A stretch of 64,000 nt of DNA from Marinifilum fragile JCM 15579 (lineage in GTDB: Bacteria; Bacteroidota; Bacteroidia; Bacteroidales; Marinifilaceae). Positions 1 through 64,000 of this stretch are shown one piece after another. The translations under genes and the position numbers were made by a program. Location: contig NZ_BAZX01000015.1 of the NCBI RefSeq assembly GCF_001310955.1, forward strand, positions 35,554 through 99,553. The letters run 5' to 3'. The notes under the pieces are model-generated. The model was not told the origin of the DNA. It saw only the letters and a program-made list of their open reading frames with translations, and ran no database searches. The stretch's first letter is position 1. Each line of letters starts with the position of its first letter.

Positions 1-1
1 C

Positions 2-1225
2 ATAAAGGTTTGGCAGATATGGAGTATGATTAAAGGAAAGGAGTTTATCGTGAAAGATAACTGTAAAGTAATACTCCTTGATGAGAAAATACCCGCTTTT
101 AGCTTTTTTGGCTATGTCGTGATCAGCAGAGAAGAGTTCGAAAACGAAGCATTGAGAAACATATTTATACACGAAAAAGTTCATGCACTTCAAAAGCACT
201 GGATCGATCTGCTTTTGGTTGAAATTTTAAGCATTATATTTTGGGTTAACCCATTTGTATGGCTTTTTCAAATCGCAATAAAACAAACGCATGAATTATT
301 GGCTGATGATGAAGTTATAGCGCGCGGCTTTAGCATTGGACAGTATCAGGCACTATTAATTAATCAACTAATGGGAGCCGAAGTGGTTGGTTTAGCCAAC
401 AACTTTAATTATTCCATTAATAAAAAACGAATGATTATGATGTCAAAAGATAAAAGTTCAAAAAACAGACGCTTTAAGTTACTAGTTATGCTGCCGGTAA
501 TTTTAGCAGTAGTAATCTTTAATTTAAAAATTGAGAAAGTATATGCTGATTCCTATGAAGTTGCAGCAGTATCTAATCAGGAGAATGTGAAAATAACAGG
601 TGTTGTTCTTGCAATTGATGGTAAACCTATTCCTGGAGCAACTGTAATTGTCAAAGGTACAACTTATGGCACAGTTACTAATCGTTATGGTAAATTTGAA
701 ATTAGTGCTGCAAAAAGTGCAAGCATAAATGTTTCGTTCGTGTCTTTACAAACAAAAAATATAGCGGTTAAAGACTTTGTGTTGAAAGGAGAAAAAACAG
801 AAAAAGGTTACTTTCTAAAAATAGCTCTTGATAAGGAAAGTGATGTGACTAAGGGAGATATTAAGTTTAGTGAAACGAATTTGAAACGCAAGTCGCCCCA
901 AAAGTACAAAGGAGAACATGTTTATGTAATTGTAGAGGAGATGCCAAAGTTTAAAGGTGGGATTGACAATATGCAACGATATTTGAAGCAAAAAATGAGT
1001 GAATTAGATTCTAAATATATTACAGGACAGAGGTGTTTTGTGACCTTTATTATAACGAAAGAAGGTAAAATTGATAATGTATGCATTACAAGAGGATCCG
1101 GAAATAAAGAAGTTGATGCAATTGCATTGGAACTAGTGAAAGGTATGCCAACATGGAGTCCGGGAAAAGAAAAAGGAAAGCCGGTTCATTGTTCCTATAC
1201 GGTTCCAATTACTTTTAAATCCTAA
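2..1225 (+). CDS. M56 (BlaR1-like) membrane metallopeptidase with CarboxypepD_reg and TonB C-terminal domains, 5' partial
   Basis: The frame is open from base 2 through the ATG at 26 without a stop. The protein aligns with the middle of the second M56 protein at 2515-4617, so the gene almost certainly begins before the window and the ATG at 26 is internal. Counting from that ATG: the zinc motif HEKVH at 49-53, a hydrophobic segment with the motif FWVNPFVWLF, and a last membrane helix near 150-168. Then come one CarboxypepD_reg-like beta-sandwich (about 187-265) and a TonB C-terminal-like domain (about 305-399, ending VPITFKS). BlaR1/MecR1 proteases sense envelope stress and inactivate a BlaI repressor; the periplasmic TonB-like part replaces the penicillin-binding sensor. 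Sensing function is inferred. Confidence 0.8.
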   Translation: MKVWQIWSMIKGKEFIVKDNCKVILLDEKIPAFSFFGYVVISREEFENEALRNIFIHEKVHALQKHWIDLLLVEILSIIFWVNPFVWLFQIAIKQTHELLADDEVIARGFSIGQYQALLINQLMGAEVVGLANNFNYSINKKRMIMMSKDKSSKNRRFKLLVMLPVILAVVIFNLKIEKVYADSYEVAAVSNQENVKITGVVLAIDGKPIPGATVIVKGTTYGTVTNRYGKFEISAAKSASINVSFVSLQTKNIAVKDFVLKGEKTEKGYFLKIALDKESDVTKGDIKFSETNLKRKSPQKYKGEHVYVIVEEMPKFKGGIDNMQRYLKQKMSELDSKYITGQRCFVTFIITKEGKIDNVCITRGSGNKEVDAIALELVKGMPTWSPGKEKGKPVHCSYTVPITFKS

Positions 1226-1233
1226 AAAATATG

Positions 1234-1359
1234 AGGGAGTCCAAAAAGTTGAACCTTATTGTTATTCTGAGTGTAATTAAGAGTCTTTGGATTTGAGAAT
1301 AAAATATTTCAATATGATACCACAAGCTTGGAACTTACTTTTTGGACATCCTTTTTTTT
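1234..1359. repeat. Inverted repeat about 120 bp long, possible terminator or small mobile remnant
   Basis: GTCCAAAAAGT at 1239-1249 is matched perfectly by its reverse complement at 1337-1347, and the flanks match loosely (aggga / tcctt). A T9-T10 run follows the right arm, so it could end transcription of the M56 gene on the plus strand, but the loop of about 87 bases is long for a terminator. A short non-autonomous element with terminal inverted repeats is the alternative. Confidence 0.4.
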
Positions 1360-1923
1360 TTATTCTGTATTGTATTTAAAACAATCGGTTGTATGATCGT
1401 TAACCATACCAGTTGCCTGCATAAAAGCATAGCAAATGGTTGGCCCCACAAAATTAAAGCCTCGCTTCTTTAAATCTTTACTCATGGCAGTAGCTTCATT
1501 GGTAAGTGCAGGTACTTCTGACAAGTTCTTCCATGCATTTTTAATGGTTTTACCACCTGTAAAGCTCCAAATGTACTTGTCGAAACTGCCGAACTCTGCT
1601 TGAACCTTAAGAAAAGCCTTGGCATTTTTAATGGCTGAATTTATTTTCAATTTATTCCTGATGATTCCTTCATTCTGGAGCAGTTCATCCACCTTTTTTT
1701 GATCGTATTTGGCTACGATATTCGGATCGAAATTATCAAAAGCCTTGCGGTAGTTTTCACGTTTTCTAAGTACTGTGATCCAACTTAAACCCGCCTGAGC
1801 TCCTTCTAAAATTAAGAATTCAAATAGCATTTGATCATCATGGAGTGGCACGCCCCATTCATTATCGTGATAGTCGCAATATAATGGATCGTTGCCTGCC
1901 CACTTGCATCTTATTTTTCCCAT
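1360..1923 (-). CDS. tag: DNA-3-methyladenine glycosylase I
   Basis: Base-excision repair enzyme that removes 3-methyladenine from alkylated DNA. The 187 residues match the usual Tag length. The family hallmark YHDNEWGVP is at 18-26. The zinc-snap ligands of E. coli Tag are all in place: Cys6 in RCKW, His19 in YHDNEWG, and His177 and Cys181 in NDHTTDCF. The family segments LEGAQAGLSW and FNFVGPTICYAFMQATG are also present. It is a single gene, divergent from the thioredoxin gene across about 170 bp. Identification is firm. Confidence 0.95.
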   Translation of the reverse strand: MGKIRCKWAGNDPLYCDYHDNEWGVPLHDDQMLFEFLILEGAQAGLSWITVLRKRENYRKAFDNFDPNIVAKYDQKKVDELLQNEGIIRNKLKINSAIKNAKAFLKVQAEFGSFDKYIWSFTGGKTIKNAWKNLSEVPALTNEATAMSKDLKKRGFNFVGPTICYAFMQATGMVNDHTTDCFKYNTE

Positions 1924-2091
1924 TTCTGTTAATTTTGAGATTCAGCTAAAGATAGAAAGAGATTTTAAGGATTAAATCAGGCGAAAGGAAAAATTGACAA
2001 TCTTTAGGGAATATTCAACAATGAACAAAGCATAAAGTTTTGGCATATTTGTAAGCCAGATTAATGGATTTGAAACATTTAACCTAGAATA

Positions 2092-2412
2092 ATGAAAGAA
2101 ATAGAAAACGCAAAGGAATTAGAGAATCTATTGAAGAAAGAACATGCCATCTTAATAGATTTTTACGCCGAGACTTGTCCACCATGTCAGACATTAATGC
2201 CAATTGTAGAAAAACTAGCAGGGGATTATGAAGGGAAAGTAGAGTTCCAAAAAGTGGATGTGCATAAATTCCCCGATTTAAGAACCAAGTACCAGGTGGG
2301 AAGTATTCCAACATTGTTTTTTGTAAAGAAATCTGAAATTGTGGACAAATCAGTAGGAGTGGTGCCTGGATCAGTATTGGTAGAGAAGTTAGAGAGTTTG
2401 ATAAAGGCCTAA
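2092..2412 (+). CDS. Thioredoxin-like protein with a CPPC active site
   Basis: Single thioredoxin domain of 106 residues with no signal peptide, so probably cytoplasmic. The redox motif is C29-P-P-C32 in place of the usual CGPC; the residues between the cysteines tune redox potential. The cis-proline motif SIPT (about 71-74) and the FYAETCPPC strand-helix junction are typical. It stands alone between divergent tag and convergent M56, and ends in a strong shared terminator. It might be a general disulfide reductase or serve a dedicated partner; nothing nearby decides this. Confidence 0.88.
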   Translation: MKEIENAKELENLLKKEHAILIDFYAETCPPCQTLMPIVEKLAGDYEGKVEFQKVDVHKFPDLRTKYQVGSIPTLFFVKKSEIVDKSVGVVPGSVLVEKLESLIKA

Positions 2413-2440
2413 TAAAGACGAATGTCAAATCGAAAAATAT

Positions 2441-2488
2441 AAAAAGTGCTGTTAACACTAGTTTAGTAGTGTATAACAGCACTTTTTT
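2441..2488. terminator. Bidirectional rho-independent terminator
   Basis: A long stem (AAAAGTGCTGTTAACACTA paired with TAGTGTATAACAGCACTTTT, one bulged base) closes a GTTTAG loop and has A and T runs on its two sides. It lies between the convergent thioredoxin (+) and M56 (-) genes and can serve both. Confidence 0.85.
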
Positions 2489-2514
2489 AGAATAATATCG
2501 AAATCGTTTTTGGT

Positions 2515-4617
2515 TTAGAACTCTAGTTCCATTGCAAAATCAACAGGTACTTTTTTGCCTCGCTGAGAACCTGGTTTCCAAGCCTCCATTTTCGAAGCAA
2601 TAATTTGTGCAGCTTCGGCTGCTACCTCATTCGATTTTTTAAGGATTTGAATATTGCTTACTTCTCCTTTAGGGTTTACAGTAAAACCAATAGTAGCATT
2701 TCCTTTTAACGTTTTACCTTCGAAGAAGAAACTTTCCTTGATTTTGGCAGATTGTTTTTTTACATGTTGTGCCAGTCCATAAAATCCTTGTGGATATTGC
2801 GGCATGTCTTCAACTATTACAAAAACAGGTTCATCCGACTTTTCCATTTGTGGAGCTGGTGGTGGTGGTGGAGGAGGAACATCTCCTGCGTTCTTTAAAT
2901 CCTTTGATGAAATTTTAATAACCTCACGTTTTAACACAAATTCAAACTTAAGATCGGTTTTATCACCTTTAAGTTCAACCTTATTACTAATAGTTCTATA
3001 GCCTACAAATGATACTATAAGACCCCAATCTTTATTGGTTGGAATTTCCAATTTAAAAGTTCCATCCCTATCAGCAACCGTTCCTAAAGTTGTTCCCTGT
3101 ACAATAATAGCAGCTCCAGGCATTGGGTTTCCTGCTTCATCTACAACAGTTCCATATGCTTTAAACACTTTTTGCTTGTCTTTTTTATCATTAGAGTCAA
3201 CGGCTGTCATAATAAAATCATGTTTCCAATCAGCACCTTTTGTTGATTTTAAATTAATGGTATTACTTACCATTTCGTAACCAGCATGCATAGCGATTAG
3301 TCCATGCTCTCCTTCAGCAGGCAATTCGAATTCATAATTTCCTTCAGAATCGGTAATGCTTCCCTCTTTACTTCCTTTTAGAATAACTGAGGCACCCTGA
3401 ATAGGATTTCCCTTTTCATCCTTTACTGTACCTTTAATTCTAGCAGGAACTTTTTTGCTTGTTTTAGGCTTTTCAACATTAGAAAGTGTATTGATATTTC
3501 CTTTCTTGTTTTTCACTTTAAAAGGAACCTTAGAATCGCTTACATCAAAGTTTGTTTTATCATCCTTTGTTACCTCTTCTTTGTTCTTTGTAGATTTTAC
3601 AGGATAAGTAAGAGTGGTTCCTCCGTTAATGGTAACCACTGTACCATCTGCTAAAGTGTGTTCCAACTCCTTGTTGTCAGGAATGGTAACAGTTTTGGTT
3701 TCTTTCTTTTCTTGTGCCTGCACCTTATACTCAGGCTGAGCAAAAGAGTACATCAATAATGCCAATACCGGCAGAAGCCAAATCATTCGGTACAATTTTC
3801 GTTTCGAACATTTTTCTTTCGTCATCATTTTAAATCGGGTTGGGCCGAGGGCAAAATTCAGATGATTGGCCATGCCAATAACTTTTGTGCCCATTAGCTG
3901 GTTAATTAATAAAGCCTGATACCTGACTGGTGATTGGCCCCGGGATAATACACCTTTGTCGGCCAGGTATTCGTGGTTTTGTTTAATAGCACGTTCAAAC
4001 AGCCAAATAAATGGGTTGAACCAAAAAAACACTGTTAACAGCTCTATAATGAACAAATCGATCCAATGACGCTCTTGAATGTGCACTTTTTCATGAGTTA
4101 AAATGTCATTTATCTCGTTTTGTTTAAAATATTCGGGATGAATTAAAATCCTGTTAAAGAATGAGAATGGCATTTTATAAACCGTATTCTCATGCAACAG
4201 GTAATCGTCGATTTTTTTCGGATTGGTTCGCAAAATAATTTGTACGGGTTTCCACGATTGAACAATCAGGCGAAGCAAGACCATAACAAAGCCGATTAGG
4301 TATGCGCCCAATAGAAACTCCCAAATTCCAAATGGGAAGCTTTCCTCTTGTACAATTGTGGTATTGCTGATTTTGCGTTGAAATTGATCTGCAAATTCAG
4401 AACTTTGCATTACCTGCAGTGGTGCCGACATTAATACTTCATACCGAACAGGAAATGCGGCACAGATTACTGCCAGAATCACACTTGCCAGCAGAAAATA
4501 TCGGTTGGCCTTAAAGTGGGTTAAATTGCGTAACAACAACCAGTACAGAACATACATGATGCCTATGCTGACCGATGCTTTTATCAGAAAGTCAAAATAA
4601 ACATTCATATTATTCAT
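2515..4617 (-). CDS. M56 (BlaR1-like) sensor metallopeptidase with two CarboxypepD_reg domains and a TonB C-terminal domain
   Basis: Integral membrane protein of 700 residues. Membrane helices lie near 12-30, 40-56, 97-118 and 189-208, with one more near 272-290. The zinc motif HEKVH is at 175-179, followed by the conserved FWFNPFIWLFERAIKQNHEYLAD. The periplasmic part has a charged linker, two CarboxypepD_reg repeats (about 393-465 and 480-560), a run of seven prolines, and a TonB C-terminal-like domain ending VPVDFAMELEF. By family it should cleave or inactivate the BlaI-type repressor encoded just upstream, with which it overlaps by 8 bp (translational coupling). The signal and regulon are unknown. 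The TonB-like end makes a beta-lactam sensing role less likely than envelope sensing. Confidence 0.88.
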   Translation of the reverse strand: MNNMNVYFDFLIKASVSIGIMYVLYWLLLRNLTHFKANRYFLLASVILAVICAAFPVRYEVLMSAPLQVMQSSEFADQFQRKISNTTIVQEESFPFGIWEFLLGAYLIGFVMVLLRLIVQSWKPVQIILRTNPKKIDDYLLHENTVYKMPFSFFNRILIHPEYFKQNEINDILTHEKVHIQERHWIDLFIIELLTVFFWFNPFIWLFERAIKQNHEYLADKGVLSRGQSPVRYQALLINQLMGTKVIGMANHLNFALGPTRFKMMTKEKCSKRKLYRMIWLLPVLALLMYSFAQPEYKVQAQEKKETKTVTIPDNKELEHTLADGTVVTINGGTTLTYPVKSTKNKEEVTKDDKTNFDVSDSKVPFKVKNKKGNINTLSNVEKPKTSKKVPARIKGTVKDEKGNPIQGASVILKGSKEGSITDSEGNYEFELPAEGEHGLIAMHAGYEMVSNTINLKSTKGADWKHDFIMTAVDSNDKKDKQKVFKAYGTVVDEAGNPMPGAAIIVQGTTLGTVADRDGTFKLEIPTNKDWGLIVSFVGYRTISNKVELKGDKTDLKFEFVLKREVIKISSKDLKNAGDVPPPPPPPAPQMEKSDEPVFVIVEDMPQYPQGFYGLAQHVKKQSAKIKESFFFEGKTLKGNATIGFTVNPKGEVSNIQILKKSNEVAAEAAQIIASKMEAWKPGSQRGKKVPVDFAMELEF

Positions 4618-5005
4618 TTTTATCGTGATCTTGTTTCATTTCCTCTTCGGCTTGCTTCATGATATTTTCCAGGTCGGAGATGTCCAAATCGTTTTCGCGG
4701 GCAAAAAAGCTTGCCATTTTCGGAAACGAACCATTAAAGTAATTTCGTAGGAGCGACGAGAATTGTACTTTGGTATAATCAGTTTTACTTACCATAGGAG
4801 TAAACACTTTTGTGTTTCCCACCTTATGATGTTCTACAAATCCTTTCTTTTCTAACACGCTTAAAACGGTTGCTACAGTAGTGTAAGCAGGTTTAGAATC
4901 TTTAAAATTTTCGATTACTTCTTTTACAGTTCCATCTTGTAACTGCCATAAAATCTGCATGATTTGCTCTTCTGCTTTGGTAAGTGATTTGATATCCATA
5001 TACAA
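4610..5005 (-). CDS. BlaI/MecI/CopY-family transcriptional repressor
   Basis: Winged-helix repressor of 131 residues. The start LTKAEEQIMQILWQ, the recognition segment AYTTVATVLSVLEKKGFVEH and the C-terminal dimerisation region match BlaI/MecI. The usual partner is an M56 protease, and the M56 gene follows with an 8-bp overlap, so the two form one regulatory operon. ATG at 5005 is the longest start; the ATG two codons later (MDIKSL) is equally plausible. Three palindromes just upstream fit autoregulation. Targets other than its own operon cannot be read from the window. Confidence 0.92.
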   Translation of the reverse strand: MYMDIKSLTKAEEQIMQILWQLQDGTVKEVIENFKDSKPAYTTVATVLSVLEKKGFVEHHKVGNTKVFTPMVSKTDYTKVQFSSLLRNYFNGSFPKMASFFARENDLDISDLENIMKQAEEEMKQDHDKNE

Positions 5006-5019
5006 TTTCGATTATAATT

Positions 5020-5087
5020 CTACTACAAATATAGTAGAATGATTTTTAAATCCTACTATTTTTATAGTAAAAGTTCTATTTTAATAG
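5020..5087 (-). promoter_or_regulatory. Three operator-like palindromes upstream of the BlaI-type repressor
   Basis: Three perfect short inverted repeats lie in series: CTACTA-N6-TAGTAG at 5020-5037, TACTAT-N4-ATAGTA at 5054-5069 and CTATT-N2-AATAG at 5076-5087. They share a TACTA/TAGTA theme like the TACA/TGTA half sites of BlaI/MecI operators and cover the expected promoter region. Binding by the adjacent repressor is inferred. Confidence 0.65.
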
Positions 5088-5756
5088 TAAAAGAATGTCC
5101 AACAGTTGAATAGTCGAACAGTCAAACCGTCCAATTAAGCACTTTCTTTTCCTTTGTCACTTGAAAGGTGGAAAAGTAGAAAGGTAGAATAGTGCAAAAG
5201 TTTAATAGTGGAATATGATATGAATTTTCATGATGGGAGGGGTGCTCTGTAGGAGCAAAATATTAGTTGCAATAATCTTTACCTCAACCCCTAGCCCCTT
5301 CTCCTCAAAGAGCTACTCTTTATACACATTTATTTTCCTGAATTTAATTCTACGGAGAATTAGATGGGTAATCGTTTAATTTTAAGTTCTCCTTTTAGGG
5401 GAGATCCCGACAGGGAGAAGGGTGCATTTTGGGTGAAATTATTTTTTCTCACCCTTTAGTCTGTCGACAGTTTCCCTAAAAGGGAAACACTCAACATGCA
5501 AATACTATAAATAATTCATCATTATCTAATCAAAATAGTTATTCCTAATTTGTGTATAAAGAGTAGCTTTTCAGATAGAATAAGTTTGTGCTTACACGCC
5601 CTAGATTTTTTGCTTCCTTTCTCATCAATAGAACCGAGCTATGCGAGAATATGAATGCCCGTGAAATTATGAATGAATAAAAAGGAAGAACTATCCGGCT
5701 AGAGAATAAAGTCGAATATGAAAAGAATTTTAATTCCACATTGCCAATTATTCATT
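5088..5756. repeat. Gene-free region with nested inverted repeats
   Basis: I see no convincing gene here. An 18-bp perfect inverted repeat, AGCTACTCTTTATACACA at 5311-5328 and its complement at 5551-5568, bounds 258 bp. Inside, around 5383-5490, an imperfect large hairpin is built from CTCCTTTTAGGGGAG-type and CCCTAAAAGGG-type blocks. The stretch before it (5095-5225) has repeated GAATAGT / AAAAGTAGAA motifs. It resembles a non-autonomous repeat or a degraded element. Confidence 0.5.
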
Positions 5757-5784
5757 AAAAAAGGGACACCAATCGGCATCCCTT
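5757..5784 (-). terminator. Rho-independent terminator of the FKBP gene
   Basis: On the minus strand GGGATGCC pairs with GGTGTCCC (two G-U wobbles) followed by TTTTTT, about 27 bp after the stop codon of the FKBP lipoprotein. The wobbles make the stem stable only in the minus-strand RNA. Confidence 0.75.
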
Positions 5785-5810
5785 CCATCAACATCTTATA
5801 TTTTATCGAA

Positions 5811-6638
5811 TTACTTCTTCGTTTCCTTTTCAACTACTTCAACCAGGTTGATATCGAAAATCAAAGTTTCGTTTGGACCAATTTTTTTGTTTCCATTTTC
5901 ACCGTAAGCCAGGTTAGCAGGTACGAACAATTTCCATTCCGATCCTTCAGGCATTAATTGTAGCGCTTCGGTCCAACCTTTAATTACACGATTTACACCA
6001 AAAGCAGTAGTGTCGCCACGTTCTTTCGAGCTATCGAAAACCGTACCATCAATTAAAGTTCCATGGTAAACACATTTTACTCGATCGTTAAACGTGGCAA
6101 TTTTACCAGTACCTTCTTTAATAATTTCGTATTGTAAGCCACTTTCGGTTTCGATTACACCTTTGCGAGCTTTATTTTCTTCTAAAAACTTTTTTCCTTT
6201 GGCCAGGTTGGCTAATCCTTCCTCTTTTTTAAGAGAATCTTTTTTGGCTTTATTCTGTTCAAAAATCTTTCTTAAATAGATATCAGCACTCATCTTTGTA
6301 AAATACGATTTGCCATATGCCAACTCGTTCAGAAATCCTTTGTAAAAAATATCCTCGTTTAAGTCTTCGAACTGATTCTTTCTAAACTCCACATATCTTT
6401 CCGATAGTTTTGTTTTGGCCACAGCTTTGGCAAACTCAACCATAGCGGCAGTATCCATTTGGAAAGGCACGCGATCGAAACTTTTCTTGTAGTTATCCGC
6501 TTCGATATAACCCAATGCATAGCTTACACTATCAATACTGTTCTTAAACTTTAATTTACCTGATCGAGGTACTTTATTACATGCACTAAAAATTACAATA
6601 ACAGCTAAGAAAGCAAGAATGATACTACTCCTTTTCAT
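5811..6638 (-). CDS. FKBP-type peptidyl-prolyl cis-trans isomerase, lipoprotein (Mip/FkpA-like)
   Basis: Envelope folding catalyst of 275 residues. Hydrophobic signal with lipobox FSAC, acylated Cys20. The N-terminal half (about 30-150) is a helical, charged dimerisation-like region as in Mip/FkpA. The FKBP domain covers about 160-270, with VKCVYHGTLIDGTVFDSS, VIKGWTEALQLMPEG and PANLAYGE visible, and the extreme C-terminus is charged. It would act on periplasmic or outer-membrane proteins. Single gene with its own terminator. Confidence 0.93.
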   Translation of the reverse strand: MKRSSIILAFLAVIVIFSACNKVPRSGKLKFKNSIDSVSYALGYIEADNYKKSFDRVPFQMDTAAMVEFAKAVAKTKLSERYVEFRKNQFEDLNEDIFYKGFLNELAYGKSYFTKMSADIYLRKIFEQNKAKKDSLKKEEGLANLAKGKKFLEENKARKGVIETESGLQYEIIKEGTGKIATFNDRVKCVYHGTLIDGTVFDSSKERGDTTAFGVNRVIKGWTEALQLMPEGSEWKLFVPANLAYGENGNKKIGPNETLIFDINLVEVVEKETKK

Positions 6639-7014
6639 GTGTTTAAATTTTATTTAGGGATTAAAACTTGAATTTTTATTCGCCGTCTTTTTTCGAGGGA
6701 ATCAAGGTGATGCTTCTCTTTTTAACAGCGTAGCGAATTTACAATTTTGAGCGAAAATTTAAAAATTCACATGCAATGCTCTTTGGGTATGAGTTATATT
6801 TTAAGATTTTTTAACATTATGGTGTTAATTAAAATGTTTAGCTTTAACTATACTATTGTAAAGTAAAGAGTGTCAATAAAATTCTTTATTCGATAGTACC
6901 AAGCGCACAAACAATATTGCCTGCGGACAATGTTGTATACAAACCACCCTCTCATTACTTCTTTATACAGAAGTTACTACAACAAACATTTATAAAACTA
7001 AAACTTGTTAAAAA
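6639..7014. other. Divergent intergenic region, no gene seen
   Basis: AT-rich spacer between the FKBP gene and the unknown gene at 7015. I see no ORF or strong hairpin. The last 120 bases, ending ACTAAAACTTGTTAAAAA before the ATG, look like a leader. No clear TAnnTTTG box was identified. Confidence 0.4.
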
Positions 7015-7764
7015 ATGGATGAAGAAAAGGCTTTAGAAGTATTAAAGCCAACAATTTCGACAATGCCTAACGATAGGGTGATTGCAATTACGGTTCCGGT
7101 AAACATTTTGGTTCGTGAAACCTACGACACGGTACGATGTGCACGTGTTGATGCTGATGCTTTGGCTACCATAAATTATACGTCGGAAAAAACGGATAAT
7201 TTGGAGCTAAGAGCAGGCGCATGCCAGGAAACCGAGTCGCTTTGGTTGGAAGAAAACCATTGTGCCAATAATGCCGAGGAAGATTGGGCAGCTTTAAGAG
7301 AGCAGCTTAACGAGGCAAAGTTCGACACCATTCATACTTTTAAGTATGCTTATCGAAATGATAAGAGTGTGTTGGATGCCATTTCTGATATTGACGATGG
7401 AAATACCCATGCCGATTCCTTGCAAGATGCAAGCGATTTGGTAGTGTTGGGAAGAAAGCATCCCGAGCCATTGCAAGCCATTAACTACGACCTTACCAAA
7501 TTGGATGATTTGGAGAAGTTGGGTGTTGATGCCTCAAAAGCACTGGCCATTGCCAACGAAAATCGTTTAAGTGGTAGCGAGGCCAAGTTGTTACGCGATA
7601 AAGCTTACACCTATCTTAAAGAAGGATTGGATGAGCTACGTGCAGCAGGCAAATATCTTTTCAGAAAAGATGAAAAGAAGCTAAAACGCTACCAGAGCAA
7701 GTATTGGAAAAAAAAGAATTCCGAATACAGAAAAGCAGAGGTAACAGCAGACCAAGAAAGTTAG
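7015..7764 (+). CDS. Uncharacterised soluble protein, 249 aa
   Basis: I do not recognise the family. There is no signal peptide or membrane segment. Composition is acidic in the first 200 residues (many Asp and Glu) and strongly basic in the last 50, with a Lys/Arg/Tyr-rich tail around RKDEKKLKRYQSKYWKKKN. Predicted mostly helical; the C-terminal 80 residues could form a coiled coil. It has its own terminator and no close partners. The ATG follows an A-rich leader. The basic tail could bind nucleic acid, but that is a guess. Confidence 0.75.
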   Translation: MDEEKALEVLKPTISTMPNDRVIAITVPVNILVRETYDTVRCARVDADALATINYTSEKTDNLELRAGACQETESLWLEENHCANNAEEDWAALREQLNEAKFDTIHTFKYAYRNDKSVLDAISDIDDGNTHADSLQDASDLVVLGRKHPEPLQAINYDLTKLDDLEKLGVDASKALAIANENRLSGSEAKLLRDKAYTYLKEGLDELRAAGKYLFRKDEKKLKRYQSKYWKKKNSEYRKAEVTADQES

Positions 7765-7784
7765 TTTTCTGTTACATTGTTATG

Positions 7785-7812
7785 AGCTCCACCTGCAAGT
7801 GGAGCTTTTTTT
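7785..7812 (+). terminator. Rho-independent terminator
   Basis: Perfect 8-bp stem AGCTCCAC / GTGGAGCT with a CTGCAA loop followed by T7, 20 bp after the stop codon of the unknown gene at 7015-7764. Confidence 0.88.
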
Positions 7813-7847
7813 GTAATATTTAGTAAAGTAAAAACTCTTGTATCCCA

Positions 7848-8016
7848 GTATATACCGATCCGAGTCACTAAAATAGTCGTCTTGTCACTCAACTACCCAT
7901 CCGAGTCAACAGAATACCCGTTTGAGTCACAGATATATCCTTCCGAGTCACTAAAATTGGCGTCCGAGTCAACAATATACCCATCTGAGTCATGAATATA
8001 CCCATCCGAGTCAGAC
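7848..8016. repeat. Array of eight degenerate 21-bp tandem repeats
   Basis: The hexamer GAGTCA (TTGTCA in the second unit) recurs at 7862, 7882, 7903, 7924, 7945, 7966, 7987 and 8008. Spacing is 21 bp apart from one step of 20. The consensus unit is roughly ACCCATCCGAGTCAnnnnTAT. No ORF runs through it. Two inverted GACTCG copies follow near 8033 and 8082. The reverse complement resembles the array at 63848-64000. The stretch from 8017 to 8264 holds nothing else I can name. Confidence 0.85.
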
Positions 8017-8264
8017 AAGACAGCAATAATCTTGACTCGCACAAGTGTTTTAATGACTAAGAGCATGAAACAATTGACTCGATCGTTTAAATTTCATACT
8101 TAGACAGGAGAATTTTATGACTAGCTCATTTGTTGTATAAACAAGAAGGCAATTGTGTTGACACAAGAGGTCGGTTATTTATAATAATTCTAGCAAAAGT
8201 TTTATAAAATGATGAGGAATGGATAAGGGGGAATTGTTAAATTTAGTGCTCATTCAACAACTTA

Positions 8265-8753
8265 ATGATAATGTATTTAGTCCCATACCATAAATCTCTT
8301 ATAAAATCACCTTACAATAGTGATGAAGTAAAAAGAATTATCTCAAGGCTCATTAATGAAGATTCGGGAACGAATAAATTCTTGAACTGGTTTATAGGCA
8401 AGAGGTTTGAGGGAGAAGTGGGAGAAGAATCATTCAGGATAGAAGAAAATCAAACTGCTTTTAATCACTTTACATTAATTGTGAATGGAAATATGAAACG
8501 AAATCAAGATGGGGTTGCCATAGAATGTAAATTCAAATTAAACACACATGTCTGGATATTCTTTACATTTTTAAGTGCAGTGATTGGACTAATGAATGCT
8601 GCAGCCTATGTGATATACATGTTTACAGGTACATCAAAACCTACTTTCTTTTTGATATTTGGAATGATAACCTTCTTATATGTATTTTATTTGCTAGCGT
8701 TTCAAATTAATTTATACCGAAGTAAAAAAATGCTAAAAGATCTTTTAGCCTAA
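8265..8753 (+). CDS. Uncharacterised membrane protein with two helices, 162 aa
   Basis: Not recognised. A soluble N-terminal domain of about 95 residues is followed by two hydrophobic helices (about 97-120 and 126-147) and a short basic tail (RSKKMLKDLL). ATG at 8265 is used; the ATG two codons on is equally possible. It opens a run of small genes of unknown function in accessory DNA, 33 bp before a secreted protein gene. Confidence 0.65.
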   Translation: MIMYLVPYHKSLIKSPYNSDEVKRIISRLINEDSGTNKFLNWFIGKRFEGEVGEESFRIEENQTAFNHFTLIVNGNMKRNQDGVAIECKFKLNTHVWIFFTFLSAVIGLMNAAAYVIYMFTGTSKPTFFLIFGMITFLYVFYLLAFQINLYRSKKMLKDLLA

Positions 8754-8786
8754 TTAAACGATTCTCTGTACTAAACAAAAGATACG

Positions 8787-9518
8787 ATGAAACAACTACT
8801 TAAATCAAGAAGCATGCTTATTCTTTTATTAGTAATGCTTTCTTTTAATAATTCAATTGGGCAAGGTAAGAGGCAAATCATTGAATTGGCTGATTGGAGA
8901 ATTGAAATTGTTGATTGTGATTCAATGAAAATTCAAGAATATTTTGAAGATCAGGCTGTCATAGATTCCATAATTCAAAATTTTAGCAACAGACATGCTG
9001 AAGCAAAGGCGATTGAAAAATATCAAATTACAAAGTTTAATATTCCTGTTAGAATTGAAAATCAAGATAGAATAGTTTTGTTAGAGTCTGGTAGGGATAT
9101 TAGGCTGGTAGCTAATGATACATTGGAAGAAGCGGAATATACTTTTGAAAAAGCATTTGAGGATTATTATTTGTTTAGGGTACAATGGTTTGAAGGTAAT
9201 AACTACTTTCTATTAAATAAATTAACAGGAGAAAAGCAGTATACGATTGGGCGTGTGTTTTTTAATAAAAGTAGAGAACTTCTAATGAGTATTAATGATG
9301 ATATAGAAGCGGGTTATAGCGATAATGGATTCCAACTTTTTGAGCGGAATAAAGAGAAGCAACTAAATGAAATTTGGAGATTTGATCCTGGATGGGCACC
9401 TGAGCAGTTGATGTGGATGGATAATGAAACTTTAATTATTAAAGGTTACAAGTTTTCGGACCATGATGATTTTTCATGTTCGCCGATTTATAAGAAGTTG
9501 AAAATAATACGTCGATAA
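8787..9518 (+). CDS. Uncharacterised secreted protein, 243 aa
   Basis: Not recognised. A Sec signal peptide (about 1-25, LILLLVMLSFNNSIGQG) precedes a beta-rich acidic mature domain with many aromatic residues, as in periplasmic beta-propeller or WG-repeat-like proteins. It lies 33 bp after the two-helix membrane protein gene, so co-transcription is likely. A REP-like palindrome sits directly behind the stop codon. Confidence 0.68.
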   Translation: MKQLLKSRSMLILLLVMLSFNNSIGQGKRQIIELADWRIEIVDCDSMKIQEYFEDQAVIDSIIQNFSNRHAEAKAIEKYQITKFNIPVRIENQDRIVLLESGRDIRLVANDTLEEAEYTFEKAFEDYYLFRVQWFEGNNYFLLNKLTGEKQYTIGRVFFNKSRELLMSINDDIEAGYSDNGFQLFERNKEKQLNEIWRFDPGWAPEQLMWMDNETLIIKGYKFSDHDDFSCSPIYKKLKIIRR

Positions 9519-9549
9519 CTGCCACAAGTCTGTAACTTATGCTTATAAC
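9519..9549 (+). repeat. REP-like palindrome, copy 1
   Basis: Begins CTGCCACAAGTCTGTAACTT and matches the palindromes flanking the RAYT gene (10685-10715, 11277-11308) with a few changes. It fits entirely into the 34-bp gap between two genes. It is likely a target or product of the nearby RAYT family transposase. Confidence 0.7.
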
Positions 9550-9552
9550 GAA

Positions 9553-10062
9553 ATGGATAGAACAAAAATTATAGAAAATTTAATTGTTGCCCTTGTATTA
9601 ATTTTAATGTTAATGAAATTGGGAGTGGGAATTTACGAACAGGTAAATTATGTGCGAGCTTTTTATTCTGTGAAAGAGCTATTTGCAAACCCTATGATCA
9701 TCTTGAGATCAAACTTACTTTTCGATCCCATTGTTTGCATGCTTGCCATAACAGGTGTATTCATACGCAAGCCTATTGGTTTTGTGTTGATATTAATACT
9801 GCCATCGTTGATATTGTTTTATAGAATAATCCCGCTTTTATCTCCCAATTCTCAGTTTAGTTTTTGGGTATTGGTACTGCCTGTAATACTATTTGTGTTG
9901 ATCAATTTAGGTGTAATGCAAAAAAGATATCATATAGCATCCACAACCAAACAGATGAAAATGAATGGAATTGCTTTAGCTATTGCTTTCTCCATTGCCT
10001 TGTTGATGTTCTATTTTAAGGGGAATTTAATGTGGTTTTTAGAGAATGCTTTAAACAAATAA
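9553..10062 (+). CDS. Uncharacterised integral membrane protein, 169 aa
   Basis: Not recognised. Four hydrophobic helices are visible (about 10-28, 55-85, 92-118 and 135-158) with short loops, and there is no signal peptide separate from the first helix. The gene starts right after a REP-like palindrome. No pathway can be inferred from the neighbours. Confidence 0.62.
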   Translation: MDRTKIIENLIVALVLILMLMKLGVGIYEQVNYVRAFYSVKELFANPMIILRSNLLFDPIVCMLAITGVFIRKPIGFVLILILPSLILFYRIIPLLSPNSQFSFWVLVLPVILFVLINLGVMQKRYHIASTTKQMKMNGIALAIAFSIALLMFYFKGNLMWFLENALNK

Positions 10063-10225
10063 AATTCAGAATACCCCAGATGGCGCGAGTTTATGCTAAT
10101 CGCACAGATGGTAGATACTTTTAAGTCTCAATTTGTTAATACTAATGTTGAGAAAGCTATGGGGTGGTCTTCAGGAAGTGATTCAAAATCAATTTTTTAC
10201 TCAATTTATGAATATGTGAGGGGAG

Positions 10226-10603
10226 ATGGAAAGAAATAAAAAACTACATTTTATAGGTATTGGAATTTCTATTGGAATTTCTATAATGGCAATATTATTC
10301 CAGTATACAAGAGAGAAAGATGAAGCTCAGAATGGTTACTACGTTGCTGTAGCAAAGGTGTTGGAGTATAGGAAAAATAGACCTAAAGGTACAACAACCA
10401 GAAAACATGTTTTAAAATTTAAGTATTGGAATGGCGAAAAATTTATTATCAAGATAAGAAATATAGAAATTGGAACTTATTATACTGATGATATTGCTCC
10501 TGGTGATTTGTTTATACTAAAGGTTTCTAAAACGAATCCCGATCTATATGACATTTTCTTTAATATAAAAGTTGATCCAGAATATGGTGTAAAAATACCT
10601 TAA
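10226..10603 (+). CDS. Uncharacterised protein with one N-terminal membrane anchor, 125 aa
   Basis: Not recognised. One hydrophobic helix (about 8-25, glycine/isoleucine-rich) is followed by a soluble beta-rich domain with alternating hydrophobic residues (VLKFKYWNGEKFIIKIRNIEIG). It somewhat resembles the single-domain DUF3592-like proteins, without certainty. It is preceded by 160 bp with no gene and followed by a REP-like palindrome and the RAYT gene. Confidence 0.55.
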   Translation: MERNKKLHFIGIGISIGISIMAILFQYTREKDEAQNGYYVAVAKVLEYRKNRPKGTTTRKHVLKFKYWNGEKFIIKIRNIEIGTYYTDDIAPGDLFILKVSKTNPDLYDIFFNIKVDPEYGVKIP

Positions 10604-10684
10604 ATAATTAAATCTAGATCGTCTGCTTGTTTTTTGTTGTAATGGACAATCCTAGCAGTGTGATAGTGGGAGAGGCCCCCCTAA

Positions 10685-10715
10685 CTGCCGCAAGTATGTG
10701 ACTTGTGGTAATAAC
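10685..10715 (+). repeat. REP-like palindrome, copy 2 (left of the RAYT gene)
   Basis: CCGCAAGT / ACTTGTGG arms around ATGTG form a hairpin with one G-T pair. It lies 11 bp before the RAYT start. Nearly identical to the inverted copy behind the gene, so the transposase gene is bracketed by oppositely oriented palindromes. Confidence 0.85.
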
Positions 10716-10726
10716 AAAAAATACCA

Positions 10727-11272
10727 ATGAGTCGAAATTATAAATTTAGAGATCAGGAAAGCAGGTATTTCATAAGTTTTGCTACGGTACATTGGATAGA
10801 TGTATTTGTGAGACCACAATACAAAGACATACTTGTGGATAGTATAAATTATTGCATTAAAAATAAAGGCTTAATAGTATATGGATGGGTAATCATGACC
10901 AGTCATGTGCATATGATTATTGGTACTAAACAAGATAAGATGCAGGATATTGTTCGAGATCTAAAAAAATATACCTCAAAGGAAATCATTAAGGCTATTC
11001 GAGAGAATCCAAGAGAAAGCCGTAGGGATTGGATGTTGTGGATGTTTGAACGAGCAGGCAAGAAAAATGGGAACAACAAAAATATTCAGTTTTGGCAACA
11101 GAACAATAATCCTATTGAATTATCGGATAATAAGATTTTAGATCAGAAACTAAATTATTTACACAATAATCCCGTGGAAGAAGGATTTGTTGTTGAATGT
11201 CACGAATACAAGTATAGTAGCGCAATTGATTATGCCAATGGGACAGGATTAATAGATATTGTGCTGGTATAG
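10727..11272 (+). CDS. REP-associated tyrosine transposase (RAYT, Y1/HUH type)
   Basis: Single-strand HUH transposase of the IS200/IS605-related RAYT group, 181 residues. It has the metal-binding motif H60-V-H62 within MTSHVHMII, a candidate nucleophile Tyr82 in LKKYTSKEI, and the family tail YLHNNPVEEGFV. RAYTs are usually single-copy, domesticated enzymes that recognise and spread REP palindromes. Copies flank the gene on both sides and a third lies 1.2 kb upstream. The enzyme looks intact. Confidence 0.9.
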   Translation: MSRNYKFRDQESRYFISFATVHWIDVFVRPQYKDILVDSINYCIKNKGLIVYGWVIMTSHVHMIIGTKQDKMQDIVRDLKKYTSKEIIKAIRENPRESRRDWMLWMFERAGKKNGNNKNIQFWQQNNNPIELSDNKILDQKLNYLHNNPVEEGFVVECHEYKYSSAIDYANGTGLIDIVLV

Positions 11273-11276
11273 CGTT

Positions 11277-11308
11277 GTTATAGCCACAAGTCACAGACTT
11301 GCGGTAGT
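11277..11308 (-). repeat. REP-like palindrome, copy 3 (right of the RAYT gene, inverted)
   Basis: The reverse complement ACTACCGCAAGTCTGTGACT and its continuation match copy 2 at most positions. It sits 5 bp after the RAYT stop codon in the opposite orientation to copy 2. Confidence 0.85.
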
Positions 11309-11405
11309 AATGGGCAAGAAGGGAAGAACGAAAATTTGAAACTTATTCGATTGGTATAAAAGAATTAGATGCTTTAAATTAGTAGGATCAACAAAACCTT
11401 TGAGT

Positions 11406-11861
11406 ATGATACCAAAAGAAGATGCCACAAAAAAACCTTTTGCACCTGTAATAATCCTTATTGGTATACTTTACCTAACGATTGCCTGTACCAATGAAAA
11501 ACCGGAAGATGATTCTTTAGCTGAGGCATACAAATCGCTGCAGGGAGAATGGCAGTGGGTAAAAACCGAAAGTCCTCGCACACGAAGCGAGTTTACGCCC
11601 GCATCAGAAGGATACCAGGAAAAGATTGTGTTCAAAACCAACGACACGGTGGAGTATTACAGAGATGAGGTGTTGAGTCACAAGTATCCATACCAACTAA
11701 AGTATAGGATAGATAACTCGATGGATGTCAATAGTGATTCTACATTGGTTTTGGTCATCAATAAGGGAACAGAGTCTTACTTTTCTACCAAAAAGGATAC
11801 CTTAATCATTAACCAATCTTATGTGGACGGGCCTGTTACTTACTATGAACGCAAAAAGTGA
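11406..11861 (+). CDS. Small lipoprotein, lipocalin-like fold possible
   Basis: Hydrophobic N-terminal segment ending in the lipobox LTIAC, so probably a lipoprotein. The mature part has the pattern LQGEWQWVKTES followed by alternating strands, like small lipocalin-type lipoproteins of Bacteroidota. ATG at 11406 was preferred to the TTG two codons earlier. Its 3' end overlaps the possible 5' end of the DUF3788 gene. Confidence 0.65.
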   Translation: MIPKEDATKKPFAPVIILIGILYLTIACTNEKPEDDSLAEAYKSLQGEWQWVKTESPRTRSEFTPASEGYQEKIVFKTNDTVEYYRDEVLSHKYPYQLKYRIDNSMDVNSDSTLVLVINKGTESYFSTKKDTLIINQSYVDGPVTYYERKK

Positions 11862-12327
11862 ATGTGACTTATTTTTATTTCTAATCCTAAATAAACCCAA
11901 ACCTGTGACCGATATTAGCATTTTCCCCGACAAAACCATAAAGCCCACCTTTAATGATGTAAGAGATCAATTAGGCGATTTGTATCCCTTGTGGGATAAT
12001 ATTTACAATTTGGTATACGAGAAATACCCCAATGCAATAGAGGAATGGAATTATCCTGGTAAAAATTATGGATGGAGCTTTCGCATAAAGGATAAGAAAA
12101 GAGCCATTCTTTATTTTTTGCCAAGAGAAAATCGCTTTTTGGTGGCTTTTGTTTTCGGCCAAAAAGCCTATGATGAAATTATGCAGACAGATATTGCCGA
12201 AAGCATAAAAACAGATCTATCGAAAGCGAAGAAATATGCCGAAGGCAGAGGTGTAAGAATTGAAATTAACGATGAATCTCAAATAAAGGATATTGAGAAG
12301 TTGATTGAGATTAAGTTGAAGTATTGA
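11821..12327 (+). CDS. DUF3788-family protein
   Basis: Small cytoplasmic protein of unknown function. The segments NYPGKNYGWSFRIKDKKRAILYFLPRENRFLVAFVFGQKA and ADIAE-like KTDLSKAKKYAEGRGVRIEI match the DUF3788 pattern as I remember it. The longest frame opens at 11821 inside the preceding gene. The alternatives ATG 11845 and GTG 11905 (VTDISIFPDK) fit the family better, because DUF3788 proteins usually begin close to the IFxDK motif. Its stop overlaps the next longest frame by 4 bp. Confidence 0.7.
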   Translation: MWTGLLLTMNAKSECDLFLFLILNKPKPVTDISIFPDKTIKPTFNDVRDQLGDLYPLWDNIYNLVYEKYPNAIEEWNYPGKNYGWSFRIKDKKRAILYFLPRENRFLVAFVFGQKAYDEIMQTDIAESIKTDLSKAKKYAEGRGVRIEINDESQIKDIEKLIEIKLKY

Positions 12328-12377
12328 ATAAGCTTTCTTTAGCTATTAAGAATAAAGGAGTAAATAAAAATTTGCAT

Positions 12378-12814
12378 ATGACGAATAAGGATAACACTCC
12401 AATAATTACAGAACAAAGCTTCACCAAAAGCAAAGAAGAAGTATGGAAAGCCATTACCGATGCCAATGAAATGCGAAAATGGTTCTTCGCTGAGATGCCA
12501 GATCATAAGGCAGAAGTTGGTTTTACTACCCAATTTAATGTGGATGCTGGCGAAAGAGAGTTTATGCACTTGTGGAAAATTACTGAAGTGGTTCCAAAAG
12601 ATAAATTGGTTTGCCAATGGGAATATGAAGGGTACGACGGAGTTGCATGGTAACTTATGAACTATTTGAAGAAAATGAAGGTTGCAAAATTAGAGTAACA
12701 GCCACGGGTGTTGAGAGTTTCCCTAGTGATGTTCCCGAGTTCAGACGTGAAAGTTGTGAAGGTGGTTGGAAGTATTTTATCAACCAGAGATTAAAGGAGT
12801 ATTTGGAGAAATGA
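12378..12814 (+). pseudogene. SRPBCC / AHSA1-type START-domain protein, disrupted by a frameshift
   Basis: The first frame (ATG 12378 to stop 12653) gives EVWKAITDANEMRKWFFAE and ends at EGYDGVAW. The continuation lies in another frame from 12650 to the stop at 12814: VTYELFEENEGCKIRVT and EGGWKYFINQRLKEYLE, the standard C-terminal half of this family. Adding one G to TGG at 12649-12650 restores a single protein of about 145 residues. Such proteins bind small hydrophobic ligands. The stop overlaps the next ATG in an ATGA arrangement. Either a real lesion or an assembly error. Confidence 0.8.
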
Positions 12815-13617
12815 TGAAGCTGGTAAAATATTTGAGTCGATTTATAATATTCGTTCTTCTAACCATTATAACGCAAATAGGCGGATTGATCTATTTAATT
12901 AGTGTCGTTATAAACAATAAGATTAGGCTAACTTTTTGGGGTAAAAGGTTGGTGGTTTTTATGGTTTTATATGTCACAGTAAGCTTTCTGATTGTTCCTT
13001 TTGTTGCTCCATGGTTTGGAAGGGAGAAGATTAGAAATAATGATAATTTGCAAGCAGCAACTTTTGCAACAGTATTATTGAATCGTAACTATGTTACTTC
13101 TGAAACCCATGATTTTTTGCAGAATATTTCCCAAAATCTAGAGGAAAAGAAACCAGAAGTAAAGGCTCGATACTTGGATGCTTGTTTTCCATTTTTTGAT
13201 GGTTTTCCTTTGTTGCCACATTTGAGCCATAACGATGGTTGTAAGGTTGATTTTAGTTTGGTGTATGAAGATATCAATGGACAAATCGCAAATAAAAGCA
13301 AGTCTATAAGTGGATATGGAGTATTTGAAAATCCGTTAAGGAATGAGATTGATCAGTGCAAAGATTGTTTGCAAAAAGGATATTTTCAGTATGATTATCC
13401 AAAATATATGACCCTTGGAAGGATTAATGATGATATAAAGTTTTCTAAAAGTGGAACCAATGCCTTAATCGATGCTATTTTAAGTCAAAGAAAACTCACA
13501 AAGATGTTTATTGAGCCGCATTTGAAGCAGAGGCTAAAATTAGAGGATAAAAGAGTTAGGTTTCAAGGTTGCAGATCGGTGAGGCATGATGATCATATTC
13601 ATGTTCAGATAAATTAA
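12811..13617 (+). CDS. Membrane-anchored putative LAS/M74-like murein endopeptidase
   Basis: 268 residues from ATG 12811, which overlaps the preceding stop (ATGA). Two hydrophobic helices lie near 8-35 and 45-68, then an extracytoplasmic domain. Two motifs recall penicillin-insensitive murein endopeptidase MepA: SH140-N-D-G-C-K-V-D147, where the His and Asp are seven residues apart as in MepA, and a C-terminal DDHIHV with His259, His262 and His264. Together they could supply the zinc site of the LAS peptidase fold. Function and the call itself are inference from these motifs; overall similarity was not tested. Confidence 0.55.
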   Translation: MMKLVKYLSRFIIFVLLTIITQIGGLIYLISVVINNKIRLTFWGKRLVVFMVLYVTVSFLIVPFVAPWFGREKIRNNDNLQAATFATVLLNRNYVTSETHDFLQNISQNLEEKKPEVKARYLDACFPFFDGFPLLPHLSHNDGCKVDFSLVYEDINGQIANKSKSISGYGVFENPLRNEIDQCKDCLQKGYFQYDYPKYMTLGRINDDIKFSKSGTNALIDAILSQRKLTKMFIEPHLKQRLKLEDKRVRFQGCRSVRHDDHIHVQIN

Positions 13618-13618
13618 T

Positions 13619-13707
13619 AAAAAAATCCGGGTCCCCACCCGGATTTCAAATCTAACCACTAAATGTAACCCAAATCACTAATCTATGAAAAAAACTTCGC
13701 GTTTTTT
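13619..13707 (-). ncRNA. Putative small RNA unit A
   Basis: Minus-strand unit: TTAACA at 13753-13758, 31 bp, -7 box TACATTTG at 13714-13721, expected start near 13707, and a terminator with a perfect 10-bp stem (AAATCCGGGT / ACCCGGATTT, CCCC loop) and a seven-U tail at 13619-13646. The body of about 60 nt contains UUAGUGGUUAGA, the complement of TCTAACCACTAA. The same plan occurs twice more downstream. Expression is inferred. Confidence 0.6.
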
Positions 13708-13795
13708 ACAGTACAAATGTATGCTTGCTTACAGTGAATTGTTTTAAGCTGATGTTAAGTAATTATAATTTTATTGCTTGATACCATTGTATAAA

Positions 13796-13886
13796 AGAAA
13801 AATCCCAGACCAACTAGTCTGGGATTTTCTCTAACCACTAATTACTAACCTAAAATCTAACCTATGAAAAAACTTCTCTGTTTTGT
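13796..13886 (-). ncRNA. Putative small RNA unit B
   Basis: Minus-strand unit: TTAACA at 13932-13937, again 31 bp from the -7 box TACATTTG (13893-13900). The terminator has a perfect 11-bp stem (AAATCCCAGAC / GTCTGGGATTT) and an A-rich plus strand giving the U-tail. The body contains the complement of TCTAACCACTAATTACTAAC. The terminator stem sequence differs from unit A while its position is conserved, which suggests selection for the hairpin. Confidence 0.6.
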
Positions 13887-14107
13887 ATGATTCAAATGTA
13901 GTTGATTAAAGCGTTAAGCGAACTGAACAAATGTTAAAGAAATTTAATACCATTTAAATTTCAGTGTGAGCTGTAGGAGAAAACTTGAATTGAAATGTCG
14001 TGATATAATCAGTCAGCCATTGGGAGTCAAAAGGACTGATAACTTTAATGGATTAATAATTGGTTTAAATCTGACTTTTGGAAGGATTTGTTGGTGGATA
14101 TACAAAA

Positions 14108-14196
14108 GAAAAATCCCGAACGGGCGTCCGGGATTCTCTCTAACCACTAATTACTAACCTAAATCTTTAATCTATGAAAATACTATCTTTTATAGT
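14108..14196 (-). ncRNA. Putative small RNA unit C
   Basis: Minus-strand unit: TTAACA at 14242-14247, 31 bp, -7 box TACCTTTG at 14203-14210, and a terminator stem AATCCCG / CGGGATT (14112-14135) with a U-rich tail. The body is almost identical to unit B over TCTAACCACTAATTACTAAC. The gene-free DNA between units and on to 14485 is AT-rich and holds no ORF I would support. Confidence 0.6.
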
Positions 14197-14485
14197 ACAC
14201 TACAAAGGTATGGCAAGAATTGGTTAAGACCTGAGAATAAGTGTTAAAAAACCTTAAAGAAGTTTGATCTTCAAAGAGATGGCAACTTAATAGAGAGCTA
14301 TAGGTCTTTATTTGTGCGGGATTCAATGAATTTAAGGATAAAAAATTTTTTCAGTTGAAACTTAGAGCTTTAAATGATTTCTTTAGATAATGGTAAATAT
14401 CTCTTTAAAACAGGAGTTTCCATAGCTCATTTTATTTATCTAAATTAGGCCTTGTTAAAACCAAAATCAATTCCAAACCTAGACT

Positions 14486-17400
14486 ATGAATGAATCGTTA
14501 CTGAAAGCCTTAATGAGACTTTTTGCCATCATTGTTGATGAGCAAAAGCTGGGATTCGAAACAGCAGCACGTGATGTTGTTGAAGGGTGGCTTCAGAAAC
14601 AATTTAGCAAGGAGTGGACCGAAAAGTATCTACAGGATTTTGAGCGATATTTAAAGGATTCTCATTGCGATGAAACGGGAGAGGTTTGTTTTATAAACAA
14701 GCATCCACAAGTGAAAGATGTTTGTGAAAAATTGGTGGAGGAAGTAGAGCAGGAGCAGAAAGTTTGGATCATGCTTCAATTGCTCGAATTTATCGATGAA
14801 ACGGAATATACTGGTTACGATGAATTAGATTTGGTAAAAACGGTTTCAAAAACCTTTAATATTCCCAAAAAAGAGTTCGAATTAAGTCGACAATTTTTGA
14901 TTGGAGATGAACTGTCTATTCCTTTTAACGAACATCTGCTTTTAATTGACAATAGCGAGGATTGGTCGCATGAGGTGGTGAAACATATTCGGAGTGAGAA
15001 GCTTCGGGGAAGAATTTTTGTGCTGCATTTGGAAAGTACGAATACCTTCCTGATGAAATATTTTGGAGAGTATAACCTTTTCTTGAACGGACACAATATA
15101 AAAGTAGATAGAGCTTATCTTTTATCCTATGGTTCGGTTATTCGAAGTCATAGAATCGATCCGATTTATTACTCCCAGATTGCTTCCATTTATATTGAGA
15201 AGAAAAATCTCACCGATCTTCGGTTTATTGCAAAAAATATAGAATTCAAGTTCCCGGGTTCCAATAATGGAATTTATCCGGTTAGTTTGGAAATGAACTC
15301 TGGACAATTGGTTGGAGTGATGGGCGGTAGTGGTACCGGAAAATCTACTTTGCTAAATGTGTTAAATGGGAATTTATCCCTGCGTCAGGGAAATATCTAT
15401 ATCAATGGCTATGACCTTCATTTGGATAAAGATAAACTTGAGGGGGTTATTGGATATGTCCCGCAAGATGACTTGTTGGTTGAAGAACTAACGGTTTACG
15501 AGAACCTGTATTTTAATGCCAAACTTTGTTTTGATGGTACTTCGGATAAGAAAATAGAAGAAATCATAAACAAAACCATTGAGGATTTTGACTTGGTAGA
15601 AGCCAGGAATTTAAAGGTTGGTGATCCGATTAATAAAGTGCTGAGTGGAGGACAAAGAAAGCGATTAAATATTGCATTGGAGTTAATGCGCGAACCTTCG
15701 GTTCTCCTGGTTGATGAACCCACCTCAGGCTTATCCAGTATGGATTCCGAAAAGGTAATGATTCTTCTAAAACGTCAGGTTTTGAAAGGAAAATTGGTGA
15801 TTTGTAACATTCATCAACCTTCGTCTGATATTTTTAAACTTTTGGATAAGCTAATCATGATGGATCAAGGAGGCAAGGTAATCTACTTTGGGAATCCGAT
15901 TGATGCTGTTGTTTATTTTAAAACCCAATCGCATTACGTAAAGGCCAACGAAAGTGAGTGTTTAACTTGTGGTAACGTTAACTCCGAACAGATTTTACGA
16001 ATTGTTGAGGCCAGAATGATGAACGAATATGGCAAGCAAATTCGTAAGCGCAAAAGAAGTTCAGATGATTGGTACGAACTCTATAAAGAGAATATTGAGA
16101 AGAAGAACAAGGTACATGGTTCTGGCAGAAAAAAATTGATACCCAAGAACTTTTTTAGCATCCCAAAGCGTTGGGAGCAATTGAAAATTTATCTTACCAG
16201 AGACTTTAAAGCCAAACTGAGTAACAGACAGTACATGCTGATTACCTTGTTGGAGGCACCACTTTTAGCCATAATTTTGGGATATTTTACCAAATACATT
16301 AGTGGTTCTGAATCCGATCATTTGGACTATGTATTTGCGAAGAATGAAAATATTCCCTCTTTTATTTTCATGGCTGTTGTTGTTGCTTTATTCCTTGGTT
16401 TGATTATTTCGGCAGAAGAAATTCTTCACGACCGAAGAATGATGAAGCGCGAGAAATTCCTGAATTTGAGTCGATGGAGCTATTTAAACTCCAAAGTCAT
16501 TATTATGTTGATTATTTCGGCAATACAGAGTTTTTTATTTGTTATTTTAGCTACCTACATTTTGGAAATTAAAGGCCTAACCTGGGAGTATTGGTTAATC
16601 CTGTATACGGCTTCGTCATGTGCCAATTTAATTGGCTTAAACCTGTCTGCTGGATTGAATTCTGTGGTAGCTGTTTATGTATCCATACCATTTATTTTGG
16701 TCCCGCAATTGCTGTTCTCAGGAGTCATTGTGAACTTTAACAAATTGCATCCTGCCATTACAACAAAAAAGTATGTTCCAATCGTTGGAGATTTAATGAC
16801 TTCACGATGGGCTTACGAGGCTTTGGTGGTTGAGCAATTTAAGAACAATCAATTTGAGAAGCAGTTTTTTCCATATGAGAAAGCGATGAGTGAATCGTCT
16901 TTTCGTTCATCCTTCCTGATTCCGGCCATGCAGCAAAGCTATAAATCATGGTTAAAGGAAAATAACGACAAACATTATAGAGTTTTTAAAAACGAACTGT
17001 TAAAGCTTTCAGATATTTATGCCTTTCCAACAGACTTGGAAGTAACTAAACGAGTTTTGCGAGATTCTTCGGCAAGAGTGCAAACCTGGCTCGAGCATGT
17101 TAAGCAAGCAGGCTGGAAAGAATATAAAGAACAATCAAATCATAGAGATCAGGTTTACGAAGAGATTATTGATGAACTTGGCGACAGAAAGAAAATTATT
17201 GAATACAAAAATACCCATCACAACGAGGCTATTGAGCAAATCGTAACCAACAGAAGAGAAATTAATAAGTTGATAAGGTATAAGGATGAATTTATTCAAC
17301 TAAAAGATCCTGTTTTTCAAACTCCCATTAGTCAAAATGGGCGAGCTCAGCTGTTTGCCTCACAAAAGCGACTTGGCAATTATTTAATTGATACATTTTG

Positions 17401-17554
17401 GTTCAATGTTACAATTATTTGGTTAACAACAATCATTTTTTATTTCTCCTTGTACTTTGATGTACTGCGCAGATTCCTATTGCTAATTGAAATTTTATGG
17501 GTGACCATATTGCCTGAAGGAGATATCAGAATTAGAAGAAAACGTCAGAAATAA
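14486..17554 (+). CDS. ABCG-like ABC transporter (fused ATPase and permease) with a helical N-terminal domain
   Basis: Large inner-membrane protein of 1022 residues. The N-terminal 200 residues are helical and resemble a TerB-like domain. The ABC domain follows: Walker A GGSGTGKST near 279, signature LSGGQRKRL near 385, Walker B VLLVDEPTSGL near 407, with the ABCG-style helical insert and CNIHQPSSDIF. A linker has the cysteine pair ECLTC (about 494-498). About six membrane helices run from 580 to 770, then a long hydrophilic segment (about 800-950) and a last hydrophobic helix near 975-995. Substrate unknown. The order ATPase before permease is that of eukaryotic ABCG/White half transporters. 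Its leader CCAAACCTAGACT is typical for the phylum. Confidence 0.85.
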   Translation: MNESLLKALMRLFAIIVDEQKLGFETAARDVVEGWLQKQFSKEWTEKYLQDFERYLKDSHCDETGEVCFINKHPQVKDVCEKLVEEVEQEQKVWIMLQLLEFIDETEYTGYDELDLVKTVSKTFNIPKKEFELSRQFLIGDELSIPFNEHLLLIDNSEDWSHEVVKHIRSEKLRGRIFVLHLESTNTFLMKYFGEYNLFLNGHNIKVDRAYLLSYGSVIRSHRIDPIYYSQIASIYIEKKNLTDLRFIAKNIEFKFPGSNNGIYPVSLEMNSGQLVGVMGGSGTGKSTLLNVLNGNLSLRQGNIYINGYDLHLDKDKLEGVIGYVPQDDLLVEELTVYENLYFNAKLCFDGTSDKKIEEIINKTIEDFDLVEARNLKVGDPINKVLSGGQRKRLNIALELMREPSVLLVDEPTSGLSSMDSEKVMILLKRQVLKGKLVICNIHQPSSDIFKLLDKLIMMDQGGKVIYFGNPIDAVVYFKTQSHYVKANESECLTCGNVNSEQILRIVEARMMNEYGKQIRKRKRSSDDWYELYKENIEKKNKVHGSGRKKLIPKNFFSIPKRWEQLKIYLTRDFKAKLSNRQYMLITLLEAPLLAIILGYFTKYISGSESDHLDYVFAKNENIPSFIFMAVVVALFLGLIISAEEILHDRRMMKREKFLNLSRWSYLNSKVIIMLIISAIQSFLFVILATYILEIKGLTWEYWLILYTASSCANLIGLNLSAGLNSVVAVYVSIPFILVPQLLFSGVIVNFNKLHPAITTKKYVPIVGDLMTSRWAYEALVVEQFKNNQFEKQFFPYEKAMSESSFRSSFLIPAMQQSYKSWLKENNDKHYRVFKNELLKLSDIYAFPTDLEVTKRVLRDSSARVQTWLEHVKQAGWKEYKEQSNHRDQVYEEIIDELGDRKKIIEYKNTHHNEAIEQIVTNRREINKLIRYKDEFIQLKDPVFQTPISQNGRAQLFASQKRLGNYLIDTFWFNVTIIWLTTIIFYFSLYFDVLRRFLLLIEILWVTILPEGDIRIRRKRQK

Positions 17555-17569
17555 TAAAATATACCGGGG

Positions 17570-17588
17570 ATTAATCATGAATTAATCA
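17570..17588. promoter_or_regulatory. ATTAATC motif pair upstream of the GH92 gene
   Basis: Two direct ATTAATC copies with an 11-bp repeat distance. The 16-mer ATTAATCATGAATTAA at 17570-17585 recurs exactly at 20711-20726 before the GH47 gene. Likely a shared regulator site for the two mannosidase genes. Confidence 0.55.
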
Positions 17589-17658
17589 AAATCTTAACCA
17601 TTTAGGATTTTATTTGCAGGATATATGTAGAGATATAGTATCCTAAAGCAATTTATTC

Positions 17659-20600
17659 ATGAAAAAATTAATTACAATATTCCTTTTGTTGTTTATCACA
17701 TCTAGCCTTTTTGCGGATAAAAAGCAACTCATTCAGTATGTCGATCCCATGATTGGAACCGATGGTCATGCCCACACATTTCCGGGGGCAACTTTACCTT
17801 TTGGTATGGTGCAGCTAAGTCCAAGTAATGATTTTAAAGCTTGGGATTGGTGTTCGGGTTATCACTATAGCGATTCCATATTAAAAGGGTTTGCCCATAC
17901 CCATATTAGTGGAGCTGGTTTGGCTGGATTGGGTGATATTTTGTTGATGCCAACTTTAGGTGAAACAAAGATACAAGCGGGTTCAGAAGAAGATCCGGAT
18001 AGTGGATTTCGCTCCAGATTTTCTCATGAAAAAGAGAAAGCTTCTGCAGGCTATTATTCTGTTGTTCTGGATGATTACGATGTAAAAGTTGAATTGACTT
18101 GTACACCCAGAGTTGGGTTTCATAGATATACTTTCAATACTGCCGGGCAAGGAAATGTAATTCTTGATCCTACTCACAATATCATGGAAAATGTTCAGGC
18201 AACGGAAATTGAGATCTTATCGGATACGGAAATTAGAGGTTGGAAACACTGCAATGGTGAAGGAGGAGATAGAAAAGTGTATTTCTATGCAAATTTTTCA
18301 AAAGCATTCGAACAAAGTGGTGTTGCCATTGATGATCAAATTCAAACTGGTACAAAGAAAGCAACCGCCAAAAGAGTGAAAGGTTTCGTTAGTTTTGATG
18401 TGAATTCAGGAGAAAGCGTTGAAGTTAAGGTTGCACTTTCACACGTGAGTTATGAAGGAGCCAAAGCCAATTTCGATATTGAAGCAGAAGATATTTCATT
18501 TGATCAGACACTAAGCAAAGCTCAGAAACTTTGGGAAGATAAAATGAACAAGTTTCATATCGAAACGGATAAATTATCAGACAAGAGAAACTTCTACACT
18601 GCTCTTTATCATTCCATGATATCACCAAACTTGATTTCGGATGTTACCGGAGAATATATGGTGGAAGGAAAAAAATACCATTCTGATTTCGATCAATACA
18701 GCAACTTTTCTACTTGGGATACCTACCGTGCTGTTCATCCTTTAATGGCAATTGTGGAGCAAAAGAAAACCGTTGATTTTGTGAATTCGCTCTCATCAAG
18801 ATACACCGATTCAAAAGTTGGTTTGCCAGTATGGGAATGCCTTGGGCACGATAATGTTTGTATGATAGGATACAGCACCGTTTCGGTTATGTCTGATGCC
18901 ATATTGAAAGATATTGAGGGAATCGACAATCAGGCTGCCTATGATGCGATGAAAGCAGCAGCTTTTAATCTGGAAAAGCATAGTAATAGTTACGATGTAA
19001 ATGGAATGAACTTTTATATCGATATGGATTTTGTTCCGGGTGAAATTGGAAGTTCTGTTTCGAAAACAACTGAATACAATTACTATGATTGGTGTTTGAG
19101 TCAGGTGGCTCATAAACTAGGAAAGACTGAAGACTCCTACCTTTTCCAGCAAAGATCGAAAGGATATCGTAATTTATTTGATGAAAAATCAGGCTACCTT
19201 TTGCCTAAACTGCAGAATGGTAAATTGGTGAATGTGGACAAAAGCAAGTGGGATGGATTGGTGAAGAACTATGTGTCGGGTAACATTTGGGGATACTCTT
19301 CTTATGTGCCTCACGATATGACTTACTTAATGCAATTGCACGGAGGCAAGGGGAAGTTTGCATCTTGGCTGGATGAAATCTTTGCTGATGATTCTGAAAT
19401 TGGAGGTTCACAGCATGTAGACATTTCTGGTTTTATTGGGAAATATGGTCATGGAGATGAACCATCCCATCAGATGCCTTACTTGTATGTTTATGCTGGT
19501 CAGCCATGGAAAACTCAGAAGTTGGTAAGAGAAATTCTTCCTCGCTTTTATCATGATCATCCTGCAGGCCTGGATAATAATGATGATTTGGGTCAAATGT
19601 CATCCTGGTATATTTTTGGATCTTTGGGATTTTATCCTGTTTGTCCGGGTAGTAACCAGTATCAAATTGGATCTCCAGCCTATCAAAAAGCAAGTATTAA
19701 TCTTGAGAATGGTAAGGTATTTACAGTTGTAGCCCATGACAATTCCGAAAAGAACATTTTCATTCAATCGGCAAAACTAAATGGAAAAGAATTTACCAAA
19801 CCATTTATTACTTACGATCAAATTAAAAATGGAGGTGAGCTGGTTTTCGAAATGGGCAGTAAACCGAATAAATCATGGGGGAATTCAAAAGCTGATTTGA
19901 ATGAACTAAATGGTATGAAAATCTCAAAGGAGTACAAGTTGCACGAAGAGAAACAGGTTCTAATGCCTTACGTTAATGATATTGCTTTTAGTTTTGAGAA
20001 GAGTAAAATGGTAGAATTGCTTTGTGGTACAAATGGGGCCGAAATCAGATATACAATGGATGGTTCTGAACCCAATGCGAATTCTGAGAAATATAAGAAA
20101 CCAGTAGTGATTAGTAAGGATGCTACTATTAATGCTAAAGCATTCAAAGCTGGGCTAAAGGAGAGTGGAAGTTTACAGTTGCATTACCTAAAAGGAATTC
20201 CATTTAACTCCCAAACAGGCTATCCAAAAGTTAAGGTTGAAGGCAAAGATATTGGTTATGGTGAAAAATCAGGAGCTCAACTCATAGATGGCGGCTTTGG
20301 CTCAACAACCTTTAATGATGGATTTTGGACGGGTATAGACTTGAAAGATCTAGATGTTGATATTGATCTGGGGGAATCCAGAACCATTTGTGAAGTAAAA
20401 CCTGGAATTCTAATTTATCCAGGAGCATGGATCTTTAATCCGGATGAAATCGAAGTATATGTTTCAAATGATCAAAAGAACTACCGACTGGTAAAAAATA
20501 TAAACTTGGAATCTCCAAAAGATGAGCGCAGATATGTAACAAGACCTGCGATTGAATTTCCATCGGTTAATTGCCGTTACTTAAGAATAACATTCAAAAA

Positions 20601-20676
20601 CGGACCAATACCAGATTGGCACATGGCGGGAGGTCGAAAGCATTGGATTTTTGTTGACGAAATTCTAATCAATTAA
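17659..20676 (+). CDS. GH92 family alpha-mannosidase with C-terminal accessory domains
   Basis: Secreted glycosidase of 1005 residues (signal peptide 1-19, cleavage after SLFA). The GH92 catalytic module covers about 25-750: start YVDPMIGTDGHAHTFPGATLPFGMVQLSP, the catalytic-acid region GHGDEPSHQMPYLY and the DDLGQMSSWYIFGSLGFYPVCPG signature are visible. GH92 enzymes are calcium-dependent, inverting exo-alpha-mannosidases, mostly alpha-1,2. A chitobiase C-terminal-like segment (EIRYTMDGSEPN, about 790-850) and a discoidin-like F5/8C domain (about 870-1005) probably help bind glycans. Paired with the GH47 gene downstream through a shared motif. Confidence 0.95.
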   Translation: MKKLITIFLLLFITSSLFADKKQLIQYVDPMIGTDGHAHTFPGATLPFGMVQLSPSNDFKAWDWCSGYHYSDSILKGFAHTHISGAGLAGLGDILLMPTLGETKIQAGSEEDPDSGFRSRFSHEKEKASAGYYSVVLDDYDVKVELTCTPRVGFHRYTFNTAGQGNVILDPTHNIMENVQATEIEILSDTEIRGWKHCNGEGGDRKVYFYANFSKAFEQSGVAIDDQIQTGTKKATAKRVKGFVSFDVNSGESVEVKVALSHVSYEGAKANFDIEAEDISFDQTLSKAQKLWEDKMNKFHIETDKLSDKRNFYTALYHSMISPNLISDVTGEYMVEGKKYHSDFDQYSNFSTWDTYRAVHPLMAIVEQKKTVDFVNSLSSRYTDSKVGLPVWECLGHDNVCMIGYSTVSVMSDAILKDIEGIDNQAAYDAMKAAAFNLEKHSNSYDVNGMNFYIDMDFVPGEIGSSVSKTTEYNYYDWCLSQVAHKLGKTEDSYLFQQRSKGYRNLFDEKSGYLLPKLQNGKLVNVDKSKWDGLVKNYVSGNIWGYSSYVPHDMTYLMQLHGGKGKFASWLDEIFADDSEIGGSQHVDISGFIGKYGHGDEPSHQMPYLYVYAGQPWKTQKLVREILPRFYHDHPAGLDNNDDLGQMSSWYIFGSLGFYPVCPGSNQYQIGSPAYQKASINLENGKVFTVVAHDNSEKNIFIQSAKLNGKEFTKPFITYDQIKNGGELVFEMGSKPNKSWGNSKADLNELNGMKISKEYKLHEEKQVLMPYVNDIAFSFEKSKMVELLCGTNGAEIRYTMDGSEPNANSEKYKKPVVISKDATINAKAFKAGLKESGSLQLHYLKGIPFNSQTGYPKVKVEGKDIGYGEKSGAQLIDGGFGSTTFNDGFWTGIDLKDLDVDIDLGESRTICEVKPGILIYPGAWIFNPDEIEVYVSNDQKNYRLVKNINLESPKDERRYVTRPAIEFPSVNCRYLRITFKNGPIPDWHMAGGRKHWIFVDEILIN

Positions 20677-20740
20677 TCTTTTTTACATGGATTAATCAGA
20701 TTTTTAGTGAATTAATCATGAATTAAATAAGATTTAATCG
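20672..20740. promoter_or_regulatory. Cluster of ATTAATC motifs upstream of the GH47 gene
   Basis: ATTAATC occurs at 20672, 20691 and 20711, spaced 19-20 bp apart, followed by GATTTAATCGAT near 20731. The third lies in ATTAATCATGAATTAA, identical to the site before GH92. The spacing of about two helical turns suggests a dimeric or repeated regulator; the protein is not in the window. Confidence 0.55.
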
Positions 20741-20811
20741 ATTGACTTTACTTTGTGATTTCATTAAGCAAATGAGATTTAAATCCTCAGAACAAAGAAA
20801 ACCTGTATATC

Positions 20812-22242
20812 ATGAAAAAACGAAGTTGTTTGTTGCTTGGTTTGATTATAGTTCTTGCTGCATGTCAGCCCAAGCAAAGCAAAAAGGAGCCGGTGAAAAT
20901 TAGTCCTTTGGCCGAGGAAGTGAAAAAAGAATTTGTGCGTACCTGGGATGCTTATAAAAAGTATGCATGGGGGCATGATGTGTTGTTGCCATTGTCTAAA
21001 TCATATCAGGATTGGTATGAAGAATCATTGCATATTTCCCCAATTGATGCCTATAGTACCATGAAGGTAATGGGGCTTGATGAACAAGCAAAAGAGGTTG
21101 AAAATTATGTGATTGACTTTATTAATTGGGATAAGGATTTGTTTGTAAAAACCTTTGAGGTAAACATTAGAATCATGGGAGGATTGCTTGCCATGTATGA
21201 GTACACTTACGATCCTAAAATTTTGTTGAAAGCAGAGGATTTTGGGAAAAGAATGTTGAAAGCATTTGATTCACCAACCGGTTTGCCTTATTACTGGGTA
21301 AATCTGAAAACCGGCGAAACCAAAGGAACTAAAATCAATTTGGCCGAAGCTGCTTCGTATATGTTCGAGCTAGGGATTTTGAGTTACTATACTGGCAATC
21401 CTGTTTACTATCAAACTGCAAAGAAAGCTAATATGGCCATCTGGGAAAGAAGATCAAAGCTTAATTTGGTTGCTGATTTAATTGATGTTGAAACAGGAGA
21501 ATGGTTGAACGATCATTCGCACATTTGTGCAGGAGCTGATTCATACTATGAGTACTTGTATAAAAGTATGTTATTGTTTGGCGACAAGGATTCACAGAAA
21601 ATGTGGGATGTAAGTATTAAGGCCATTAACAAATATGTTGCGGAAGAAGATGAGAAAAGTTTATGGTATGGTCGTGTGAATATGCATACTGCCGAGCGTG
21701 ATTGTATCGATCCACATTCAGGTCGTCAGTTTGCTAGTGTAGTAACTCTTTACGATGCATTCTTCCAATCGATTCTTGCATTGGATGGGGATTTAAGAAG
21801 AGCTGAAAAAACTCAGGATACATGGAACAACCTATGGAATAAGTATGGATTGGAGCCAATGATTTACGATTATAAAGATAGTGAGCCAACCTATCCTGTA
21901 TATGATTTGAATCCTGAAATTATCGAATCGGCTTATTACTTGTTCCACATTACCGGGAAGCAAAAATATTACGATATGGCGGAGAAGTATTGGTCAGATA
22001 TTAAAAAATACTGTAGAACTGAGATTGCATTCTCGTCGGTTGAAGATGTTAGAACCATGAAGAAAAAAGATTACATGCCAACATTCTTTTTTGCAGAAAC
22101 ATTTAAATATCTGTATCTAACATTTACCGAAGAAACAGGAGAATTTAATTTGGATAACTATGTTTTTAATACTGAAGCGCATCCATTTCCTAAAAAATCG
22201 TTTGAACCAGAGAAGGTAAAGAAGAACCTGGGATTGGAATAA
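20812..22242 (+). CDS. GH47 family alpha-1,2-mannosidase, lipoprotein
   Basis: Class I alpha-mannosidase of 476 residues anchored by the lipobox LAAC (Cys18). GH47 hallmarks are present: RTWDAYKKYAWGHDVLLP near the start, IMGGLLAMYEYT, GADSYYEYLYKSM, the motif NPEIIESAYYLFHITG that carries the catalytic glutamate, and the C-terminal FNTEAHPFP whose Thr coordinates calcium. GH47 enzymes trim alpha-1,2-mannose and are commoner in eukaryotes than bacteria. With the GH92 protein it likely degrades yeast mannan or high-mannose N-glycans. No susC/susD is present in the window. Confidence 0.9.
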   Translation: MKKRSCLLLGLIIVLAACQPKQSKKEPVKISPLAEEVKKEFVRTWDAYKKYAWGHDVLLPLSKSYQDWYEESLHISPIDAYSTMKVMGLDEQAKEVENYVIDFINWDKDLFVKTFEVNIRIMGGLLAMYEYTYDPKILLKAEDFGKRMLKAFDSPTGLPYYWVNLKTGETKGTKINLAEAASYMFELGILSYYTGNPVYYQTAKKANMAIWERRSKLNLVADLIDVETGEWLNDHSHICAGADSYYEYLYKSMLLFGDKDSQKMWDVSIKAINKYVAEEDEKSLWYGRVNMHTAERDCIDPHSGRQFASVVTLYDAFFQSILALDGDLRRAEKTQDTWNNLWNKYGLEPMIYDYKDSEPTYPVYDLNPEIIESAYYLFHITGKQKYYDMAEKYWSDIKKYCRTEIAFSSVEDVRTMKKKDYMPTFFFAETFKYLYLTFTEETGEFNLDNYVFNTEAHPFPKKSFEPEKVKKNLGLE

Positions 22243-22266
22243 AACTTTGAAATTAGATTTTTATTT

Positions 22267-22297
22267 GGGGCTGTATAGATATGCAGCCCCATTCTTT
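22267..22297. terminator. Terminator between GH47 and peroxiredoxin genes
   Basis: Stem GGGGCTG / CAGCCCC with a TATAGATATG loop followed by ATTCTTTTT, between convergent genes. It serves the GH47 gene and may serve the minus strand as well. Confidence 0.75.
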
Positions 22298-22878
22298 TTA
22301 CAAATGCTGCAAGATATCTTTAGCATTTGATCTTTTTTTGTAATCAGGATCATATTGAACATACTTCACTTTACCATCTTTTCCTATGATATAGGTTGCC
22401 GGTACAGGCAATAATTGGTCATTATTGCCATTCGAAACGCTAAGATCTACACCATAGTTTTTGTATTTTTTTTGCAAGTCCTCGGGTAACATAAATTCAA
22501 CACCAAATTTCTTCATGATTTTGCTGTTTTCATCATACAATACTGGATATTCTGCATTTGTTTTTTCAATGGTTTTATCCACATTAATAGGAATTTCAGG
22601 CGAAACTGCTACCAACTGAGCACCAGCTTTTTTGAATTTATCAACATTTTCCTGTAAGTGTGAAAGGTGTTTGTTACAGTATGGACACCATTCTCCACGA
22701 TAAAATACTACGATTAATTGTTCTTTTTTTAGGATATCAGAACTTTTAACGAGATTTCCATTTTGATCTTTGGCTTCAAACATAGGTGCTTTATCGCCAA
22801 CTTTAATGGTACTTGTTTCTCTTTGGGCATAGCGTTAAGACTAACCAGTAATATTAATAATCCTATTATTCTTTTCAT
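22298..22878 (-). pseudogene. AhpC/TSA-type peroxiredoxin or thiol-disulfide protein, frameshifted in its signal peptide
   Basis: The downstream frame (22298-22783 and open upstream to about 22830) encodes TIKVGDKAPMFEAKDQNG, VVFYRGEWCPYC and VPATYIIGKDGKVKYVQ. This is an AhpC/TSA fold with the cysteine pair CPYC. The ATG at 22878 encodes MKRIIGLLILLVSLNA in another frame; one extra T near 22831 would join them as a normal signal peptide ending AYAQ. The protein would be an exported antioxidant or thiol reductase. As written, translation must use the internal ATG (22783), losing the signal. Lesion or assembly error. Confidence 0.82.
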
Positions 22879-23042
22879 GATATAATACTTTAAAAATAAA
22901 ACACAAAATAGTCTTTTATTTTCACTCTTTTTTAATGTCTTTGATCATGAAAGAGTTAAAGATTTGTTAATGGCTTGATTTTAGAAATGGGAATAAGGTT
23001 GTTTTGCACCAATAATTAATAATCGGTATTAATTTATGCAAT

Positions 23043-23072
23043 AAAAAAATCCCTCACCAAAGGCAAGGGATA
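23043..23072 (-). terminator. Rho-independent terminator of the OsmC gene
   Basis: On the minus strand TCCCTTGCC TTTG GTGAGGGA followed by T7, about 25 bp after the OsmC stop. Confidence 0.75.
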
Positions 23073-23096
23073 TTAATATTGTGATACAGACTGTGC

Positions 23097-23510
23097 TTAT
23101 GCGTTCTGCATTTTTTCAATCTTATAAGTGGTGTTTACACCTGCTTGGTGGAATAGTACTCCTACAGGACATATCTTTAAGGTCTGCTGAAGGCATTTTT
23201 CAATTTTCTCGTCACTAGCTTCAGAATCAATTTTTAACTCAACTTCAACATCTGTAAAAGTTGGAGCTCCATCTTTTTGAGATCCGATCGTGTCTACAAC
23301 CAATGCTTCGAATTCAATGCGCATTTTCTTCGCTACAAGGTTAAAGATTGTGTTCACACAACCAGAATAGCTCATTAAACATACTTCGAATGCTGTTGCA
23401 CCAAGATCTTCTCCACCTTTTGCTTCTGGTAAATCAATTGTGATTTCATGACCTCTGTTGTCTGTAATTACCGATGACATTCCTTTTGTCCAAGTAGTTG
23501 TTGCTTTCAT
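23097..23510 (-). CDS. OsmC-family protein
   Basis: Cytoplasmic OsmC/Ohr-like protein of 137 residues. The two conserved cysteines are at 51 (LMSYSGC) and 114 (LKICPVG), as needed for organic hydroperoxide or related thiol chemistry. The beta-strand start TTTWTKGMSSVITDNRGHEI and the GGEDLGATAFEVCLMSY helix fit the family. The closest group is YhfA/general OsmC rather than Ohr (inference). It lies near a peroxiredoxin gene on the same strand with its own terminator. Confidence 0.9.
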   Translation of the reverse strand: MKATTTWTKGMSSVITDNRGHEITIDLPEAKGGEDLGATAFEVCLMSYSGCVNTIFNLVAKKMRIEFEALVVDTIGSQKDGAPTFTDVEVELKIDSEASDEKIEKCLQQTLKICPVGVLFHQAGVNTTYKIEKMQNA

Positions 23511-23759
23511 ATGATAATATTTTCTAATGTTTTTTGAATTTCAGTTGGCAAATATATATAAATATCCAGATATATCAGGTTTAACTAGTGTTAAATTGAG
23601 TTAATCGGAAAATGTTTCAGAGAAGGTTTTAATAATATGTCAAATTGACTGAGCGACTGTATGATATGCGGACATTATTTCAGTTTTTTGGCAATGGCAA
23701 GTTATTTGAAATCCAATTGACGGATTTTAAACAGAGAAAAAGAATAAATATCATAGAAT

Positions 23760-26351
23760 ATGAACTTTAATAATTTCACAATTAAATCGCAGCAGGCAAT
23801 CGAGAAAGCATTTCAGATTGCTCAAGGAAATCAGCAGCAGGCTATCGAAACAGCTCACTTGTTGAAAGGGATTTTTTCGGAGGGAGAGAATGTTGCTGGT
23901 TTCTTGATGAATAAACTTGGAGTGAATGTCCAAAACTTTAATATGGTATTGGATAAGATTCTGGAATCATTGCCTAAGGTTAGTGGTGGAGAGCCATATT
24001 TATCGAGAGAAGCAAGTGCTGTTTTACAGGAATCTGTTGGTGTATCAAGCAAAATGGGCGACCAGTTTGTTAGCATCGAGCATATTTTATTGGCACTTGT
24101 AAAAGGTAGAGATCAAATTGCACAGTTATTTAAGGATAATGGAGTGTCGGAGAAGGAACTTACTGCAGCCATTAAAGATTTGAGAAAAGGAGCTAAGGTT
24201 GATTCACAAACGGCTGAAGATACTTTTAATTCCTTGAGTCGATTTGCCGTTGATTTGAATGATAGGGCAAGAAATGGAAAACTCGATCCGGTAATTGGGA
24301 GAGATGAGGAGATTAGAAGAATTCTTCAAATTCTTTCGCGAAGAACCAAGAATAATCCAATTCTGATTGGGGAACCAGGAGTTGGTAAGACTGCCATTGC
24401 TGAAGGTTTGGCACATAGAATTATAAAGGGTGATGTGCCGGATAATTTGAAAAGTAAAAAGATCTTTTCGCTTGATATGGGGGCTTTGATAGCTGGTGCC
24501 AAATACAAAGGTGAATTCGAGGAGCGACTAAAATCAGTAGTGAAAGAGGTGGTAGAATCGGATGGTGAAATTGTACTCTTTATAGATGAAATTCATACTT
24601 TGGTGGGAGCAGGAAAAAGCGAAGGAGCAATGGATGCTGCCAACATCTTAAAACCAGCATTGGCTCGTGGCGATTTGCGTGCCATTGGCGCAACTACTTT
24701 AAACGAATACCAAAAATATTTCGAGAAAGACAAGGCTTTAGAGCGTAGGTTTCAGAAAGTGATGGTTGATGAGCCTGATACACTTAGCGCGATTTCAATC
24801 CTTCGCGGATTGAAGGAACGTTACGAAAATCACCATAAGGTTCAAATTCGCGATGAGGCTATTATTGCGGCTGTTGAGCTATCGCAACGATACATTTCGG
24901 ATCGTTTCCTTCCGGATAAAGCAATTGACTTGATAGATGAAGCAGCTGCCAAACTTCGTTTGGAAATGAATTCATTACCAGAGGAACTCGATGAGATTGA
25001 AAGAAAGATCAAGCAGTTGGAAATTGAAAAGTTGGCTATTCAACGAGAAGGTGATTCGAAAAAGCAGGATGAATTGGCGCGTGAAATTGCTGAGCTAAAT
25101 GATGAAAGATTGAAGTATCGTGCCAAGTGGGAAGCAGAGCGTGAGGTGATTGATGGTATTCAGAAGAATAAGGAGTTGTTGGAATCTTTGAAGTATGATG
25201 CTGAAAAAGCAGAGCGTGAAGGTGATTATGGAAGAGTCGCAGAAATCCGCTACGGAAAGCTTAAAGAGGTTGAAGAAGAAATTGAAGCTCTGAACGAAAA
25301 GTTAAAACAAAACCAGAAATCTGATGCCTTAATCAAAGAAGAAGTGATGAATGATGATATTGCTGAGGTTGTATCACGATGGACAGGTATTCCTGTGAAT
25401 AGAATGCTGAAAAGTGAACGCCAGAAGTTAATGTCGTTAGAAGAGGAATTACACAAACGAGTTGTTGGACAAGATGAAGGAATTTCGGCTGTAGCCGATG
25501 CCGTAAGGAGAAGTCGTGCAGGTTTGCAGGACGCAAAAAGACCGATTGGTTCATTTATTTTCTTGGGTACAACTGGTGTTGGTAAAACAGAGTTGGCTAA
25601 GGCTTTGGCTGAATTTCTATTCGATGATGAGAACCAGATGACTCGAATTGACATGTCGGAGTACCAGGAAAGACATTCGGTTTCACGTTTGATTGGAGCA
25701 CCTCCTGGGTATGTTGGCTATGATGAGGGTGGCCAGTTAACAGAAGCTGTTCGCAGAAAACCATACTCAGTTGTTCTTTTAGATGAAATTGAAAAAGCTC
25801 ATCCTGATGTTTTCAATATCCTGCTTCAGGTATTAGATGATGGTAGGTTAACAGACAATAAAGGAAGGGTAGTTGACTTTAAGAATACCATTGTGATCAT
25901 GACCTCAAATGTTGGTTCTCATCTGATTCAGGAAAAAATCGAAAAGATGAATGAGAGCAATAAAGGAGAAATGCTATGGCAAGCTAGGAATGAAGTCTTA
26001 GAGCTTTTGAAAAAGAGTATTCGACCTGAGTTTTTAAATAGAATTGATGAAACGATAGTATTTACTCCTTTAGATAGAGAGGAAGTAAAGCGAATTGTTG
26101 GCTTGCAGTTTAAGTCAGTTCAGCAGATGCTTTCCAAGAATGATATTAGCATTGATTTAAGTGAATCGGCTGTGGAATATCTTGGAAACCTGGGATTTGA
26201 TCCGCAATTTGGAGCTAGACCAATTAAGCGAGTGTTGCAAAAGCAAGTATTAAATGAACTGTCAAAACAGATACTGTCCGAAAACATTACAGCCAACCAA
26301 AAAATATTGGTGGATGTACAAGATGGAAGCCTTGTATTTAGGAATGTTTAG
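23760..26351 (+). CDS. clpB: ATP-dependent disaggregase ClpB
   Basis: Hsp100 chaperone of 863 residues, the usual ClpB length. The N-terminal domain has [20 protein letters not shown]. The first AAA+ module has Walker [10 protein letters not shown] near 203-211 and [11 protein letters not shown]. The coiled-coil middle domain (about 405-525) distinguishes ClpB from ClpA and ClpC. The second module has GTTGVGKTE near 603-611 and the pore loop [13 protein letters not shown]. It works with DnaK to rescue aggregated proteins. Single gene with its own terminator; no CIRCE element was seen in the 250-bp upstream region. Confidence 0.98.
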
Positions 26352-26385
26352 CAATTTCATTGAATAAAAAAACTTTAATTAATGG

Positions 26386-26415
26386 AAAGCTCATCTACAA
26401 GGTGAGCTTTTTTGT
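26386..26415 (+). terminator. Rho-independent terminator of clpB
   Basis: AAAGCTCA / TGAGCTTT stem with a TCTACAAGG loop followed by a T run, 35 bp after the clpB stop. Confidence 0.82.
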
Positions 26416-26556
26416 TTAAGAAATATCATGTAAAAAAACAGGTTTCACGGTGTAGAAATCGCCTTAATCGAAAACGAACATAAAAATAATAACGCTTTCA
26501 ATTTTAAATTATACTTTGGTCCTTGAATTAGAAAATCAATTAAACCAAATTACTTT

Positions 26557-27865
26557 ATGATTGTATTAGGAGTTATTATTGTATTAGCAGGATTGGCAAT
26601 GCTATTATTAAAACCATTGTTGGTTAGTAAGTCACAAGCATTTTCGAGACTTACTTCCAGGTTTTCCCTTGGCGTAATTGGGTCGGGAGTTGTTATGATT
26701 ATTTTACCATTTATGTTTTTCTGGGCGGAGAGGGTATCAGTATTTTGTTGTTTATCCTAATGGAGGAAAGGATGCTGTAATGACAGAAGGAATTAAATGG
26801 AGAGGTTTTGCAAAAATTATTCCTTGGCAGAAATATATTGATGTTAAGGTTGTGAGCAAGGGAGAGAAGAGTGATGATATCGAAGGAGTGATGAATCCAA
26901 TTCCAATTCGTTTCATCGATCAGGTAACAGCTTCGGCAAAGTTGTCTACTCGTTTCCAATTGCCTACAGATAAAGAATCATTTATAGAAATGGCAATTGA
27001 GTTTAGGTCACTTCAAAACTTAGCGCAAAATACTTTGATTCCAACAGTACGTGAGGTTGTATCAAATACAGGTTATATGTTTGCAGCACAAGATTATATT
27101 TCAGGATCTGCATCGGACTTTAGGGTAGCTATTGAGGATCAGTTGAAGGATGGAGCTTATAGTGTTGAAAAACTTGAGTATCGCGACACTATAGTTTCTT
27201 CGATTGAGGATAGTGATCGTGAAATTAAAGAAATTCAAACACGTTATGAGGTGAAAAAAAGAAAAGACGAAAATGGAAAATTCATTCGTATTCCTCATGA
27301 TATTAATGAGAATAACATTATTGTAGCTCAGGTTATTGTTGATGATGTTATACTTGAAGCAGTATTTAAAAAACGATTGGAAGCGCAGCGTGATGAATCG
27401 GCTAAAAGACAATTAGAGCAACAAAAAATTAAGACTGCGAAAGATGCCCAGGCGCGTATTGTTGCTGAAGGGGAAAGAGATAAAGCCGCAGAACGTGTTG
27501 CCCAGGAAAAAGAGCAGGTAAAAGCCTTAATTTCCATTGAAACCAAGTTGAAGCAAGAGGAAACAAACAAACGACTTGCTGCGATTGCACTTGAGACAGA
27601 GAAGCTTAAATCAGCTGCTAAAAAAGTAGCTGCAGATGCAGAATCTTATCAAAATGCAAAGTTAGTTTCGGCTGGTTTAACACCTCAGGAGAGAGCTCAA
27701 ATCGAAAAAGAAATTGCAATTGGTGTTGCTAAAGAGATTGCCAAAATTAAATTCCCAGATGTAATGATTACTGGCAATGATGGCAAAAACGGTAAAACAC
27801 CACTTGAATCATTAATTGGTGCAGCTATGGCAAATCAGTTAATGGATACGAAATTGAAAAAATAG
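26557..27865 (+). pseudogene. SPFH (flotillin/stomatin-like) membrane protein, split by a frameshift
   Basis: The first frame (26557-26760) gives two hydrophobic helices ending ILPFMFFWAE. The second frame is open from before 26741 to 27865 and gives GYQYFVVYPNGGKDAVMTEGIKW, an SPFH-like region (about 100 residues), a long Ala/Glu/Lys-rich coiled coil and a C-terminal tail. Shifting by one base near 26738-26746 (GGAGAGGG) yields one protein of about 435 residues with N-terminal anchor, SPFH domain and coiled coil, as flotillins have. Flotillins organise membrane microdomains. As written only the anchor-less part can be made. Confidence 0.75.
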
Positions 27866-27893
27866 TCCTTTTAATTTTCGAAATTCAGTTATG

Positions 27894-27926
27894 GCCTTCG
27901 CAAGTAAATTGCGAGGGCTTTTTTTT
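27894..27926 (+). terminator. Rho-independent terminator of the SPFH gene
   Basis: GCCTTCGCAA / TTGCGAGGGC stem with one wobble pair and T8. Confidence 0.85.
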
Positions 27927-28061
27927 ATGTGATTAATGCAAACCGTTGCGGTAAAAAATTGAACGAAAATCACTTCGAGATTAAATTTTTGATCAATAAT
28001 TACATTAATTTGCTTGTTAAACTTGTGATTAAAACTGAATAATTAAAATAAAACATCTCAA

Positions 28062-29495
28062 ATGTCAAAAAGTGAATTAAAAGCTGTCTGGCTTAAGAAT
28101 TATAGTACAGCACCTGAGCAATTAGAGAAAATGGGAGAGATTAAAGGTTTAATAAGTGCCTTTAATGCAAATGTTGATGCTGTAATTAAGGTAAGTGGAA
28201 AAGATGTAGAGAAGTTGGTTGAAAACAATAAGCTTGACACAAATTTAATTATATCTGAAGAAGAGAGGGCAATTAGAAAAAATGAAGATGCAATACGAGG
28301 TATTCTTCACTGTTTTAAAGGTGGTATTGCTGAGGAATGGTTAATTGAAGATGTTGAAGTGTTTTATTGGTTGAATAAGAATGTTGGGTACGATAAAATG
28401 CAAATGGGAGGCCAAGGAGGAATCGTTGCAAATGCAATGGCCGTATGCGGTGTGCAAAATGTTTATGTACATTGTGCATCTTCTCCTAAAGAGCAATCTC
28501 AATTGTTTTTGGATTTGCCAAACTTATTAACAACTGATGAGAATGGAGAGCTGCAACAAGCATCTAATGTAGATCGCAAAGATGATAATGCATTAATTCA
28601 CTGGATTATCGAATTTGACAAGGGAGATACTTTAACCATTGGAGGAGAAACTTACACTTGCCCTAAAGCAAATCGCTTTATTGCTACTTACGACCCTTTG
28701 AATTTTAAGCTGCATATTGATGATAACTTTAATATAAGAATGGCGAAGGATGATGTAAATCCAGAGTATATCATTTTATCTGGTTATCAAATGTTGCATG
28801 AAACTTTAGCTGATGGAACTAAAGGTGCTGACCGAATTGAGCTATCGAAAAAGATGATTGCTGAATGGAGAAAATCATGTCCGGATAATCTTCTTCATCT
28901 CGAGGTTGCATCAACTCAGGATAAAGTGGTAAGAAAACATTTAATTGATAGTCTTGTTCAGGATGTTGATAGTCTCGGATTTAATGAGCGAGAATTAATT
29001 GATATTCTTGAAGTTATTGGAGAAGAAGAATTGGCACAAGAGTGTGATCAGAATACCGATGCATCAAATCTATTTAAAGGGATGTTAAAAGTATATGATT
29101 ATACCAAGTGTCCGAGAATGCAGTTGCATATGTTTGGTTTGTATGTAACTCTTCAGCGAAAAGGATTTAAGGTAACTCCATTACAAAACAGAAATGGAAT
29201 GCAGTTAGCAGCAACGGTTGCGGCAGCTAAAGCTGGAACTGGTGCAATTAATAGTAAAGATGTTTTAATGTGGGCCAAAGATCATAAAGTATCGGATGTT
29301 GGTTTGAACGAACTTGAAGGGCTAAGCAATACGGTTAATGGTATTTTTGGTGAAAATGAAATGTTGGTTTCAGGTATTTATTCCAATGAAGAAATTGAAG
29401 TAATTGCTGTTCCAACAATTTTAATTGAAAAACCTGTTACCCTGGTAGGAATGGGTGATACCATTTCATCGGTATCATTGGTTGGCGCTGTTTAA
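28062..29495 (+). CDS. ADP-dependent sugar kinase (ADP-phosphofructokinase/glucokinase family)
   Basis: Protein of 477 residues in the ribokinase superfamily. The early substrate motif FNANVDAVI (about 34-42), the MQMGGQGGIVANAMAVCG segment and the C-terminal GMGDTISSVS (GXGD at 463-466, catalytic Asp466) are the marks of ADP-dependent glucokinases and phosphofructokinases. They phosphorylate glucose or fructose 6-phosphate with ADP in the modified Embden-Meyerhof pathway. This family is best known from archaea, so its presence in this chromosome is notable. Substrate cannot be decided. It lies 930 bp upstream of citD, probably a separate unit. Confidence 0.85.
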   Translation: MSKSELKAVWLKNYSTAPEQLEKMGEIKGLISAFNANVDAVIKVSGKDVEKLVENNKLDTNLIISEEERAIRKNEDAIRGILHCFKGGIAEEWLIEDVEVFYWLNKNVGYDKMQMGGQGGIVANAMAVCGVQNVYVHCASSPKEQSQLFLDLPNLLTTDENGELQQASNVDRKDDNALIHWIIEFDKGDTLTIGGETYTCPKANRFIATYDPLNFKLHIDDNFNIRMAKDDVNPEYIILSGYQMLHETLADGTKGADRIELSKKMIAEWRKSCPDNLLHLEVASTQDKVVRKHLIDSLVQDVDSLGFNERELIDILEVIGEEELAQECDQNTDASNLFKGMLKVYDYTKCPRMQLHMFGLYVTLQRKGFKVTPLQNRNGMQLAATVAAAKAGTGAINSKDVLMWAKDHKVSDVGLNELEGLSNTVNGIFGENEMLVSGIYSNEEIEVIAVPTILIEKPVTLVGMGDTISSVSLVGAV

Positions 29496-29565
29496 ATAAA
29501 AACATAATTGTCAATGAAGAGGAGTTTTTGGGATTATACCTAATTGCTCCTTTTTTTTGGAAATA

Positions 29566-29699
29566 AAAATAGCCCATGTTGTGGTACAGGGCTATTTTCG
29601 CTTCATTCGAAACTGTTTGTGTGGAACAGTTCATGCTAACTCTAACTTTACTAAACTAATCTATAATAAGTCAATTTATTCTTTAACAATGCGAAATTA
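29566..29699 (-). ncRNA. Possible degenerate fourth copy of the small-RNA unit
   Basis: A perfect 10-bp stem AAAATAGCCC / GGGCTATTTT (29566-29598) with a T-rich minus-strand tail, a second hairpin (AACTGTT / AACAGTT, 29611-29631), a C-rich CTAACTCTAACTTTACTAA tract and a weak -7 box (TAATTTCG at 29692-29699). The order matches units A-C but the TTAACA motif is not at the expected place. Alternatively just a terminator for the sugar kinase gene. Confidence 0.3.
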
Positions 29700-29932
29700 G
29701 GTTGAGTCCCTTAATTTTTAGCTTAATTGTCGATTAATGATGAGGTAAAAGAATTAATCATCTATTAAATTTTAAGAATTGGATGAGAAATAAGCAGTGC
29801 AATTTTTTTTATGAAAATGTTAGAGCTGTAATGTTAACAGAAATATTTCTTTAATAGACACTTAAAAACTGATAGTGAATTTTTAGAGTTAAAGAATAAA
29901 TAAAAATAAAAAAGACAATGAATAATTTTTCA

Positions 29933-29944
29933 GAAAACGTTTGC
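29933..29944. promoter_or_regulatory. LacI-type operator-like palindrome
   Basis: GAAAACGTTTGC has the central CG and the AAACGTTT symmetry of LacI/CcpA-family operators. It lies in the gene-free region 29496-30428 ahead of a short leader-like unit and about 490 bp before citD. The regulator is not in the window. Confidence 0.4.
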
Positions 29945-30007
29945 GTAAATAGAAAAAATACACTTATATTGTGGCGTATTTAAAAAGTAAGCACAATTAC
30001 CATTTGT

Positions 30008-30115
30008 AACTTTACTAATCACACAATTGATTTTCTTGTTGTTAAACAAGTAAAATCTAACCACTAACTAATCGCTAACAATTGAAGCTTCGCATTTGCG
30101 AGGCCTTTATTGTTT
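30008..30115 (+). ncRNA. Short leader-like plus-strand unit with terminator
   Basis: Hairpin CTTGTT-GTTA-AACAAG (about 30035-30050), the leader motif TCTAACCACTAA at 30056-30067, and a GCTTCGC / GCGAGGC stem with a T-rich tail (30087-30115). The 12-mer is identical to the sense strand of the three small-RNA units at 13.6-14.2 kb. It could be a premature-termination leader or a small RNA. The start is uncertain. The remaining gene-free DNA to 30428 shows no ORF; it is likely the citD promoter region. Confidence 0.4.
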
Positions 30116-30428
30116 CATATGTGGTGTAATATTTCTGTTTAAAATGATATCTAATATGTATATGTAAAGGATAAATACTGATTTTTTATATTTAATTGCA
30201 AAAATACTTACCAGCTTAATTATGAGAATAGTAAGAAATGTAAATACTTACAAAAATAGTCTGTTAATAACAGGCTGATATGCAATCGTTTCCTAGGGGT
30301 GTTTTATAACAGTACGTAATTAACTACAAAAATCTTTAAAAGTGCTTTGATTTCTATAGAAAGACATTAAAATTTGCAAAATCAATTATTAAAATTCTTA
30401 CGGAATAATTAAACTAATATCATTAACA

Positions 30429-30716
30429 ATGACACCTAAGTTTAAAGCGCAAGCCGGAACTTTCGAATCAAGCGATATCATGGTCTTGATCGAACCTGTA
30501 TCAGAGGAAACCGGTCGCCAAATTGATATCTCATCTACTGTGATGTTGCAGTTCGAAGAAGATATCAAAAATACAATTAATCAGGTTTTGGATGATTTGG
30601 ACATCCAGAATGTACACTTGATTGCAAAAGATAAGGGAGCTCTTACGCCAACAATTAAGGCTAGAGTTGAAGCTGCTGTTAAACGTTCTTTAGGTATTCA
30701 GGAGGGTACAATGTAA
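30429..30716 (+). CDS. citD: Citrate lyase acyl carrier protein (gamma subunit)
   Basis: Small carrier of 95 residues, about the usual CitD length. The segment AQAGTFESSDIMVLI contains the serine that receives the phosphoribosyl-dephospho-CoA prosthetic group; IDISSTVMLQFEEDI also matches. First gene of citD-citE-citF-citXG-citC; its TAA overlaps the citE ATG (TAATG). The prosthetic group is made by the CitG part and attached by the CitX part of the fusion protein downstream. Confidence 0.95.
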   Translation: MTPKFKAQAGTFESSDIMVLIEPVSEETGRQIDISSTVMLQFEEDIKNTINQVLDDLDIQNVHLIAKDKGALTPTIKARVEAAVKRSLGIQEGTM

Positions 30717-31615
30717 TGGCTAGAAAGAAAAGAAGATCAATGTTGTACATTCCGGGAAATAATCCTGCAATGATTCAACAAGCCGGAGTTTACGGTTGTG
30801 ATGCTGTATTGTTAGATTTGGAAGATGCTGTGGCATTGAACCAAAAAGATGCAGCAAGAATCTTGGTTCGTAACATGTTACAAAGCGTTGAATTTTACGA
30901 TACAGAAGTTTGTGTACGTGTAAATAATATGCATACTCCATTTGGATTGGCAGACTTGGAAGAAATTGTGCCTTTGCAGCCTGATAATATCAGATTTCCA
31001 AAAACGGAGTCTGTTCAGGATGTGAAAGATTTCATGAAAGAGGTTCGTAGAATCGAGAAGGAACATGGAATTAAGAAGCCAACCATGACGATTCATGTAA
31101 TGATCGAAACAGCTAAAGGTGTTGCAAATGTATACGAAATTGCAGGTGCAGATCCACGAATTGATGCAATTACAATTGGTGGTCAGGATTTAACTGCAGA
31201 TATGGGTATCGTAAAAACTCCTGATGGAGTAGGTATTGATTATGCTCGTAAGCGCATTGTAATGGCAGGTAAAGCACACGGTTTAGATGTTCTTGATACC
31301 GTATTTGCTGACATTAACGATGAGGAAGGTCTTCGTGAAGAAACCGAGTACATTAAAAAGATTGGTTTTGCTGGAAAAGCATTAATCAATCCTCGTCAGG
31401 TAGATGGTGTTCACGAAGTGTTCAACCCAACCGAAAATGAGGTAAGAAAGGCTTACCGTGTTTATTCAGAATTTATTCGAAATAAAAATGCTGGTATTGG
31501 TGTGTTTGCAATTGACGGCAAAATGGTTGATGCTCCTGTAGTTCAGAGAGCAATTACCGTTCTGGAATATGCCAATATCGATTTAAAAGAAATCGAAGAG
31601 TCGGTTGCAAGTTAA
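30716..31615 (+). CDS. citE: Citrate lyase beta subunit (citryl-CoA/ACP lyase)
   Basis: TIM-barrel HpcH/HpaI-type lyase of 299 residues. The start RRSMLYIPGNNPAMIQQAGVYGCDAVLLDLEDAV is typical of CitE. The metal and substrate residues in VRVNN and MIETAKGVANVYEIA are present, as is GGQDLTADMG. It cleaves citryl-ACP to acetyl-ACP and oxaloacetate. Translationally coupled to citD and 43 bp before citF. Confidence 0.96.
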   Translation: MARKKRRSMLYIPGNNPAMIQQAGVYGCDAVLLDLEDAVALNQKDAARILVRNMLQSVEFYDTEVCVRVNNMHTPFGLADLEEIVPLQPDNIRFPKTESVQDVKDFMKEVRRIEKEHGIKKPTMTIHVMIETAKGVANVYEIAGADPRIDAITIGGQDLTADMGIVKTPDGVGIDYARKRIVMAGKAHGLDVLDTVFADINDEEGLREETEYIKKIGFAGKALINPRQVDGVHEVFNPTENEVRKAYRVYSEFIRNKNAGIGVFAIDGKMVDAPVVQRAITVLEYANIDLKEIEESVAS

Positions 31616-31658
31616 CAGTTATTCCTGTTTACAAAATTGATACTAATAAAGAAACAAA

Positions 31659-33218
31659 ATGAAGAACGCATTAGGAATTGAAATTCCTGAATATATAGAA
31701 GGTCTTGGTGAGTTGAAACCTTTCCAGGGCGTATGGGAAAGCATTATTGGTGATGAGATTCCATCAACTAATATTGTTCGAACATTAAAGGCAAAGAAAG
31801 CTCACACTTCAAAATTGTGTAGCAATTTAAAAGAAGCAATTAAAAAATGTAAGCCTTTCGATGGAATGACTGTTACATTTCATCACCACCTTCGAGGAGG
31901 AGATGGAGTTTTGATGCAAACCATCGAAATTTTAGATGAAATGGGAATCAAGGATATTACTTTGGCTTCTTCTTCATTAACATCTGCGCACGATGGATTG
32001 GTTCCATATGTTGAGAATGGTATGATTACCAGGATTTTCTCTTCAGGTATTCGTGGTCGTTTGGGTGAAATTATCTCGATGGGTAAATTAAAACATCCTG
32101 CGATTATTCACTCTCATGGTGGTCGTGTTAGAGATATTTTGACTGGACGTATTAAGCCAGATTTATCTGTTTTGGCTGCTTCTGCCGCTGATGAGGAAGG
32201 TAATGCTACCGGAGCTCATGGACCATCTGCTTTTGGTTCTATGGGATATGCTGATATTGATGCTCGTTACTCTAAAAATGTGATTATTGTAACAGATAAT
32301 CTTGTAGATTATCCATGTGTTCCTGGTTCAATTCGTCAACATTTTGTTGACTACGTTGTAAAGGTTGACAGCATTGGAGATGCTACCAAGATTGCATCAG
32401 GTACTACTCGTATTACTAAATCTCCTATGGATTTACGTATTGCTCGTATTGCAGCAACAGTGATTGAGCATTCGGGTTTGTTCAAAGATGGTATGTCGTT
32501 CCAGGTTGGAGCGGGAGGTGCTTCTTTAGCTGTAGCTAAATTCCTTCGCGAGGATATGAAACGCAAAGACATCAAAGGTAGCTTCATGATTGGTGGTGTT
32601 ACGTCTTACGGTGTTGACATGCTAAACGAAGGATTGTTTCAGGCAATTTTTGATGTACAGTCTTTTGATGCAGCAGTAAGTACTTCTGTATTGAATAATC
32701 CACAGCATATCGAAATTACATGTGATCAATATGCGAACCCTAACAACTGTGGTGCAATGACTAACAAATTGGATGTAGTTGTTCTAGGCGCTTTGGAAGT
32801 GGATGTTGATTTTAATGTAAATGTAATTACTGGTTCATCTGGTGAGATTCGTGGTGCTTCTGGAGGTCACTCTGATACTGCTTCAGGTGCAAACTTAAGT
32901 GTGATTGTTTGTCCTTCTTTCCGTGGTCGTTTGCCAATTGTGAAAGATCGTGTTCATACAATTGTTACTCCAGGTGAAAGTGTTGATGTAATTGTTACAG
33001 AACGCGGAGTATGTGTAAATCCTTCTAGACCAAATCTTGCAGCTGCATTAAAGAAAGCAGGTGTAAAGGTTGTTGATATTAAGGATTTGAAGAAAGAAGT
33101 GGATGCTATGACTGGTATTCCAGCGGAAAAACAATTGGGTGATAAAATTGTTGCCTTGGTTGAATATCGTGATGGAACCATTATTGATGTTATTCGCAAT
33201 GTTGAAAATCTATCTTAA
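31659..33218 (+). CDS. citF: Citrate lyase alpha subunit (citrate:acetyl-ACP transferase)
   Basis: CoA-transferase-like subunit of 519 residues, the usual CitF length. Visible are TFHHHLRGGDGVLMQTIEIL, HSHGGRVRDILTGRIKPDL and GSSGEIRGASGGHSDTASGA. It exchanges the acetyl group on the carrier for citrate. Together with CitD and CitE it makes the full lyase. A hairpin follows the stop. Confidence 0.97.
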   Translation: MKNALGIEIPEYIEGLGELKPFQGVWESIIGDEIPSTNIVRTLKAKKAHTSKLCSNLKEAIKKCKPFDGMTVTFHHHLRGGDGVLMQTIEILDEMGIKDITLASSSLTSAHDGLVPYVENGMITRIFSSGIRGRLGEIISMGKLKHPAIIHSHGGRVRDILTGRIKPDLSVLAASAADEEGNATGAHGPSAFGSMGYADIDARYSKNVIIVTDNLVDYPCVPGSIRQHFVDYVVKVDSIGDATKIASGTTRITKSPMDLRIARIAATVIEHSGLFKDGMSFQVGAGGASLAVAKFLREDMKRKDIKGSFMIGGVTSYGVDMLNEGLFQAIFDVQSFDAAVSTSVLNNPQHIEITCDQYANPNNCGAMTNKLDVVVLGALEVDVDFNVNVITGSSGEIRGASGGHSDTASGANLSVIVCPSFRGRLPIVKDRVHTIVTPGESVDVIVTERGVCVNPSRPNLAAALKKAGVKVVDIKDLKKEVDAMTGIPAEKQLGDKIVALVEYRDGTIIDVIRNVENLS

Positions 33219-33242
33219 CAGATAGTTGATATAAAGAAAAAT

Positions 33243-33274
33243 ACACCCTAATTGTAATTTTACTTTTAGGGTGT
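33243..33274 (+). terminator. Intercistronic hairpin after citF
   Basis: ACACCCTAA / TTAGGGTGT stem with a 14-base loop and a modest AATTTTAT tail. It may partially terminate or protect the citDEF message before the citXG gene, favouring structural subunits over maturation enzymes. Confidence 0.55.
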
Positions 33275-33306
33275 AATTTTATAAGTCTTTAAAGAGATTT
33301 GCAGGA

Positions 33307-34698
33307 ATGAGTGATGTGTTAGGGAAAATATTAAAGGCAAGAGATCAAAGATCTGTTTTGCGAAAAGAAATTTCTGAGTTTAGACAAGCATCTTTAAGCT
33401 TGAACCTGAATATTCCAGGGTTTCCAAAGTCTGATGATAAAATTCATTCTTGTTTTCAGCAGGTGTTGTTTGAATTAAAGCGCCATTTGTTATCGCATAG
33501 AATCTTTATTGATTCACAAAAAGAACATTGTGCTGTTGATGCGGCTGGTGATTTCTACTTGGTTCCTCTTCTTGTGAATACCTATTCAATCAATGAAATA
33601 AAGCAAATCACTGAAAAGTTTGAGGAAACACATTCTTTGGGTCGTCTACTGGATGTGGACATAACCAATCCTGAGGGAGGTCCTGTCTCTTCAGGAAAGG
33701 CAAAATTGTGTTACTTCTGTAACGAAAAGCCCGCTTTGGTGTGTATGCGGGAACAGAATCATTCTTACCCTGACATTCGTCAAAAGCTTGATGAAGATAT
33801 CGATCAGTATCTAAACCAAATAAGAAAGGATAGGGTTTGCAAGGGTCTAGCATCTAGCGCTTTGAAATCTTTATTGCAAGAGGTGGCATTGTCACCCAAA
33901 CCAGGTTTGGTCGATCGGAATTCGAATGGTTCGCATGATGATATGGACTTTTCTACTTTTATAGATTCGGCTTCGGTTTTATCGGTATATTTTAAGGAGA
34001 TTGCTGAGTATGGGTTTTCCTATACAAATGACGATTTGAAAGAAGCTCTTCCGGAATTGCGACGAATTGGTTTGTTGATGGAGGAAGATATGTTTCGCGA
34101 AACCAATGGGATAAATACGCACAAAGGAGCAATCTTTTTGTTGGGGTTTTCTTTGTTTGTGAGTGCATATCTAATAGCAAAAAGAAGTTTTTCCTATCAA
34201 GCTTTTGTTGATTTGATCAAAGATTTAAACGGCAATTTGGTAGAGCGAGAATTGGGCAGAAAATTGTACAATGGAAACCTCACGCATGGTGAAGTTTGTT
34301 TCGAGAAATATGGAAATAAGGGACAAGGCATTCGTGGCGAAATACAGGCTGGTTTACCAAGTGTATTTCAGTATGCAATTCCGGTTTTGGAATACCATTT
34401 GCAAAATAAGCAGCGCACCGATGATAAAATTCTACACAAATCTTTAACTCATGCCTTGTTGGCTCTGATTGCCAACAACGAAGACAGTAATATTCTGTAT
34501 CGAAAAGGAGTTGAGGTTTTGGATGGATTAAAGCAGAAAGCCAACGAAGCCTTTTTGAATTTCGAGAATGAAAAATTTAAATTTCTATACAATGATTTGA
34601 TTCATTACTGTGAAAAGAATCAAATATCTCCGGGAGGTTCGGCTGATTTATTAGCGGTTTCTTATTTTATTTTTACTGCAAATAAACAACATGCATAA
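33307..34698 (+). CDS. citXG: CitX-CitG fusion: apo-citrate lyase prosthetic group transferase and triphosphoribosyl-dephospho-CoA synthase
   Basis: Bifunctional maturation protein of 463 residues. The N-terminal CitX part (about 1-175) has GRLLDVDI near 114-121 and the cysteine-containing CYFCNEKPALVC. The CitG part (about 180-463) has the conserved SPKPGLVDRNSNGSHDDMD, NTHKGAIFLLG, LTHGE and SPGGSADLLA. CitG joins ATP and dephospho-CoA; CitX transfers the product to CitD. Such fusions are known in other bacteria. No frameshift is seen. Confidence 0.93.
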   Translation: MSDVLGKILKARDQRSVLRKEISEFRQASLSLNLNIPGFPKSDDKIHSCFQQVLFELKRHLLSHRIFIDSQKEHCAVDAAGDFYLVPLLVNTYSINEIKQITEKFEETHSLGRLLDVDITNPEGGPVSSGKAKLCYFCNEKPALVCMREQNHSYPDIRQKLDEDIDQYLNQIRKDRVCKGLASSALKSLLQEVALSPKPGLVDRNSNGSHDDMDFSTFIDSASVLSVYFKEIAEYGFSYTNDDLKEALPELRRIGLLMEEDMFRETNGINTHKGAIFLLGFSLFVSAYLIAKRSFSYQAFVDLIKDLNGNLVERELGRKLYNGNLTHGEVCFEKYGNKGQGIRGEIQAGLPSVFQYAIPVLEYHLQNKQRTDDKILHKSLTHALLALIANNEDSNILYRKGVEVLDGLKQKANEAFLNFENEKFKFLYNDLIHYCEKNQISPGGSADLLAVSYFIFTANKQHA

Positions 34699-34871
34699 TT
34701 TTGATTTATAACAAAACATCAAGATAAAACAAATAACATATATCATGATTTTGGATTCATCCTATATCTCTGAAACATATCGAAAAAGCATTGATATTTG
34801 ACAAAATCCAATAATATTGACTGTTGATTTAAAAACTATCACACACCTAACAAAACTAAACTAACGAAAAA

Positions 34872-35945
34872 ATGGGAGTTGAAAATACTGATTACAGAGA
34901 AGAGTCTTTGGATCTGAGGAACCCCTTCGATATAAAACTGGTTTCTGAGTTTTTAGAACCTTTGGGATTTGATTTCAATCAGAATGACGTTGATTATACT
35001 ATGATTTTGTATAATTTAAACGACGAGGTTATTGGAACAGGATCGTATAAGGGGAGAGTTTTAAAGTATGTTGCTGTAGCACCAAAATTTAGAGAAGGAG
35101 CTGCTTTTGCACAAATTGTAACTCATCTTATCGATATTGTAATTCAAGAACACAAGCATATTTTTGTATACACAAAACCTAGAAACCTTGAGGTTTTTAA
35201 AGGGCTTGGTTTTACTGAGATTGCAACTGCAGAACCATTGTTTTCTGTTTTGGAATTTGGTTACGAAAACATCAAAACTTATCAGGATTATTTGCGTTCC
35301 GTAAAAAAGGATGTGAGTGTTGGTAATATTGCAGCAGTTGTTGTGAACTGTAATCCATTTACCAATGGACACAAGTATTTAATCGAGAAAGCATGCAAAG
35401 AGAATAGGTTGGTTTATCTTTTCGTTGTTGAGGAAGATAGGTCTTCGTTTACTTTCGATATTAGATGGAGGTTAATAAAAGAAGAATTGGGACATATCGA
35501 TAATCTTGTAATGGTAAAAGGTGGAAATTATGTGGTTTCAGGTACAATTTTCCCTTGTTACTTCCTAAAGCAAGAAAAGGAATGTGATATTGCAGCAAAG
35601 CAAGCTGAGTTGGATGTAATCACTTTCTTGCGCTATATTGTTCCGATTTTGAATATCAACAAGCGTTATGTAGGAACCGAGATGTATTCTCCTGTAACTG
35701 CAGCTTATAACGAAGCAATGATTAAGTATCTTCCGTCCAATGGGGTTGATCTATTGGAAATACCAAGAATTACTTGTGGCGGAGAAGATAATTATATCTC
35801 AGCATCGAAGGTGAGACAGGCTATAAGAGAAGATAGATTGGAGGATGCTTTGGAATTCCTTCCTGATTCAACAAAGAACTTCCTGCTTTCTGATGAGTCA
35901 TTAGAAATAAGAACAAAAATTAAAAATACAGTCTCAAGGCATTAA
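34872..35945 (+). CDS. citC: [Citrate lyase] acetate ligase
   Basis: Activates citrate lyase by acetylating the thiol of the CitD prosthetic group with ATP and acetate. Of its 357 residues, the first 130 form a GNAT-like domain (VIGTGSYKGRVLKYVAVAPKFREGAAFAQIV, KPRNLEVFKGLGFTEIA). The rest is a cytidylyltransferase-like domain with NPFTNGHKYLIEKA and ISASKVRQAIRE. It follows citXG by 173 bp and has a leader ACACACCTAACAAAACTAAA of the type common in this phylum, so it may also have its own promoter. Ends the cluster. Confidence 0.95.
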   Translation: MGVENTDYREESLDLRNPFDIKLVSEFLEPLGFDFNQNDVDYTMILYNLNDEVIGTGSYKGRVLKYVAVAPKFREGAAFAQIVTHLIDIVIQEHKHIFVYTKPRNLEVFKGLGFTEIATAEPLFSVLEFGYENIKTYQDYLRSVKKDVSVGNIAAVVVNCNPFTNGHKYLIEKACKENRLVYLFVVEEDRSSFTFDIRWRLIKEELGHIDNLVMVKGGNYVVSGTIFPCYFLKQEKECDIAAKQAELDVITFLRYIVPILNINKRYVGTEMYSPVTAAYNEAMIKYLPSNGVDLLEIPRITCGGEDNYISASKVRQAIREDRLEDALEFLPDSTKNFLLSDESLEIRTKIKNTVSRH

Positions 35946-35977
35946 GAACGCTATCTTTGAGAGGTGAAAAATATGGA

Positions 35978-36028
35978 AGAGTTGTAATGATTGAGTTTTA
36001 GAATTCAATTAATTACAGCTCTTTTTTT
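35978..36028 (+). terminator. Terminator of the cit cluster
   Basis: GAGTTGTAAT pairs with ATTACAGCTC (one wobble), with further A/T pairing inside, followed by T7. It lies about 33 bp after the citC stop. Confidence 0.72.
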
Positions 36029-36098
36029 AAGAAAAGCTGGAAAAGTATAAACGTACTGTAATAGCCACCAAAATAGATTTTTACACTAGTTCGGGTAA

Positions 36099-36410
36099 TT
36101 ATTTTCTAATTTTTTGGAAGAGTGATGCCAAGCCTGTAGGTTTACTGTTATATGTATATTTGGCATATATCAGGTAAAATAACAGCACCAAGTTGAATAA
36201 GTAGTTAAAATAAAGAGGAATATGGTAGTTTTTACTAGCAATATCATCAACTAAAATATAGGTAAGAGTAAACACCTCACCCCAAAACCAGAGCCATAAA
36301 AATATCTCACTTAGATCATCCGTTTTCCTGGTTTTAAAAGTGTGTATTACTTGTGGCAATGCACATATGGCAAATAATAAGCTTCCAATCCAACCAATTG
36401 CTTCGTTCAT
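36099..36410 (-). CDS. PQ-loop (SemiSWEET-like) small membrane protein
   Basis: 103 residues with three helices (about 4-20, 37-53 and 66-82). The PQ-loop motif ALPQVIHTFKTRKTDDLS lies at about 18-35, as in SemiSWEET sugar carriers and related lipid-A synthase N-domain-like proteins. SemiSWEETs work as dimers and move small sugars; the substrate is unknown. It is downstream of the receiver-PP2C gene on the same strand (96 bp), probably separate from it. Confidence 0.72.
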   Translation of the reverse strand: MNEAIGWIGSLLFAICALPQVIHTFKTRKTDDLSEIFLWLWFWGEVFTLTYILVDDIASKNYHIPLYFNYLFNLVLLFYLIYAKYTYNSKPTGLASLFQKIRK

Positions 36411-36506
36411 TTTTATACCATTTTAGATTTTAATGTTCTTATCGGTATTATCCCTTTTATATTAGGGCAAATGTGCTAAAAAAAACTTGAATTTAATACA
36501 GGAAAA

Positions 36507-38068
36507 CTAATTTCTTTGGACTAATAGAAGAGTGCGGTCATCGTCAAATTTAGAAACGTTGTAAGCTTTGGTAAGTTCCTCTTCTATGCTTTGAGGTTGT
36601 AGGTCGCTATCCAGTTTAAACTTATTTAATGAATGGAACAAAGCATCATCTCCAATCATTTCATTGTTTTTGTCGTTAATTGCTTCGGTATAGCCATCTG
36701 TATAGAATAAAACCTTATCTCCTTTGTTAAAATCATGGACCAGACTCTGGTATTTAGTTGTTTTAATAACGCCTAACAAAGTTCCAACAATGTTTAATTG
36801 CGATATGGTATCTTCTGATTTATTGTAGTAATATGGCCTTAAGGCACCAGCTGATGCAACACTGATTTTGTTTTGCTTGGTACAGATTGAAATTACACTT
36901 AAGGTGGTAAATACCTCTGTAAGCTGCATGTCTTTAAATATGTACTGATTAATGATATCCAAAAATTTTCCTGGTGATTCTACAAAATCAAATTCCTGGC
37001 GATTCAGGAAAAAGTTAATTGTACTTCTGATATAAGCTATATATGCGGGCACGAAGAACCAAGCATCCCATTTTTTCCCCATTACATCGCCTAATACAAA
37101 AATCTTACGGTATTCATCCACATTAATGATTTCATAATAATCACCTCCAGGCAATTTGTCGTATGGTTCATGTAATATGCGGATTTGAAAATCATTTAAT
37201 TGATCTGAAAATTCATTTTCAAACCTGATTGGTGATCTTTTTGCTGCAGTGTTTAACGCATTAAGGTATTTGTTCTTAAGCTCATGTTCTCTTTGAATAT
37301 TCGAGTTGATTTGATGGACTATTAACTTAGGGTCCAGATTTTTATACAAAAAGGTGCTGATATTTAACTTTAAAAACTGGTCCATCTTTTCAGAATTTTC
37401 TGGATCAGTAATAAGCAAACTTAAAGGTACGTGAGCCGATGTGATTTCAATAATTTTTTCAAGAATAGACATTGCCCATGTGGCTGCATCGTCAATAATA
37501 ATACCCCAATTATTGGCTCCTTGTAGAGCCATGAAAAAATCGGAATCGGTATATACAACCTTAATGTTGGTTTTTACAAGTTTGTGAGGAATTGGAAATG
37601 GTCTGGTTCTGTTGGCGCAATATATTATTGTGCCTTTTTCGTAGCTAATGTCCGACTTTTCTTTTCCTGCAATAATTTCCTTTCTGAGGAATGCCTTTTT
37701 TAGGTGTGAATTGATTTTTGAAATAAATATCTTTTGCTTGATAGGTTTTGTTATAAAATCATCAGCACCATCATTTAAATTTTTTATCCAGGTTTCTTCT
37801 TCGTTGTTGCCAGATAGAAAGATAAAAGGAGTGTGTTTATATTCGGGAGTGTTCCTAAAATGACGTACCAATCATTGCCATCCATAAGAGGCATGTAAAG
37901 GTCCGAAATTATTAGATCAAAATGTTCTGTTTTAGCTTTATCAATGGCCTCAATACCATTCTTTGCCAATGTTGTTTTGTAGCTTAAGCCTTTTAATGTA
38001 TACTCTATAAACTTAAGCACAACAACATCGTCATCTACAACGAGTATATGCGGTGAGGCCTTCGCCAT
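36507..38068 (-). pseudogene. Response regulator with PP2C/SpoIIE phosphatase output, broken by a frameshift
   Basis: The first frame (38068 to about 37870) gives a receiver start ILVVDDD with the phospho-acceptor D56 (LIISDLYMP). The second (about 37871 to 36507) continues HTPFIFLSGNN and ADDFITKPI, completing the receiver. A degenerate second receiver-like region follows (about 160-250), then a PP2C domain (LPGGDYYEI, VLGDVMGKKWDA, FYTDGYTEAI, FDDDRTLLLVQ). One missing G in GATTGGTAC near 37870 explains the split; full length would be about 520 residues. RsbU/RssB-type proteins dephosphorylate STAS antagonists, and one is encoded just upstream. Confidence 0.85.
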
Positions 38069-38077
38069 ATTGGCTTA

Positions 38078-38425
38078 TTATTCTGCCGAGAAGCTATTTA
38101 CACAAGCGGTAGGATCCTGCAAAATTTCAAAAATAGAATCCAATTGCATTAATTCAATCAATTCCATTACATCTTTATTGATATTGCAAAGCTTGATTTT
38201 GCTTTGATGTTCCTTAGATGTTTTTAGTGCTGAAATAAGAGCTCCAAAACCAGAACTATCGATAAAATTAATGTCTTCAAAATCAACAACAAGCCTGGAC
38301 TGTGGTTGAGTTAAAACCTCGTTCATCTTATCTTTAGCAATGCTTGCATTTAAAGCATACAAACGATTGGTTTCACAAAGTTTCATTATTGTAACGGAAT
38401 CAATGTTTTTGGTTTCAATATTCAT
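38078..38425 (-). CDS. STAS-domain anti-sigma factor antagonist
   Basis: Partner-switching protein of 115 residues. The conserved phosphorylation loop DINFIDSSGFGAL places candidate serines at 57 and 58. Phosphorylated by an anti-sigma kinase and dephosphorylated by a PP2C protein, it controls availability of an anti-sigma factor. It lies 9 bp before the receiver-PP2C gene and 15 bp after the Hpt gene in one operon. No RsbW-type kinase is adjacent. Confidence 0.9.
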   Translation of the reverse strand: MNIETKNIDSVTIMKLCETNRLYALNASIAKDKMNEVLTQPQSRLVVDFEDINFIDSSGFGALISALKTSKEHQSKIKLCNINKDVMELIELMQLDSIFEILQDPTACVNSFSAE

Positions 38426-38440
38426 GGCTAAAAGAATGGT

Positions 38441-38896
38441 TTAAAGTTTTTTAAGGTTTGATTTAAGTTCGTCAACGGCTAGTGGACATTTTGAAAGAAA
38501 ACATTCAACCAAATCGGGAATGTGCCTCATTTCAACATCATTAGTCGTTTCGTGCATCACGTTATTCCAATTCTTTTCATCTTCTGGACTTAACTCAATA
38601 CCATTTTCTTTTTTTATCTGTAACTCAAATTTAAGATTTCCTTTTGAAAAATGCTCTAATTGTTCCAAACAATCTCCAATACTATCCATTCCCATTGTTC
38701 GAACCGATGATTTTGCTTTGTGAGCGACAGCTCCTAGTCCTTCCCAGTTTTGTATTTCAAAATAATTAGAAACTTCTTCTGTGAATTCTGGAATCTGCTC
38801 GATAAATATTTCGATCATTTCTTCGATAATGCTAATGTCGTTTCCAGACATTTCCTTTAAATAGGATAAATCGGTGAGTTGTTCTCCTTGAGTCAT
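38441..38896 (-). CDS. Histidine phosphotransfer (Hpt) domain protein
   Basis: Acidic helical protein of 151 residues. The Hpt motif AHKAKSSVRTMGM carries His59, with the helix EMIEIFIEQIPEFTEEV before it. It should pass phosphate between a hybrid kinase and a receiver, plausibly that of the PP2C protein in the same operon. The C-terminal 50 residues (HIPDLVECFLSKCPLAVDEL) look like an extra helical hairpin. Upstream 290 bp is shared with the divergent TPR-PD40 gene. Confidence 0.85.
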   Translation of the reverse strand: MTQGEQLTDLSYLKEMSGNDISIIEEMIEIFIEQIPEFTEEVSNYFEIQNWEGLGAVAHKAKSSVRTMGMDSIGDCLEQLEHFSKGNLKFELQIKKENGIELSPEDEKNWNNVMHETTNDVEMRHIPDLVECFLSKCPLAVDELKSNLKKL

Positions 38897-39186
38897 TCTG
38901 CAGAATAAAAATAATAATCACAAATTAGCAGGAGTGTTTTAAAAGCCCTGTAAATCTGTATGGTTTTCACTTCATATAATATTGCAATGATACTAATTTA
39001 TTTTCAAATTACCTATCTGTTTTAGGTTTCAGTAGAGGCATAAAATTCTGTTGTTTAATGTATGTTTTACTAGACATTTCTCTTTTAAGGAAACATTTTA
39101 TTTTATTATCAGTATTAGTGTAAAGGAAATTTAAATTTAGACCTGTTATCTATCTAGCACGAATCATTAACAAACTACTAATCTAT

Positions 39187-40941
39187 ATGAATTGGAAATT
39201 TATTATCCTATCTGTTTTTTCACTTACTTTTTATACTTCTGTTCAAGCTCAATATTTCTTAAATGTTAAAAAATCGGAATATCTTGAAGGGGATGAGGAA
39301 AGAAAATCTACTTACAAGAAAATTCTGCATGCAGTTGAATTTGGTCAAAAAGGTGAAGGTTTAATTAGTCAAGCTATTCCATTATTGAAAGAGGCATATC
39401 GATTGAATTCAAAAAACGCTGAATTGAATTATAATTTAGGTGTTTGTTATTTGATTTCAGGTCCAAGAAATGAGGCTTTACCATATTTAGAATCTGCACA
39501 AAAATTAAATGCCGATATAAGCGAAGATATTCACTTTTTACTGGGAATGGCACATCAATATCGGAATGATTTTGATAAGGCGATTGTACAGTTTAAAATC
39601 AATATAGAATTGATTCGACAGAATAATTATAAAGACAAACAAGAGTTAATAGAATTAAGCGAAAAGCGAATTGGCGAGTGTAAAAATGGGAAACGACTTT
39701 TGAATAGTAAGCCTGATGGGGAAATAGAGTTGATGAAAGATGTGAATTCCGTTTATGATGAGTTCAACCCAGTATGGGCTGAGAAGGTATTCTATTTTAG
39801 TTCAAGAAGAGGAAATGAGAAGGACGCTAGATCATTGAAAGACCACAAGTTTTACGAGAAAATTTTTGGTAAAGATGCTTCTGGGGATATAAATGGTATT
39901 TCGGTGAATGTGCCGAATAAATCCAATTTTGCATTAATGTCTTTTGATGATGATATTCCGATTATTTACCTTGGTGGAGAAGGAAATGGTGATGTGTATT
40001 TTGCCAAATCATTAGAAGATAAATGGGGAAAAGGCAAAGCTTTAAAGTTTATTAACGAGAGTAACTCCAGAGAAAGTTCGGTTTGTTTATGCCGTAATGG
40101 CAATGAAATTTATTTTGTAAGTGACAGGAAAGGTGGATTTGGTAACTGTGATATTTATTATTGTTTAAAAGATGAGAATGGGAAATGGTCAAAGCCAGTG
40201 AATATTGGAGGGGATATTAATACAGAATTCGATGAAGGTGATGTTTTTGTCACTAAGGATGGCAGAGGCTTGTATTTCAGTTCAAAAGGTCATAGTTCTA
40301 TTGGAGGTTATGACATTTTTAAGTGCGAGAGAAAAGAATCTGGAGAATGGGGGCGACCTCAAAATATGGGATTTCCAATAAACAGTACCGATAATGATAT
40401 TACTTATTTTGAAGATGAAACTGGACGATTCTATTTTGCTTCGGAAAGATCAGGTGGAGTAGGAGGTTTTGATATCTATAGGGAAAAGGAAATCATAGAA
40501 AAAATTGAAGAGCCAGTCATTCTTGTAAAGCAAGCAAGAATTCAAAAAGTTCCCAATGAGTTGGAGAACGAAAAAATGCTTGTTCCTGTAGCGGCTAAAA
40601 CAGTAGTTGTTCCAGATATTCCTACAAAGCAGCAGCCTGAGGTTATTGAGGAGATAAAAATGAAAGAGGAACTGGTGCAAGAAGATTTTGTTTATAGAGT
40701 TCAAATTGCTGCCTGTAAAAGAGAAATGGGCCCAACAGATTTATTTGAGAGATATAAAGGTGGAGGTGTTATAGAACACCTATATGTTGAAGGTTGGCAC
40801 AAATATACAATTGGTGGTTTTACAACTTTCGAAGAAGCCGCTAAATATCGCGATGCTTGTGGAGTTCAGGATGCTTTTGTTGTGATTTTTAAAGGAGGTT
40901 ATCGATTGGGAATTGCAAAGAAAACCGGAGGAGTAAAGTAA
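39187..40941 (+). CDS. Secreted TPR - PD40 beta-propeller - SPOR-like protein
   Basis: 584 residues with a signal peptide ending VQAQ. TPR-like helices (about 55-160) include NAELNYNLGVCYLISG. PD40 (WD40-like) repeats (about 195-450) include FYFSSRRG, IYFVSDRKGGFGNCDIYY, LYFSSKGHSSIGGYDIF and FYFASERSGGVGGFDIY. The C-terminal 80 residues are SPOR-like (VYRVQIAACKREM, YTIGGFTTFEEAAKYRDAC), which would bind denuded peptidoglycan. The layout recalls PorE/OmpA-type envelope proteins of the phylum with SPOR in place of OmpA. Leader ACAAACTACTAATCTAT precedes the ATG. Role inferred as cell-wall-linked scaffold. Confidence 0.83.
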   Translation: MNWKFIILSVFSLTFYTSVQAQYFLNVKKSEYLEGDEERKSTYKKILHAVEFGQKGEGLISQAIPLLKEAYRLNSKNAELNYNLGVCYLISGPRNEALPYLESAQKLNADISEDIHFLLGMAHQYRNDFDKAIVQFKINIELIRQNNYKDKQELIELSEKRIGECKNGKRLLNSKPDGEIELMKDVNSVYDEFNPVWAEKVFYFSSRRGNEKDARSLKDHKFYEKIFGKDASGDINGISVNVPNKSNFALMSFDDDIPIIYLGGEGNGDVYFAKSLEDKWGKGKALKFINESNSRESSVCLCRNGNEIYFVSDRKGGFGNCDIYYCLKDENGKWSKPVNIGGDINTEFDEGDVFVTKDGRGLYFSSKGHSSIGGYDIFKCERKESGEWGRPQNMGFPINSTDNDITYFEDETGRFYFASERSGGVGGFDIYREKEIIEKIEEPVILVKQARIQKVPNELENEKMLVPVAAKTVVVPDIPTKQQPEVIEEIKMKEELVQEDFVYRVQIAACKREMGPTDLFERYKGGGVIEHLYVEGWHKYTIGGFTTFEEAAKYRDACGVQDAFVVIFKGGYRLGIAKKTGGVK

Positions 40942-40975
40942 TTTAAGGATTGGGTCTTTATCTGAGAAAATTTTC

Positions 40976-40983
40976 TACATTTG
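40976..40983 (+). promoter_or_regulatory. Bacteroidota -7 promoter box for gcvT
   Basis: TACATTTG matches TAnnTTTG and lies 104 bp before the gcvT ATG. A TTG 23 bp upstream is a possible -33 element, a little far. No glycine riboswitch-like structure was recognised in the leader. Confidence 0.5.
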
Positions 40984-41087
40984 CACTAACAATAACGCAA
41001 ACATAATTCACTAAGTTTTTTCTTAGGCAAATATTTAAGGAATTGATTTTTGTCAATTGCTTGATATTGTCTTAAATACAAAATACA

Positions 41088-42191
41088 ATGAAAAGAACAG
41101 CTTTCACTAGTTTTCATGAAGAACTAGGTGCAAGAATGGCACCATTTGCAGGCTATAACATGCCAATAGAATACACAGGAGTTAAAGATGAGCACATTTG
41201 TGTTCGCGAAAAACTAGGTGTTTTTGATGTATCTCACATGGGAGAGTTTTGGGTAAAAGGACCAAAAGCTTTCAGTTTTGTTCAAAAGCTTACAACAAAT
41301 GATGTTGCTGCTTTATCTGATGGAAAAGTACAGTATAGCTGTTTTCCAAATGGAGAAGGTGGTATCGTAGATGATTTGTTGGTATACAGAATTGATGAAG
41401 AAACTTATCTATTGGTAGTTAATGCTGCAAATATCGAGAAAGATTGGAACTGGTGTTGTAAGAATGCAGAAGAAATGGGCTTAGAAGTTGGCAAGGAATT
41501 GTACAATGCTTCAGATGAAATTTGTCAGCTAGCGATTCAAGGACCATTGGCTCTTAAAGCGATGCAGAAAATTGTAGATGTTCCTGTTGAAGACATGGAA
41601 TATTACACTTTCAAGAAAGCTACTGTAGCAGGAATTGAAAATGCTATTTTCTCTACAACTGGTTATACAGGTTCTGGAGGATGTGAAATCTACGTAGCAA
41701 ACGAAGATGGCGAGAAACTTTGGAACGCTGTAATGGAAGCTGGAAAAGAATTCGGTATTCAGCCAATTGGTTTAGCTGCTCGCGATACTTTAAGACTTGA
41801 AGTTGGTTTCTGTTTATATGGAAATGATATTGATGACAATCACACTCCAATTGAAGCAGGTTTAGGTTGGATTACCAAATTTGTTGATGGAAACGATTTT
41901 ATTGATCGTGAATTCTTCGAAAAACAAAAAGAAGAAAAACCTAAGCGTAGATTAAAAGGTTTTGAAATGATTGACAGAGGTATTCCTCGTCATGGATATA
42001 CGATTGAAGATGCTGAAGGAAACGAAATTGGAGAAGTTACCTCTGGTACAATGGCTCCAATGGTTAACAAAGCAATTGGTATGGGATATGTAAAAGAAGG
42101 ATTTTACAAAGCAGATACTGAAATCTTCATCCGTGTTCGTAAAAAAGCACTAAAAGCAAAAATTGTTAAAATCCCTTTCTATAAAGGATAA
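41088..42191 (+). CDS. gcvT: Glycine cleavage system T protein (aminomethyltransferase)
   Basis: Tetrahydrofolate-dependent aminomethyltransferase of 367 residues, the normal GcvT length. Start [17 protein letters not shown], then [16 protein letters not shown], the catalytic-Asp region [43 protein letters not shown] and the final [21 protein letters not shown] are all present. It releases methylene-THF and ammonia from glycine with GcvP, GcvH and Lpd, which are not in the window. Neighbouring serC/serA link it to serine-glycine metabolism. Confidence 0.97.
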
Positions 42192-42213
42192 TTTTCAATT
42201 TCGAGATACTATG

Positions 42214-42246
42214 AGGCAGATACTTTTAAAAGTATCTGCCTTTTTT
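42214..42246 (+). terminator. Strong terminator of gcvT
   Basis: AGGCAGATACTTTT / AAAAGTATCTGCCT perfect stem followed by T6. Confidence 0.93.
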
Positions 42247-42618
42247 GTGAAAATAGAAAGGGAGTTATAACATAAATTCTTACATTTGTGTGTCTCTTTT
42301 GAGCATGTGCAGAGGTAAAAATGACAGTTTATGAACTTTCTATGGATGATAAATCTCATGTTGTCCTTTCAGAAAGCATCCAGAATTCGAAATATTACCA
42401 TCAACTTGACAAAAAGAGAATGAAATCAAAATATTTCTTGTGGGTTAAATTGCTGTTTTTCAGACTGTAAATATTAATCTATATGAAGGGGGTGGAAATG
42501 ATTATTTTTTTGTTGAAAAACATAGAAATTAAGAACTAAAATCATTTCTAAATAAATTTTTATTTGCAAATTTGCCTCAGGATATGGAATAATACAAAAA
42601 TTTAAAACGTTTGAAAAA
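42247..42618. other. Gene-free region before serC
   Basis: AT-rich DNA of about 370 bp without a credible ORF. The TTTATTTGCAAATTTGCC segment near 42560-42577 may contain the serC promoter. Nothing else recognised. Confidence 0.4.
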
Positions 42619-43695
42619 ATGAAAGTACACAACTTTTCTGCAGGCCCTTCAATCCTTCCAGATTTTACAGTAGAAAAAACTGCTGAAGCTATCAAAAATT
42701 TTGCTGGCACAGGACTTTCTGTTATGGAAGTTTCTCACCGAGGCAAAGAATTCGTAGCAGTAATGGATGAGGCTATTGCTTTGTTTAAAGAATTGTTGAA
42801 CATCCCAGAGGGATATTCAGTTTTATTTGTAGGAGGTGGTGCATCTACTCAATTTTGCATGGTTCCTTACAACTTGTTAGGCAAAAAAGCTGCTTACCTT
42901 AACACAGGTGCATGGGCTAACAAAGCTCAAAAAGAAGCTAAGTTGTTTGGTGAAGTAGTTGAAGTTGCTTCTTCTAAAGATGCAGTTTACAACTTCATTC
43001 CAAAAGATTACGAAATTCCTGCTGATGCAGATTATTTCCACATTACTACTAACAATACCATTTACGGTACTGAGATTAAAGAGGATATGGATATAAATGT
43101 TCCTTTGGTAGCTGATATGTCTTCAGATATCTTCTCTCGTCCGGTTGATGTATCTAAATATGCATTGATTTATGGTGGTGCTCAAAAGAATCTTGCTCCA
43201 GCAGGTGTTACTTTTGTAATTGTTAAAGATGAGATTTTAGGAAAAGTAGATCGTGAGATCCCTACGATGTTGGATTATAGAACTCACATCAAAGGAGAGT
43301 CAATGTTCAACACTCCTCCAGTAGTACCTATATTTGCTGCTCTTCAAACTTTGAAGTGGATTAAGGAAATGGGTGGTGTAACTGCTATGCAAAAAATGAA
43401 CGAAGAAAAAGCTGCTGTTCTTTACAACGAGATCGATCGTAACCCAATGTTTAAAGGTACTGTTGTTAACGAAGAAGATCGTTCATTAATGAACATTTGT
43501 TTTGTAATGGCTGATGAGTACAAAGAATTGGAGAAAGAATTCTTCACATTCGCTACTGAAAGAGGTATGTCTGGTATTAAAGGACACCGTTCGGTAGGTG
43601 GATTCCGTGCTTCTACTTACAATGCATTGCCAAAAGCAAGTGTACAAGCTTTGGTTGATTGCATGAAAGAATTCGAAGCAATTCACGTAAAATAA
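42619..43695 (+). CDS. serC: Phosphoserine aminotransferase
   Basis: PLP enzyme of 358 residues making 3-phosphoserine. The start [20 protein letters not shown] is characteristic of Ser[14 protein letters not shown], the PLP-lysine segment [18 protein letters not shown] and the C-terminal [17 protein letters not shown] are present. First of serC - serA - DUF1015, each with its own short spacer and a terminator-like hairpin. Feeds serine and, through gcvT chemistry, one-carbon metabolism. Confidence 0.98.
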
Positions 43696-43708
43696 TTTGA
43701 AAAAATTG

Positions 43709-43740
43709 ATGAGCAGGGGAGGAAACTCATCCTGCTTTTC
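43709..43740 (+). terminator. Hairpin after serC
   Basis: AGCAGG / CCTGCT stem with a 13-base loop and TTTTC tail. Probably a partial terminator between serC and serA. Confidence 0.55.
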
Positions 43741-43840
43741 GTCATTCAGATGCATGAGGAACGACTAAAGTAGCTCTAAAGAGTTACTTCGATTTGGCTG
43801 GCAATGACATTTTATTTTCTAATTTAAAATTTCAAATAAA

Positions 43841-44761
43841 ATGACTAAAGTATTAATTGCAACCGAAAAGCCTTTTGCTCCTGCCGCCGTTAATGGTATC
43901 AGAGAAGTTGTGGAAGGCGCAGGTTACGAGTTGGCTTTGTTGGAATCTTATACTGATAAGGCTGATCTATTGGCTGCAGTAGCTGACGTTGATGCAATGA
44001 TTATCCGAAGTGATAAAGCTACACGTGAAGTTATTGAAGCTGCTAAAAATCTTAAAGTTATCGTTCGTGCTGGTGCAGGATACGATAATATTGACCTGGA
44101 AGCTTGTACTGAAAATGGAGTTGTAGCTATGAATACTCCGGGACAGAATTCAAATGCTGTTGCTGAGTTGGTGTTGGGAATGATGGTATTCTTAGCAAGA
44201 AATGGTTACAACGGAAAAGCTGGTGTTGAGCTTAGAGGTAAGAAAATTGGTATCCATGCTTATGGTAACGTTGGTCGTTACGTTGGCGAAATTGCTAAAG
44301 GTTTTGGAATGGAAGTATATGCTTTCGATCCTTTTGTAGCTAAAGAAGCAATTGAAGCTGATGGTGTTAAGGTGGTTGAATCTGTAGAAGAATTGTATAG
44401 CACTTGTAACTATATTTCTTTGCATATTCCTGCTAACGACAAGACTAAAAAATCAATTAATTACGACTTGTTGAACAAGATGCCAGAAGGGGGAATCTTG
44501 GTAAATACTGCTCGTAAAGAAGTAATTGATGAAGAAGGATTAATGAAATTGATGGAAGATCGTAAAGATTTTGCATACATTTCTGATATCGCTCCTGACT
44601 GTAAAGATGAAATTGCTGCTAAATTTGAAGGCCGCTTCTTCTTTACTCCTAAGAAGATGGGTGCACAAACTGCTGAAGCAAATATCAATGCAGGTATTGC
44701 TGGTGCAAATCAGATTGTGAACTGTATCGAAAAAGGAGATACTACTTATAAAGTAAACTAG
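43841..44761 (+). CDS. serA: D-3-phosphoglycerate dehydrogenase (short form)
   Basis: NAD-dependent 2-hydroxyacid dehydrogenase of 306 residues without the C-terminal ACT regulatory domain. The NAD site is near 144-150 (GIHAYGNVGRYVGEIAKGFG, in which the second Gly of GxGxxG is Tyr-Gly shifted). The catalytic Arg lies in LVNTARKEVIDEEGL, as does the substrate-binding VRAGAGYDNIDLEACTENGV. The usual catalytic His segment is replaced by FFTPKKMGAQT, with Lys where many family members have His. Genomic pairing with serC supports the serine pathway call. Confidence 0.92.
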   Translation: MTKVLIATEKPFAPAAVNGIREVVEGAGYELALLESYTDKADLLAAVADVDAMIIRSDKATREVIEAAKNLKVIVRAGAGYDNIDLEACTENGVVAMNTPGQNSNAVAELVLGMMVFLARNGYNGKAGVELRGKKIGIHAYGNVGRYVGEIAKGFGMEVYAFDPFVAKEAIEADGVKVVESVEELYSTCNYISLHIPANDKTKKSINYDLLNKMPEGGILVNTARKEVIDEEGLMKLMEDRKDFAYISDIAPDCKDEIAAKFEGRFFFTPKKMGAQTAEANINAGIAGANQIVNCIEKGDTTYKVN

Positions 44762-44774
44762 ATAATATATTGAA

Positions 44775-44816
44775 GGAAGCAAGGAACTAGAAAAGTTTAC
44801 CTTGTTTCCTTTTTTA
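44775..44816 (+). terminator. Terminator after serA
   Basis: GGAAGCAAGG / CCTTGTTTCC stem (one wobble) with T7 after it. Confidence 0.78.
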
Positions 44817-44877
44817 TGAAATTGTAAGCAAACGATTTCATCAAGATAATTAACAACGCAACAAAAACATATTAACG

Positions 44878-46128
44878 ATGGCTATAGTAAAACCATTCAG
44901 AGGCTTGCGCCCTACACAAGATATTGCTAAAGATTTAGCATGTCTTCCATATGACGTAATGAATTCAGAAGAGGCTGCTCAAATGGCTGAAGGTAAAGAA
45001 TGTTCTTTACTACACATTACAAGAGCAGAGATCGATTGTCCTGCAGGAACTGATGTTCACTCTGAAGAAGTATATGAAAAATCAGTTTCTAACTTTAACT
45101 TGTGGCAAGAAAAAGGTTGGTTGAAGCAAGATGAAGAAGCTAAATTCTACATTTATGCTCAAACAATGGACGGTCGTACTCAGTACGGTATCGTTGCGAA
45201 TGCTGCATGTGAAGATTATAAAACTGGTGTAATTAAAAAACACGAGTTAACTCGTCCGGATAAAGAGGAAGATCGTATGATTCTTACTCGTTACACTAAG
45301 GCGAACTTAGAGCCTGTATTTTTCTCATACAAAGCTGTACCAGAAATCGATGCTATTGTAGAAAATATCGTTAAAAACGAAGAGGCTACGTACGATTTCG
45401 TTGCAGAAGATGGCTTCGGTCACCATTTCTGGCCTGTAAACGATCCTGCTACTAACAAAGAGTTGGAAGAGTTGTTCGCAACTAAAGTTCCAGCAACTTA
45501 CGTAGCGGATGGTCACCACAGAACAGCTGCTGCTGCTCGTATTGGTGATGAGTTTGCTGCTAAGAATCCAAATCACACAGGTGATGAGGAGTACAACTAC
45601 TTCATGGCAGTTCACTTCCCAGATAACCAATTGAAAATTATTGACTACAACCGTGTAGTTAAGGATTTGAATGGTATGACTGCAGAAGAATTCTTGTCTA
45701 AACTAGAAGCTACTTTCGAAGTTGAGTGCATGGGTGAAGAGATCTACAAGCCAGCTAAATTACACGAATTCTCTATGTACTTAGAAGGCAAGTGGTACAA
45801 ATTGAATGCTAAGGAAGGTACTTACGATGATAAGGATCCTATTGGTGTTCTTGATGTAACGATCTTATCTAACCACGTTCTTGATAATCTTCTTGATATC
45901 AAAGATCTTCGTACTACTACACGTGCTGAATTCGTTGGTGGTATCCGTGGGTTAGGCGAGTTGAAGAAGCGTGTTGATAGCGGTGACATGAAAGCTGCTT
46001 TCGCATTATACGCAGTATCTATGCAGCAATTGATTGATATTGCTGATACTGGTAACATCATGCCTCCTAAAACAACTTGGTTCGAGCCTAAGCTTCGTTC
46101 TGGTTTATTGATTCACAAATTGGACTAA
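44878..46128 (+). CDS. DUF1015-family protein
   Basis: Soluble protein of 416 residues. Start VKPFRGLRPTQDIAKDLACLPYDVMNSEEA and the conserved YVADGHHRTAAAARI (about 203-217) are DUF1015 marks. The gene often follows serC and serA in this phylum, so a role near serine metabolism is likely. The DGHHR motif faintly resembles the nucleotide-binding GxHR motif of ParB/sulfiredoxin-fold proteins (some of which phosphorylate free serine); that link is my inference and weak. Codon use is GC-richer than nearby accessory genes, as for highly expressed genes. Confidence 0.93.
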   Translation: MAIVKPFRGLRPTQDIAKDLACLPYDVMNSEEAAQMAEGKECSLLHITRAEIDCPAGTDVHSEEVYEKSVSNFNLWQEKGWLKQDEEAKFYIYAQTMDGRTQYGIVANAACEDYKTGVIKKHELTRPDKEEDRMILTRYTKANLEPVFFSYKAVPEIDAIVENIVKNEEATYDFVAEDGFGHHFWPVNDPATNKELEELFATKVPATYVADGHHRTAAAARIGDEFAAKNPNHTGDEEYNYFMAVHFPDNQLKIIDYNRVVKDLNGMTAEEFLSKLEATFEVECMGEEIYKPAKLHEFSMYLEGKWYKLNAKEGTYDDKDPIGVLDVTILSNHVLDNLLDIKDLRTTTRAEFVGGIRGLGELKKRVDSGDMKAAFALYAVSMQQLIDIADTGNIMPPKTTWFEPKLRSGLLIHKLD

Positions 46129-46148
46129 TTTGAATCACAACATATTAG

Positions 46149-46181
46149 AAGAAGGAATGCATTTGCATTCCTTCTTTTTTT
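46149..46181 (+). terminator. Strong terminator after DUF1015
   Basis: AGAAGGAATGCA / TGCATTCCTTCT stem with a two-base loop and T7. Confidence 0.92.
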
Positions 46182-46319
46182 GTCCATAATCGAAAATTAA
46201 GTGTGCGTAGGCGAACACTTGGCAGATTGAGTGTTGGTAGATATTAGCCAGTAAATGAACATTTTGATTGGAGTGGCATATTGATTGATAAACTAAGGCA
46301 TAACCTTAATCTACGTGTG

Positions 46320-48743
46320 ATGATTTTGAATTTTTTTAAGGTTGCATTTCGCAACATGAAGAAGTATAAGGGGTATTCCTTTATTAATGTTGTTGGTTTA
46401 GCTATTGGACTAGCTTGTGTATTTTTGATTTACTTGTTTGTTCAGGATGAACTAAGTTACGACAAGTTCTACTCTAAATCAGAAGATATTTACCGAGTTG
46501 CAACCAGAGCTAAAATGGGCGAAAGAGAATCAGATTATAACTCCATATGTGCTCCTTTTTCACCTGCAGCCAAGGCTGATTTTCCAGAAGTAAAGTATGC
46601 GGTTAGAACGGACTTTAGGAATAATGTTCTTTTCACATATGAAGACAAGCAGTTTGTAGAGAATAAATTATTGAGGACAGATTCTACCTTTTTTGAGGTG
46701 TTTGATCGACCATTTATTTATGGTGACCCAAAGACTGCATTGCATGGTTCTGGGAATATTGTTATTACAGAAACTACATCGAAAAAATATTTTGGCAATT
46801 CCAATCCATTAGGTAAGCTTATTAGAATGGGTGAAAAGACCCTTTACACGGTAACAGGTGTAGTAGAGGATGTGCCTGAAAATTCTCACTTTCATTACAA
46901 TTTGGTTTGTAATCTGAAATTAAGCGCTGAAGAAGCAGATAATTGGTTTAGTGATCATATGCAAGCCTATTTTTTACTGGAACCAGGAACAGATTACAAA
47001 GAACTTGAAGCAAAATTCAGAGATTTTACTTTGAAATATATGGGACCAAGACTTAAGAGTGTACTTGGTATTGATGTTTATGAATGGGAAAAATCAGGAA
47101 ATGAATTTAAATATTACCTGGAACCTCTTGAAAAGATTTACCTTCATTCTACTACAGATGGTCAAATAGAGCCAATTAGTGATATCAAATACATTTATAT
47201 CTTCTCGGCAATTGCATTTTTTATATTGCTATTGGCATGTGTAAACTTTTTAAACTTAACTACAGCTCGATCATTTACACGGGCCAATGAAGTTGGTGTT
47301 CGAAAGGTATTTGGAAGTAGTAGAGAGATGTTGATGCTGCAGTTTTATGCTGAAACATTGATCATGACTGTCTTTGCAGGAATATTGTCTTATTTTCTAA
47401 TTGAATTGATGTTGCCATCGTTTAATATGATTGCCAAAAAAAATATTTCCTCTTCATTATTGTGGCAATCAGATTACTTGGTGTTTGTGTTAGGCGTAAT
47501 AATATTTGTTGTCCTTTTTGCTGGGACATATACCGCACTTTCCTTATCGGGATTTAGAGTGATGAGTGTGTTGAGAGGAGAAGTAAGAAAAGGAAAGACT
47601 GGGAAAAGAATTAGAGCTTCGTTGGTGGTGTTCCAATTTACAGTTGCCATTGGAATATTAATTTCTGCATTTGTGATGAAAGAACAGGTTGATTTCATGC
47701 AAAATAAAAAGTTGGGATTTGAAAAGGAAAGAATCATGGTGGTAGATCGGGCATATAATTTTGATCCGGAAGAGAAGCAATCCATAAAAGAAATGCTTTT
47801 TAAATATTCTGGAGTTGAAAATGTTTCCTTTTCAGGAATGGTTCCTGGTCGTGGGACAAATGGTTGGGGGATGTATAGAGAAGGAGCTAGCAATGAGGAT
47901 ATGATCAATTTCCGTTTGATGCATGTAGATGAAAACTTTGTTGATTTGCTGGATTTAAAAATGAAGGACGGAAGAAAGTTCGATAAAGATAGGTTGGCCG
48001 ATACTTCTGTTTTTATTGCCAATGAGGCAGCAATACATGCTTTGGGCTATACCGATTGCCCTGTAGGAAGAAATGTATATCGTCCTAACTTCTCAGATAC
48101 TGGCCGTACACCAATCGAAATAATTGGAGTAGTGAAAAACTTTCATTTTGAATCGATGAGAGATAAGATTCTGCCAATGTTTTTGACTTATACGCCTCAA
48201 TATCATCAAAGATATATGTTGGTGAAACTGAAGCCCGATAATGTTATGGGAGGCATGAAAATGGTAAAGAAAATTTGGATGAAAATGACAAAAGGTGAAC
48301 CATTTGAGTATTTCTTTTTAGATGCAGATTTCAATACGCTGTTTAAAGGAGAAGTAAGAGTCGCTAATATTTTAACATCCTTTACCATTTTAGCGTTCAT
48401 CATTGCCTTACTAGGTTTGTTGGGCTTGGTTTCTTTCGAAATGCAACAACGGGTAAAAGAGATAGGAATTCGTAAAGTACTTGGTAGTACAGAAATGAAT
48501 TTAATTGTATTGTTGAGTAAGAACTTATGTGTAAGTGTAATTATTGCGAATGTGATTGCTTGGCCATTGAGTTTTTATGCAATGCAAAAGTGGTTGTCAA
48601 ACTTTGTGTATAGAATAGATTTTCCTTGGTACTATTTCCTAATTGCACTGGTTGTTTCCTTGCTATTGGCAATAGTAACTGTAAGTGGACATTCGGTAAA
48701 AGTTGCCAATGCAAATCCTATTAAATCGCTTCGATACGAATAA
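46320..48743 (+). CDS. FtsX/MacB-type ABC transporter permease
   Basis: About 807 residues from ATG 46320; the frame opens at 46281, but MILNFFKVAFRNMKKYKGYSFINVVGLAIGLA is the standard start. It has the duplicated FtsX layout: helix 1 (about 18-40), a MacB-type periplasmic domain, three helices near 290-420, a second periplasmic domain and a final three-helix set. GVRKVFGSSREMLMLQF and GIRKVLGSTEMNLIVLL are the conserved cytoplasmic coupling motifs. No ATPase gene is adjacent, so it must pair with one elsewhere, as many family copies in this phylum do. Substrate unknown. Confidence 0.93.
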   Translation: MILNFFKVAFRNMKKYKGYSFINVVGLAIGLACVFLIYLFVQDELSYDKFYSKSEDIYRVATRAKMGERESDYNSICAPFSPAAKADFPEVKYAVRTDFRNNVLFTYEDKQFVENKLLRTDSTFFEVFDRPFIYGDPKTALHGSGNIVITETTSKKYFGNSNPLGKLIRMGEKTLYTVTGVVEDVPENSHFHYNLVCNLKLSAEEADNWFSDHMQAYFLLEPGTDYKELEAKFRDFTLKYMGPRLKSVLGIDVYEWEKSGNEFKYYLEPLEKIYLHSTTDGQIEPISDIKYIYIFSAIAFFILLLACVNFLNLTTARSFTRANEVGVRKVFGSSREMLMLQFYAETLIMTVFAGILSYFLIELMLPSFNMIAKKNISSSLLWQSDYLVFVLGVIIFVVLFAGTYTALSLSGFRVMSVLRGEVRKGKTGKRIRASLVVFQFTVAIGILISAFVMKEQVDFMQNKKLGFEKERIMVVDRAYNFDPEEKQSIKEMLFKYSGVENVSFSGMVPGRGTNGWGMYREGASNEDMINFRLMHVDENFVDLLDLKMKDGRKFDKDRLADTSVFIANEAAIHALGYTDCPVGRNVYRPNFSDTGRTPIEIIGVVKNFHFESMRDKILPMFLTYTPQYHQRYMLVKLKPDNVMGGMKMVKKIWMKMTKGEPFEYFFLDADFNTLFKGEVRVANILTSFTILAFIIALLGLLGLVSFEMQQRVKEIGIRKVLGSTEMNLIVLLSKNLCVSVIIANVIAWPLSFYAMQKWLSNFVYRIDFPWYYFLIALVVSLLLAIVTVSGHSVKVANANPIKSLRYE

Positions 48744-48761
48744 TATGGAACCATAATTGAG

Positions 48762-48792
48762 AAGGGACTCTGATAGATAGAGTCCCTTTTTT
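48762..48792 (+). terminator. Terminator of the permease gene
   Basis: AAGGGACTCT / AGAGTCCCTT stem followed by T6. Confidence 0.88.
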
Positions 48793-48914
48793 AACCATTT
48801 GGTTAAAAAAAGAGAAAAATGTTTTGAACTGAATTTAAATACTCTATATTTGCATTAACTGTTTGGTTAAACCGAATAGTTAATTTTTAAATATGATATT
48901 AACCAAATGGTTAA
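48791..48914 (+). promoter_or_regulatory. Promoter and three operator palindromes of the TetR-controlled efflux operon
   Basis: Near-consensus promoter: TTTG at 48823-48826, 18 bp, TATATTTG at 48845-48852. Three palindromes of one theme surround it: TTAACCATTTGGTTAA (48791-48806), a 25-bp AACTGTTTGGTT-A-AACCGAATAGTT (48857-48881) at the expected start point, and TTAACCAAATGGTTAA (48899-48914) in the leader. Symmetric AACCA/TGGTT half sites suit a TetR dimer; the adjacent TetR is the natural candidate. Confidence 0.8.
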
Positions 48915-48926
48915 AAAGATATATAG

Positions 48927-49535
48927 ATGAAAGAAAAGTCGGAAGAAACACAAAAGCAGATTTTAGATGCAGCAAAGAAAATATTTGCAGCAAAAGGCCT
49001 GACAGGGGCCAGAATGCAGGAAATTGCTGACGAAGCAGGAATCAATAAAGCACTCTTGCATTATTATTATCGAAACAAGGAAAAATTGTTTGAACAGGTT
49101 TTTGAAGAAGCAACTATAAAACTATTAGGTCCGGTAGCTTCATTTTTAGCAGATGACTCGGAACTTTTTACAAAAATCAGGAACCTGTGTCACCATTATT
49201 ATTCAGTATTAATTGAATATCCATTTATTCCCAATTTTGTTTTAAATGAGGCCAGTGTTAATCCTGAGCGCTTCTTTCGTTTAATTCGTTTTGAAGGAGT
49301 AATAGAGGCAAAAGAAAAAACAAAACAGCAAGTAGAGCAATGTATAAAAGATGGTATTATCCGGCCGATTGATCCCCGCGAATTAATTTGGAATATTTTG
49401 AGCTTATGCATCTTTCCAATCATAAGCCGTCCGGTTGCTGGTAAACTTTTGTATGCTAATGAGAATGTGCAGGAAATATTAGAACAAAGGGCCGATAAGG
49501 TTGCCGATTTTGTGATACAGTCTATTAAAAAATAA
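48927..49535 (+). CDS. TetR/AcrR-family transcriptional regulator
   Basis: 202 residues. The N-terminal helix-turn-helix is ILDAAKKIFAAKGLTGARMQEIADEAGINKALLHYYYRNKEKLFEQVF; the C-terminal ligand domain is unassigned. First gene of an efflux operon (TolC, HlyD, two ATPases, two permeases), 4 bp before the TolC gene. E. coli CecR (YbiH) controls the same set (ybhGFSR), so this is likely a functional counterpart, though the inducing drug cannot be read from sequence. Confidence 0.93.
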   Translation: MKEKSEETQKQILDAAKKIFAAKGLTGARMQEIADEAGINKALLHYYYRNKEKLFEQVFEEATIKLLGPVASFLADDSELFTKIRNLCHHYYSVLIEYPFIPNFVLNEASVNPERFFRLIRFEGVIEAKEKTKQQVEQCIKDGIIRPIDPRELIWNILSLCIFPIISRPVAGKLLYANENVQEILEQRADKVADFVIQSIKK

Positions 49536-49539
49536 GATT

Positions 49540-50841
49540 ATGAGTGGAACGCTGATTAGAAATACCTGTATGCTATTGCTGATTTTTGTTAGTGTGGTGC
49601 ATACAAGCTTCGGACAGGAAGCGGTGCTGAGTTTAGAGCAAATTCAGATGGAAGTGCAAAAAAACTATCCTTTGGTAAAGGGGAAAGAACTTTTGCAGAG
49701 GCAAAACGATTTAAATCTTGAGAATATAAGAACGAATTATCTGCCACAACTGTATGCAAACGGTAAAATGAGTTACCAATCTGATGTAACAAGCAGTCCA
49801 TTATCGGGAACAAATTCATTCGGAGCACCGAAAGATCAATATTCCCTAAATCTGGATGTTGAGCAATTAATTTATAATGGAGGAAGAACAAAAAGTCAAA
49901 TGAAGCTCAATGAAATTTCTACAGAAATTGATATTCAGAATGTTGAGGTTAAGATGTTTGCATTAAGAGAACGAGTGAATGATGCCTTTTTTAGTATTCT
50001 ATTGTTGCGACAGAGCAAGTCAATTTTAAAGGAGAAGAAGAAAACAGTTTTGGCTAGTTTGCATCAGGTTTCTTCAGCGGTGAAAAGTGGAATGATGGCT
50101 GTAGCCAATCAAAAAGTTCTGGAATCTGAGGTTTTGCTAATAAATCAGCAAATGGAAGAGCTAGATGCCGCAGAAAAATCGGCCTTTGAAAGCTTGGCTG
50201 AATTAATGAATCGTGCTTCAGAATTTGATATCCAAAATAATAGTTCTGAGGTGGATAATGTGAAACAACTAATTAAGTATGATGATCTGAACGAAAGGCC
50301 AGAATACAAATTGTATTCGGACCAAAGACTTTTGCTGGATGAAAAAATAGAGCTTGAAAAGAAGAACAGAATGCCAATAATTACTGCCTTTGGACAATTT
50401 GGGTACGGTCAGCCTGGCTACAACCAGCTTAGCGACGAGTTTGATTCTTATTATATGTTAGGCGCAAGACTTAGCTGGAATATTTTTGATTGGAAAGCAA
50501 GTAGACGGAATCAACGCAAATTCAATATTCAAAAAGAAATAATTGATACCCAAGAATCTAGCTTTAAGAAAAATCAACTTGTTGATTTGAAAAAGGAACT
50601 CAATAATATTTCAAAATTTGAGATTCTGATTAGTAAGGATGATGCCATTGTGGAATTAAAAGAAGAGGTGGTAAGAAGTTCAGAGTCACAATTGGAAAAT
50701 GGCATCATCACATCAAGCGATTATTTGGAAGAATTAAATAAAGAAGTGCAGGCGAAATTGAATAGGGAGTATCATCAAATTCAACTAAGCCAGTCCATTG
50801 CTGAATACAAAAGAATATTAGGAAAAACAGAAATAAGATAG
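49540..50841 (+). CDS. TolC-family outer membrane efflux channel
   Basis: 433 residues with a signal peptide (cleavage near SFGQ, about 24). Two duplicated coiled-coil halves follow with the TolC pattern: LSLEQIQMEVQKNYPLVKGKELL, LNLDVEQLIYNGGRTKSQM, LGARLSWNIFDWKASRRNQRK and NGIITSSDYLEELNKEVQAKLN. It forms the exit duct of the tripartite pump. Starts 4 bp after the TetR stop and ends 2 bp before the HlyD gene. Confidence 0.93.
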   Translation: MSGTLIRNTCMLLLIFVSVVHTSFGQEAVLSLEQIQMEVQKNYPLVKGKELLQRQNDLNLENIRTNYLPQLYANGKMSYQSDVTSSPLSGTNSFGAPKDQYSLNLDVEQLIYNGGRTKSQMKLNEISTEIDIQNVEVKMFALRERVNDAFFSILLLRQSKSILKEKKKTVLASLHQVSSAVKSGMMAVANQKVLESEVLLINQQMEELDAAEKSAFESLAELMNRASEFDIQNNSSEVDNVKQLIKYDDLNERPEYKLYSDQRLLLDEKIELEKKNRMPIITAFGQFGYGQPGYNQLSDEFDSYYMLGARLSWNIFDWKASRRNQRKFNIQKEIIDTQESSFKKNQLVDLKKELNNISKFEILISKDDAIVELKEEVVRSSESQLENGIITSSDYLEELNKEVQAKLNREYHQIQLSQSIAEYKRILGKTEIR

Positions 50842-50843
50842 AA

Positions 50844-51728
50844 ATGAGACAAATGAAATTATATATCGGATTGATGCTTGCCGTGTTGGCGAGTGCTTGT
50901 AACAATGGAGATCAGCTATCGGATGCATATGGTAATTTTGAAGCTGTAGATTATACTATTTCTTCAGAGAATTCAGGGAAAATAATGGCTTTGGATCTTA
51001 AAGAAGGAGATGTGTTTCAGAAAACGAGTTTGGTTGGATACATTGATACTACACAACTGTATCTGAAAAAAGAGCAACTTAAAGCACAGCGTAAGTCAAT
51101 AGCAGCTGGAATTCAAAATATCATATCTAGAATTGATGTTTATAAGGAACAGTTGGTTTTATTGCAAAAAGACAAGCAGCGAATTGATAAAATGTTTGCC
51201 GACAAGGCCGTTTCGATTAAAGAAGTAGATGATATCAACGGTAACATTCAGGTTGTTGAAAAGCAAATAAAATCGGTGCAAACCGAGAATGCTAAGGTGT
51301 TGGGAAGTATTGAAAGTTTGGATAAACAAGTAGAGTCGATTAATGATTTGATTGAGAAGAGTAAAATAATGGTGCCGAAGGCTGCTACAGTACTTGAGAA
51401 ATATAAGGAACCATTCGAAATGGTAAATACTGGAACTCCACTGTTCAAGTTGGCAGATTTAAGGTCCTTGGATTTGAGAGTTTACATTTCAGGAGATCAG
51501 CTTCCCAGCGTAAGAATTGGTCAAAAAGTGAAGGTGATAATTGATAAAAATGCCGAAGAAAATGAAAGCTTGGAAGGGGCAATAACCTGGATATCATCTC
51601 AATCAGAATTCACGCCAAAAATTATTCAAACTAAAAAAGAGAGGGTGAAATTGGTTTATGCTTTAAAAGTAAGAGTTGTAAACGATGGCCGACTGAAGAT
51701 TGGTATGCCCGGAGAAATTAGATTCTAA
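50844..51728 (+). CDS. HlyD/YbhG-type periplasmic adaptor, lipoprotein
   Basis: 294 residues with lipobox LASAC (Cys19), so anchored in the inner membrane. A biotinyl-lipoyl-like half precedes a helical hairpin of about 120 residues (KKEQLKAQRKSIAAG and VEKQIKSVQTENAKV); PLFKLADLRSLDLRVYISGDQLPSVRIGQKVKV is the membrane-fusion signature. It couples the TolC channel to the ABC permeases. Tightly packed between TolC and the first ATPase gene. Confidence 0.92.
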   Translation: MRQMKLYIGLMLAVLASACNNGDQLSDAYGNFEAVDYTISSENSGKIMALDLKEGDVFQKTSLVGYIDTTQLYLKKEQLKAQRKSIAAGIQNIISRIDVYKEQLVLLQKDKQRIDKMFADKAVSIKEVDDINGNIQVVEKQIKSVQTENAKVLGSIESLDKQVESINDLIEKSKIMVPKAATVLEKYKEPFEMVNTGTPLFKLADLRSLDLRVYISGDQLPSVRIGQKVKVIIDKNAEENESLEGAITWISSQSEFTPKIIQTKKERVKLVYALKVRVVNDGRLKIGMPGEIRF

Positions 51729-51734
51729 TTGATT

Positions 51735-52661
51735 ATGAATGCAGGTATTAGAATAGAAAACCTATCCAAAAAATACGGAAATGTTCAGGCGCTTAAGAGC
51801 ATTAATTTGGATATAAATTCGGGAGAACTATTTGGACTGATTGGACCGGATGGCGCGGGGAAAACAACTCTTTTTAGATTGCTTGCAACTCTATTGTTAC
51901 CAGATGTAGGGAGTGCACAAATGTGCGATATTGACATTGTGGGAGGATACAAACAAATAAGAAACTTACTGGGGTATATGCCTGGGAAATTCTCTTTGTA
52001 TCAGGATTTAAGTGTAATCGAAAATCTTGAGTTTTTTGCCACGGTATTTGACACGCGAATCGAAGATAATATGGATATGATTCATGATATTTGGGTACAA
52101 ATAGAACCATTCAAAGATCGCTTGGCAGGCAACCTTTCGGGAGGAATGAAACAGAAACTGGCACTGTGTTGTGCACTAATTCATCAACCCAAGGTGCTTT
52201 TGCTGGATGAGCCAACCACTGGAGTTGATGCAGTCTCGAGAAGTGAATTCTGGCAGATGCTAAAGAGTTTAAAATCAAAAGGAATTACCATTGTAGTTGC
52301 AACGCCTTATATGGATGAAGCAAACTTGTGTGAAAGAGTCGCCTTGATTAAAGATGGTGAAATTTTGCAAGTGAATACACCACAGGAAATTGTTGGACAG
52401 TTCGAGAGAAATTTATATACCATAAAAAGTGAGGACAATTACCAAAGTTTACTCGATTTAAGGGAGTTTGAATTTACAAACTCGGTATTTCTATTCGGTC
52501 AAAGCTTGCACTACACCGATGTACGAAAAGAATTTTCATTGGAAGAAGTCAATTCCTATCTCAAACATAAAGGCCGATTACATTTGGAAATAGAGCAAAT
52601 AAAGCCGGGAATTGAAGATTGTTTTATGGCATTAAGCACAAAAAACGATGGACATGAATAG
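51735..52661 (+). CDS. ABC transporter ATPase 1 of the efflux pump (YbhF N-half-like)
   Basis: About 308 residues from ATG 51735 (a TTG two codons earlier is possible). Walker A GPDGAGKTT near 38-46, with Asp replacing the usual Asn, as seen in the first domain of YbhF. Signature LSGGMKQKLALCCAL, Walker B VLLLDEPTTGVD, switch VVATPYMDEA with Pro for the usual His. The C-terminal extension of 80 residues resembles DrrA. It overlaps the next ATPase by 14 bp; the two correspond to the fused halves of E. coli YbhF. Confidence 0.92.
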   Translation: MNAGIRIENLSKKYGNVQALKSINLDINSGELFGLIGPDGAGKTTLFRLLATLLLPDVGSAQMCDIDIVGGYKQIRNLLGYMPGKFSLYQDLSVIENLEFFATVFDTRIEDNMDMIHDIWVQIEPFKDRLAGNLSGGMKQKLALCCALIHQPKVLLLDEPTTGVDAVSRSEFWQMLKSLKSKGITIVVATPYMDEANLCERVALIKDGEILQVNTPQEIVGQFERNLYTIKSEDNYQSLLDLREFEFTNSVFLFGQSLHYTDVRKEFSLEEVNSYLKHKGRLHLEIEQIKPGIEDCFMALSTKNDGHE

Positions 52662-53400
52662 CGATGTTAAGGTGATAAAGGTTAAAAATCTTTGTAAGAA
52701 ATTTGGCGATTTTACTGCAAATGACAATTTGTCTTTCGAGGTTTCTAAAGGTGAGATTTTTGGTTTTTTAGGAGCAAATGGTGCGGGTAAAACTACAGCC
52801 ATTAAAATATTATGCGGATTGTCTTATCCTAGCTCAGGAGAAATTAGCGTTGCTGGTTTTGATGTGTACAAACAACGCGAGCAATTGAAGAGAAACATTG
52901 GTTACATGAGCCAAAAATTTTCGCTTTACGAAGACTTAACCGTTTTCGAAAATATCAGATTTTATGGAGGGATTTATGGTTTATCAAAGGAAGTAATTCA
53001 TAGCAAAGCTGATGATTTGTTGAAGAAATTGGATTTGCAGCATGCACGAAATAAGCGCATCAGTTCATTGCCTCTTGGATGGAAGCAAAAGTTGGCATTT
53101 TCAGTTGCTATTTTTCACGATCCCGAAATTGTATTTCTGGATGAACCAACAGGAGGAGTTGATCCTGTTACAAGAAGGCAGTTTTGGGATCTAATTTATG
53201 AGGCTTCGCGACAGGGAATTACAATTTTTGTAACTACCCATTATATGGATGAAGCTGAATATTGCGATAGGGTATCGATAATGGTGGATGGAAAAATAGA
53301 AGCATTGGACACGCCAGCCAAATTGAAGGAAGATTTTAATGCTGAGGATATGGATCAAGTGTTTTTGGCTTTGGCTCGAAAGGCTATAAACATAGAGTAG
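52648..53400 (+). CDS. ABC transporter ATPase 2 of the efflux pump (YbhF C-half-like)
   Basis: 250 residues. Walker A GANGAGKTT, degenerate signature LPLGWKQKLAFSVAI in place of LSGGQ, Walker B IVFLDEPTGGVDP, and an intact switch His in FVTTHYMDEAEYCDR. Together with ATPase 1, it suggests a heterodimer with one canonical and one degenerate ATP site, as in YbhF. It overlaps the upstream gene by 14 bp; 44 bp to the first permease. Confidence 0.92.
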   Translation: MDMNSDVKVIKVKNLCKKFGDFTANDNLSFEVSKGEIFGFLGANGAGKTTAIKILCGLSYPSSGEISVAGFDVYKQREQLKRNIGYMSQKFSLYEDLTVFENIRFYGGIYGLSKEVIHSKADDLLKKLDLQHARNKRISSLPLGWKQKLAFSVAIFHDPEIVFLDEPTGGVDPVTRRQFWDLIYEASRQGITIFVTTHYMDEAEYCDRVSIMVDGKIEALDTPAKLKEDFNAEDMDQVFLALARKAINIE

Positions 53401-53444
53401 ATTAAAAACTAGAGGTGATAAAACCGCAAGAAAATTAGTAACAG

Positions 53445-54551
53445 ATGAATCGATTTTTCGGATTTTTAAAAAAAGAGTTCTATCATATTTTCCGCGATAA
53501 GCGGTCTATGCTTATTCTGTTTGGAATGCCTATCGTGCAAATCATGCTTTTCGGATATGTAATTAATACAGACTTAAAGGATGTGAAAATGGCCGTTCTC
53601 GATCATTCCAAGGATGAATATACAGCTGAAATGATCAACAAAATTACATCTTCGGGCTATTTTCAATTAATAGATAATTTGGAATCTATTGATGAGGCAG
53701 ACGCTGTTTTCAGAAAGGGAGATGTGAAATTAATTTTAGTATTTGAACCAGATTTTGGGAAGAAATTAATTAAAGACTCGAAAGGGAGCATTCAAATTTT
53801 AACTGATGCTTCCGATCCCAATATGGCTAATTTGGAGGTTAGTTATTTGCAAGGGATTCTGCAGAACTACAATATTGAAATTAATAAAGAAAAGCAGATG
53901 GGCACTGCCATTCAGGCAAAATCAAGAATGTATTTTAATTCGAACTTGGAAAGTGTTTTTATGTTTGTACCAGGAATTATGGCTACCATATTAATGTTGG
54001 TTTCAGCCATGATGACTTCTATTTCCATTGCTCGAGAGAAAGAATTGGGTACCATGGAAATATTGCTGGTCTCGCCCTTAAATCCGTTGCAAATTATACT
54101 CGGAAAAGTAACCCCTTATCTGGCCTTGTCATTTATTAACGCATTGGTAATTGTTGGTATGGGTTACTTTGTATTTGGGGTACCGGTTTTAGGAAGCTTT
54201 GTTCTTTTGATGGCAGAAAGCATTTTGTTTATTTTCTTGGCACTTTCCATAGGGATTTTTATTTCTACGGTAGCCAAAAGTCAGCAGGTTGCAATGATGC
54301 TTTCTATGTTTGTCCTTATGTTGCCAACCATAATTCTTTCTGGTTTTATATTCCCTATTAGAAATATGCCGTTACCATTACAGGTTATCAGCAATATTAT
54401 ACCACCCAAATGGTTTATTGTGATTCTTAAAAATATTATGCTTAAAGGTGTTGGGTTTGAATATGTATGGAAGGAAACACTGATTTTATTAGCAATGACA
54501 ATGGGATTTATTGGATTAAGTCTTAAGAAATTTAAAATCAGATTACAATAA
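53445..54551 (+). CDS. ABC-2 type permease 1 (YbhS-like)
   Basis: 368 residues: one N-terminal helix (about 22-40, SMLILFGMPIVQIMLFGYVI), a periplasmic domain (about 45-165) and five C-terminal helices with the motif MTSISIAREKELGTMEILLVSPLNPLQIILGKVTPYL. The start FFGFLKKEFYHIFRDKRSM is typical of the ABC2_membrane_3 group. Forms the membrane pore with permease 2. Third operon component after the two ATPases. Confidence 0.93.
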   Translation: MNRFFGFLKKEFYHIFRDKRSMLILFGMPIVQIMLFGYVINTDLKDVKMAVLDHSKDEYTAEMINKITSSGYFQLIDNLESIDEADAVFRKGDVKLILVFEPDFGKKLIKDSKGSIQILTDASDPNMANLEVSYLQGILQNYNIEINKEKQMGTAIQAKSRMYFNSNLESVFMFVPGIMATILMLVSAMMTSISIAREKELGTMEILLVSPLNPLQIILGKVTPYLALSFINALVIVGMGYFVFGVPVLGSFVLLMAESILFIFLALSIGIFISTVAKSQQVAMMLSMFVLMLPTIILSGFIFPIRNMPLPLQVISNIIPPKWFIVILKNIMLKGVGFEYVWKETLILLAMTMGFIGLSLKKFKIRLQ

Positions 54552-54568
54552 TGACGAAATAAGAAGTT

Positions 54569-55687
54569 ATGCGAATATTAAAATATCTATTACAGAAAGA
54601 GTTTTTGCAGATTTTTCGCAACAAGAGCATGTTGCCAATCATCTTTGCAATGCCAATTTTACAACTTTGTGTTTTGTCTTTTGCTGCAACATACGATATG
54701 AAGAACACGAATCTTTATATTGTGGACAAAGATCTTTCAAGTCATTCCCGAGAGTTGATATCCAAGTTTAACGGATCACCTTTTTTTACGGTAAAGGAAA
54801 TAGGATTTTCGGTGGAAGAAGCCGAAAAGGAGATCTACAAAGATAAAATTGACGCTATTCTTGTATTTAATGATGATTTTGGAAAATCCGTTGATTTGAA
54901 AAATGGAGCTTCGATTCAGGTATTGATAAATGCAATTAATGCAAGTTCGGCGGGTTTGTATAATGCTTATATCTCCTCAGTAATTCAGGACTATAATCGT
55001 AATGTAAGTGCAAGTATCAAAGAAGTAAACACCGGAACACCTGTTCATATTGTGGAGTCAAGCTATTTACACCAGTTTAATCCTGAAATGAAATACATAC
55101 CATATATGTTACCAGGTTTGCTAGTGCTTTTGGTTACGGTTATTGGCTTGTTTCTATCGGCAATGAATGTGGTAAGGGAAAAGGAAATTGGCACCATAGA
55201 ACAGATCAATGTAACACCAATTAAGAAATATCAGTTTTTACTCGCCAAATTGATACCATTTTTGCTAATTGGTTTTATTGAGCTTGGTATTGGATTGCTA
55301 ATTGCAGCATTTTTATTTAAGATTCCATTTTTAGGATCGGTATGGCTCATTTATTTGGTGGCTTTTGTTTACCTGATTGGCATCTTGGGGTTTGGACTTT
55401 TGATTTCAACTCAAACCAATACACAACAGCAGGCTATGTTTATTGCGTGGTTCTTTATGGTTATATTTTTATTGATGAGTGGTTTGTTTACTCCAGTTGA
55501 GAGTATGCCTGATTGGGGCCAGAAACTCAATTATTTTAACCCGATTGCATATTTTATTAAAATTATTCGAATGATATTATTGAAAGGGTCAGGTTTTATG
55601 GATATTATAAAAGAAGTTTTAATATTGGGAATATTTGCAATTGTATCGGTTAGTATTGCTGTTAACAGGTACAGAAAGGTTGCCTAG
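54569..55687 (+). CDS. ABC-2 type permease 2 (YbhR-like)
   Basis: 372 residues of the same layout as permease 1: KYLLQKEFLQIFRNKSMLPIIFAMPILQLCVLSF at the start, a periplasmic domain, then MNVVREKEIGTIEQINVTPIKKYQFLLAKLIPFL and helices near 175-365. It ends the operon TetR-TolC-HlyD-ATPase-ATPase-permease-permease. No clear terminator follows in the 105 bp before the channel gene. Confidence 0.92.
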   Translation: MRILKYLLQKEFLQIFRNKSMLPIIFAMPILQLCVLSFAATYDMKNTNLYIVDKDLSSHSRELISKFNGSPFFTVKEIGFSVEEAEKEIYKDKIDAILVFNDDFGKSVDLKNGASIQVLINAINASSAGLYNAYISSVIQDYNRNVSASIKEVNTGTPVHIVESSYLHQFNPEMKYIPYMLPGLLVLLVTVIGLFLSAMNVVREKEIGTIEQINVTPIKKYQFLLAKLIPFLLIGFIELGIGLLIAAFLFKIPFLGSVWLIYLVAFVYLIGILGFGLLISTQTNTQQQAMFIAWFFMVIFLLMSGLFTPVESMPDWGQKLNYFNPIAYFIKIIRMILLKGSGFMDIIKEVLILGIFAIVSVSIAVNRYRKVA

Positions 55688-55792
55688 TTTCTATTGAAAC
55701 TAAAAGCAGTTTACCGATAAATATAGAGCTTTTGTCTATTTTTATTGGAGCAATCGATAAGATTCAATTTATTTTGAAGAACTCTAATCCAA

Positions 55793-57070
55793 ATGTCTGT
55801 GAACTACTTTAAGTCAATTTATAATTCTGCTTGGAGAATCTTAATCATTGTGGCCGTTCTGCTGCAAGTGAGTTTAATGCCCTTGGACTTCCTCTTTAAT
55901 TTGAGGGGGCTCGAATGGTATAAAACGCTCGATCTAATTATATCCTTGCTCTATTTTCTTGACTTGGTTGTAAGCATTCTGCGGTATCGTGGAATTAAAA
56001 ATCATACCTTTTTAAAAGATGTTTATTGGGATACCTATTCATCAAGTAAATTCTTCATCGCTGATTTATTGGCCATATTGCCTTATGCAGTGATGTTTTC
56101 GAATCCTGTATTTCAATTATTCAGATTATTCAAATGGGTAAGGGTGATTAGAACGGCTCGCTATTTTCAAATCAGAAACCTTCGTTTTGCATCACGCATT
56201 TCTTTTGGCTTTCTAATATTAGGATTCTTTCTTTTTACGCATTGGTTGTCCTGTATTTGGATATCCATTCACGGATTTGAATCGCATATATCCTTTGTTG
56301 ACAATTATGTGAAGTCTTTGTATTGGGTGGTAACAACGCTTACTTCAGTTGGTTATGGAGATATTGTGCCGCATGGGAATGTGGAGATGTTGTTTACCAT
56401 TTTGTTGCAAATTTTTGGGGTTGGTGTTCTGGCTGTTTTTGTTGGATCGGTAGCAGGAATCTTCACGAAAAGGAATCCTGCCGAGCAACGTTTTCTTGAT
56501 AATATTGAAAAACTGCGTGCATTAATTCACTACCATAAGATATCAAAAGAGTTAGAAAATAGAATTAGGGATTACTTTACTTATGAGTGGAAGCAAAAGT
56601 TAGGATATGATGAATCGGATTTAATGGATGCTTTGCCTTATGGCTTAAAGAGTGAACTGCAATTTGAGTTTAAAAAGAATGTAATTTGTGATATTCCATT
56701 ATTTGACTGTGTAGATGAGCATTTTATAAGAGATATTGCACAGTATCTAACTCCCATGATACTTACTCCCGGTGATTATTTGTTTAGAACGGGAGATTCT
56801 GCAAATTCGATGTTCTTTGTACAAAAAGGAAGCTTGAAAGTATTATCGGCGGATGAATCAAGACAGTTAACACTTTTAAAGAAAGGTGATTTTATGGGAG
56901 AAATAGCCTTGTTCAAAAAGACAACCAGAACTGCAAGCGTGAAATCGGTAGGATATTCTGATTTGTATGAACTTCAAAAGAAAGAGTTCGATATGGTATT
57001 AAAAAAATACCCTGAAATCGCTGAAAAAATAAGACTGAAATCAAAGTCAAGAGAAGAGAGGTATATGTAA
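55793..57070 (+). CDS. Cyclic-nucleotide-gated voltage-sensor-type potassium channel
   Basis: 425 residues. Helices S1-S4 lie near 12-150, with an S4-like basic stretch LFRLFKWVRVIRTARYFQIR. The pore loop carries the K+ selectivity filter TSVGYGD at about 183-189. The S6 helix is followed by a C-linker (about 225-290) and a cyclic-nucleotide-binding domain (about 295-400). The phosphate-binding cassette GEIALFKKTTRTASV keeps Glu and an Arg-containing tail. The gene for a class III cyclase follows after 22 bp. Probable ligand cAMP or cGMP (inference). Confidence 0.92.
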   Translation: MSVNYFKSIYNSAWRILIIVAVLLQVSLMPLDFLFNLRGLEWYKTLDLIISLLYFLDLVVSILRYRGIKNHTFLKDVYWDTYSSSKFFIADLLAILPYAVMFSNPVFQLFRLFKWVRVIRTARYFQIRNLRFASRISFGFLILGFFLFTHWLSCIWISIHGFESHISFVDNYVKSLYWVVTTLTSVGYGDIVPHGNVEMLFTILLQIFGVGVLAVFVGSVAGIFTKRNPAEQRFLDNIEKLRALIHYHKISKELENRIRDYFTYEWKQKLGYDESDLMDALPYGLKSELQFEFKKNVICDIPLFDCVDEHFIRDIAQYLTPMILTPGDYLFRTGDSANSMFFVQKGSLKVLSADESRQLTLLKKGDFMGEIALFKKTTRTASVKSVGYSDLYELQKKEFDMVLKKYPEIAEKIRLKSKSREERYM

Positions 57071-57092
57071 ATAGTAAATAAATTATAGAACC

Positions 57093-58400
57093 ATGTTTCA
57101 TCGTCATGATCATTTTAATGAGTTGTTGCATCCCGAATTTTTAAGGATAGAGCGAAAAAGAGTGGGAATCATTTTAGGGCTTTTTATTATTGGGTCTCTG
57201 ATTCTTCCGGTTCTTCATTTTTTGGTTCCGAATCTGTTGCGAAACTTCTTAAATCAGGATCAATTCTTTGGAAACTTGTTTTTTTGGTGGGTGTTGTTTT
57301 GTGTATTCGAACTAAGCGTTTATTTTCGATTGGGGCATGCGATTAAGAATAATATTCAGATACCTAAAAAAATTCTGCTTCTCAATATATTGGTGGAATT
57401 TGGGCTGCCTGCCATTGTGCTATATCATACAATAAAATTCGATTACTCTCTATTAATATTGGAATATGATGGATTGTTGTTCTATTTCTTGTTGCTCATG
57501 CTTTCGGCAATGCATCTGGATTTTAAAATTTCTTTAGGCGCTGGTGTTTTGGCGGGTCTGGGATATTTTTTAGTTGCATTTTGGGGGATTGAATATCTTC
57601 AACCCGAACAAGATTTGATTCAATTGAAGGAGATTTACACCATGCGCAGCATTGGATTGGTAATGGGAGGTTTGGTGGCAGGAATCGTAGCATTGGAAAT
57701 TAAAAAACGGGTCAATAGTTACCTCAACAGCATAGAAGAGCAGAAAGAAATTGAATCATTGCTAGGGCAGCAATTATCAAAAGGAGTTGCCAATGAATTG
57801 ATGGTTAAGAGAAATGAAGTTGTCGGACACAAGGTGGTTGGATCAATCATGTTTCTGGATATTCGAAATTTTACCGTTATGGCAGATCATCAAAGCCCGG
57901 AAGAAACCATTGAATTTCAGAATGCCATATTCGATCCTTTAATCCGAATTATAGAAAAGCACAATGGCATTATTCACCAGATTCTGGGTGATGGATTTAT
58001 GGCTTCATTTGGTATTGCAGTTAAAAATGAAAATCACGCCAAAGATTCTTTAAATGCAGGTTTGGAAATCATGGAAGCCATTAATCACCTTAGGATAGAC
58101 CAGAATGGCAACAATACCAGAGTTGGAATTGGCTTGCATTCTGGTGAAGTGATTACGGGAAATATTGGCAATGAAATCAGAAAGCAGTTTTCCATCGCCG
58201 GTAAAAATGTAATCTTGGCTTCCCGAATTGAGCAGCTCAACAAAAGATTTAAAACCCAGTTTTTGGTGAGTGAGCAATTTGTTGAAACGCTTAATTGTAA
58301 AGGCTGTTTTGATGATTTGGGAGAAGTACAGGTTAAAGGATTTGATGAAAATGTACGAATTTATAAAGTTGGCGAAAACTGTTCCTGTTCTGAAAACTAA
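57093..58400 (+). CDS. Membrane-bound class III adenylate/guanylate cyclase
   Basis: 435 residues. Six hydrophobic helices (about 22-200) form an anchor, then a short coiled linker and a class III catalytic domain (about 245-425). The two metal aspartates are D256 (FLDIRNFT) and D300 (LGDGFMASFG). The transition-state Asn and Arg lie in NVILASRIEQLNKRF. GLHSGEVITGNIG matches the family. Base specificity is uncertain, but the catalytic residues look intact. Encoded 22 bp after the channel, forming a channel-cyclase pair. Confidence 0.9.
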   Translation: MFHRHDHFNELLHPEFLRIERKRVGIILGLFIIGSLILPVLHFLVPNLLRNFLNQDQFFGNLFFWWVLFCVFELSVYFRLGHAIKNNIQIPKKILLLNILVEFGLPAIVLYHTIKFDYSLLILEYDGLLFYFLLLMLSAMHLDFKISLGAGVLAGLGYFLVAFWGIEYLQPEQDLIQLKEIYTMRSIGLVMGGLVAGIVALEIKKRVNSYLNSIEEQKEIESLLGQQLSKGVANELMVKRNEVVGHKVVGSIMFLDIRNFTVMADHQSPEETIEFQNAIFDPLIRIIEKHNGIIHQILGDGFMASFGIAVKNENHAKDSLNAGLEIMEAINHLRIDQNGNNTRVGIGLHSGEVITGNIGNEIRKQFSIAGKNVILASRIEQLNKRFKTQFLVSEQFVETLNCKGCFDDLGEVQVKGFDENVRIYKVGENCSCSEN

Positions 58401-58744
58401 AAAATGAGCATTATCTGCAAAATATTCTAGAATTACAGGCGTTATTAAGTCTTTATTGTTTGAATAGAGAACTTGCACTAAAAACAAATAACTGTTGATA
58501 TTGGATCTAAATTAGATTATTGACCTTGTGTGGAAGTGGTGAGATTTTACATTTTAGTGATAAAATCAATTCTTTTTGTGATAAATGAATAAATTATTGC
58601 TATTTTTAAAATGGTTCTAATTTAGAATTGAATTTCAAAAAAATATAAACATTTTTGTAGCGAATTGAGTAGAAAAGAACATGTTAACTTGTTGTTGGAA
58701 TGAGTTGTGATGTTGGAAGTGCATGTTTAACGAATATTTATTGA
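58401..58744. other. Gene-free AT-rich region before the serine hydrolase gene
   Basis: No credible ORF. Two similar blocks TTTTAGTGATAAAATCAA and TTTTTGTGATAAATGAA (about 58552-58590) are spaced roughly 22 bp apart and could be operator half sites. No terminator for the channel-cyclase operon was recognised. Confidence 0.35.
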
Positions 58745-60082
58745 ATGGTAATAAGAAGAATATTTTCTTTCCTTATAGTATTGTTTCTGGTCTTTTGCGA
58801 CCGGAATTTTAGTTTCTCAAAACAAGGAACTAATGTGCTGGCCTTTGATAGTAGCATCGAGGCGGTATCTCACAGAATATCAAATAATCTATCAGAAAGT
58901 GTAGAAACAGCTAGAGCTGATCGCTTAATTAAGCGATTCCTAAACAAATGGGAGGTGGCTGGAGCAACGGTAGCTGTGGTTAAAGACCAAAAACTTTTGT
59001 TTGCCAAAGGCTATGGATATGCTGATGTAGAAAAGGAAATAGAAGTGGAACCTTCTCACATTTTTAGAATTGCCAGTGTTTCAAAATTGATTACTGCCAC
59101 GGCAATTATGAAACTGCAAGAAGAGGGAAAGCTTAATTTGGATGATTGTGTTTTTGGAGAACATGGAATTTTAAATGACTCCATCTATTCCAATATTAAA
59201 GACAAGAGAACCAAGAAAATTACTGTAGAGCATTTGTTAAGACATTCGGCAGGTTATTCAAGCAAGTATGGCGATCCGATGTTCTTGCCTTTGTCAATTG
59301 CTAAAAAAATGAAGGTGAAACCGCCTATCTCGGCAGAAACAACCATTCAATTTGCTTTATCAAGACGATTGCATTTTACTCCAGGAAGTAGAGGCGGTTA
59401 TTCCAACTTGGGATATGTAATGCTTGAAAAGGTAATCGAAAAAGCCTCTGGAGAAAACTACGAAGACTATGTAAAAGCTCATGTATTGAATCCTGCTGGT
59501 GTGTTTGATATGCATTTGGGAAAAAATCTTGAGAAGGATCATTATCCGAATGAGGTGAAATATTACGAACAATCCAATGCCATTAAAATTTCAGCATTCG
59601 ATGGATCTGGAAAAACAGTTTTTCGATCGAATGGTGGAAACAATATTGAAGAATTGGGTGGAGCAGGCGGTTGGGTTGCTTCGGCGGCAGAACTAATGAA
59701 GTTTTTATTGGCTATCGATGGAGATGATACTCATCCGGATATTTTATCGGCCAAAAGCATTGCTTACATGACCAAGCCAAGCAAGAAAGGACTCAGTCCG
59801 ATTGGTTGGAAGGGAACAAGAACCAACACTTGGTGGAGAACGGGTACTTTGGCAGGCTCTTCAGCATTAATGAAACATCAGGTTGGAGGATATAGCTTTG
59901 TGATCGTTACCAACTCATCTACTTGGCGTGGATCTGACTTTACCAGGGATTTGAGTGTTCTGATGAGTAGGGTTTTAAGATCGGTAAAGGAGTGGCCAGA
60001 TAGAGATTTGTTCAATCATTTTGAGGCACGACCAGAACGCATGGCATTAGATGATATACCAAGATATCAAGAGTGGAGCTGA
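58745..60082 (+). CDS. Exported serine beta-lactamase-like hydrolase (class C/PBP4* family)
   Basis: 445 residues with an N-terminal hydrophobic signal. Catalytic Ser-x-x-Lys at S111-V-S-K114 (RIASVSKLIT), YSN at 219-221 (GGYSNLGYVML) and a C-terminal RTGT box (WWRTGTLAGSS) in place of KTG. This family covers esterases, D-aminopeptidases and class C beta-lactamases, so a peptidoglycan or ester substrate is as likely as beta-lactams. Single gene; its stop codon lies inside its terminator stem. Confidence 0.87.
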   Translation: MVIRRIFSFLIVLFLVFCDRNFSFSKQGTNVLAFDSSIEAVSHRISNNLSESVETARADRLIKRFLNKWEVAGATVAVVKDQKLLFAKGYGYADVEKEIEVEPSHIFRIASVSKLITATAIMKLQEEGKLNLDDCVFGEHGILNDSIYSNIKDKRTKKITVEHLLRHSAGYSSKYGDPMFLPLSIAKKMKVKPPISAETTIQFALSRRLHFTPGSRGGYSNLGYVMLEKVIEKASGENYEDYVKAHVLNPAGVFDMHLGKNLEKDHYPNEVKYYEQSNAIKISAFDGSGKTVFRSNGGNNIEELGGAGGWVASAAELMKFLLAIDGDDTHPDILSAKSIAYMTKPSKKGLSPIGWKGTRTNTWWRTGTLAGSSALMKHQVGGYSFVIVTNSSTWRGSDFTRDLSVLMSRVLRSVKEWPDRDLFNHFEARPERMALDDIPRYQEWS

Positions 60083-60103
60083 TTTTTTAAATCAGCTTTT
60101 TTT
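60077..60103 (+). terminator. Terminator of the serine hydrolase gene
   Basis: AGCTGATTT / AAATCAGCT stem followed by T7; the TGA stop is part of the stem. Confidence 0.85.
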
Positions 60104-60283
60104 GTCCTGTCTTTCTTCAAATGTTCAGTATTTACAGGGAAATGATTTTAAATTGTAACTTAAAATCAATTTTAATTGTAAATTTGCATGTAAATACTGT
60201 GTAAAACCTATTAAATTCTAATTTGGTTTAATATTTTTGCACTCAATAATCACAACTTAAACACAAACATACTTTTATAACTA

Positions 60284-61360
60284 ATGGAAACTCGTAGAAT
60301 CTTAGCAATTAATCCCGGATCAACATCTACTAAAATTGCTGTATTTCAAGGTGATAAATCAGTTTTCTTGAAAAATATCAAGCATACCGCGGAAGAATTG
60401 GCAGAATTCAATCAAATAACAGAGCAATTCGAATTTCGCAAGAATATCATCATGAAAGAAATGGTTGATGCAGAAATTCAAATTGACCTAATTGAAGCTG
60501 TAGTTGGTCGTGGAGGATTGGTTAAGCCAATCGAATCTGGAATTTATGAAGTGAACGACCGTTTGAAGGAAGACCTAAGAGTGGGTATTCTTGGAGAACA
60601 CGCTAGTAATTTGGGTGGATTGATTGCAGACAATATTGCAAAATCATTGCCAAATGCAAAAGCTTACATCGCCGATCCAGTAGTGGTAGATGAAATGATT
60701 GATGTAGCTAGAGTGTCAGGTCATCCTGAATTCCAAAGAGTATCTATTTTCCATGCTTTGAATCAAAAAGCAATTGGACGTGCATTTGCACAATCTATCG
60801 ATAAAAAATACGAAGACATCAACGTAATTGTAGCACACTTGGGTGGTGGTATTTCGGTTGGTGCTCACCTTAAAGGTAAAGTAGTTGACGTAAACAACGC
60901 ATTGGACGGAGAAGGACCTTTCTCACCAGAACGTTCGGGTTCATTGCCAACAGGAGCTTTGGCCAAGATGTGTTTTAGCGGCAAATACACCCTTGATGAG
61001 ATCAAGAAGATGATCAAAGGAGAAGGTGGATTGGTAGCTCATTTGGGAACAAACGATGCTTACGAGGTAGAGTTGAAAGCCAAAGATGGTGATGCAAAAG
61101 CTAAATTGATTCAGGATGCAATGTCGTACCAGGTAGCTAAAGCAATTGGTGAAATGGCTGCTGTATTGAAAGGTGAAGTAGAAGGAATTCTATTAACAGG
61201 TGGTATTGCTCACAACCCTGATTTGGTGAACTACATCAAAGATATGGTTTCATTTATTGCACCAGTGGTGGTTTATCCTGGCGAGGATGAAATGAAAGCT
61301 CTTGCAATGAATGGTTACATGGTTCTTAGAAACGAAATTGAGCCTAAAGAATACTTATAA
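60284..61360 (+). CDS. buk: Butyrate kinase
   Basis: Acetokinase-family enzyme of 358 residues, the normal Buk length. RILAINPGSTSTKIAVFQG at the start, HALNQKAIGRAFAQ, VAHLGGGISVGAH, GPFSPERSGSLPTGALAKMC and LTGGIAHNP are family hallmarks. It converts butyryl phosphate plus ADP to butyrate and ATP, or runs in reverse. The usual partner phosphate butyryltransferase is not in the window. Candidate -7 boxes TAAATTTG (60179) and TATTTTTG (60232) lie in its 200-bp upstream region. Confidence 0.95.
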   Translation: METRRILAINPGSTSTKIAVFQGDKSVFLKNIKHTAEELAEFNQITEQFEFRKNIIMKEMVDAEIQIDLIEAVVGRGGLVKPIESGIYEVNDRLKEDLRVGILGEHASNLGGLIADNIAKSLPNAKAYIADPVVVDEMIDVARVSGHPEFQRVSIFHALNQKAIGRAFAQSIDKKYEDINVIVAHLGGGISVGAHLKGKVVDVNNALDGEGPFSPERSGSLPTGALAKMCFSGKYTLDEIKKMIKGEGGLVAHLGTNDAYEVELKAKDGDAKAKLIQDAMSYQVAKAIGEMAAVLKGEVEGILLTGGIAHNPDLVNYIKDMVSFIAPVVVYPGEDEMKALAMNGYMVLRNEIEPKEYL

Positions 61361-61384
61361 TCGTAAAAAAACACCTACATATAG

Positions 61385-61416
61385 AAAGCCTTCGGTAATC
61401 CCGAGGGCTTTTTTTT
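61385..61416 (+). terminator. Terminator of buk
   Basis: AAAGCCTTCGG / CCGAGGGCTTT stem (one wobble) with T8. Confidence 0.88.
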
Positions 61417-61423
61417 GTGTTTC

Positions 61424-61603
61424 ACCACAAAGGCAAACCAAGGGATTTTACAAAGCTCCTCCTTCGCTAAAGCTATGGCAGACTAAGGAAAAGGAAGAGC
61501 CTGTAGGGCTCAAATCATTATAGCCTGAGGTATGGTTGGGAACAACAATTCGTCGCAACTGCAATCTTGATTAGGAATGCTTGGTTGATTTGCGACGGAA
61601 TCT
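61424..61603 (+). repeat. Dispersed 180-bp repeat, copy 1
   Basis: Nearly identical to 63085-63276. It includes the block CTCCTTCGCTAAAGCTATGG that is widely dispersed in Bacteroidota, and ends in an inverted repeat ATTCGTCGCAA / TTTGCGACGGAAT. It lacks a 19-bp palindrome present in copy 2. ORFs read through it are spurious. Confidence 0.85.
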
Positions 61604-61620
61604 AATGTTCTGAGGATGGC

Positions 61621-62199
61621 TTGACAAATAACAAACACAGACTTTATTTCATATGCAGACTACTTCCTCTCCTCAAGGAGAGGATTAAGGTGTGGTTATT
61701 TCAAATATCTCATTCAATCAGTCTTCCCGTTAAACCAGGACAAGCTCTTAAAAAGAAAGAATTTTCACAAATTCTAAGAATGTATGGTATACAGGCTAGA
61801 AGTGTGGTATAGACTATTCGAATTGACACGGGATATTATTATAAATTCTGGCAGAGAAGAGTTAAAGAAGGTAATGCAACACAAGTTATGACACTTTTAG
61901 AGGATATTCAAAGAATCTATTTGGATTATGCAAGTGTAAGAGAATATCCTTTAGGCTTTGAAAATGACACAATTAAAAAGCTTTTACAGCTTGACGTGGA
62001 ATTGCAGCAATACAGCACAATTCCACCAAAAATTTATGATCAGGTATTTTAACTACTTGACCAATATTGGACTGAATCATTCGTATATAGTTGGATGATT
62101 GAACAATATCCGAATCAGCTTGACAAAGACTCGATTAGTAGTATGTTAAAACTTGATTCTATTTCAGAATCAGAATACTGGCACGTACCCAATAAATAA
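61621..62199 (+). pseudogene. Degraded ORF of unknown family
   Basis: One frame is open from 61621 to 62199 except for two stops, TAG at 61810-61812 and TAA at 62050-62052. The segments between them look protein-like (YYYKFWQRRVKEGNATQ, TLLEDIQRIYLDYASV, WTESFVYSWMIEQYPNQ). I do not recognise the family. It lies between the two 180-bp repeats, so it is plausibly the remnant of inserted DNA. Weak support: no second frame was found that explains it better. Confidence 0.35.
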
Positions 62200-62320
62200 A
62201 AGTTATTATGAGTGTGAGTTGATTCGATAGATTCTCTATCTTTAGAAAGAATTGGTTCGGGTAGGGAGCTTTTAATTTGAATTCCTAACGCCTTTTATTC
62301 GGGCCGTTAACAACAATAAA

Positions 62321-62710
62321 ATGAAGTTTATAAAATTTACTACAATACTATTCCTTTGTTTCATAACATTTACTTGTTATTCTCAAAATAGAGAGGAGAA
62401 TTTAAATACTCCTGTAACGATGTTCAAAAATTGGTTGTCTGGGATCAAAAATCAAAGTTTTGAAAAATTTAAAGATGGGTATCTTCAAGATGACTGGGAT
62501 AAAATGACAAAAGAGAAAAAAAATCAATTATTGAATAGGTACTCTAAAATATTTGATTCTGAATTCGGGGATTACAAAATTGAAGATTTTAACGTATCAT
62601 TTCAAGGAAATGAAAATGAAGGAAAATTGATTATTTTTTTTAAAGAGAAAAGCTTACCTAATTTAATGGTGAAAAAAGTGAATAACGATTGGGTATTAGC
62701 TGAAAAATAA
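62321..62710 (+). CDS. Small secreted protein, 129 aa, unknown function
   Basis: Signal peptide (about 1-21, FLCFITFTCYSQ), then a cone-like alpha-plus-beta domain resembling NTF2-like or DUF4878-type proteins: a helix with FKNWLSGIKNQSFEKF and strands KIEDFNVSFQG, EGKLIIFFKEK and WVLAEK. The family is not certain. It stands alone between degraded regions and is preceded by a hairpin (AACGCC / GGGCCGTT, about 62287-62310). Confidence 0.6.
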   Translation: MKFIKFTTILFLCFITFTCYSQNREENLNTPVTMFKNWLSGIKNQSFEKFKDGYLQDDWDKMTKEKKNQLLNRYSKIFDSEFGDYKIEDFNVSFQGNENEGKLIIFFKEKSLPNLMVKKVNNDWVLAEK

Positions 62711-62925
62711 AGTTGCTAATCGAGTACCATCCCTGCTTGCAAACACCAGTAGGGAGAGCTCTCATAACACCCTACATGGGGATTTTATATAAGGTGGTTG
62801 GCCACTCAGCCTAAAGCACTTTTTACCTTTAGACCTTTGCTGTAGTTTAAGATAGGACTGGAAAACTTGAAGTCAAAACCTTATCGAATTTTGAGCAACG
62901 CATCGTTCAGCCCTTCAGTTTATCG

Positions 62926-63147
62926 GTGAGGCCTCCGCCTTTTTGTGAAAATGACAGCGAAATAGAGACCACTGCTAGAGAAATCATTGCTATGGACTTT
63001 TATTTCATTGCCCAAGCATACCCATTTAGTAAGGCTGACATTGAAGAATTAATTGCAAGAAGAGAGGTGATTAGAAAAAGAAAAACCACAAAGGAAAATA
63101 AAGGGATTTTACAAAGCTCCTCCTTCGCTAAAGCTATGGCGGACTAA
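62926..63147 (+). pseudogene. ORF fragment fused to a dispersed repeat
   Basis: The middle section (ETTAREIIAMDFYFIAQAYPFSKADIEELIARREVIRK) looks like a genuine protein fragment. The first residues come from noncoding DNA and the last ones (LQSSSFAKAMAD) are a reading of the dispersed repeat. Probably a broken gene without function. The rest of 62711-62925 holds no gene. Confidence 0.35.
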
Positions 63148-63276
63148 TGAAAAGGAAGAGCCTGTAGGGCTCAAATCATAATAGCCTGGGGCAAGGCCCC
63201 AGGTATGGTTGGGTACAACAATTCGTCGCAACTGCAATCTTGATTAGGAATGCTTGGTTGATTTGCGACGGAATCT
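63085..63276 (+). repeat. Dispersed 180-bp repeat, copy 2
   Basis: Same as copy 1, with the extra palindrome CCTGGGGCAAGGCCCCAGG at 63184-63202 where copy 1 reads CCTGAGG. Direct orientation to copy 1, about 1.66 kb apart. From 63277 to 63847 I see no supportable gene. Confidence 0.85.
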
Positions 63277-63847
63277 GTTTCCTTTCCTCAAAAGAGGGCC
63301 AAGGTGAAGTGGTCAAGTGTGATATATTTCACACCGATATTCTATTTAATTTTAATTAAACTATTGGTTCATTAGAATAAAGTACATAAATTAGTACTTG
63401 TTCAATAGAGAAGGTGAAGATCGAAAGAGGAGCAGAGCATAAGGCTTGAACACAGAACTAAAATTCCTTCTGATGAAAACCAAACAAAAACTACAGAAAA
63501 CCGCTGACCACGGTGGCTTAAAAAATTCAATCATCCCAATTTGCGCATCCCTTCTGGTGCGTAGGTGAGCCAATTCCTATACCGCGGAATTAGACTCACA
63601 ATTTTCCCAAAAATCGTTTCAGAACCCAAAATCACTCCTTAACGCAGGATATCAATTTTCGTGTACCATGTGCATTTGGGCTACCAGCAGGAGGATACGA
63701 TTCAGAAGCACCCAATTCTCTTCAAGGAACTCCCGAAATCAATCAATACTACAAAACAAATCGGGAGAAGCATTACAGAAATTGCTGAACAGAGCTGAAA
63801 AAAGAGTGGACTTACCACCCACAAAGAAGTTTAACCACCATCACAAT

Positions 63848-64000
63848 TGGCTTAAGAAGGTGTGGAAATCGACTTAAGATATAGTGGAAATTGAGTTAAG
63901 GGGGTATGTGAATCGACTTGAGGGGTAGTGGAAATTGAGTTAAGGGGTATGGAAATCGACTTGAGGGTAGTGGAAATTGAGTTGAAGGGGTATGTAAAGT
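63848..64000. repeat. Second degenerate 21-22-bp tandem array, running off the window
   Basis: GACTT or GAGTT blocks recur at about 63850, 63871, 63893, 63915, 63937, 63958 and 63979, that is every 21-22 bp, mostly alternating between AATCGACTTGAGGGGTATG and AATTGAGTTAAGGGGTAGTG. The string GACTTGAGGGGTA resembles GACTCGGATGGGTAT, the reverse complement of the 7.9-kb array unit. The array continues beyond the window end. Confidence 0.8.

Follow-up and report, generated by a model that had tools for sequence, protein, structure and literature searches.

The locus raises the question of what three similar minus-strand blocks, arranged in tandem between two protein-coding genes of Marinifilum fragile JCM 15579, encode and what their products act on. 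The window analyzed is a stretch of 64,000 nucleotides (assembly GCF_001310955.1, contig NZ_BAZX01000015.1, positions 35,554 to 99,553), and all coordinates below are positions in it unless another locus is named. A preliminary description took the blocks for orphan, amplified DonS-like RNAs that could act in trans on many susC leaders. As judged from the sequence, the three units probably encode FopS-like small RNAs of about 90 nt that bind the start regions of SusC-type mRNAs in trans and block ribosome entry.

Layout and neighborhood of the three units

Each unit consists on the minus strand of the parts claimed for it earlier, namely TTAACA and, after exactly 31 bp, TAnnTTTG, followed by a body and a terminator, an arrangement that was found again when the letters were re-read. 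For the searches a covariance model (model R1) was built from 10 units of the M. fragile genome with the promoter left out, and the three units are among its training rows. Unit A, a predicted FopS-like sRNA of about 90 nt whose ends are predicted, occupies 13617..13707 (model R1, 67.9 bits, E 2.6e-10; the Rfam FopS family RF04319, 22.9 bits over positions 1-71; fold z -2.94). The corresponding prediction for unit B lies at 13797..13886 (model R1, 105.3 bits; RF04319, 29.3 bits over 1-71; fold z -2.68) and that for unit C at 14104..14196 (93.1 bits; 23.5 bits over 1-71; fold z -2.73), all on the minus strand.

A terminator scan placed the hairpin of unit A at 13622-13647, that of unit B at 13798-13829 and that of unit C at 14109-14138, again on the minus strand; between 13500 and 14500 it found 3 terminator-like sites, against 0.3 expected in shuffles. 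The terminators of the preliminary description are present, but their stems, given there as 10, 11 and 7 bp, count 11, 14 and 13 pairs in the scan with G-U pairs included. In the folds of the units the 5' part forms small weak helices only, and the terminator is the only strong stem. The body of about 55 nt holds the complement of the 12-mer TCTAACCACTAA (plus-strand 13651, 13830 and 14139). A fourth TCTAACCACTAA, at 30056-30067, is intergenic, does not lie at a start codon and has no model R1 match. Reading frames that open with ATG on the plus strand, at 13685, 13864 and 14174, stop after 20, 8 and 17 codons and are unlike each other, and are therefore best read, from their letters, as the complement of the seed.

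The array is bordered by a plus-strand ABC-2 type transporter gene (14486..17554; Pfam PF00005, PF01061), which is divergent from it and serves as its anchor in other genera, and by a plus-strand gene (12766..13617) that runs towards unit A, convergent with it; this gene has no Pfam match and probably encodes a membrane protein. It is retained beside the array in sister species, where pieces of 51-54 residues are 92-98% identical (L147, L150 and L151). None of the seven flanking proteins scanned is a SusC. Beyond the transporter gene, positions 17659-20676 encode a protein of glycosyl hydrolase family 92 whose C-terminal parts are chitobiase-like. An IS200-like (Y1_Tnp) transposase gene is located at 10727-11269, about 2.3 kb from the array. 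It was considered as a mobilizer and set aside, its protein being without a tblastn match at 1e-5 in the other loci, which is weak evidence given the short flanks.

Copy number and signs of selection

The amplification proposed earlier was borne out by searches with model R1 of genus and family genomes, which returned many copies, often in tandem. At E<=0.01 model R1 hits 12 places in the M. fragile genome, 10 of which had served as training rows; the counts in the four remaining genomes of the genus are 16, 10, 14 and 10. In the family, 47 of 56 genomes carry a match, 25 have two or more hits and 17 have eight or more, tandem arrangement again being frequent. Seven genera have two or more copies throughout; an eighth has them in a single genome, G063. 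The exact seed pattern gave 15 stretches in the genome collection, all from Marinifilum; with regard to phage carriage, it gave 0 exact matches in viral_contigs, where the exact pattern only was searched. Among the papers searched, none described FopS-like RNAs from Marinifilum.

At the site of the array the number of model R1 hits is 2 in G001 and in G002, 3 in M. fragile and in G003, 4 in G009, 5 in G012 and 6 in G015, and the contig of G004 holds 1. A homologue of the ABC transporter adjoins the array in G009 (77% identity), G015 (72%) and G012 (a 51-residue piece). Because the transporter stands beside the array while the counts differ, the site is common to four genera and its copy number turns over. 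One site with 2 to 6 copies across species constitutes a natural dosage series.

Drift with preserved pairing had been taken as a sign of selection, and the terminators agree with this. Over 121 distinct aligned hits, 95.0% of the cells of the stem are paired, compared with 40-67% in slid controls, and 14 of the 15 pairs have changes on both sides. The same three-unit array is present in another Marinifilum genome (G003, L147), with promoter and RNA identities of 158/159 for unit C, 154/159 for B and 149/153 for A (97-99%), versus 126/151 in the C-B spacer and 173/222 upstream of C (78-83%). The short B-A spacer of 20 nt is identical at 19/20 positions.

Some copies elsewhere are built differently. 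In two genera a FopS-like unit has an extra stretch between two TTTTCATA-like seed starts (L138:335-438 and L154:156-258) and is perhaps a two-seed variant. At five places (L032:1671-1764, L159:184-278, L163:180-272, L164:322-415 and L165:326-418) a second, weak R1-type unit adjoins a FopS-like copy; these second units have a different seed and no TAnnTTTG in the usual place.

A composite promoter

The promoters of the three units lie on the minus strand, and their boxes are counted here from the TA of the -7 box (TAnnTTTG). The promoter of unit B (13893..13937) comprises TACATTTG at 13893-13900, TTAAC at -17 (13913-13917) and TTAACA at -37 (13932-13937), and that of unit C (14203..14247) comprises TACCTTTG at 14203-14210, TTAAC at -17 (14223-14227) and TTAACA at -37 (14242-14247), both with 0 mismatches to a composite pattern. 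The promoter of unit A (13714..13758) has TACATTTG at 13714-13721, TTAACA at 13753-13758 and a diverged -17 box, TTCAC, amounting to 2 mismatches.

For a wider set, the 6 weakest of 127 model R1 hits were dropped; of the remaining 121, 3 were too short and 23 had no TAnnTTTG within 40 nt, leaving 95 promoters, of which 86 are distinct. TTAAC starts exactly 37 bases before the TA in 79 of these 86. Model R1 contains no promoter letters, and the promoter is therefore beyond chance. TTAAC or TTAGC occupies -17 in 73/86, and the -37 and -17 boxes occur together in 73/86; further boxes, one of TTTTAA type near -48 and a faint one near -27, complete a phase of 10-11 bp. With respect to the sigma-ABfr promoter, the -7 part TAnnTTTG is present in all three units. 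At the place of its -33 part, TTTG was found in 0/86 distinct promoters and TTG in 3/86. In Bacteroides-type FopS copies the corresponding counts are only 6/30 for TTTG and 16/30 for TTG.

Searched across the M. fragile genome, TTTAAC-15-TTAAC-12-TAnnTTTG matches exactly at 5 places, each at a model R1 hit. With one mismatch there are 2 more, one at a model R1 hit and one at C28:58474, and two mismatches add 13 further places, 6 of them at model R1 hits; a reversed control of the pattern gave 11 places in all. The stretch on C28 (L194:1501-1631, or G000:C28:58474-58604) has the composite promoter with 1 mismatch and no FopS-like body, and lies 85 bases from the contig end. A hairpin and a T-run can be seen by eye, where the terminator scan made no call. 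The stretch may encode another sRNA that is controlled in the same way.

TTAAC occurs within 60 bases in only 5 of the 30 Bacteroides-type FopS copies, at no fixed position, and the composite promoter is therefore a feature of the Marinifilum-side lineage. Five single copies from other genera have TTAAC at -38 and -27 instead (L177, L178, L179, L181 and L184). In one genome (G020) the TTAAC promoter of two FopS-like units (L186 and L187) lies at least some 60 nt further upstream, and a long 5' extension is predicted. Among the Bacteroides-type promoters (L209-L238), 12/30 contain, no more than 45 bases from the -7 box, an ATGTT..AACAT palindrome that may be an activator site.

The 10-11-bp phasing of the TTAAC boxes resembles the Pho boxes of other phyla. 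Phosphate control of the PhoB type was nevertheless not supported, as the region upstream of pstS shows by eye 11-bp repeats of the TGTAACATT type without the TTAAC pair at -37/-17. These repeats, at 11-bp steps in L208:2650-2702, are perhaps a phosphate-control site of the genus Marinifilum. As a guess, the regulator of the TTAAC promoter may be a response regulator of the PhoB-type general class or of the LytTR class.

Kinship, predicted targets and proposed mode of action

A default Rfam search of the whole window found nothing, and at E up to 1 it still returned no FopS. When the array alone was searched at a relaxed threshold, each of the three units aligned along positions 1-71 of RF04319 on the minus strand, with scores of 22.9-29.3 bits, far below the gathering cut-off of 56. 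Other families score alike on the array at a loose threshold (GibS 32.8 and MicC 30.9 bits, on the other strand), so that the RF04319 match alone is insufficient. Across the M. fragile genome 0/24 RF04319 places exceed the cut-off of 56, the best scoring 36.3. Nine of the 14 places with E below 0.6 are model R1 hits, B and C included, several in tandem; the remaining five are not, and some of these are ordinary gene starts read antisense. The loose search also matches in 8/14 control genomes. The reverse test used 30 loci from across the order with strong RF04319 hits; in 26 of them model R1 recovered the FopS place, each weakly (E 0.006-0.85) and among 31 matches in 90 kb. A genome of another family (G036) scores, taken as a whole, with both models, and one of its model R1 hits (L182) has TTAAC at -37 and -17. 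On these sequence comparisons we read the units as probable homologues of FopS and file them as FopS-like, not as FopS.

Targeting was judged by duplex energies at SusC starts and not by the 12-mer. The targets were the 30 best of 49 SusC-profile matches in the M. fragile genome, pieces included, each taken from -40 to +25 around the first in-frame ATG, and the energies were computed for the 5' part of each of the three units and of one additional copy. As background served 94 other gene starts, after 44 of 138 had been left out (loci fetched through the FopS/R1 searches). The median energy at SusC versus other starts was -24.9 vs -16.9 for A, -22.2 vs -15.9 for B and -19.0 vs -14.3 for C (p 1e-10 to 4e-6). 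The gap persists when the comparison is confined to matched starts of the ATGAAAA/ATGAGAAA kind (for A, -26.7 at 17 SusC starts against -18.0 at 22 others) and with -40..-1 alone (p 0.001-0.002). In seed controls against all 138 background starts, reversed seeds left a gap of 0.3-1.2 kcal/mol and shuffled seeds about 0. The predicted duplexes, which are long and gapped and whose energies ignore the folding of either partner, span the ATG in 30/30 (A), 28/30 (B) and 30/30 (C) SusC starts, and lie beyond the 5% point of the background in only 21/30, 11/30 and 9/30, respectively. Three more divergent copies of the same genome gave the same trend, more weakly. The pairing may partly reflect leader style, because SusC leaders share CTAA-rich tracts. 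For unit A, the energy difference A minus B was -4.8 kcal/mol at 12 SusC genes with a long N-terminus and -1.3 at 18 others (p 0.011), an exploratory comparison made after the numbers had been seen. This SusC type, assigned by N-terminal length only, we take to be STN-like.

A precedent exists in FopS-10 and susC BT_3983, for which PMC11697453 reports EMSA, in-line probing and in-vitro translation, with pairing blocking translation in vitro. Because of this precedent and of the preference for SusC starts, translational repression in trans is proposed here.

FopS has been described from Bacteroidaceae, where it forms a circuit with RbpB, an RRM protein that opposes FopS in B. thetaiotaomicron (PMC11697453). 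At E<=1e-5 the RRM_1 profile found no match in the M. fragile genome (assembly 94% complete) and, among the same 56 family genomes, in 0/25 of those with two or more model R1 hits, a result from one profile on draft assemblies. A match was found in 28 of the 31 other family genomes, the exceptions being G047, G065 and G066. The RRM matches fall in 10 genera and the split follows genera closely, so that these are not 56 independent cases; it likely reflects one or few events on the tree. Hfq was found in 0/38 relatives. In Bacteroides ihuae, a control genome, the RRM_1 and FopS-type RNA searches both match.

As far as the sequences tell, the units most likely belong to a lineage-specific FopS-type repressor set working without RbpB. 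Transcription would start from the TAnnTTTG site, and an activator on the TTAAC boxes, which follow one another in phase at steps of about 10-11 bp (near -48, -37 and -17, and weakly near -27), would make the copies fire together. The 5' 45-55 nt would act as the seed, by analogy with R1' in FopS, and its pairing at SusC starts would repress translation in trans. Repeated units would provide dosage, and small differences between the seeds may split the SusC repertoire among the copies, as the exploratory result for unit A suggests. Because no RRM protein was found, the SusC network of the Marinifilum lineage would run without RbpB. A further-reaching version, offered tentatively, is that this RbpB-free network is wired to one dedicated activator through a TTAAC promoter that serves sRNAs almost alone, and that a dozen RNAs set the translation of the whole SusC repertoire as one regulon, with sub-types such as A aimed at receptors with the long STN-like N-terminus. 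Two points would surprise a specialist, the lineage-specific promoter and the setting without RbpB. A related multi-copy set in a lineage without an RRM or Hfq match would show that the sRNA arm can work alone or with another partner, and comparison with such a lineage would make what RbpB adds directly testable. The composite promoter offers a way towards the signal behind these RNAs.

The kinship could be questioned on the ground that resemblance to FopS is to be expected of any RNA complementary to the consensus of Bacteroidota gene starts (CTAA-tracts, then ATGAAAAAA), in which case unrelated sRNAs would have converged by acquiring a FopS-like seed. This would fit the facts that the shared part is the seed, that the RF04319 scores stay below the Rfam cut-off, that the Bacteroides-type promoters differ and that five of the 14 RF04319 places are not model R1 hits, some being antisense to ordinary starts. 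We nevertheless regard convergence as unlikely, since the parts come in the same order at similar distances from the -7 box, the matches cover the full length whichever way the search is run, and G036, from another family, scores as a genome with both models and has both TTAAC boxes in L182. The role of the RNAs could likewise be another one, with a protein or another RNA as the thing titrated and the SusC pairing incidental. Twelve copies with conserved promoters do suggest bulk dosage, and there is no known chaperone in the Marinifilum lineage; the preference of the seed for SusC starts, with its controls, and the tested FopS precedent in PMC11697453 make titration as the main function distinctly improbable.

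Least probable by far is an origin as DonS-like cis-antisense RNAs or as remnants of duplicated susC leaders, even though the plus strand of each unit resembles a leader with its start codon. DonS RNAs are cis-antisense and encoded divergently to susC homologues, according to PMC7366714, whereas the neighbors of the array are the gene of no known family and the ABC transporter, with no SusC among the seven flanking proteins scanned. Remnants would not explain why the promoter (TTAAC at -37 in 79/86), the seed and the terminator (covarying in 14/15 pairs) are kept while the longer spacers drift, nor why the plus-strand frames stop early and differ. What stands of the preliminary proposal is thus that the RNAs are amplified, selected, equipped with promoter and terminator and, by duplex energies, predicted to act in trans on susC starts. 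Kinship with DonS was abandoned, as the seed, layout and copy number are of the FopS type.

Among known systems, LhrC1-7, Qrr and other multi-copy sRNA sets also have several copies with overlapping targets, as stated in PMC11697453, but belong to other phyla and have other seeds. DonS of B. fragilis shares with the Marinifilum units that it is a small RNA linked to susC start regions; it is encoded divergently to its own susC, as PMC7366714 describes it, whereas no susC was found beside the array. GibS (Rfam RF04182) has a similar, R1-like 5' start, but its minus-strand matches reach only 24.8 bits (B) and 18.4 bits (C) against a cut-off of 115, and the units seem too short for its second seed and internal stem. 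From FopS the units differ in scoring below the family cut-off, in about 15 extra nt (GUAAAUAGUGGUUAG) between seed and terminator, in the TTAAC composite promoter, in tandem arrays that reach 6 copies at a single site, and in the lack of an RRM match in the 25 multi-copy genomes of the family. With FopS they share the multi-copy state, a 5' seed of like sequence (GUUUUUUCAUAG-AUUAGAUUUAGGUUA) followed by one terminator hairpin, TAnnTTTG at -7 and, by prediction, the SusC start region as target.
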